The notes below the pieces were generated by a model that saw nothing but the letters and a program-made list of their open reading frames with translations, was not told the DNA's origin and made no database searches. Positions 1-34,263 of a stretch of DNA of 34,263 nt are shown here, piece after piece (position 1 is the stretch's first letter; each line of letters starts with the position of its first letter). Origin of the DNA: Solobacterium sp. (GTDB lineage: Bacteria; Bacillota_I; Bacilli_A; Erysipelotrichales; Erysipelotrichaceae); assembly GCA_024680365.1 (NCBI GenBank), contig JAILCN010000216.1, forward strand, positions 1-34,263. Reading direction: 5' to 3'. The translations under genes were made by a program, and so were the position numbers.

Positions 1-61
1 TCGGATCAGCGTTGAACTGATAGCGGTAGTTGATATTCAAAGGATTACAGTAATACTTCAT
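1..61 (-). CDS. N-terminus of a glycoside hydrolase-like protein, probably GH43 family (truncated by window edge)
   Basis: Minus-strand ATG at 61 overlaps the 3' end of the GH78 gene; reads MKYYCNPLNINYRYQFNADP and stays open to the edge. The N-terminus resembles Firmicutes GH43-type proteins from memory. Confidence 0.55.
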   Translation of the reverse strand, partial: MKYYCNPLNINYRYQFNADP

Positions 62-2306
62 AATGGTGTTCTCCCTTTTCTGCATTGATCTTTCTGCCAT
101 CCGGCAGAATCACTTCCGCTTCGCACGGCAGAGTGATATCAAAGATAACGTTCTGTTCTTCATATTTCCAGGAACTTGTGACAGTTCCTTCCGGTGCTTC
201 CCACTTCGCTTCCGCGTATCCCAGTGAAGGATGCGGATAAGGCTGAATGATCAGCTTCTGATTCTTTCGTTTGATGCCGCAGACACCGCTGAACAGCCAG
301 CCTGAGACAGCACCGTAGGAATAATGGTTCAGGGAATCGTGCACGGTTCCGTCTTCACGGATACCGTCCCATGTCTCCCAGATGCTTGTGGCACCCTTCT
401 TTACCGCGTACAGCCAGCCCGGGCAGTCTTCCTGCAGAAGCAGCCTGTATGCGGTATCGGTATGTCCGTGTTCGGCAAGCACAGAACAGAGATCCGGTGT
501 GGAAAGGAATCCCGTATTCAGATGGTATCCGTTTTTCACAACAAGATCATTGAGCGCGTCTGCCGCATTCTGCGCCTCATCGCCGGAAAGCAGTCCGAAG
601 GCAACAGGACGGACGTATTCACACTGTCTTTCTGATGTGATTACTCCCTTTTCCGTGCATGTATAGCGGTATGCCCGCTTTGCCTTGACGGCAATGTCGG
701 CATACTTTTCCGCGTCTTCTTTCTTTCCGAGAATCTGAGCGATTTCAGAAAGCAGTGAAGCGGAGCGGAAGAAATACGCGGTTGCCGGTTCCGGCGCGCC
801 GTGCATCATCGTGTTCTTCATGGCCTCCATGTTGGAGACATCCGGCTGACACCACTCACCGAAGTGGAAGCCTTCATCCACAAGGTATTTCTTATAAGGG
901 TTGGACATGTTGCGCAGCCTTGTCTTCTTTGCCCTTTCGGCTGTGAAGTCCAGCCACTTCCGCATCATGTCATAGTTCTCTTCCAGAATGGAAATATCGC
1001 CATAAGCCTCATAGAGCGCCCATGGAACGATCACGCAGGCATCTCCCCAGCCGGCAGACCCCTGCAGCATTTCTGAGATCCTGGAGCCGCTGTTATTTAC
1101 CGGAGCGATGTTCTGAACTAAACCGTCTTCTCTTTGTGCACAGCGGCATTCTTCCAGCCACTTGCGGTATACCGGCAGACAGTCCGCAAGATAGACAGCG
1201 GTCGGTGCAAACACCTGGGCATCGCCTGTCCAGCCTGCTCTTTCCCTGGTCGGACAGTCTGTCGGAATATCGCAGAAATTCGAGCGCATACTCCAGAGAC
1301 TGTTCAGAAAGAGTCGGTTGACGTCTTCATTTCCGCAGCGGAAGGAACCCTTCTGCGGCATTTTTGAATAAACAGCCACAGACGTGAATTCCGCATCGGA
1401 AAGATCAATCTCCGTTTCAATTTTCGCATAGCGGAAGCCGAAGATACAGAAGGATGGTCTGTATACATTCTCTCCGTCTTTGCATATGTATTCGATCTTC
1501 TGGGGAATCCCGCCGTTTTTGTTGCGGTCTCCCGGATCGAAGTTTGTCTGTGTGAAATTGCCGTTTTCATCCAGCGTCTCGCCATGGTACAGAACGATCT
1601 TCTGCCCAGCCTTCGCCTTGACACGCAGTTCTGTATATCCTGCCAGGTTCTGACTGCAGTCAATGACGGTTTCACCGTTCGGTGTATGAATGATTCTGCC
1701 TTCAAAGCGTTCCTGTTCTATGACAGGAACACTTCTCTGCGGTTCAAGATTCGCATACCCGTAATCACGGACAGTGACATTGTGCCATTCCGTGATTTCT
1801 TCTTTGCGGGCATCATATGTTTCACCCCGCTGAAGATCATTTTCACGCACTGGTCCTTCCTGGCTTGCCTGCCATGTCTCATCCGAGCAGAGAACCGGTT
1901 CATTGTTTACTTCTAGCTGTAAGAGCAGCGCGAGATCTGTGCCGTAGTAATTGCGCAGACCGTCAATGCCGACGCTGCCTCTGTACCAGCCATCCCCCAG
2001 TGTCACCGTGATTGCATTCTCTCCTTTTTTGAGGAAGGATGAGACATCATATGCCTGCACGCACAGGCGCTTATGATAATCCCCGGTGCCCGGTGCCAGA
2101 ACAAATTCCGAAGCGTTCTGTCCGTTAACGGTTACGGTATAGATGCCATGGCATGTGATATAGAGCACTGCTTCTTCCGTGTTTTCCAGTGTGAATGTTC
2201 TGTGCAGAACGGATGCCGGCTGTTTTGTGTCTTTGTCATGAGGAAGCTCGGGATCGATCCACTTTGCCTTCCATGACTGCGGCATTCTGTTTGGAATCAT
2301 CGTCAT
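45..2306 (-). CDS. Alpha-L-rhamnosidase, GH78 family
   Basis: 753-aa ORF; DIPTDCPTRERAGWTGDAQVFAPTA and TSIWETWDGIREDG are typical GH78 motifs. Confidence 0.92.
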   Translation of the reverse strand: MTMIPNRMPQSWKAKWIDPELPHDKDTKQPASVLHRTFTLENTEEAVLYITCHGIYTVTVNGQNASEFVLAPGTGDYHKRLCVQAYDVSSFLKKGENAITVTLGDGWYRGSVGIDGLRNYYGTDLALLLQLEVNNEPVLCSDETWQASQEGPVRENDLQRGETYDARKEEITEWHNVTVRDYGYANLEPQRSVPVIEQERFEGRIIHTPNGETVIDCSQNLAGYTELRVKAKAGQKIVLYHGETLDENGNFTQTNFDPGDRNKNGGIPQKIEYICKDGENVYRPSFCIFGFRYAKIETEIDLSDAEFTSVAVYSKMPQKGSFRCGNEDVNRLFLNSLWSMRSNFCDIPTDCPTRERAGWTGDAQVFAPTAVYLADCLPVYRKWLEECRCAQREDGLVQNIAPVNNSGSRISEMLQGSAGWGDACVIVPWALYEAYGDISILEENYDMMRKWLDFTAERAKKTRLRNMSNPYKKYLVDEGFHFGEWCQPDVSNMEAMKNTMMHGAPEPATAYFFRSASLLSEIAQILGKKEDAEKYADIAVKAKRAYRYTCTEKGVITSERQCEYVRPVAFGLLSGDEAQNAADALNDLVVKNGYHLNTGFLSTPDLCSVLAEHGHTDTAYRLLLQEDCPGWLYAVKKGATSIWETWDGIREDGTVHDSLNHYSYGAVSGWLFSGVCGIKRKNQKLIIQPYPHPSLGYAEAKWEAPEGTVTSSWKYEEQNVIFDITLPCEAEVILPDGRKINAEKGEHHYEVLL

Positions 2307-2309
2307 ATC

Positions 2310-3155
2310 TCAATACCTCGCGTTCAGCCATTTCGCGCTGAGTTCCATACTCCTGAGCGGATCTTTATCGATCCAGTTTTTGTGGCTTTCCAGGATCACG
2401 GCAGTGATGCCGTTTGCCTCGGCAGTCTTTCTCAGCCCGTCAAGATCCATGTTTCCGGTTCCGAGTTCCATACTGTCTGCCTTCAGAATCGGTGTCATGG
2501 CTTTTCCCTTCAGTCTTGTGCCGCGGTCTGTCACATGCCACATCTTCATTCTGGAGCCGAGCTTTTCCATCCATCCCTTCGCGTCGGCACCGCCGTCCGT
2601 GAACCAGTAGCTGTCAAACTCAAAGTTCACAAATGCGGGATTGGTTTCCTCAATCAGGATGTCATATGCGGAAACACCCGGCTTTACCTTCAGAAGTTCG
2701 GCATTGTGGTTGTGATACAGCAGACGGATGCCGTTTTCAGAAAGGATCCTGCCGGCTTCATTGAGCCTGCCCGCAAGATTTCTCACTTCTGATTCGCTGG
2801 CATAGTCAAAGCGGTACATGCCGGTGATCACAGCTGTTTCTGTATTGTAGCTTTTGATTTCCTCTACGACGGTATCCGTTTCATTTTCCAGGGATCCGAG
2901 GTCGGCATGAAAGCTGATGACCTCAAGACCGCTGTTTCTGATCAGGGTATGCCAGTCGAGCTTTCCGCCGTTTCCCGTGGGCATGCCGGCTGCCTTTGTC
3001 AGAAGCCTGACCATGAGGGATGACGGATTGACCATGAAGCGGTTCAGCTCGATGCCGTCATAGCCGGCAGAGCGGATTCTCTGCAGCGTTTCTGCTGTTC
3101 CGCTTTCATCCTTGCATGCTGTTCCGAGCATGATCTGCTGAATTCCTTTTTTCAT
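2310..3155 (-). CDS. Sugar phosphate isomerase/epimerase (xylose-isomerase-like TIM barrel)
   Basis: ORF 2310..3227; preferred start at 3155 (MKKGIQQIMLGT) after a GGAGGG ribosome-binding site; LLYHNHNAEL and FEFDSYW motifs. Confidence 0.85.
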   Translation of the reverse strand: MKKGIQQIMLGTACKDESGTAETLQRIRSAGYDGIELNRFMVNPSSLMVRLLTKAAGMPTGNGGKLDWHTLIRNSGLEVISFHADLGSLENETDTVVEEIKSYNTETAVITGMYRFDYASESEVRNLAGRLNEAGRILSENGIRLLYHNHNAELLKVKPGVSAYDILIEETNPAFVNFEFDSYWFTDGGADAKGWMEKLGSRMKMWHVTDRGTRLKGKAMTPILKADSMELGTGNMDLDGLRKTAEANGITAVILESHKNWIDKDPLRSMELSAKWLNARY

Positions 3156-3171
3156 AGTCCCTCCTTCATCG

Positions 3172-5361
3172 TTATTTTTTTCTGATTCCCTGCAGGATCC
3201 TGTTGATCTGCTGAATGCTTTCGGCATCTGTGCCGCCCTGTTTCATCAGGCTGATGAGTGTCATTCTTCCCATCATTCTCTGCAGTGCCGGATTGTCCTT
3301 GACAGCGTCTGCGACATCGCCTCTTTCAGATGCGCCTTTTGCCATCATCGCGTCCACGATCTTTCCGGCTTCCGGATTGGCGCGGATCTCACCGAGCGTG
3401 TCGTTGACAGAGAAATATGCCGGATCAATTTCTCCCGCGTCAAACCAGTTGGTGACGGAAGCTGTTCCCTTGTTGAAGACATAGCTTTCATCCGGTTCAC
3501 TGACATAGCGTACGCACATTGTGTCGGAAGCTTCGCCGGATACCGCTTTGATCATGTGTTCGCCAAGAAGCGGAACACGGAAGCGGAAGATTGTTTTTCC
3601 TGATTCTTCCGCAAAGAGAACATCATCCACATACAGCTTTACAGTATCACAGTTGGAATAGACCTTGATCTCTGTCTTTTCCTCATTTCTGTTGATATAT
3701 CTCTTGCCGCAGAGGTGCACAAACGGATCTCTGTGATTCCAGGCTGCCTTGTAGAGCCAGAACGCGTCCTTGCGCAGAGTGCGGTCAAAGGTGACAAGAC
3801 CCTTCTGGTTTTCGCCGTGCTTTCCGCCTTCGTCTCTGCCGTCTGCCGCGAAGTCGAACAGATTCCATACATGCGTTGCCCAGAGATACGGTCTCTCCTC
3901 AATCATCTTAAGCATATGTTCGTGATAGAGCGCCTGATAGTCTTCCGTGTAATCGCCCTTTTCAGGATGGCTGCTGTGGAATGCCGGATTGGCATCCGCG
4001 CCGTATTCCGAGAAGCCGATGACACGATACGGATACTTGGCATGGTATTCATCGAAGAATTCATCGTTCTGATCAAGATCTCCGAGATACCATCCGAAGT
4101 ACAGGTTGTAGCTGTTGATATCCGGGATTTCCAGGATCGGACTGTCTGTTTCCAGCATGAAGACATTCGCCATTGTCGTAAGACGTGTCGAGTCCATTCT
4201 GTGACACAGATCATTCAATGCCCTGTGGTTCTCCAGCAGTTCCTCATTGACCGCGCTTGCGGCAGTGATCTCGTTGGAAAGACCCCAGACAGCAATGGAC
4301 GGATGGTTATAGCACTGGGTAATGAGTTCCTTCATCTGGCTCAGTGTGTTCTCTCTGCCGTCATGCATGTGCATTGTGATATAGGGAATCTCAGCCCAGA
4401 CAACAAGACCGTTCTCATCGCAGAGATCATAGAATTCCTGCGCGTGCTGATAATGCGCCAAACGCAGCGTATTGGCACCGAGTTCCCTGATGATTTCCAT
4501 GTCTTTCGCATGGTCTTCATAAGAGAGCGCGTTTCCTTTGCCTTTGAGATCCTGGTGTCTTGAAACACCTCTTAACGGATAGCTTCTGCCGTTGAGGAAG
4601 AAGCCCTTCTCCGGATCGCAGGCAAACACACGGCAGCCGAATCTTGCGCAGATTTCATCGCCTGAGGCAAGTTTTGCGGAAGCCGTATACAGATACGGAT
4701 CCTCGAGACCGTCCCAGAGATGCACATTCTCAATGATGAATTCCGCTGTGTTCTCAACAGTCTTTGTCTCATTGTTTACCGTGATCTCAACGCTGTCTGC
4801 GTTATGCCATGTTTCGACAGTGACCTTCGCGCATCTGTTTTCAAGATCAACGACAGGTGTCACCTTGATGCCGGGTGTACCGTCTTTGAGCAGTTCGAAG
4901 TGTTCCGCAGGAACAGCGATCAGGCGTACTTCTCTGTACAGACCGCCGTAGAATGTGAAGTCTGCCTTCTGGGGATACACTTCCGTATTATCTTCGTTGT
5001 TTACGGAAACAGCGAGAGTGTTCTTTTCTTTCAGATGATCTGTCAGCTCACATCTGAAGAGTGAATAGCCGCCGTCATGATGGATCAGCTTCTCACCGTT
5101 CAGGTAAACGTCAGCCCGCATCGCCGCACCGGCAAATTCAATGAACAGCTTTTCCCCTGCTGTTTCTTCCTCTGTCAGCTCACGCACATACCAGCATGTG
5201 CCGCGGTGATAATCATTGCCGCCATCCTGTCCGTCGATTGCATTCCATGTGTGCGGTACTGTGACGCTTTCCCCGAGGTTCGCGTTTTCCATCGCCGCAT
5301 TCACGGACATATCCGCTTTCAGAAATTTCCAGCCGTCTTTCAGTACAGTGATCTTACGCAT
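3172..5361 (-). CDS. GH2 family beta-glycosidase (beta-galactosidase/beta-glucuronidase-like)
   Basis: Start MRKITVLKDGWKFLK overlaps the MFS stop codon; GH2 signatures NTLRLAHYQHAQEFYDLCDENGLVVWAEIP, WGLSNEIT (acid/base) and GFSEYGAD (nucleophile). Confidence 0.9.
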   Translation of the reverse strand: MRKITVLKDGWKFLKADMSVNAAMENANLGESVTVPHTWNAIDGQDGGNDYHRGTCWYVRELTEEETAGEKLFIEFAGAAMRADVYLNGEKLIHHDGGYSLFRCELTDHLKEKNTLAVSVNNEDNTEVYPQKADFTFYGGLYREVRLIAVPAEHFELLKDGTPGIKVTPVVDLENRCAKVTVETWHNADSVEITVNNETKTVENTAEFIIENVHLWDGLEDPYLYTASAKLASGDEICARFGCRVFACDPEKGFFLNGRSYPLRGVSRHQDLKGKGNALSYEDHAKDMEIIRELGANTLRLAHYQHAQEFYDLCDENGLVVWAEIPYITMHMHDGRENTLSQMKELITQCYNHPSIAVWGLSNEITAASAVNEELLENHRALNDLCHRMDSTRLTTMANVFMLETDSPILEIPDINSYNLYFGWYLGDLDQNDEFFDEYHAKYPYRVIGFSEYGADANPAFHSSHPEKGDYTEDYQALYHEHMLKMIEERPYLWATHVWNLFDFAADGRDEGGKHGENQKGLVTFDRTLRKDAFWLYKAAWNHRDPFVHLCGKRYINRNEEKTEIKVYSNCDTVKLYVDDVLFAEESGKTIFRFRVPLLGEHMIKAVSGEASDTMCVRYVSEPDESYVFNKGTASVTNWFDAGEIDPAYFSVNDTLGEIRANPEAGKIVDAMMAKGASERGDVADAVKDNPALQRMMGRMTLISLMKQGGTDAESIQQINRILQGIRKK

Positions 5362-6856
5362 TGGCATCTCCTTTGTGCAGTTCTTTTTCAATGACTTCGT
5401 GCTTCGCTTCTGCTTTCTTTTCAGCGATTCTTTCCTGAACAGCTGCCATTTCCTCTCTGCCGAGTCCGCATCTCTTCATCGCCCAGAGTGTGCACAGGAA
5501 GCCGAGGATCGCAAGACCGTAGCGCAGGAACATCGTCATGAAGAAGACTCCTCCTGTCAGCGGATCATCTGGCTGCGGCATTGTGGCTGTATAGCCGATC
5601 ATCGCAACGCATCCTGTGGCGATTGCCTGGGAGAGGGAAGAAACGATCTTGTCGACAAGGCTGTATGTACCTGTGACAACTGCCGGGATGTACTTGCCGC
5701 TGCGGTCAAGCTCGAAGTCGATGATGTCTGCCATGAAGCCTGTGTTGGCTGTTGTAACGCACATCGAGAAACCGTTGACCAGGAATGTGATGACAACGAA
5801 GGCAATCATTGTCGGTCCCATCTTTGCGATGGAATGTGTTCCGGCTGTCATATAAACGATGATGAAGAAGAGGATCATCACGACGTTCGCATAGATGGAA
5901 TTGCGTGTCCAGGTAACGATGGATTCCTTGTTTCCGTGCTGACCGGCATAGCGTGCTCCGTAGATCGCGAATACGATTGACGGCAGCATACCCACAACGT
6001 TTAACGTTGTAGCCAGGCCCATATTGCCGATGAGGATGCCGTTCAGCATCGTTCCGACGATGGAAGCGGCAGCCGCCTGCTGGGCGATCTTGTCAGAGGA
6101 AGCGGAAATGATATAGCTCTGCAGAGGCTTGTTGTTCTTCAGAACATCGATCATGTCCTTCAGCTTCAGGTGTTCCGTCTTTCCGATGCCTGCGAAGTTC
6201 TCCGGTCTGTCATATTCGGAAATACCGATGCATACAAGAACAACACCGAGCAGCGAGAGACCGACGCACAGCCATGTGACCATGTTCAGGAATGCCTGGT
6301 TGAAGCTGCCGCCGAATTTCGGCATCAGGACGGTATAGACAACGATGTTCAGAGCCATCGGTGTGAAATAGTTGAGGACTGTCTGCCAGACACCGACTGT
6401 CGGACGCTGTTTCGGATCGTTTGTCATCAGTGCCGGCAGTGTCTGTGCTGTCATGTTAATGATGGTGTAGCCGATGACATACAGCATGTAGCACGCCAGG
6501 AACACAGGGATGCCGTGTCCCTTGCTTGAGAAGAAGTTGAACATGCAGAGAAGTCCGGTGCACTGGATCAGCCAGCCGATGCACATCAGCGGACGGACCT
6601 TGCCGAACGGTGTGTTGACTCTGTCATAGAGGAATGCCAGCAGCGGGTCGGTAATTGCGTCGAAGATTCTTGTGAATGTCAGAAGTCCGCCGACCGCGAC
6701 AGTCGCGATGCCATAGCCGATGCTTGCGGAATAGCTGGCAAGACCGATCAGGAAGTAGACGGCCATGCCGTTGAAGGCATTGAAGGCGATCAGGATGATC
6801 TGCCACAGTTTCGCACGGCGGTATACCGTGCTTTCAGTCATTTTCTCATTCTCCAT
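5354..6856 (-). CDS. GPH/MFS family sugar:cation symporter
   Basis: 500 aa, about 12 hydrophobic segments; FDAITDPLLAFLYDRVNTPFGKVRPLM is a GPH-family motif. Confidence 0.88.
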   Translation of the reverse strand: MENEKMTESTVYRRAKLWQIILIAFNAFNGMAVYFLIGLASYSASIGYGIATVAVGGLLTFTRIFDAITDPLLAFLYDRVNTPFGKVRPLMCIGWLIQCTGLLCMFNFFSSKGHGIPVFLACYMLYVIGYTIINMTAQTLPALMTNDPKQRPTVGVWQTVLNYFTPMALNIVVYTVLMPKFGGSFNQAFLNMVTWLCVGLSLLGVVLVCIGISEYDRPENFAGIGKTEHLKLKDMIDVLKNNKPLQSYIISASSDKIAQQAAAASIVGTMLNGILIGNMGLATTLNVVGMLPSIVFAIYGARYAGQHGNKESIVTWTRNSIYANVVMILFFIIVYMTAGTHSIAKMGPTMIAFVVITFLVNGFSMCVTTANTGFMADIIDFELDRSGKYIPAVVTGTYSLVDKIVSSLSQAIATGCVAMIGYTATMPQPDDPLTGGVFFMTMFLRYGLAILGFLCTLWAMKRCGLGREEMAAVQERIAEKKAEAKHEVIEKELHKGDANA

Positions 6857-6905
6857 TTTCTTATCCTCACTTATGTATGCGGTTTCATTCCGCGATTACA
6901 CTTGC

Positions 6906-6934
6906 ATTCTAATGGCGGAAGAATACACGGTAAA
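6906..6934 (-). promoter_or_regulatory. Candidate promoter of the glycan catabolic operon (TTTACC-17-TAGAAT)
   Basis: Minus-strand -35 TTTACC (6929-6934), 17-nt spacer, -10 TAGAAT (6906-6911), upstream of the symporter start at 6856. Confidence 0.55.
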
Positions 6935-6941
6935 CTCAAAA

Positions 6942-7016
6942 ACTAAGGATGAAATTACAAAAATTAAGGTTATTGATCCGAATATAAATCAGTATGATAA
7001 ACTGGTTTTAAGGATA
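6942..7016. promoter_or_regulatory. Candidate AraC-type operator: three TAAGG[AT]T direct repeats
   Basis: CTAAGGATGAAAT, TTAAGGTTATTGAT and TTAAGGATAAATAC, with TAAGG starting at 6944, 6965 and 7009; the first pair is 21 bp apart. Confidence 0.5.
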
Positions 7017-7039
7017 AATACACAAAAGAGGTACAATTT

Positions 7040-8269
7040 ATGGCTGAGTTTATCACAAAAGGTGAACAGAACCTGATGATGCTGCAGGATCTGCTTCCTG
7101 AAAATGAAAAAACATATGTCATATGTCTGAACAGAGACGGAGCGTTTGTCGCTGCCAACTGTCCTGCGGACAGGCTGACGCTGTTCGGCAGGATCTTCCG
7201 CGCATTCGGCGGTTATGAACGGCTGAAGGAATACGCGGATGATACGGAAATGACCATTCCGAAACTGATCGGATCTCCGATCGGCATGCAGTGGGCACTG
7301 ACGTATGAATCGGAAAGAAGCAGAGAGCTGATCTTTGTGCTCGGTCCTGTCTTTTACTCAAAGCCTTCGGAAACGCAGATCCGCAATGTTCTGGAAGACA
7401 TGCCCGAAACACCTGCCTGGGCAGACAGTCTGTATCAGTCTCTGAAAGAGATTCCCGTCATGCCTTACGCTGTCTTTATCCGCTATGTTCTTCTGATGCA
7501 TAACACACTGACCGGTCAGCAGCTGGGACTGGAGGCAATGGAATCAGGTTATACCTTTTCCGCGGAAGCGGACCGGCAGGAAGACCGTGACCGTTCAAAG
7601 GTCTATGAAGCAGAGAAAGCGCTGCTTGCGATGGTCAGACACGGCGATATCAATTATTCCAGTGCATTCCAGCACAGCGCTGCGCTCAGCGGCGGCGTAC
7701 CCGTGCAGGGGCCGGAGCCTCTCAGACAGATGAAGACAAGCATTGCCGTCTTTACGTCTCTTGTGGTCAGAGCTGCCATGGAAGGAGGTCTCGCGCCGGA
7801 GATCGCCTATCCGCTTGGTGACTCTTATATCCAGACGGCCGAGAACTGCTCTGACTCCGGTGAGCTGAGCGCGCTGACACACGCGATGTACCATGATTTC
7901 ATCTACCGCGTTCACCGTGTCAGGGAGAATCCGGATTATTCCAATGAGATCCGGAAATGCTGCGACTATATCAGACTGAGTGTGGAACGGAAGATCAGAA
8001 CAGCGGATCTTGCCTCTCTTGCCGGCTATACGGAATACTATCTGAGTGAGAAATTCAAAAAAGAGACCGGAGTCTCTCTGAACACCTATATACGCAATGT
8101 CAAAACAGAACGGGCGAAGGTCCTCCTTGAAACGACTGATCTTTCCATCCGTGAGATTGCCTGGCGTCTTGCCTTCAATACACCGAACTACTTCATCCAG
8201 AGCTTCCGGGAAACCGTCGGAATCACACCGGCGCAATACCGGAAAACATTCCGGAAAGAAAAAGACTGA
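7040..8269 (+). CDS. AraC family transcriptional regulator
   Basis: C-terminal double HTH: TADLASLAGYTEYYLSEKFKKETGVSLNTYIRNVKTERAKVLLETTDLSIREIAWRLAFNTPNYFIQSFRETVGITPAQYRK. Confidence 0.93.
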   Translation: MAEFITKGEQNLMMLQDLLPENEKTYVICLNRDGAFVAANCPADRLTLFGRIFRAFGGYERLKEYADDTEMTIPKLIGSPIGMQWALTYESERSRELIFVLGPVFYSKPSETQIRNVLEDMPETPAWADSLYQSLKEIPVMPYAVFIRYVLLMHNTLTGQQLGLEAMESGYTFSAEADRQEDRDRSKVYEAEKALLAMVRHGDINYSSAFQHSAALSGGVPVQGPEPLRQMKTSIAVFTSLVVRAAMEGGLAPEIAYPLGDSYIQTAENCSDSGELSALTHAMYHDFIYRVHRVRENPDYSNEIRKCCDYIRLSVERKIRTADLASLAGYTEYYLSEKFKKETGVSLNTYIRNVKTERAKVLLETTDLSIREIAWRLAFNTPNYFIQSFRETVGITPAQYRKTFRKEKD

Positions 8270-8286
8270 AAAGGAGCCGCAGCTCC
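8269..8286 (-). terminator. Candidate terminator downstream of metA
   Basis: Minus strand reads GGAGC-TGCG-GCTCC-TTTT, about 50 bp past the metA stop. Confidence 0.5.
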
Positions 8287-8337
8287 CTAGGTATTTGGTT
8301 GAATCAAAATTACCCATTCGTTACAGTTCCTTTTTCT

Positions 8338-9288
8338 TTACATGTTTTCGAGGATCGGAGCGATCGGCTGGTTGCGGATCTGTTCCAGGATATACGGCGT
8401 TGTCTGATACACATAGTAGTTCAGCCAGTTAGAATACAGCAGATTCGCGCCGCTTCGCCAGCTGCAGACCGGACGCTTCGTATCATCGTCATCCGGATAA
8501 TAATTCTCCGGTACGTGGATCGGCAGTCCGGCATTCTTGTCTCTGAGATATTCCTTCTCAAGGGTATCGGCATCATACTCCGAGTGGCCGGTGATGAAGA
8601 CCTGTCTGCCGCCTTCCGTTGAGATGGCATAGATGCCGGCCTTCTCACTTTCCGCAAGGATCTTCAGTCTGCCGGTAGCGAGAACGTCTTCCTTTTTAAT
8701 GCAGGTGTGACGGGAATGCGGCACCATGAACGTATCGTCAAATCCCCGGAAAAGCATCGAGCTTCTGCGTACGACCTTGTGCGGGAAGACGCCGAACATC
8801 TTTTCATCCAGAGGATATTTGGGAATGCCGTAATGGTAATACAGGGCTGCCTGGGCACCCCAGCAGATGTGGAACGTACTGTAGATATGCGTCTTTGACC
8901 ATTCCATGATCTGACACAGCTCATCCCAGTAGTCGACCTTTTCAAACGGCATTTCCTCGACCGGAGCGCCGGTGATGATCATGCCGTCGTAATAGTTGTC
9001 TTTCACATCGTCAAATTCCTGATAGAACGCCAGCATGTGTTCCTGCGGCGTGTTTTTCGGTGTGTGCGACGAGATCCTCAGCAGATCCATTTCGACCTGC
9101 AGAGGCGTATTGCCGAGGAGTCTGGCAAGCTGGGTCTCCGTGACGATCTTGGTCGGCATCAGATTCAGAATGAGAATATGCAGCGGACGGATATCCTGCG
9201 TTGTCGCACGCTGTTCCGTCATCACGAAGATATTCTCATGTTCCAGTACTGCTCTGGCCGGAAGTGTATTTGGGATCTTGATCGGCAT
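8338..9288 (-). CDS. metA: Homoserine O-acyltransferase MetA (likely acetyl-CoA-specific)
   Basis: [47 protein letters not shown] and [19 protein letters not shown]. Confidence 0.95.
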
Positions 9289-9298
9289 GGATCACACC

Positions 9299-10573
9299 TC
9301 AGATCTGTTCCAGGGCCTGCTTCAGGTCGTCAATAATATCGTCAATATTTTCAATGCCGACAGAGAGACGGATCATATCCGGTCCGACGCCTGCCGCGAC
9401 AAGCTCTTCATCACTCATCTGTCTGTGAGTGGAGGAAGCCGGATGCAGGACGCATGTATGCGCGTCAGCGACGTGTGTCGCGATCATCGCGACCTTCAGA
9501 TGCGCCATGAACTTCTCGGCAGCCTTTCTGCCGCCCCTGACGCTGAAGGAGATGACGCCGCAGGTTCCGTCCGGCATATACTTCTTCGCTCTTTCGTAAT
9601 ACTTATCCGTCGGAAGACCCGGATAGGTGACGCTCTTTACCTTTTCATGGGCAGCCAGGAATTCAGCTGCCTTCTGGGCATTGGAGCAGTGTCTCGGCAT
9701 TCTGACAGCCAGGGATTCCAGACCAAGGTTGAGCAGGAACGCGTTCATCGGCGCCTGGATCGAACCGAGGTCGCGCATCAGCTGGGCTGTTGCCTTGGTA
9801 ATGAAAGCGCCGCCCATGCCGAACTTCTCAGCATATGTGATGCCGTGATAGGACTCATCCGGTGTTGTCAGGCCCGGAAACTTGTCCGCGTGCGCCATCC
9901 AGTCAAATTTGCCGGAATCAACGATGCAGCCGCCGACAGCAGCGTCGTGGCCGTCCATATATTTCGTTGTGGAATGCGTAACGATGTCAGCACCCCATTC
10001 GATCGGCCGGCAGTTGATCGGCGTTGCGAATGTATTGTCAACGATCAGCGGCACACCATGCGCATGCGCAGCTTTCGCGAAACGTTCGATATCAAATACG
10101 ATCAGCGCCGGATTGGCGATCGTTTCACCGAAGACACACTTTGTATTCGGTTTGAACGCAGCTTCCAGCTCTTCATCCGAGCAGTCCGGATCCAGGAATG
10201 TGAAATCAATTCCCATGCGTCTCATCGTGACGTTGAACAGATTGTAGCTTCCTCCGTAGATCGCGGAAGACGCGATGACGTGATCACCGCAGCCTGCCAG
10301 GTTGAAGACCGAGAAGAATGTAGCAGCCTGTCCCGAACTTGTAAGCATGCCTGCCGTGCCGCCTTCCAGCGCTGCGATCTTGGCTGCTACATAGTCGTTT
10401 GTAGGATTCTGAAGACGTGTATAGAAATACCCTTCCGCTTCCAGATCAAAGAGCTTGCCCATGTCTTCACTCGTGTCATACTTGAACGTTGTGCTCTGAA
10501 TGATCGGGATCATTCTGGGATCACCGTTGCCGGGTGCGTATCCGGCCTGAATGCATTTCGTTTCTTTCTTCAT
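9299..10573 (-). CDS. metY: O-acetylhomoserine aminocarboxypropyltransferase/sulfhydrylase
   Basis: PLP-dependent Cys/Met metabolism family: YTRLQNPTNDYVAAKIAALEGG, VDNTFATPINCRPIEWGADIVTHSTTKYMDGH. Confidence 0.93.
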   Translation of the reverse strand: MKKETKCIQAGYAPGNGDPRMIPIIQSTTFKYDTSEDMGKLFDLEAEGYFYTRLQNPTNDYVAAKIAALEGGTAGMLTSSGQAATFFSVFNLAGCGDHVIASSAIYGGSYNLFNVTMRRMGIDFTFLDPDCSDEELEAAFKPNTKCVFGETIANPALIVFDIERFAKAAHAHGVPLIVDNTFATPINCRPIEWGADIVTHSTTKYMDGHDAAVGGCIVDSGKFDWMAHADKFPGLTTPDESYHGITYAEKFGMGGAFITKATAQLMRDLGSIQAPMNAFLLNLGLESLAVRMPRHCSNAQKAAEFLAAHEKVKSVTYPGLPTDKYYERAKKYMPDGTCGVISFSVRGGRKAAEKFMAHLKVAMIATHVADAHTCVLHPASSTHRQMSDEELVAAGVGPDMIRLSVGIENIDDIIDDLKQALEQI

Positions 10574-10637
10574 AATTCATCCTGTCTTTCTGTATTGATT
10601 GTTACGAATTATACCACGTTCTGCATAATTTTATATA

Positions 10638-10666
10638 TTGCATTTCCGCAACTCAAAACGTATAAT
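10638..10666 (+). promoter_or_regulatory. Promoter of the tRNA-Cys/tRNA-Leu unit
   Basis: TTGCAT (10638-10643), 17-nt spacer, TATAAT (10661-10666), about 20 bp upstream of tRNA-Cys. Confidence 0.8.
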
Positions 10667-10686
10667 ATGAAAGCACGGTTTCAAAG

Positions 10687-10760
10687 GGTGCCTTAGCCAA
10701 GTGGTAAGGCAACAGACTGCAACTCTGTGATCGCCGGTTCGACCCCGGCAGGCACCTCCA
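10687..10760 (+). tRNA. tRNA-Cys (GCA)
   Basis: Cloverleaf: acceptor GGTGCCT/AGGCACC, anticodon arm ACAGA-CTGCAAC-TCTGT, T-arm GCCGGTTCGACCCCGGC, encoded CCA. Confidence 0.96.
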
Positions 10761-10768
10761 TTTTTACT

Positions 10769-10855
10769 GGGGATGTGGCGGAATCGGCAGACGCAACGGA
10801 CTTAAAATCCGTTGGTGGAAACACCGTACGGGTTCAAGTCCCGTCATCCCCACCA
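10769..10855 (+). tRNA. tRNA-Leu (TAA)
   Basis: Class II tRNA with long variable arm: acceptor GGGGATG/CATCCCC, anticodon arm ACGGA-CTTAAAA-TCCGT, T-arm GGGTTCAAGTCCC, encoded CCA. Confidence 0.96.
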
Positions 10856-10862
10856 TCCCATG

Positions 10863-10891
10863 AAAAGCTTCCTGGCAACAGGACTTTTTTT
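10863..10891 (+). terminator. Terminator of the tRNA unit
   Basis: AAAAG-CT-TCCTG-GCAA-CAGGA-CTTTTTTT hairpin with GNRA loop and T tract. Confidence 0.65.
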
Positions 10892-10930
10892 GGTTTCAGG
10901 GCTCTGCCTGTTTCCTGTTATAATACTTGC

Positions 10931-11494
10931 ATGTCAAACGAACTGAGAATGTCTGCCCTGCCTGAAAACACCGAAGAACTGAGCGCTGTCCGCAGACTGT
11001 ATGACAGCAGTTTTCCGGATGATGAACGGATCCCCTGGAACATGCTGCTGAAGCTGCAGAACGAATACAGGGTCCTGAACGTCTGGCACATGGATCACAC
11101 ACTGGCCGGCTTCACCTGTCTGTTTCTGTATCACGATATTGTCTATCTGAGCTATCTTGCGGTGCCTGAAGCGATGCGGGATCACGGGATCGGGACAAGG
11201 ATCCTCACAATGCTCAGAAAAGTCTTTCCTGAGCAGACGATCGTGATCGACATCGAGGAGCTGCAGAGAGACGCAGAGAACTATGAAGAACGTGTCCGGC
11301 GCAGAAACTTCTATCTCCGCTGCGGCTTTGAGACTTCTCATATCGGCTATCATTACTACCACGTCAGCTATGAACTGCTGTGCTGCGGAGGTATGATCAG
11401 CGCCGAAGACTTCCGTGATCTCCTTCTGTTTCACTGGGGACCGCGCGCATCATCCGCAAGATTCTATGCGCTGGAAGGCATTTCGTCCGAATAA
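10931..11494 (+). CDS. GNAT family N-acetyltransferase
   Basis: Start at 10931 (MSNELRMSALPENTEE); the longer ORF start at 10727 lies in the tRNAs. LSYLAVPEAMRDHGIGTRIL and RRNFYLRCGFE are GNAT-like. Confidence 0.85.
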   Translation: MSNELRMSALPENTEELSAVRRLYDSSFPDDERIPWNMLLKLQNEYRVLNVWHMDHTLAGFTCLFLYHDIVYLSYLAVPEAMRDHGIGTRILTMLRKVFPEQTIVIDIEELQRDAENYEERVRRRNFYLRCGFETSHIGYHYYHVSYELLCCGGMISAEDFRDLLLFHWGPRASSARFYALEGISSE

Positions 11495-11553
11495 TTACTG
11501 TTTTTTTCAGACTAACGATACTGTTTATTCTATTCTGAAAGACTGCTTCACAG

Positions 11554-11593
11554 AAAAAAGCCTTATGTCCGTTATGAGACACAAGGCTTTTTT
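11554..11593. terminator. Bidirectional terminator between convergent genes
   Basis: AAAAAAGCCTT ... AAGGCTTTTTT inverted repeat, A/T tracts on both sides. Confidence 0.8.
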
Positions 11594-11596
11594 CGT

Positions 11597-12178
11597 TCAG
11601 AAGTATTCTCTTTTCAGGATCTTTACCGGACTGCCGCAGAGAAGCTCTTCATACTCAGCGGGGCTGTGATGGTCTTTCCAGTACTGTTCCGCGAACCTCG
11701 CAGCACGCCGTACGTCGTTATGTTCCAGCGAGCGGTACGCTTCATCAAAATACCGGATGTCATAAGAGAACAGGCTGTTCTCTTCCGTTTCGCATGCCAG
11801 AAGATACAGATCTTCCTTTTTTATTCCGGCAGGCCGGATCCAGTCTTCTTCTGCCATCCGCACAGCGGTTTCTTTCGTACGGCAGAGGTAAACGCAGTTC
11901 AGACGGCTGACAGAAGGAACTTCCTTCAGCTTCTGCCGCACTGCTTCAAAGACTGCCTCCGCTGCCCACTTGTCCGGATTGGGTGTATCTGCGTATGAGA
12001 CTGTGCTGTAGTCGAAACCGATCAGCTTTGTTCGCTCTGATTCCAGATGACGGATCATCAGCTGTTCAGAGCGCCTCAGGATCTCAAGATACGGGAGCGC
12101 CCTGTTCTTGTTTTTGTGGTGATCCGGAAGGAGAAACTCCCCTTCCGGACGATATATCGTGTAATGCCAGCAGTGCAT
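11597..12178 (-). CDS. Hypothetical protein, DUF2441/ADP-ribosyltransferase-like (tentative), coupled to potD
   Basis: 193-aa ORF; start codon overlaps the potD stop (TGATG). N-terminal HYTIYRPEG and C-terminal AARFAEQYWKDHHSPAEYEELLCGSPVKILKRE resemble DUF2441 from memory. Confidence 0.6.
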   Translation of the reverse strand: MHCWHYTIYRPEGEFLLPDHHKNKNRALPYLEILRRSEQLMIRHLESERTKLIGFDYSTVSYADTPNPDKWAAEAVFEAVRQKLKEVPSVSRLNCVYLCRTKETAVRMAEEDWIRPAGIKKEDLYLLACETEENSLFSYDIRYFDEAYRSLEHNDVRRAARFAEQYWKDHHSPAEYEELLCGSPVKILKREYF

Positions 12179-13278
12179 CAGTTCAGCTTGACTTTGTTCC
12201 AGAGGTCAGACAGCTGTCTCTTCAGTTCCGGGTTGTAGTGGAATACTTCATCCTTGGCGCCGTCTGTACGAGGTGTGTATGCAGGATCCTCGAAGTATGT
12301 GCCGCCTTCGCCGCTGAGCTTCTTGACAACGTTTACGTTGACAGATGTGTATCCGACATAATCAGAGTTTGCATACTGGACTTCTTCACTGAGCATTTCG
12401 TTGATCCACGCGTGTGCCAGGCCTGTGCAGGAAGCGTTTGCCGGAATGACCATTGCGTCGACCCATTTGTTTGTTCCCTGATCCGGTTCGATCCAGCCCA
12501 TGCTTTCATTTTCGGAAAGAACGAAGGCAGCGTCGCCGGAGTACATGATCGCGATGTCCTTGTCGCCGTTGATCATGGAGTCGATGACTTCGTCTGTTAC
12601 ATATGCAGGATCCATTGTGTCGTTCATCTTCTTCAGCCATTCGTACGCTGCTGTGATCTCCTTGGAGTCACCTGTGTTCATGGAATAGCCAAGTGCCTTG
12701 AAAGCGATCATGAAGCCGTCACGCTGGGAATCATAGAAATAGATCTTTCCCTTGTAATCTGTGTTGTGGAGGATATCCCATCCTTCCTTCTTGATGGTTT
12801 CTTCATCAACATTCTCAGTGTTGTAAACAAGACCGACTGTTCCCCAGAAATACGGAGCGGAGTATTCTCCGGTCGGATCATATTCCTTTTCCATGGCCTT
12901 GACGACAGGATCGACGAGCGAGGTGTTCGGGATCTGGCTCTTGTCAAGCTTCTGAAGGAGGTTCTCCTGTGTCAGCTGTTCGATCATATAGTCCGAAGGA
13001 AGCAGAACATCATAGCTGGATCCGCCGAGGAGCTTTGTATACATCATTTCGTTGGAATCGAATGTGTCATAGTTGACCTTGGCGTTGAACTTCTTCTCAA
13101 AGTTGCCGATGACATTTTCGCCGATATATTCGCCCGGTGCGAAAACGTTCAGAACATTGCAGCCGAATTTTTCCTTGGCATCAATTGTTTCTTCCGGCTC
13201 TTTGCCTCCGCTGGAGCATCCTGCCATTGTGATCATGGCAGCTGCGAGAATGATTTTTTCAGATTTTTTCCAGAACAT
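12178..13278 (-). CDS. potD: Spermidine/putrescine ABC transporter substrate-binding lipoprotein
   Basis: Lipobox MITMAGCSS; LNVFAPGEYIGENVIGNFEKKF; YDVLLPSDYMIEQL; GTVGLVYNTENV. Confidence 0.93.
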   Translation of the reverse strand: MFWKKSEKIILAAAMITMAGCSSGGKEPEETIDAKEKFGCNVLNVFAPGEYIGENVIGNFEKKFNAKVNYDTFDSNEMMYTKLLGGSSYDVLLPSDYMIEQLTQENLLQKLDKSQIPNTSLVDPVVKAMEKEYDPTGEYSAPYFWGTVGLVYNTENVDEETIKKEGWDILHNTDYKGKIYFYDSQRDGFMIAFKALGYSMNTGDSKEITAAYEWLKKMNDTMDPAYVTDEVIDSMINGDKDIAIMYSGDAAFVLSENESMGWIEPDQGTNKWVDAMVIPANASCTGLAHAWINEMLSEEVQYANSDYVGYTSVNVNVVKKLSGEGGTYFEDPAYTPRTDGAKDEVFHYNPELKRQLSDLWNKVKLN

Positions 13279-14071
13279 TGTTTTTTTCCTTCCTTCTTTC
13301 TTTGATCACAGGTACGACATTCACGATGATCAGTACCGCGGTAACAACATAGACAATGATTGCGGACAGCGCGTTGATCGTCGGATTGACTCTCTTGACG
13401 CTGGAGTAGACATAGATCGAGATGTTGGATACGCCCGGGCCGGTCGTGAACATGGAGATGACGAAGTCATCGAATGACATGGAGAACGCGACCAGTGCGC
13501 CGGCGACGATCCCCTCTTTGATCTGGGGAATGATGACCTTGGTCATTGCCTGCAGAGGCGTGCAGCCAAGATCGAGCGCCGCTTCGGCGATGTTGGGATC
13601 AAGACGTCTCAGACGCGGCATGACCGAGAGGATCACATACGGGATACAGAAGGCAATGTGTGCCATCAGCATCGTATAGAAGCCGGTCCTGATGCGCAGA
13701 GATGTGAAGAACAGCATGAATCCGATCGCTGTGACGATCTCCGGATTCAGCATCGGCAGGTTGTTGACCTGGTTGACGAATTCGCGCACGACGCGGTTGG
13801 ACTTGGAAAGACCGATCGCTGTGATCGTTCCGACGATCGTGGATACGATCGTAGCGATGACCGCGCAGAGCACTGTATACCAGATCGCTTCCATGATCGA
13901 ACGGTTGGCGAACATGGATTCATACCACTTCAGGGAGAAGCCGGTAAAGTGTGAAAGCGATTTGGATGCGTTGAAGCTGAAGAACACGACGTAGATGATC
14001 GGCACATAGAAGAATGCCAGCATGACCGCGAGCCAGATCTTGCTGAATAAACTGCTTTTATTCTTTTCCAT
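13259..14071 (-). CDS. potC: Spermidine/putrescine ABC transporter permease
   Basis: EAALDLGCTPLQAMTKVIIPQIKEGIVAGALVAFSMSFDDFVISMF, a PotC permease EAA motif. Confidence 0.93.
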   Translation of the reverse strand: MEKNKSSLFSKIWLAVMLAFFYVPIIYVVFFSFNASKSLSHFTGFSLKWYESMFANRSIMEAIWYTVLCAVIATIVSTIVGTITAIGLSKSNRVVREFVNQVNNLPMLNPEIVTAIGFMLFFTSLRIRTGFYTMLMAHIAFCIPYVILSVMPRLRRLDPNIAEAALDLGCTPLQAMTKVIIPQIKEGIVAGALVAFSMSFDDFVISMFTTGPGVSNISIYVYSSVKRVNPTINALSAIIVYVVTAVLIIVNVVPVIKERRKEKNNVLEKI

Positions 14072-14853
14072 CAGTCTGCCTCCTTCGGTTCCCGGTCAAG
14101 CTTTCTCGTGATATACATGGAGATCAGGATAATGATCGCCATGATCAGGGAGATCGCCGATCCGAAGTTCCAGTCACCGGTTGAAACGAAATAATCTTCG
14201 ATCAGGTTACCGATCAGAACATACTGGCCGCCGCCGAGCAGCTTCGGGATAAAGAAGCTTGATACCGCCGGCAGGAAGACGAGCGTGATCCCGGAGACGA
14301 CGCCGGACAGCGACAGCGGCAGCGTTACCTTGAGGAATGTCTGCACGTCGTTGGCGCCGAGGTCGTTCGCGGCAATCAGAAGATTCTTGTCGATCTTGGA
14401 TAATGACGTATAGATCTGCAGGATCATGAACGGCAGGAAGTTGTACACCATGCCGACGTAGACATTGAACTCACCGGATGTGCCGAGCCAGGTCAGGATG
14501 CCCTTCCATGCGTAGGTGCGCACGAGCATGTTGATCCAGGTCGGCAGCGTCATCAGAAGCACCATCAGCGCGGCGCTGTTGGGCTTCTGGGAAGCCATGA
14601 AGTATGCGGTCGGATAGCCGACGGCGATGCAGAACACTGTCGTCACAAATGCCATCTTCAGACTCCGCCAGAGAACGCCGGGGAAGATATCGTCGCTCAG
14701 AAAGCGGAGGAAGTTGTTCAGTGTGAACTGCAGCGTCAGGACATCATTGCCCTTTACCGTAAACGCGTAGAGAACGATCATCAGCATCGGAACAATGATC
14801 ATGATGATCATCCACAGCACGTACGGATAGATGAGTTTGCTGAAGTTCTTCAT
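14071..14853 (-). CDS. potB: Spermidine/putrescine ABC transporter permease
   Basis: LIAANDLGANDVQTFLKVTLPLSLSGVVSGITLVFLPAVSSFFIPKLLGG, a PotB permease motif. Confidence 0.93.
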   Translation of the reverse strand: MKNFSKLIYPYVLWMIIMIIVPMLMIVLYAFTVKGNDVLTLQFTLNNFLRFLSDDIFPGVLWRSLKMAFVTTVFCIAVGYPTAYFMASQKPNSAALMVLLMTLPTWINMLVRTYAWKGILTWLGTSGEFNVYVGMVYNFLPFMILQIYTSLSKIDKNLLIAANDLGANDVQTFLKVTLPLSLSGVVSGITLVFLPAVSSFFIPKLLGGGQYVLIGNLIEDYFVSTGDWNFGSAISLIMAIIILISMYITRKLDREPKEAD

Positions 14854-14857
14854 CTCA

Positions 14858-16423
14858 TTACACCATCTTTCTCATGACATGAATGTCTTCCGGATTCCAA
14901 TGCAGACCGATCCGTTCGCCTTCTTCGATCCTGTCAGTTGTTTCCAGCTTGATCTCGCGTCCCTGCGTGGAGAATGTGACCGGATAGTCACCTTCCGTGA
15001 TGTTCTCATCATCGAAGTCATATTTGACATCCCAGATCTCTACTCTGGAATTGTCTTCCATATTCCATGCATAGGCATCCGCCCATCTGATCAGATCTGT
15101 ATCCAGCGCAAGTGATTCTCTGATCTCATCCGCTGTCTTGTAGAAATCGAATGCCTGGATGCCTTCCTCGTTGGAAGCGTCCTCAACGACTGCCGGCTTG
15201 ACGACATTGATGTTGATGCGGATCATCGTACCCTTGTCTGTCGAGAATGTGCACGGATAGGTGCCGACTTCCGGCTTCAGGCTGTATTCGATCTTTGTCA
15301 GCGACACATCTTCATCAGCTGTATTCCAAGCCTGGGCGTTGGCACGGGCAATGACTTCGGTATCCGTCAGTGTTTCAACGTCCTCAAGGTCCATATAGAA
15401 CGATGATGCGCTGATCTTCTCTCCTGCTTCAGGATTTTCGATATCATGGCTCTTTGTGACATGCATCGTAACCGTCTTGGATGTACCGGAGCTTGTTTCA
15501 ACGATGACTTCGTAATGAACGCCCTTGAAGAGAACAGATTTCACTTCGCCGTTGAGCAGTCCCTTGTTTCTCGGAACGATATCAACGTCTTCCGGACGGA
15601 TCACGATATCGACCGGTTCATTCTCGTGGAAGCCCTTGTCAGCGCAGACATAATCCACGTCATCGAAGGAGACCAGGTTGTCTTTCTTCATGATTCCGTC
15701 AATGATATTGGAATCGCCGATGAATCTTGCGCAGTATTCATTGACAGGTTCATTGTATACGTCCGTCGGCGAACCGATCTGTTCGATCTCGCCGTCTTTC
15801 ATGATGACGATCTTGTCAGACATCGTCAGCGCTTCTTCCTGGTCGTGGGTAACAAAGATGAAGGTGATGCCGACTTCACGCTGGATCTCTTTCAGTTCCA
15901 GCTGCATTTCTTTTCTCAGGTTCTTGTCAAGAGCGGACAGGGATTCATCAAGCAGAAGGACCTTCGGCTCGTTGACCAGCGCTCTGGCAATGGCGACACG
16001 CTGCTGCTGGCCGCCGGACATCTTGGTAACGTCGCGGTGTTCAAAGCCTTCCAGACCGACAAGTGAGATCATTCTGCTGACCTTCTGGTCAATGATGTCT
16101 TTCGGCATCTTCTTGATCTTCAGACCGAACGCGATGTTGTCGTAAACATCGAGATGCGGGAACAGTGCGTAATGCTGGAACACCGTGTTGACATCCCTCT
16201 TGTACGCGGGAACGGTCGCGATATCCTCGCCGTCCATAATGACATGGCCTTCTGTCGGCTCCAGGAAGCCGGCAATGATCCTCAGCAGTGTGGTCTTACC
16301 GCAGCCGGAGGGTCCGAGAAGCGTAACAAATTCATTTTCATAGATGTCCAGAGAGATCCCCTTCAGGACGACCTGTTTGTCAAATGTCTTGACAACGTTT
16401 TTTACTTCAATCAGCTTTCTCAT
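14858..16423 (-). CDS. potA: Spermidine/putrescine ABC transporter ATPase with an inserted two-repeat module in the TOBE region
   Basis: Walker [10 protein letters not shown], signature MSGGQQQR, Walker [13 protein letters not shown]. At 521 aa it is longer than usual PotA. Confidence 0.93.
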
Positions 16424-16438
16424 TTTTACTCTCCCTTA

Positions 16439-16981
16439 TCAGAAAACCGGCGGAGTGCTGATCCACAGCACCGAAGCCTTTGCGGTACCTTTGTTGACCA
16501 GGTAATGGGCTTCATTACCACGGATGTAGAACGTCTCTCCTTTTCGTACCGTTACCCCTTTTTTATCTGCGGTATTCACGAGACTGATGCGGCCGTTCAT
16601 CACATAGCCGAACTCTTCCCCTTCATGCGGTTCGATCTCCCGCGATGCTCCGCCCGGTTCAAGTTCCAGGATGATCGGTTCCATCCTGTTCTTCTGGGCA
16701 TTGGGGACGATCCAGCGGATCGTGAAATCATCCTGCTCATCCACGAAGATGTCTTCTGCTGTAAACACGACCTTTTCCGTGCTCACTTCGGCGAAGAACC
16801 CGGACATCGTCACTCCCAGCGCTTCGGCAATATCCTCAAGCGTCTGCAGTGACGGCGATGTGAGATTTCTTTCCAGCTGGGAAAGGAATCCTTTTGTCAG
16901 TTCCGTTCTGGAAGCAAGTTCTTCCAGCGTCAGGCCGTTCTGGACCCGCAGCTGTCTGATTCTGTGACCGATGTCAAACAT
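16439..16981 (-). CDS. XRE-family HTH regulator with C-terminal cupin domain (PuuR-like)
   Basis: IRQLRVQNGLTLEELASRTELTKGFLSQLERNLTSPSLQTLEDIAEALG plus cupin EPHEGEEFGYVMNGRISL; first gene ahead of potABCD. Confidence 0.92.
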   Translation of the reverse strand: MFDIGHRIRQLRVQNGLTLEELASRTELTKGFLSQLERNLTSPSLQTLEDIAEALGVTMSGFFAEVSTEKVVFTAEDIFVDEQDDFTIRWIVPNAQKNRMEPIILELEPGGASREIEPHEGEEFGYVMNGRISLVNTADKKGVTVRKGETFYIRGNEAHYLVNKGTAKASVLWISTPPVF

Positions 16982-17000
16982 TTCATCACCCGCTTTCGTT

Positions 17001-17017
17001 GTTTACTATTAGTAAAC
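17001..17017. promoter_or_regulatory. Operator candidate O1: GTTTACTATTAGTAAAC
   Basis: Perfect 17-bp inverted repeat in the 5' leader of the XRE-pot operon. Confidence 0.7.
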
Positions 17018-17046
17018 TTAATCTTTGTGATTATTAAACCAATACA

Positions 17047-17074
17047 ATTATACAGAAACAGCACCTGAATGCAA
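17047..17074 (-). promoter_or_regulatory. Candidate promoter of the XRE-potABCD operon
   Basis: Minus strand TTGCAT (17069-17074), 16-nt spacer, TATAAT (17047-17052). Confidence 0.7.
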
Positions 17075-17093
17075 TACTGTAAATAAACTTTTT

Positions 17094-17110
17094 GTTTAGA
17101 AATTGTAAAC
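17094..17110. promoter_or_regulatory. Operator candidate O2: GTTTAGAAATTGTAAAC
   Basis: Same GTTTA-N7-TAAAC architecture and 17-bp length as O1, upstream of the promoter. Confidence 0.55.
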
Positions 17111-17119
17111 AAAACAAGC

Positions 17120-17145
17120 AAAAAAAAGACTTCCCGCAGGAAGTC
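17120..17145 (-). terminator. Terminator downstream of trxA
   Basis: Minus strand GACTTCC-TGCG-GGAAGTC-TTTTTTT. Confidence 0.85.
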
Positions 17146-17156
17146 CCTCGCAAACC

Positions 17157-17468
17157 TTATCGTGCTGCCTCTACAAGTCTGTACAGTGCTTCTTTCGGCT
17201 GGAAGCCCAGTGTATTGGCTGCCTGTTCGCCGTTCTTGAATGAGATCATCGTCGGGATCGACATGATTCCGTAGCGGCCTGCAACCTCCGGCAGATCATC
17301 AACATTCACCTTGATGAAGCAGACGTCTTTATTTTCATCTGCCAGCTGTTCAACAAGCGGTCCGACCATCTTGCAGGGTCCGCACCAGTCAGCGTAGAAA
17401 TCAACGAATACAGACGCATTGTCTTTCAGGATCTGATCATATTCTTCTTCAGTTTTTACAATATACAT
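17157..17468 (-). CDS. trxA: Thioredoxin
   Basis: VFVDFYADWCGPCKMVGPLVEQLA active site; 103 aa. Confidence 0.95.
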   Translation of the reverse strand: MYIVKTEEEYDQILKDNASVFVDFYADWCGPCKMVGPLVEQLADENKDVCFIKVNVDDLPEVAGRYGIMSIPTMISFKNGEQAANTLGFQPKEALYRLVEAAR

Positions 17469-17528
17469 AGTTGATTACCTCCTCGCATATTATGCCATAT
17501 TCATTTCTTCATTTGAAAGCGGAATGCT

Positions 17529-18254
17529 CTACAGCCTTGCGGCTGCCTCTTCATCCAGAATGACTGTCACATCATCGTGATCCTGCAGGATGCTGGCCGG
17601 GCATTCTTCTGTCTTCGGTCCTTTGATCATTCCGTATACGGCGTCTGCCTTGTTGCGGCCGGTAGCGATCACGATGATCTTCGCAGCTTTCATGATGCTG
17701 GCAAGACCCATCGTAATAGACTCCTTCGGAACAAGATCGATGTTGTCGTCAAAGAAGCGGGCATTATCCCGGCGTGTCTGTTCGGTCAGCTCCGCGATAT
17801 GTGTCAGACTGTCGAACGGTGTACCCGGCTCATTGAAGCCGATATGTCCGTCACTGCCGATGCCGAGGATCTGCAGCCCGATCTGGCGGACACTGAGTTC
17901 CTCTTCATACTTCCGGCATGACGCTTCCGGATCCGTGCCTGTTCCGTCAGGAAGATGCACATTCTCTTCCGGCATCTCGATCTGATCAAAGAGATTCTCA
18001 TGCATAAATGTCCAGTAAGACTGATCATGTTCCCTGGGCAGACCGATATATTCGTCCAGATTGTAGGTCGTGACATTGTCGTACGACGTTCCGTTGGCAT
18101 TGTGGTCAGCAATCATCTTCTTATACAGACCGATCGGACTGGAACCCGTCGCGAGGCCAAGCACCGGAGCTTCTTTCTTCAGTTCTTCCTTCATGATCCG
18201 GAATGCTTCGCTGCTGACTTTGTCATAGCTGTCAGTGATGATAATGTTGAACAT
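17529..18254 (-). CDS. nagB: Glucosamine-6-phosphate deaminase
   Basis: LGLATGSSPIGLYKKMI, YNLDEYIGL, GIGSDGHIGFNEPG; preferred start MFNIIITDSYDKV at 18254. Confidence 0.94.
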   Translation of the reverse strand: MFNIIITDSYDKVSSEAFRIMKEELKKEAPVLGLATGSSPIGLYKKMIADHNANGTSYDNVTTYNLDEYIGLPREHDQSYWTFMHENLFDQIEMPEENVHLPDGTGTDPEASCRKYEEELSVRQIGLQILGIGSDGHIGFNEPGTPFDSLTHIAELTEQTRRDNARFFDDNIDLVPKESITMGLASIMKAAKIIVIATGRNKADAVYGMIKGPKTEECPASILQDHDDVTVILDEEAAARL

Positions 18255-18271
18255 GAATGACCTCCTTCCGC

Positions 18272-19099
18272 TTACCAGATCCTGATGCTGTAAGCTGTCG
18301 TCCATGTCCGGCCGGCATCGAGGAAGAGCGTTCCTTCTCTTTCCTCAAACGGCACTTCGACCTTGTCGAAATCCGTGTGGGAATGCCACGGCTCGATGCA
18401 GACGAACGGAGCGTTCGGCGACCAGTAGGCAAGCCATTTATAACCGACATTGGAAACTGTAACGCCGTGTTCGCCGTCAGTCAGGCTGCTTTCTGAGCTG
18501 GCCGGTTCAGTGATGATGATCGTTTTGGCCAGCGCTTCCGGATCCAGCTTCATGACCTTTTCGCCGTCGATCTTTGTATCCAGCCATTCAAATGTTTCCG
18601 GATTGGAGAATTCAATGTGATAGTCCTCATATTTCTTCGCCGGATCCAGCGGGCAGTTGAAGGCCGGATGCAGACCGAAGTTGAACGGCATGACGACATC
18701 GTTTTCATTTTTGATCGTGTAGGTGATCACGAGTTTGTTTTCCTGCAGTTCATACAGGATCCGCAGGGTAAAGCGGAACGGATATTCCTTCAGCGTTGCT
18801 TCACTGTCCTTCAGTTCCATGATCAGATGCGCGTCGTCATGTTCAACGCAGGTGAAATCACTTCTTCTTGTGAAGCCGTGGTTGCCTGTGACATATTCTT
18901 TTCCGCCGATATGGAGGATCTTGTCCCAGGTGCTTCCCACCATCGGGAACAGGGTCGGGTTGCGGCCGCTCCAGAACGCCGGATCGCCCTGCCACATATA
19001 CTCAAGGCCTGTTTCAAGATTTCTGAAGCTGTGGATCTCAGATGCATGCTCATCGATAACAGCGCATGCTTTTTCGTTTTTCAGAACAAATGATGACAT
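18272..19099 (-). CDS. Aldose 1-epimerase family protein
   Basis: Preferred start MSSFVLKNEKACAVIDEHASEIHSF; FGLHPAFNCPL and CIEPWHSHTDF resemble LacX/YihR-type epimerases. Confidence 0.88.
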   Translation of the reverse strand: MSSFVLKNEKACAVIDEHASEIHSFRNLETGLEYMWQGDPAFWSGRNPTLFPMVGSTWDKILHIGGKEYVTGNHGFTRRSDFTCVEHDDAHLIMELKDSEATLKEYPFRFTLRILYELQENKLVITYTIKNENDVVMPFNFGLHPAFNCPLDPAKKYEDYHIEFSNPETFEWLDTKIDGEKVMKLDPEALAKTIIITEPASSESSLTDGEHGVTVSNVGYKWLAYWSPNAPFVCIEPWHSHTDFDKVEVPFEEREGTLFLDAGRTWTTAYSIRIW

Positions 19100-19260
19100 G
19101 ATTTTCTCCTCGCGCGCAGCAGCAGAAGCTCCCTTCTGCCTGCGTTCTTTTTCTACAAACAGTATAGCATGACGCAAAACTGCGATGAACACAGAAAACC
19201 CTTTTTCACCATTTCCTTAATTGGCCGTACGGAGTAAAATTGAATCGAAGGAGGACATGA

Positions 19261-20268
<1,008 letters not shown>

Positions 20269-20270
20269 AA

Positions 20271-20289
20271 AAACCGGAATCATCCGGTT
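20271..20289 (-). terminator. Minus-strand terminator of the HAD/GtrA operon, reading into the pta stop region
   Basis: Minus strand AACCGGA-TGAT-TCCGGTT-TTTTT. Confidence 0.7.
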
Positions 20290-20304
20290 CAAACGAAACA
20301 TCTC

Positions 20305-20331
20305 AGGAGGCAGACATCTGCCTCTTTTTTA
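20305..20331 (+). terminator. Terminator of pta
   Basis: GAGGCAGA-CA-TCTGCCTC-TTTTTT. Confidence 0.85.
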
Positions 20332-20332
20332 T

Positions 20333-20887
20333 TTACCAGGGAAGCAGTTTGTCCCCTTTGACAAGAAATGCCTGCTTTGCTTCTTTCGCCAGCGGCGTAT
20401 CGCTGTAGGAATCAGAGTAGAACGAATCGATCACAGCATCAGGATACTGTTCCCTCAGCCGTCTCACCTTCTCTTCCCCGTGACAGTTCTTTCCGGTGTA
20501 TTCACCGGTGTGAATGTCGACGACGCTGGCCATCATATAGCGGATCCCCAGTTTTCTGCAGAATGATCCGATGAGAAATTCAGGAGACGCGGAGATGACC
20601 ATGTCATCCTCTTTCTGCATATCTTTATACCACTGCTTGACATGATCCATATGAGAAGAAGTAAACTCCTCTACCAGTTCTTCCATATCATCAATATAGA
20701 CAAACATGTGATACAGGTTGCGCTTGAAGGTCAGCTTCGGCATCAGCTTCAGGCCGAACAGCAGACCGCAGACAGCTGTCCGCGGCAGTCCGAGCATGCT
20801 CTTCGGACGCTTCGTCAGACAGTAGCGGATGAAACCGGCGGTCGAATCGCCCCGGTAGATCGTATTGTCCCAGTCAAATACATTCAT
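20333..20887 (-). CDS. HAD-IB-like phosphatase
   Basis: MNVFDWDNTIYRGDST (motif I), ISASPEF (motif II), YSDSYSDTPLAKEA (motif IV). Confidence 0.85.
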   Translation of the reverse strand: MNVFDWDNTIYRGDSTAGFIRYCLTKRPKSMLGLPRTAVCGLLFGLKLMPKLTFKRNLYHMFVYIDDMEELVEEFTSSHMDHVKQWYKDMQKEDDMVISASPEFLIGSFCRKLGIRYMMASVVDIHTGEYTGKNCHGEEKVRRLREQYPDAVIDSFYSDSYSDTPLAKEAKQAFLVKGDKLLPW

Positions 20888-22473
20888 GGTGCCACCTCCG
20901 ATGTGTTGGGTTCCGGATGCACAAGATCAGAATACAGTCCCTGCTGCAGACCGGCAAATGAAGCGATATGGCCGAACAGCGCCGTACCGACCAGACACAG
21001 TTCCAGGACCCACTGGCCGATCACCGTCCACTGGCACATCTGATAGATCCAGACAAACAGCAGGATATCGGTAAACGGATTGAACAGGATCTCGAATCCG
21101 CACGCGTACAGTTCGGTTCCGGTCAGCGATGCCAGCATGGTCATGCACAGCGGATTCAGGAAGAAGATCGTCATGCAGATCATCATGGAGCGGATCATCC
21201 GGTCTTCGCGGATCTTTCCGGCTTTCATAATAAAGACGATGACGCCGGCAAGACGGAATACGTCAAGAACATAGTCCAGTATGTTCCGGCTCAGGAAGAT
21301 CATATTGGAGACCGGAACGGAAACAAGATAGTTCAGATAATATTTGTAGCCGATCGCCCGGCCGGGGATCAGGAAGTGCATGATCAGCGAACCGATCAGG
21401 AAGATCAGCGGGATCACGACCCAGAATATCTTCCGGTTATGATCGATAAAGAAATACTCTGCGTCAATAATTGCGGTATAGACCTGCCGCCGGTAGCGGA
21501 TCACGACAAAGACAGCATACAGGATAAACAGCAGGATGCCGGCTGCCGGGCTCAGTTCGATCAGCCAGGCTGAAACATAGACCACGACCGGGATCAGGAA
21601 GGTCGTTACGTCAAACAGCGAACGGATCTTCTGGATCCTGAACAGATAGACAGCGAGACAGTAAATGATCTCGATCGAGATGATCAGGAACCCGTTCGTA
21701 CAGGCCAGTCCCGCACCGGTGATGATCAGCAGGAAATATTTGATCTGTTCATTGCCTGTCTTCATCCACTGGTAGGCTGTAAACAGCATCATGGCAATGA
21801 ATGTGATGCGCCAGTTCTCACTGAAGTACGCACCGGTGATCCGCCATCCGTAGAATTCTGTATAGAACAGCGCGCAGCTGATCAGAGTAAAGCGGAACCA
21901 GGGATTTTTCAGATTGAAGCTGTTGACGATATTCATCGACAGCATGGAAGCGATGCCGGTCGCAAACAGACTCAGCGACAGCACGGTTTTCTCCATCGAA
22001 CTGCCAAGCATCCAGTAGAAGAAAGCTTCAAACAGCTTGTAGCCCTGCAGGCGGAACATCTTCAGATCAACAGTCACCGCCTTCGCGTTTGCCAGGATCA
22101 TCGCCGCCTCACGCCCATCCGGATCTTCCATCCCGGGCTTGAATTTCAGCCACAGCACCGTATACAGCAGAAGCACCGCAGCGATATACAGCGTATCAGG
22201 CCGGATAAGAGTATGCGCCGTTTTCCGGAATCTGCTGAAGAACAGCGCAGCTGTCAGACATACCGCCGCCGCGCTCAGAATGCGCGTCAGAGATGTCTGA
22301 AGATGGAGCACCATGACCGGAAGATAAAGAATCTCAAGCAGAGCAAAAAGCACAGCTGCCCCGGCCGGTGCTGCGTAGCCTTTCTGTTCGATCTGCAGTT
22401 TATCAAGTACCCATGCGCCGCATCCTTCACAAAGCAGAAGAATTGCCAGCGCGGCTGTTATGCCTGTTATCAT
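20884..22473 (-). CDS. Large multi-pass membrane protein of unknown function (GT-C/DUF6077-like, tentative)
   Basis: 529 aa, many hydrophobic segments; ATGA overlap with the HAD gene and 4-bp overlap with gtrA. Confidence 0.7.
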   Translation of the reverse strand: MITGITAALAILLLCEGCGAWVLDKLQIEQKGYAAPAGAAVLFALLEILYLPVMVLHLQTSLTRILSAAAVCLTAALFFSRFRKTAHTLIRPDTLYIAAVLLLYTVLWLKFKPGMEDPDGREAAMILANAKAVTVDLKMFRLQGYKLFEAFFYWMLGSSMEKTVLSLSLFATGIASMLSMNIVNSFNLKNPWFRFTLISCALFYTEFYGWRITGAYFSENWRITFIAMMLFTAYQWMKTGNEQIKYFLLIITGAGLACTNGFLIISIEIIYCLAVYLFRIQKIRSLFDVTTFLIPVVVYVSAWLIELSPAAGILLFILYAVFVVIRYRRQVYTAIIDAEYFFIDHNRKIFWVVIPLIFLIGSLIMHFLIPGRAIGYKYYLNYLVSVPVSNMIFLSRNILDYVLDVFRLAGVIVFIMKAGKIREDRMIRSMMICMTIFFLNPLCMTMLASLTGTELYACGFEILFNPFTDILLFVWIYQMCQWTVIGQWVLELCLVGTALFGHIASFAGLQQGLYSDLVHPEPNTSEVAP

Positions 22474-22886
22474 TTTGTTTCCTCTTTCCTCCCTCCGGAT
22501 TTTTTCACGATAAAGCCCATCACAAGATAATTGAGCGGGATCGTGAAAGGAAGAGAGAGCAGTTTAGCGTAGATCTCAGGTCCCCCGCATACATCGCTGA
22601 TGATCCAGACAGCCAGCGCAGCGATCGCTGTTCCCGGCAGATAGCTCAGCGGAAACGTAACAGCTGTCCGCCAGGAGGGCTTCATCCGCCAGGTAAACTT
22701 CATATTCAGAAAATACGAAGAGGCCATGGAAAGAACATCCCCTGCTATACTGGCCAGCGAGACCTGCACACCAAGCTTTACAAATATCATGTACAGGACC
22801 TGGGCCAGGACCGTATTGAATCCGCCGATCAGCCCGAAGGTCAGAAATCTGCCGGTAAAGAATTTCGCTTTGATTTTTTCCAGCAT
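22470..22886 (-). CDS. GtrA family membrane protein
   Basis: FLTFGLIGGFNTVLAQVLYMIFV ... SYFLNMKFTWR, four TM segments, canonical GtrA motifs. Confidence 0.88.
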   Translation of the reverse strand: MLEKIKAKFFTGRFLTFGLIGGFNTVLAQVLYMIFVKLGVQVSLASIAGDVLSMASSYFLNMKFTWRMKPSWRTAVTFPLSYLPGTAIAALAVWIISDVCGGPEIYAKLLSLPFTIPLNYLVMGFIVKKSGGRKEETK

Positions 22887-22980
22887 AAAAACTCCCTGTG
22901 TGCAAATACTACCTTACCACGAACAGTGAATAAATGCCACTGCATGCAGATCCCTGTCTTCCCGGGCCCGGCATGCTTTC

Positions 22981-23030
22981 TTAATGCCATTTTAACGCCG
23001 AAGCCGTTATTTTAATCCCGAATTAATCCC
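22981..23030 (+). promoter_or_regulatory. Candidate response-regulator binding array: four TTAAYSCC direct repeats
   Basis: TTAATGCC 22981, TTAACGCC 22992, TTAATCCC 23012, TTAATCCC 23023 (start spacings 11, 20, 11 bp). Confidence 0.65.
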
Positions 23031-23067
23031 CGCTGTTACAGAATCAAAGCAGGAAAGGAGTCTGAAA

Positions 23068-24408
23068 ATGCTGAAAATACGGATCTGGTTCCAGGAACAT
23101 ACGAATTCATTCCGCACGATCATGATCGGCTTTTTCCTTCTGATCCTGGGCGGCGCTGTGCTGCTGAGTCTGCCGTTTTCATCTGCCGCAGGCGAATGGA
23201 CACCGTTTGCGGATGCCCTGTTTACAGCTGCCTCCGCATCCTGCGTTACCGGTCTTGTCGTCTATAATACGGCGACGTACTGGTCGCTGTTCGGCAAGCT
23301 GATCATCCTGATCCTCATTCAGATCGGAGGTATCGGCATTGTCACCGCGATCGTCCTGACCATGCTGTGGACAGGCAAAAAGATCGGCATCATCGAGCGC
23401 ATCACCCTGCAGGACTCGGTCTCCGCACCGGAAACAGCCGGCGTCATTCACTACACATATTTCTTCCTGCTCGGCACGGTATGGATCGAAGCGATCGGTG
23501 CAGTTCTGCTGCTGCCGTTCATGCTCATTGACTACGGTTTCTTCCGGGGCATCTTCTTCGCTATATTCCATTCCGTTTCCGCTTTCTGCAATGCCGGCTT
23601 CGATCTTCTCTCACTCGATATGCCGTTCAATTCCCTGTGTGACTACGCGACTTCCGTCCCGGTCAACCTGATCATCTGCACGCTGATCATCTTCGGCGGC
23701 ATCGGCTTCCTGACCTGGCGCGATCTGCTTGAAAACAAATTCCACTGGCACCAGTACCGGCTCCAGACAAAGATCATCCTGGCTTCCACTGCTGTGCTGA
23801 TCTTCGTGCCGTTCCTGTATTTCTATTTTCTTGAATTCAAAGCCTTTACCGGGAAAGAGCGGTTCCTGCTTGCTCTGTTTCAGACAGTGACACCGCGTAC
23901 GGCAGGCTTCAATACTTATGACTACAGCAAGATGAGCGAAGGTTCGCACCTGATCACGATCCTGTTAATGATCACCGGCGGTGCGCCCGGTTCGACTGCC
24001 GGCGGCATGAAAGTCACCACGCTGGCTGTCATTGCCATGTCAGCCCGGGCCTCCATGCGGCGCAATCAGGATGTCGTCTGCTTCAGGCGGCGTATCCCGA
24101 CCGACACGGTTTACAACGCTCTGACGCTGTTTTCGATCTATTTCTTCCTGCTGATCGCCGGAACTGTCCTGATCAGCGGCATTGAAGGACTGCCTGTGAT
24201 GCCTGTCCTGTTCGAATGCGCGTCAGCGCTGGGAACGGTCGGTCTGTCGCTCGGCGTCACCCCCACCCTCTGCACAGTATCCCGTCTCATCCTGACAGCA
24301 TTCATGTTCTTCGGAAGAGTGGGAGGACTGACACTCGCTTATGCAATGCTTTCGGCAGCCCGCACCGGCGGCAGCCGTTATCCGAAAGAAAAAGTCACGG
24401 TTGGCTAG
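23068..24408 (+). CDS. ktrB: KtrB/TrkH family K+ transporter membrane subunit
   Basis: Selectivity-filter-like segments ASCVTGLVV, AFCNAGFD, TAGFNTYD, GTVGLSLG; AGGAAAGGAG ribosome-binding site. Confidence 0.92.
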   Translation: MLKIRIWFQEHTNSFRTIMIGFFLLILGGAVLLSLPFSSAAGEWTPFADALFTAASASCVTGLVVYNTATYWSLFGKLIILILIQIGGIGIVTAIVLTMLWTGKKIGIIERITLQDSVSAPETAGVIHYTYFFLLGTVWIEAIGAVLLLPFMLIDYGFFRGIFFAIFHSVSAFCNAGFDLLSLDMPFNSLCDYATSVPVNLIICTLIIFGGIGFLTWRDLLENKFHWHQYRLQTKIILASTAVLIFVPFLYFYFLEFKAFTGKERFLLALFQTVTPRTAGFNTYDYSKMSEGSHLITILLMITGGAPGSTAGGMKVTTLAVIAMSARASMRRNQDVVCFRRRIPTDTVYNALTLFSIYFFLLIAGTVLISGIEGLPVMPVLFECASALGTVGLSLGVTPTLCTVSRLILTAFMFFGRVGGLTLAYAMLSAARTGGSRYPKEKVTVG

Positions 24409-24424
24409 AAAGAAGGTAAATACA

Positions 24425-25075
24425 ATGAAAAACTGTCTGGTTATCGGCGCAGGCCGCTTCGGCCGCTATACAATACGCAAACTGCATGAACTCGGCCATC
24501 AGATCATGGTCATTGACAGAAATGAAGAACGCATCGAGAAGATCATGAACCTCGTGTCTGACGCCCGCATCGGCGACAGTACGAATGAGGAATTCATGCA
24601 ATCGATCGGCATCAATCATTTTGATCTGTGCATCGTTGCCATCGGTGACGACTTCCTGGCCTCCCTGGAAACGGTCTTCCTGGTCAATGAACTCGGCGCA
24701 AAAAAGATCGTAGCCCGGGCAACGACCGGATCGCAGGAAAAGTTCCTGCTGAGAAACGGCGCCCACGCAGTCGTTTATCCGGAACGGCAGCTTGGCTCCT
24801 GGACAGCGATCCGCTACAGCTCTGACAACATTTCCAACTATATTGAGCTGACGGACGGCTATTCCATCTTTGAGATCGCTGTGCCCCGCCACTGGGACGG
24901 CAAGAAGATCGGTGAACTCGATGTACGCCGGAAATATCACCTGAATATTCTCGGCATCAAAGAGGACATCATGAACATGAACATCAGCAATGATACCGTG
25001 ATGCACTACGGCAGAAACATGCTTGTGCTCGGCAAGTTTGATGATGTCCAGAAAATCTTCCAGATCCAGAGGTAA
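24425..25075 (+). CDS. ktrA: KtrA/TrkA family K+ uptake regulatory protein (RCK domains)
   Basis: MKNCLVIGAGRFGRYTIRKLHELGHQIMVIDRNEERIEKI Rossmann fold. Confidence 0.92.
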   Translation: MKNCLVIGAGRFGRYTIRKLHELGHQIMVIDRNEERIEKIMNLVSDARIGDSTNEEFMQSIGINHFDLCIVAIGDDFLASLETVFLVNELGAKKIVARATTGSQEKFLLRNGAHAVVYPERQLGSWTAIRYSSDNISNYIELTDGYSIFEIAVPRHWDGKKIGELDVRRKYHLNILGIKEDIMNMNISNDTVMHYGRNMLVLGKFDDVQKIFQIQR

Positions 25076-25081
25076 CGGAAA

Positions 25082-25273
25082 ATGAACGCGCTGTCTGAGG
25101 TATCTATGATGATCGGAATCATTATCTGCGCGGGGTTCATGTATTTCGTTCTCATCAGGGCTATCGATGCGTTTTATGATCAGGAAACACCCCGCCGGAA
25201 ACGAAAAAGAATGAAAGATTCCGGATCAGAAAAAAAAGACCCGCCTGATGACATCCCATCTGTCTTCTTCTGA
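25082..25273 (+). CDS. Small single-TM protein of unknown function, between ktrA and kdpD-like gene
   Basis: 63 aa: MNALSEVSMMIGIIICAGFMYFVLIRAIDAFYDQETPRRKRKRMKDSG...; AGAGG precedes the start, tightly spaced after the ktrA stop. Confidence 0.6.
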   Translation: MNALSEVSMMIGIIICAGFMYFVLIRAIDAFYDQETPRRKRKRMKDSGSEKKDPPDDIPSVFF

Positions 25274-25275
25274 AT

Positions 25276-25304
25276 TTGACTTTCCCAACCTCTGATATTA
25301 TTTT
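25276..25304 (+). promoter_or_regulatory. Candidate internal promoter for kdpDE-like genes
   Basis: TTGACT (25276-25281), 17-nt spacer, TATTTT (25299-25304), then TGAGGT ribosome-binding site before ATG 25322. Confidence 0.65.
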
Positions 25305-25321
25305 GAATATTGAGGTACAGC

Positions 25322-27268
25322 ATGTCTGAGACGAATAACAAACACTCTGGCAGTGTGATCCTGCTCTGCCTTTCCGCCTCTCCGTCCAGTCAGAGAGTCA
25401 TCCGGACTGCCGCCAAGGCGCTGAACATTCCGGGCAGTGAAGGGATCGCGCTGTATATTGAATCACGAAATGACGCCGCTTCCGGAGACACCCAGCTGCG
25501 CGAGAACATTGAGACCGCGCGCCGCCTGGGATTTAAGATCCAGGCTCTGGAAAGCGGCGATATTGTCATGGGAATCACTGAATACGCCCGCCGTGTCAAA
25601 GCGACTGATCTGTATCTCGGCTGGAGTCCCCCGTCTTTTCTGATGTCCGCGAAAAAGCCGCTGTCAGATCAGCTTGTCAGCGCTCTGCCGGAAGTGGATA
25701 TCCATGTCATTCCTGACATGCGTTCATCCGCGTTTCCGCAGATCAGCAGAAGATCCGATCACGTCTCCTGGAATCTGCGGGATCTGCTTCTGGTGCTGGC
25801 AGTGATGGCAGCCGCGACCTTCCTGTGTCTGCTGATCGACAGATCGCGCTACAGCAACGCCAACATCATCACGATCTATATTCTCGGCGTACTGATCGCA
25901 TCCCTGCTGACATCCCATCAGATCTACGGTCTGCTGGCAGCCGTGCTGTATATCCTCTTATTCAATTTTCTGTTTATCGAACCGCGGTACAGTCTGCTGG
26001 TCTATGATCCGGAATACCTGATGACATATCTTGTCACGGTCATCGCTTCACTGCTCACCAGTTCGCTGGCAACTCGGGTCAAGACGATCGCCCGCCGTTC
26101 GGCAGAGAATGCCTATCAGGCAAAGATCCTGCTGGATACGTCCAAGCAGCTTGAGCAGGCAGCCGGAAGCAGGGATCTCATCCGCATCACCTGCGATCAG
26201 CTGTCCAATCTGCTGGACCGGACCGTGATCTTCTTCCATGAAGACAGTCAGCCGCCTTCCGTGTTCCCGGCTGCAGAAGATGCCGGTGAACAGATATACG
26301 ATCTTACCGGAGAACGGGAAGCCGTCGAATGGACAAAAGCCAATCTGCACTATTCTGGTGCGTATACGTCGCATTTCAGAAACTTCCGGTATCAGTATCT
26401 CAGTATTCACATCGAAGACCGCCGCTACGGCGTACTGGCGATCGACATGAAAAAAAAGCCGCTTTCTGATTTTGAAAGCACCCTTCTCCATTCCATTCTC
26501 CATGAATTTTCAATGGCGATGGACCATGAGAAAATGCAGCGTGAAAGACAGCTCGCGGAAGTGTTCGCGGAAAAAGAACGGATGCGGGCCGGCCTGCTTC
26601 GTTCCGTATCACATGATCTCAGAACACCGCTGACAGCGATCTACGGCAATGCCTGCAACCTGGCCGGCAACAGCAGCGTCATGACCCAGGAAGACCGCGA
26701 CAAGACCTACGCGGATATCCGGGAGGATTCTCTCTGGCTGATCGAGCAGATGGAGAACATCCTTTCCATGACAAAGCTGGAAAGCGATCCTGCCACCTCC
26801 CTGTCCGCTGAAGATATTTCAGATGTCATTGAAGAAAGCCTGCGGCATATCAATGATACAGGTTCCCATACGCTTCAGATCGATACCGGCGACGCACCGC
26901 TGTTCGCGATGATGGATCCCAAGCTGATCACCCAGGTGCTTGTCAATCTGATCAACAATGCCCTGAAATATACGCCGGAAGGATCTGCGATCACGGTCCG
27001 CGCATGGAAGCAGGACGACAGAGTCTTCGTCTCCGTCAGCGACAACGGCCCCGGCATTCCCGATGAAGAAAAGAAAAATATCTTCGATCTGTTCTACACC
27101 GGATCGCATTCCTACACAGACGCTGTCCGCAGCATGGGCATCGGCCTCAATGTCTGCGCGATGATCATGAAAGCCCACGGCAGCACGATCACTGTCGCCG
27201 ATGCGGATCCGCACGGCACCGTCTTTACATTCAGCCTTTCTGCAAAGGAGGTCAGCACTTATGAATGA
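25322..27268 (+). CDS. KdpD-like sensor histidine kinase lacking the N-terminal Walker-containing KdpD domain (USP + DUF4118 + HisKA + HATPase)
   Basis: USP-like N-terminus SGSVILLCLSASPSSQRVIRTAAKALN; four TM DUF4118 region; H-box RSVSHDLRTPLTAIYG; N-box NALKYTPEG; DNGPGIP. Confidence 0.9.
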   Translation: MSETNNKHSGSVILLCLSASPSSQRVIRTAAKALNIPGSEGIALYIESRNDAASGDTQLRENIETARRLGFKIQALESGDIVMGITEYARRVKATDLYLGWSPPSFLMSAKKPLSDQLVSALPEVDIHVIPDMRSSAFPQISRRSDHVSWNLRDLLLVLAVMAAATFLCLLIDRSRYSNANIITIYILGVLIASLLTSHQIYGLLAAVLYILLFNFLFIEPRYSLLVYDPEYLMTYLVTVIASLLTSSLATRVKTIARRSAENAYQAKILLDTSKQLEQAAGSRDLIRITCDQLSNLLDRTVIFFHEDSQPPSVFPAAEDAGEQIYDLTGEREAVEWTKANLHYSGAYTSHFRNFRYQYLSIHIEDRRYGVLAIDMKKKPLSDFESTLLHSILHEFSMAMDHEKMQRERQLAEVFAEKERMRAGLLRSVSHDLRTPLTAIYGNACNLAGNSSVMTQEDRDKTYADIREDSLWLIEQMENILSMTKLESDPATSLSAEDISDVIEESLRHINDTGSHTLQIDTGDAPLFAMMDPKLITQVLVNLINNALKYTPEGSAITVRAWKQDDRVFVSVSDNGPGIPDEEKKNIFDLFYTGSHSYTDAVRSMGIGLNVCAMIMKAHGSTITVADADPHGTVFTFSLSAKEVSTYE

Positions 27269-27965
27269 CATGAAAATACTGGTTGTCGAAGATGACCGCT
27301 CCGTTTCCAACCTCATCACAACGACGCTCAAGATCAACGGATGCACCTCTTACCAGAGTGCGTCAACCGGAAACCAGGCGATTGCCCTCTGCTCTTCGAT
27401 GAATCCCGACCTGATCCTGCTTGATCTCGGTCTGCCTGACATCGATGGCATCGAAGTGATCCGCACTGTCCGTTCCTGGTCTTCAGCTGTGATCATCATT
27501 ATCAGTGCCCGCGGCGAAGACAGCGACAAGATCGAAGCGCTGGACAGCGGCGCTGACGATTATCTGACCAAGCCATTCTCTGTCGATGAAATGATGGCAC
27601 GGATACGGGCTGCTCACAGACGCATGCTGTATCTGCGCGCCAACACGGAAACGAGGCCGGAATTCATCAACGGCTATCTGCGCATCGATTATGCCTCAAA
27701 CCTTGTCTATGTGCATGATACGGAGATCCATCTGACCAATATTGAATACAAGCTGCTCACCCTGCTGGCCCGCAGCGTCGGCAAAGTGCTGACGCACACA
27801 TATATCATCGACCGTGTCTGGGGCGGCGAAATGGCAGCCGATATCGTATCCCTGCGGGTGTATATGAACTCGCTCCGCAAAAAACTGAAACAGGCATCGA
27901 ACGAAGATCTGATCCGCACGCACGTCGGCATCGGATACCAGATGGTGCGTATTGAACCGCAGTGA
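27261..27965 (+). CDS. KdpE-like OmpR-family response regulator
   Basis: MNDMKILVVEDDRSVSNLI, receiver LILLDLGLPDIDG, winged-helix C-terminus; 8-bp overlap with the kinase gene. Confidence 0.92.
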   Translation: MNDMKILVVEDDRSVSNLITTTLKINGCTSYQSASTGNQAIALCSSMNPDLILLDLGLPDIDGIEVIRTVRSWSSAVIIIISARGEDSDKIEALDSGADDYLTKPFSVDEMMARIRAAHRRMLYLRANTETRPEFINGYLRIDYASNLVYVHDTEIHLTNIEYKLLTLLARSVGKVLTHTYIIDRVWGGEMAADIVSLRVYMNSLRKKLKQASNEDLIRTHVGIGYQMVRIEPQ

Positions 27966-27978
27966 TCTGCGGTTTTTT
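27955..27978 (+). terminator. Terminator of the ktr-kdpDE-like operon
   Basis: AACCGCAG-TGAT-CTGCGGTT-TTTT, overlapping the stop codon. Confidence 0.8.
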
Positions 27979-27982
27979 CATG

Positions 27983-28006
27983 AAAAAAGGCATCCGAAGA
28001 TGCCTT
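27983..28006 (-). terminator. Terminator of groESL
   Basis: Minus strand AAGGCATC-TTCG-GATGCCTT-TTTT with UUCG tetraloop. Confidence 0.85.
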
Positions 28007-28018
28007 GTGTTCAGTTAA

Positions 28019-29928
<1,910 letters not shown>

Positions 29929-29946
29929 ATCATAGCCTCCTTTGCT

Positions 29947-29973
29947 TTAGCACTCTGAACTCTCGTCTGCTAA
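29947..29973 (-). promoter_or_regulatory. Degenerate CIRCE element (HrcA operator)
   Basis: TTAGCACTC-N9-GTCTGCTAA versus consensus TTAGCACTC-N9-GAGTGCTAA; left arm 9/9, right arm 7/9; just upstream of groES. Confidence 0.85.
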
Positions 29974-30057
29974 CACTATGTATTATAGCTTTCTTTATCA
30001 CTGTGTCAAGGCGAGTGCCAGCAATTTTTGAACTTTTCCCGCTGTGCCTTTCCACTG

Positions 30058-30063
30058 TATAAT
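30058..30063 (+). promoter_or_regulatory. -10 element (TATAAT) adjacent to the glycosyltransferase start codon
   Basis: TATAAT ends 7 nt before ATG 30071; no obvious Shine-Dalgarno. Confidence 0.55.
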
Positions 30064-30070
30064 AGATGGC

Positions 30071-32044
30071 ATGGAAACGATCGGATATACATTATTCAGA
30101 GATACTGAAATCCCTGCCATCGCGCTTGTCTGCCTGGCAGTTTCACTTTTGATCTGGCTGCTCTTCAGCCGGATCCCCTTTTCCGAAAAAGAAGAAGGAC
30201 CTGTAAAGCCGATGCGCATCGGCCGTCCGTCGCGCCCGAAAGCCCGCTGGAGCAGAGCGGATGTGCGCAATGTCTGCCTGATCACCGCGGTCTACGCCGT
30301 CGTATCACTATGGAAGCTTGGATCTCCGGTCTTTCCGACGACCCTGTGGCAGCCTTCCTTCCAGGATGACGGTCAGGACGTTGTCTTCCAGCTTCCGGAA
30401 GAGACTGCGTTTGATGCGGTCTATGCCCTGGCGGCGGAGGGTGACAACAATTCCAACCCGGACGCCTACCAGCTCGGCTTCCACAACATCACCGTCTACG
30501 GTTCCAATGATTATGAAACATGGGATGAGATCGGTGTCCTGGACGACTACAGCATCTATCAGTATTCCATGCTGTACGGCAGCTGGGACTACCGCTATGT
30601 CTGGTTCCGCTTCATCTCAAAGAGCGACTGCATTGCCGAGATCGGCCTGCGCAGCAGTGTGAACGGCGAGCATTTCATACCCATATCCGTCTATGCCGAC
30701 GGCGGCAGAGATTCGAAATATCCGGCTGAACTGCTGATCGACGAGCAGGACAAGCTGGTCCTCTATCCGACTTACTATGATGAAGGTTACTTCGATGAAG
30801 TCTATCATCCGCGCAACGCCTGGGAGGTCGCGAACGGACAGTACATGTATGCCAGCGTACATCCGCTTCTTGGCACCAATATCATGGCTCTCTTCATCCG
30901 CCTCTTCGGCATGTCGCCGCTGGTCTGGCGGATCGGCGGCGCGGTCTGCGGCATCCTGATGGTTCCCGTCATGTATGCCCTGCTGAAGCTGCTGTTTGCG
31001 GAAACGGTCTGGTGCACGGCCGGCACCGTGCTTCTGGCCGGTGACTTCATGCATCTGACGACATCCCGCATCGGCACTCTCGAACCATACAGCCTGCTGT
31101 TTATCATGATCATGTTCTGGTACATGATCCGCTACTTCTTCACATCGTTCTATGACACGCCGCTGAAGGATACGCTGAAGCTTCTCCTGATCTGCGGCAT
31201 CTGGACCGGCATCGCGATCGCCGCGAAGTGGACAGCCTGCTACGGCGCGGTCGGTCTTGCGATCATTCTCTTTACCAACTGGATCACAAGGGCGCTGGAA
31301 TACAAAAAGGCACTGGCAGTGCTGAAAGATCCGGAAGCAGATGATGATCTGCGTCAGGAAGCGGAACATATCAAAGCGGTCTTCCCGAAAGCCCTGACGA
31401 CAAGCATCCTGCTGTGCTTCCTCTTCTTCATCTTTATCCCGGCAGCCATCTACTGGCTTTCCTTCCTGCCCGATCACATCTGGCGCAATGACACCTGGTC
31501 CATCGCGAACATCTGGAAGCACTCTGTTTCCATGTACCGCTACCATGCTGATCTGGAAGCGACCCACCCCTACCAGTCTTCCTGGTACATGTGGATCGTC
31601 GACGCAAGACCCATGTGGTATTACCTCGGCCACGACCAGAACGGCTATATGCACACGATCTCCTGCTTCTCCAATCCGCTGCTGACCTGGGTCGGCCTGC
31701 CCGCTTCGCTGTATGTCTTTTACGAAGCGCTGCGGAAGCGCAAGGCGGAAGCATGGATCATCACCGTCGGCATCCTGACGACGCTTGGCCCCTGGGTATC
31801 CTTCGTGCAGCGCTGCGTCTTCTCGTATCACTATTACCCGACCAGCATCTTTACCGCCATGGCGATCATCTGTTTCTTCCGCAGCATGGAAAAGAAAGAT
31901 GGGAAATGGCGCAATCTGCTGTATGCCTTCCTGGCTGTCTATGTCTTCCTGTTCGTGCTCTTTTTGCCAGCAACTGCCGGATTCGGCACGTCTCAGGCGT
32001 ATATTAAAATGCTGGAGTGGTTCCCCAGCTGGTATTTCGGATGA
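30071..32044 (+). CDS. PMT/GT39-like membrane glycosyltransferase with an inserted extracytoplasmic beta-sandwich-like region
   Basis: YFDEVYHPRNAWEVANGQYMYASVHPLLGTNIMALFIRLFGMSPLVWRIGG resembles dolichyl-phosphate-mannose protein mannosyltransferases; many TM segments. Confidence 0.82.
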   Translation: METIGYTLFRDTEIPAIALVCLAVSLLIWLLFSRIPFSEKEEGPVKPMRIGRPSRPKARWSRADVRNVCLITAVYAVVSLWKLGSPVFPTTLWQPSFQDDGQDVVFQLPEETAFDAVYALAAEGDNNSNPDAYQLGFHNITVYGSNDYETWDEIGVLDDYSIYQYSMLYGSWDYRYVWFRFISKSDCIAEIGLRSSVNGEHFIPISVYADGGRDSKYPAELLIDEQDKLVLYPTYYDEGYFDEVYHPRNAWEVANGQYMYASVHPLLGTNIMALFIRLFGMSPLVWRIGGAVCGILMVPVMYALLKLLFAETVWCTAGTVLLAGDFMHLTTSRIGTLEPYSLLFIMIMFWYMIRYFFTSFYDTPLKDTLKLLLICGIWTGIAIAAKWTACYGAVGLAIILFTNWITRALEYKKALAVLKDPEADDDLRQEAEHIKAVFPKALTTSILLCFLFFIFIPAAIYWLSFLPDHIWRNDTWSIANIWKHSVSMYRYHADLEATHPYQSSWYMWIVDARPMWYYLGHDQNGYMHTISCFSNPLLTWVGLPASLYVFYEALRKRKAEAWIITVGILTTLGPWVSFVQRCVFSYHYYPTSIFTAMAIICFFRSMEKKDGKWRNLLYAFLAVYVFLFVLFLPATAGFGTSQAYIKMLEWFPSWYFG

Positions 32045-33750
32045 AAACATTTCTCAGAAAACACGGTATCGATCTGGCAGCCGGTCTGCTGATGACAGTG
32101 ATCGTATTGTTTCCGTATCTGACAAAGGCGTTTCTGCCCATCGAGCACGATACGTTCTTTCATCTGTCCAGGATCGAGAATCTTTCAAAAGCGATCCGGG
32201 ACGGCTCGTTTCTGCCGGCTGTTTATCCGTATGAAAACGGCGGCTACGGCTATGCAAGCCCGCTGTTCTACAGCGACGTCTTTCTGATCGTTCCCGCTCT
32301 TCTCCATATCGCCGGACTGCCGCTGACCTTCTGCTACAAATTCATAGTCTTCGTGTTCACATACGCCTCCGCGCTTACCATGATGTGGCTGGCGTTCCAT
32401 ATCACGAAGAAGCGGTCTGTCAGTCTGCTGGCTGCCTGCATCTATCTGTTCTCCAATTACCGGATCACCGATATCTATGTCCGCGGTGCCCTCGGTGAGT
32501 GTCTCGCGTTTGCGCCGCTGCCGCTCGTCATCCTCGGCATGTATATGATCATGGCGGAAAAAGACACGGAAAAATGGCCGGTACTGACGGCAGGCCTTTC
32601 GGTGCTTGCCCTCTGTCACAACCTGACGTTCCTGTTCGGCTCCGTTCTGTGTGTGATCTTCTTCCTCGTCATGGTCCGCAGTCTGAACAAAGACATGTTC
32701 ATTTCTCTGTGCAAGGGCGTGGGATGCGCGTTCCTGTTAACGTCCTTCTATACGATCCCGATGATCGAACAGCTGCGCTCGCAGAAATTCATCGTCGGTC
32801 TCTACGCCGCATCCAGCGACCTCGGTTCAGCTGCCATGTCCTTCCGGCAGTTCTTCGCCAACAAAACGATCTTCGGCTTCTCCGGACACGCAACGCCGCC
32901 GGAATCAGCGATGCTGGTCAACGTCGGTCTTTCCGCAACGTTCCTGCCGCTGCTGTATCTCTTCTGCAAAGAAAAAAACAGATTCATGACAGCCATGGTG
33001 ATCCTGGGATATATCTTCCTGATCCTGCCGGGCACCTGGACGCCATGGGATCATCTGACCTTCCTGCGCGTCATCCAGTTCCCCTGGCGGCTGAGCACGC
33101 CTGCTCTGCTTCTGCTGTGCGTACCGGCTGCATATGCCTGCTGTGAACTGTTTCCGAAAGCGGTCATCCCGGTCTTCTGTCTGATCCTGTCAGCGGAATG
33201 CGTCTGGCATGTGCTTCCGGTCTATACCCGGACATTCGGCATGCCTTCCGGCATGAGCTGGGATGAGGTGCTGGACGGCGCATTATGCGATCCGTATTAC
33301 TCCGCCTATTATGTCAGAGTGGAACTTGCCGGTGCCGACTATCTGCCCCAGAACGCGCCTGATTTCCGCGGCCGCGACGGCAGTCTGCGGATCAACGGCA
33401 TTCCCCGTCCGGAAATAGAAATGAAGAAATACAGCACCCGTCTTCTCTTCGAACTTGATGAAGCAGACTGTGCCGTCAGCCTGCCGATCACCTGGTACAA
33501 AGGCTATCTGATCACCAGGACCTATGAAGGAAAAACCGAGATCCTGAAGGCTATGCCGGATACAGAAGCGATGGTCAGCTTCTATTCCGCAGGTCCCGGC
33601 ACCTACGTGTGCATGTATCAGGATACCGGCGTGCGCACCGCGTTTATGAATGTCACCTGGATCACAGCAGTCCTGCTGATCCTGCTTGCGGCGGACAGAA
33701 GAAATGGCGGAAAGATCATCGCCAGGATACGGAAAAACCTTCCCTTCTGA
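32041..33750 (+). CDS. Multi-pass membrane protein, GT-C-like (PTPS-related membrane family, tentative)
   Basis: ATGA overlap with the preceding gene; FLPIEHDTFFHLSRIENLSKAIRDGSFLPAVYPYENGGYGYASPLFYSDVFL. Confidence 0.7.
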   Translation: MKTFLRKHGIDLAAGLLMTVIVLFPYLTKAFLPIEHDTFFHLSRIENLSKAIRDGSFLPAVYPYENGGYGYASPLFYSDVFLIVPALLHIAGLPLTFCYKFIVFVFTYASALTMMWLAFHITKKRSVSLLAACIYLFSNYRITDIYVRGALGECLAFAPLPLVILGMYMIMAEKDTEKWPVLTAGLSVLALCHNLTFLFGSVLCVIFFLVMVRSLNKDMFISLCKGVGCAFLLTSFYTIPMIEQLRSQKFIVGLYAASSDLGSAAMSFRQFFANKTIFGFSGHATPPESAMLVNVGLSATFLPLLYLFCKEKNRFMTAMVILGYIFLILPGTWTPWDHLTFLRVIQFPWRLSTPALLLLCVPAAYACCELFPKAVIPVFCLILSAECVWHVLPVYTRTFGMPSGMSWDEVLDGALCDPYYSAYYVRVELAGADYLPQNAPDFRGRDGSLRINGIPRPEIEMKKYSTRLLFELDEADCAVSLPITWYKGYLITRTYEGKTEILKAMPDTEAMVSFYSAGPGTYVCMYQDTGVRTAFMNVTWITAVLLILLAADRRNGGKIIARIRKNLPF

Positions 33751-33783
33751 TCCGTACAGACGGACTGAGCGTCAAATATGTAC

Positions 33784-33824
33784 AAAACAGGCTGACCGAT
33801 ACATCACCGGGACAGCCTGTTTTT
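33784..33824 (+). terminator. Terminator of the glycosyltransferase pair
   Basis: AACAGGCTG ... CAGCCTGTT-TTT inverted repeat. Confidence 0.75.
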
Positions 33825-33871
33825 GCATGGCTGAGCCTTCATGCGGATCTTTCTGTTTAACTGATTAAGTA

Positions 33872-33900
33872 TCGACTAAATCAAATACGGCAATTATAAT
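33872..33900 (+). promoter_or_regulatory. Candidate arsR promoter
   Basis: TCGACT (33872-33877), 17-nt spacer, TATAAT (33895-33900), followed by GGGAGGT ribosome-binding site. Confidence 0.65.
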
Positions 33901-33930
33901 AAATTCATTACAGAATCAGGGAGGTACCGC

Positions 33931-34140
33931 ATGCATATCACCGTGATGCTGAAAGCCCTGGGAGACCCCACGCGGCTTTCCATTTTTCAGCAGCTTCTGA
34001 TCCGGAAACACTGCGTCCGTTCTCTGTCAAAAAAGCTCGGGATCACAGAATCAGCCGTCTCCCAGCACATGAAAGTACTAAAGGAAGCAGATATGGTCTA
34101 TGGGGAACGTTTCGGATATCACATTCATAACATAATTTAG
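33931..34140 (+). CDS. ArsR-family HTH regulator, short and probably 3'-truncated
   Basis: ALGDPTRLSIFQQLLIRKHCVRSLSKKLGITESAVSQHMKVLKEADMVYGERFGYHIHNII; stops at 69 aa right at the IS-like end. Confidence 0.8.
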   Translation: MHITVMLKALGDPTRLSIFQQLLIRKHCVRSLSKKLGITESAVSQHMKVLKEADMVYGERFGYHIHNII

Positions 34141-34263
34141 CGGCGGAAACCCACTTACTTCAGTAGGTGGGAGGAGCCGCTTTCTCCTTTCTGTTTAGCC
34201 TTGCTCGGCTATGTACCTTTCGATAGTTGCTGATGATACTTCTCCGACGCTACAGGCAAAGTA
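34139..34263 (-). mobile_element. End of an IS200/IS605-like element (partial, runs off the window)
   Basis: Nested hairpin (AGCGGC ... CCCACTTACT-TC-AGTAGGTGGG ... GCCGCT) next to a TnpA-like C-terminus on the minus strand. Confidence 0.7.
34195..34263 (-). CDS. tnpA: C-terminal fragment of an IS200/IS605 TnpA (Y1) transposase
   Basis: Minus strand reads YFACSVGEVSSATIERYIAEQG-stop, like the TnpA tail (GYFACTVGxVxxETIxxYIExQ). Confidence 0.72.
   Translation of the reverse strand, partial: YFACSVGEVSSATIERYIAEQG

Follow-up and report, generated by a model that had tools for sequence, protein, structure and literature searches.

A PotA transporter ATPase of Solobacterium sp. with an inserted domain pair of apparent adhesin ancestry

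Introduction

The closest described counterpart of the locus studied here is the Escherichia coli importer PotABC, in which spermidine lowers the ATPase activity and the regulatory domain rotates by ~15 degrees during the cycle (PMC11414716). The authors of that work suggested that spermidine from the cytosol binds to the regulatory domain through its negative charge and so locks the transporter in the inhibited state, and noted that this proposal needs further investigation (PMC11414716). Trans-inhibition is established for the importers MetNI and ModABC, where extra domains of the ATPase subunits sense the substrate and inhibit (PMC10710835), and in the ATPase Wzt an Ig-like sandwich recognises the substrate, O-antigen, in the cytosol (PMC6286764).

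Here we describe a PotA protein encoded in the window, the stretch of 34,263 nucleotides of Solobacterium sp. DNA that was analysed as a whole. E. coli PotA (PDB 8ZX1 and 8Y5F-I) aligns with it through the nucleotide-binding domain (NBD) and the TOBE domain up to the point of an insert, and both proteins belong to the same type of potABCD operon; however, E. coli PotA (378 residues) is without inserted domains, unlike the 521-residue window protein. As judged from its sequence, the latter appears to be an ordinary PotA into which a pair of domains with adhesin ancestry, so far unannotated, has been inserted. We regard the anatomy and origin of this insert as near certain. A literature search for an Ig-like insert in PotA found nothing relevant.

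Results

The long-form potA gene (14858..16423, minus strand) is predicted to encode the ATPase of an ABC importer for spermidine and putrescine. Its product matches PF00005 (ABC_tran) with 134 bits, and the Walker A, signature and Walker B motifs are all present, while the match to PF08402 (TOBE_2; 48.5 bits, cut-off 21) is interrupted by the insert. The protein scores 379 bits against TIGR01187 (potA), above the curated cut-off of 355.6, and stays below the cut-offs of the equivalogs NF043075 (544.3 of 550) and NF006987. E. coli PotA is both its closest solved relative by sequence and the best structural match of its predicted structure. The operon, read from the minus strand throughout, has the order regulator-potA-potB-potC-potD: an XRE/cupin-type regulator, assigned by reading its sequence (16439..16981), lies upstream of potA and is followed on the other side by the permease genes potB (14071..14853) and potC (13259..14071), whose products are of normal length (260 and 270 residues, respectively), and by potD (12178..13278), which encodes a substrate-binding lipoprotein of 366 residues. 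This neighbourhood is conserved, as the same order surrounds long and short forms of PotA alike (potD lies beyond the short-form loci compared), with potB adjoining potA and the regulator kept in both cases. Elsewhere in the window, a phosphotransacetylase-like gene on the plus strand (19264-20268) is overlapped on the minus strand by an open reading frame of 344 codons (19267-20301), which looks like a shadow frame and not like a gene of its own.

The NBD (approximately residues 1-235) and the first half of the TOBE/regulatory domain (to residue 310) are encoded at 15494..16423 (minus strand), as delineated by alignment with E. coli PotA (8zx1, 8y5f) and short orthologues, and alignment with the short orthologues places the second half of the TOBE domain (residues 488-521) at 14861..14962 (minus strand). 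Ten short orthologues from the same order are colinear with the window protein to residue 310 and again from the sequence GREIKL (residue 488) onwards, so that the split of the TOBE domain proposed in the initial annotation agrees with the alignment; these proteins read ...FKGVHYEIMVETSE-RMYKVHTTD... with nothing in between. The 177 additional residues (residues 311-487; 14963..15493, minus strand), which are missing from the short orthologues, form a strongly acidic module with a net charge of -23. The initial annotation had set its extent at 14942-15493, of which the upper bound is correct and the lower bound, which should be 14963, reaches seven residues into the resumed TOBE domain. The insert is in frame in more than 200 independent genomes, which rules out an assembly or frameshift artefact. 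Two side observations concern individual genomes. In one (G222, C30:15681-16240; L136 and L143), the long PotA frame is broken between the two halves of the insert into two overlapping frames, which points to decay of the copy or to a sequencing error, and another genome (G110) holds two insert-bearing long PotA copies (C54:40923-41486 and C56:35495-36058).

The insert consists of two repeat units, R1 (approximately residues 313-399; 15227..15487, minus strand) and R2 (approximately residues 400-487; 14963..15226, minus strand). Comparison of their profiles with hhalign gives a probability of 99.1% and an E-value of 1.4e-18, with 31% identity over 83 columns from end to end, and this profile-profile match rules out a chance likeness. 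The pair of homologous repeats that had been claimed is thus real, though not in the register given for it, as each unit begins about 27 residues earlier than stated. No Pfam or NCBIfam model scores above its cut-off on the insert, including those of the Pfam Big families, and a search of PDB sequences with the insert returned no match over the cut-off.

AlphaFold models of 41 inserts have a mean pLDDT of 85.8 and consist of two beta domains of similar build, one after the other, with one or two short helices in each; the pTM of 0.63 leaves the placement of the domains uncertain. Two of the best Foldseek matches have a high probability (0.98): 2KPN, a Big_3 Ig-like domain (E 0.016, 18% identity), and 7JRL, the INT/CBM region of ZmpB. 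Foldseek returned no PDB match at an E-value of 0.001 or better, so that an Ig-like fold is likely, short of proof. The Ig modules reported initially therefore stand as two beta domains for which Big_3 and ZmpB are the likeliest matches, none of them passing the E-value threshold. The Big_3 domain appears to resemble the insert in fold, yet the insert scores below the cut-off of every Pfam Big model.

In searches with the insert profile, the matches other than PotA are repeats within large frames of 780-5054 residues. The best match to a surface protein reaches 69.7 bits and an E-value of 2.3e-19 (per genome, G308), and the alignments are colinear across the whole unit, for example IITRANAKAWN...GAYSVTFSTDAGT. 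Among the relatives whose ends were read, signal peptides are present where the N terminus was covered, and the C termini are mostly of the LPXTG type (LPSTG, LPITG). Since the units match surface repeats colinearly with per-genome E-values down to 2e-19, their resemblance to adhesins reflects homology; the related repeats belong to surface proteins of the same class that are exported and mostly carry an LPXTG anchor. The adhesin-type character and the location in a cytoplasmic ABC ATPase, both noted at the outset, are upheld, the units sitting within the PotA regulatory domain. The LPXTG repeat proteins of Erysipelotrichales and other Bacilli share with PotA the unit pattern A-x-A-W-N ... G-x-Y-x-V-T-F-x-T-x-x-G-T; they are exported, vary in copy number and are without the acidic and aromatic set specific to R2, whereas PotA is cytosolic and has two units. 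A reading of the PotA sequence for a signal peptide, a membrane segment or an LPXTG motif revealed none. As PotA shares the repeat homology of the surface-protein family, and its export signal and LPXTG-type anchor were not seen, we consider it a bearer of a repeat relative and not a surface protein. Of the two units, R1 is the closer to the surface-protein repeats. In a tree of the repeats over 88 columns, R1 forms one group and R2 another. The tree does not resolve how these groups connect to the surface repeats, and it does not separate a duplication that made R1 and R2 sisters from the arrival of a ready-made pair.

Some repeat-bearing proteins have other architectures. In genus g41 of the family (G166 and G126), four small proteins of 223-232 residues (L137, L139, L147 and L149), predicted to be exported, each hold a single unit between an apparent signal peptide and a C-terminal transmembrane segment; the genomes of this genus hold several repeat-bearing genes together with a short PotA, and they match the insert profile solely via surface-type proteins. 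A frame of 481 residues (L144; G189, C1:592009-592278) is unlike the LPXTG proteins: its N-terminal part is long and hydrophilic, and it has one transmembrane segment, one repeat unit and a coiled-coil-like tail.

The insert profile is matched in 219 of the 295 genomes sampled from the order Erysipelotrichales, covering 55 of the 79 genera sampled. The possibility, raised initially, that the insert would prove widespread and already annotated is thus borne out by half: it is widespread in this one order, yet has no Pfam or NCBIfam model. Contig-edge cases and genus g41 aside, nearly all matches are frames of PotA size (~515-577 residues) with both units. Named carriers include metagenome-assembled genomes (MAGs) labelled Solobacterium, Lactimicrobium massiliense, Anaerorhabdus furcosa, Bulleidia extructa and Merdibacter massiliensis, and some MAGs labelled Lachnospiraceae carry the insert as well. 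The class and phylum samples from beyond this order yielded no frame of PotA size with both units, and nearly all matches there lie in long surface-type frames. Short PotAs occur in several genera of the family and in half of a second family. Every PotA found in the outgroups is short as well.

In a maximum likelihood tree built from the PotA core with the insert removed, all 40 long forms fall into one clade (support 93/95), and the distribution requires a single change of state, as do 93% of the bootstrap trees. Because a tree made without the insert unites the long forms with one change, we conclude that the insert was gained once and then inherited. An ancestral long form followed by losses is not supported, since the tested outgroup PotAs are all short and the tree needs only one change. 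The second family (f2; L031-L050) has both long and short PotAs, and its long forms nest within the clade of the window's family, away from its own short forms; this placement suggests that potA may have been transferred or replaced between the families, possibly horizontally. Plasmid and phage collections searched for a carrier of the insert gave no match. The GC content of the insert equals that of the rest of potA, so there is no sign of recent foreign origin.

Across 30 sequences from the same genus, pN/pS is lowest in the NBD (0.093), followed by the TOBE domain (0.148), R2 (0.164) and R1 (0.268). These values are meaningful only against each other, as pS is near saturation. R2 is constrained about as strongly as its host TOBE domain, and the insert is kept by purifying selection. 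Seven residues of R2 (E436, S437, T442, D443, W447, Y468 and F470) are invariant in PotA and absent from the surface repeats, and D441, D469 and D471 are 96-99% conserved; in comparison with 68 surface repeats, L440, G488 and R489 are further invariant or near-invariant residues acquired by R2. The net charge of the insert ranges from -17 to -25 per PotA subunit. Per 100 residues, R1 carries -11.9 and R2 -14.2, compared with -7.6 +/- 3.8 for the surface repeats; the acidity is only partly specific to the insert, because the surface repeats are acidic too, and the TOBE domains of short PotAs are equally acidic per residue. The cores of long and short PotAs show one consistent difference, F230Y. 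As this is the only one, the module appears to have been grafted with little adjustment of the host, and no co-adapted docking surface is visible.

Discussion

Several cytosolic transporter ATPases provide points of comparison for the PotA insert. The C-terminal carbohydrate-binding domain of Wzt is an Ig-like beta-sandwich on a cytosolic ABC ATPase (PMC6286764), but it is a single, C-terminal, glycan-binding domain on an exporter, whereas the insert is a pair inside the TOBE domain of an importer. The C2 domain of MetN and the regulatory domain of ModC are also extra domains on importer ATPases, and they sense substrate and inhibit (PMC10710835); their folds differ from that of the insert, and they are added C-terminally and not within the TOBE hairpin. 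The insert would be an added regulatory module, most likely one that responds to cations or polyamines; the ligand-sensing or docking role suggested initially is plausible.

A tandem pair of repeats of probable Ig-like type, from the family found in cell-wall-anchored surface proteins of this class, was inserted once into a TOBE hairpin of PotA. The event took place in an ancestor belonging to Erysipelotrichales, and the pair has since been retained at exactly two units. We tentatively favour a scheme in which the insert acts in the cytosol as an accessory regulatory module on the PotA dimer; polyamine cations, or a state of the transporter that depends on polyamines, would be bound by its acidic, aromatic-rich R2 unit, and binding would adjust the ATPase activity, extending the spermidine trans-inhibition reported for E. 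coli PotABC. That R2 binds a polyamine or a polyamine-dependent state and so tunes the ATPase is a possibility to which we give somewhat less than even weight. The insertion point within the regulatory domain, the single origin and wide retention of both units, the constraint on R2, the strong acidity, the acidic and aromatic residues found only in PotA and the precedents of E. coli PotABC, MetNI and ModABC all count in its favour. Against it stand the fact that short PotAs manage without the insert, the acidity shared with the surface repeats, the near-unchanged core and the uncertain placement of the domains in the models. The more specific proposal, that an adhesin-type pair was domesticated as a cytosolic allosteric polyamine sensor, giving a new trans-inhibition domain from an extracellular scaffold, is more doubtful.

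Two other readings are serious rivals to a regulatory module. The insert may be a structural brace that packs between the PotA subunits or on the hinge between NBD and TOBE domain, stabilising the dimer or limiting NBD opening with no ligand involved. The regulatory domains of MalK-type ATPases dimerise, PotA always has two units whereas the surface proteins vary in copy number, and F230Y, the only fixed core difference, is close to the boundary between the NBD and the regulatory domain. A brace nevertheless fits poorly with a core that has almost no co-adapted residues and with the unusual acidity of the R2 sites conserved only in PotA, and we judge it less likely than a regulatory module. 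Slightly less probable again is a docking platform that recruits a cytosolic protein, such as a regulator, an enzyme of polyamine metabolism or a second-messenger protein, to the importer. Here the binding of EIIAGlc and MalT to MalK offers a model. The R2 motif set is strongly conserved, and Ig-like modules are general binding scaffolds, as the recognition of O-antigen by the Ig-like domain of Wzt illustrates (PMC6286764); however, no linked partner gene was found, and the operon is identical for the long and short forms.

The near-constancy of the core could also mean that the insert is a neutral passenger, left by a tolerated recombination accident, but its retention over dozens of genera, for which the tree shows a single gain and no later loss, together with an R2 unit as constrained as the TOBE domain, already disfavours this reading and makes it improbable. 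Although the homologous repeats are anchored to the cell wall, a moonlighting role in which some of the PotA protein reaches the cell exterior and the Ig pair serves there as an adhesin is very hard to credit, given that a reading of the sequence showed neither a signal peptide nor a membrane segment nor an LPXTG motif and that the gene sits in a complete potABCD operon.

The insert documents a clear case of a cell-surface repeat family that entered, in one event, the regulatory domain of a transporter ATPase in the cytosol. Selection has kept it there across a large group of bacteria, mainly from gut and rumen, and it constitutes a domain family for which Pfam and NCBIfam hold no model. The natural contrast between long and short PotAs bears on how the regulatory domain controls polyamine uptake. 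If the insert does act as a sensor, it would mean that importers can gain new trans-inhibition modules through domain insertion.
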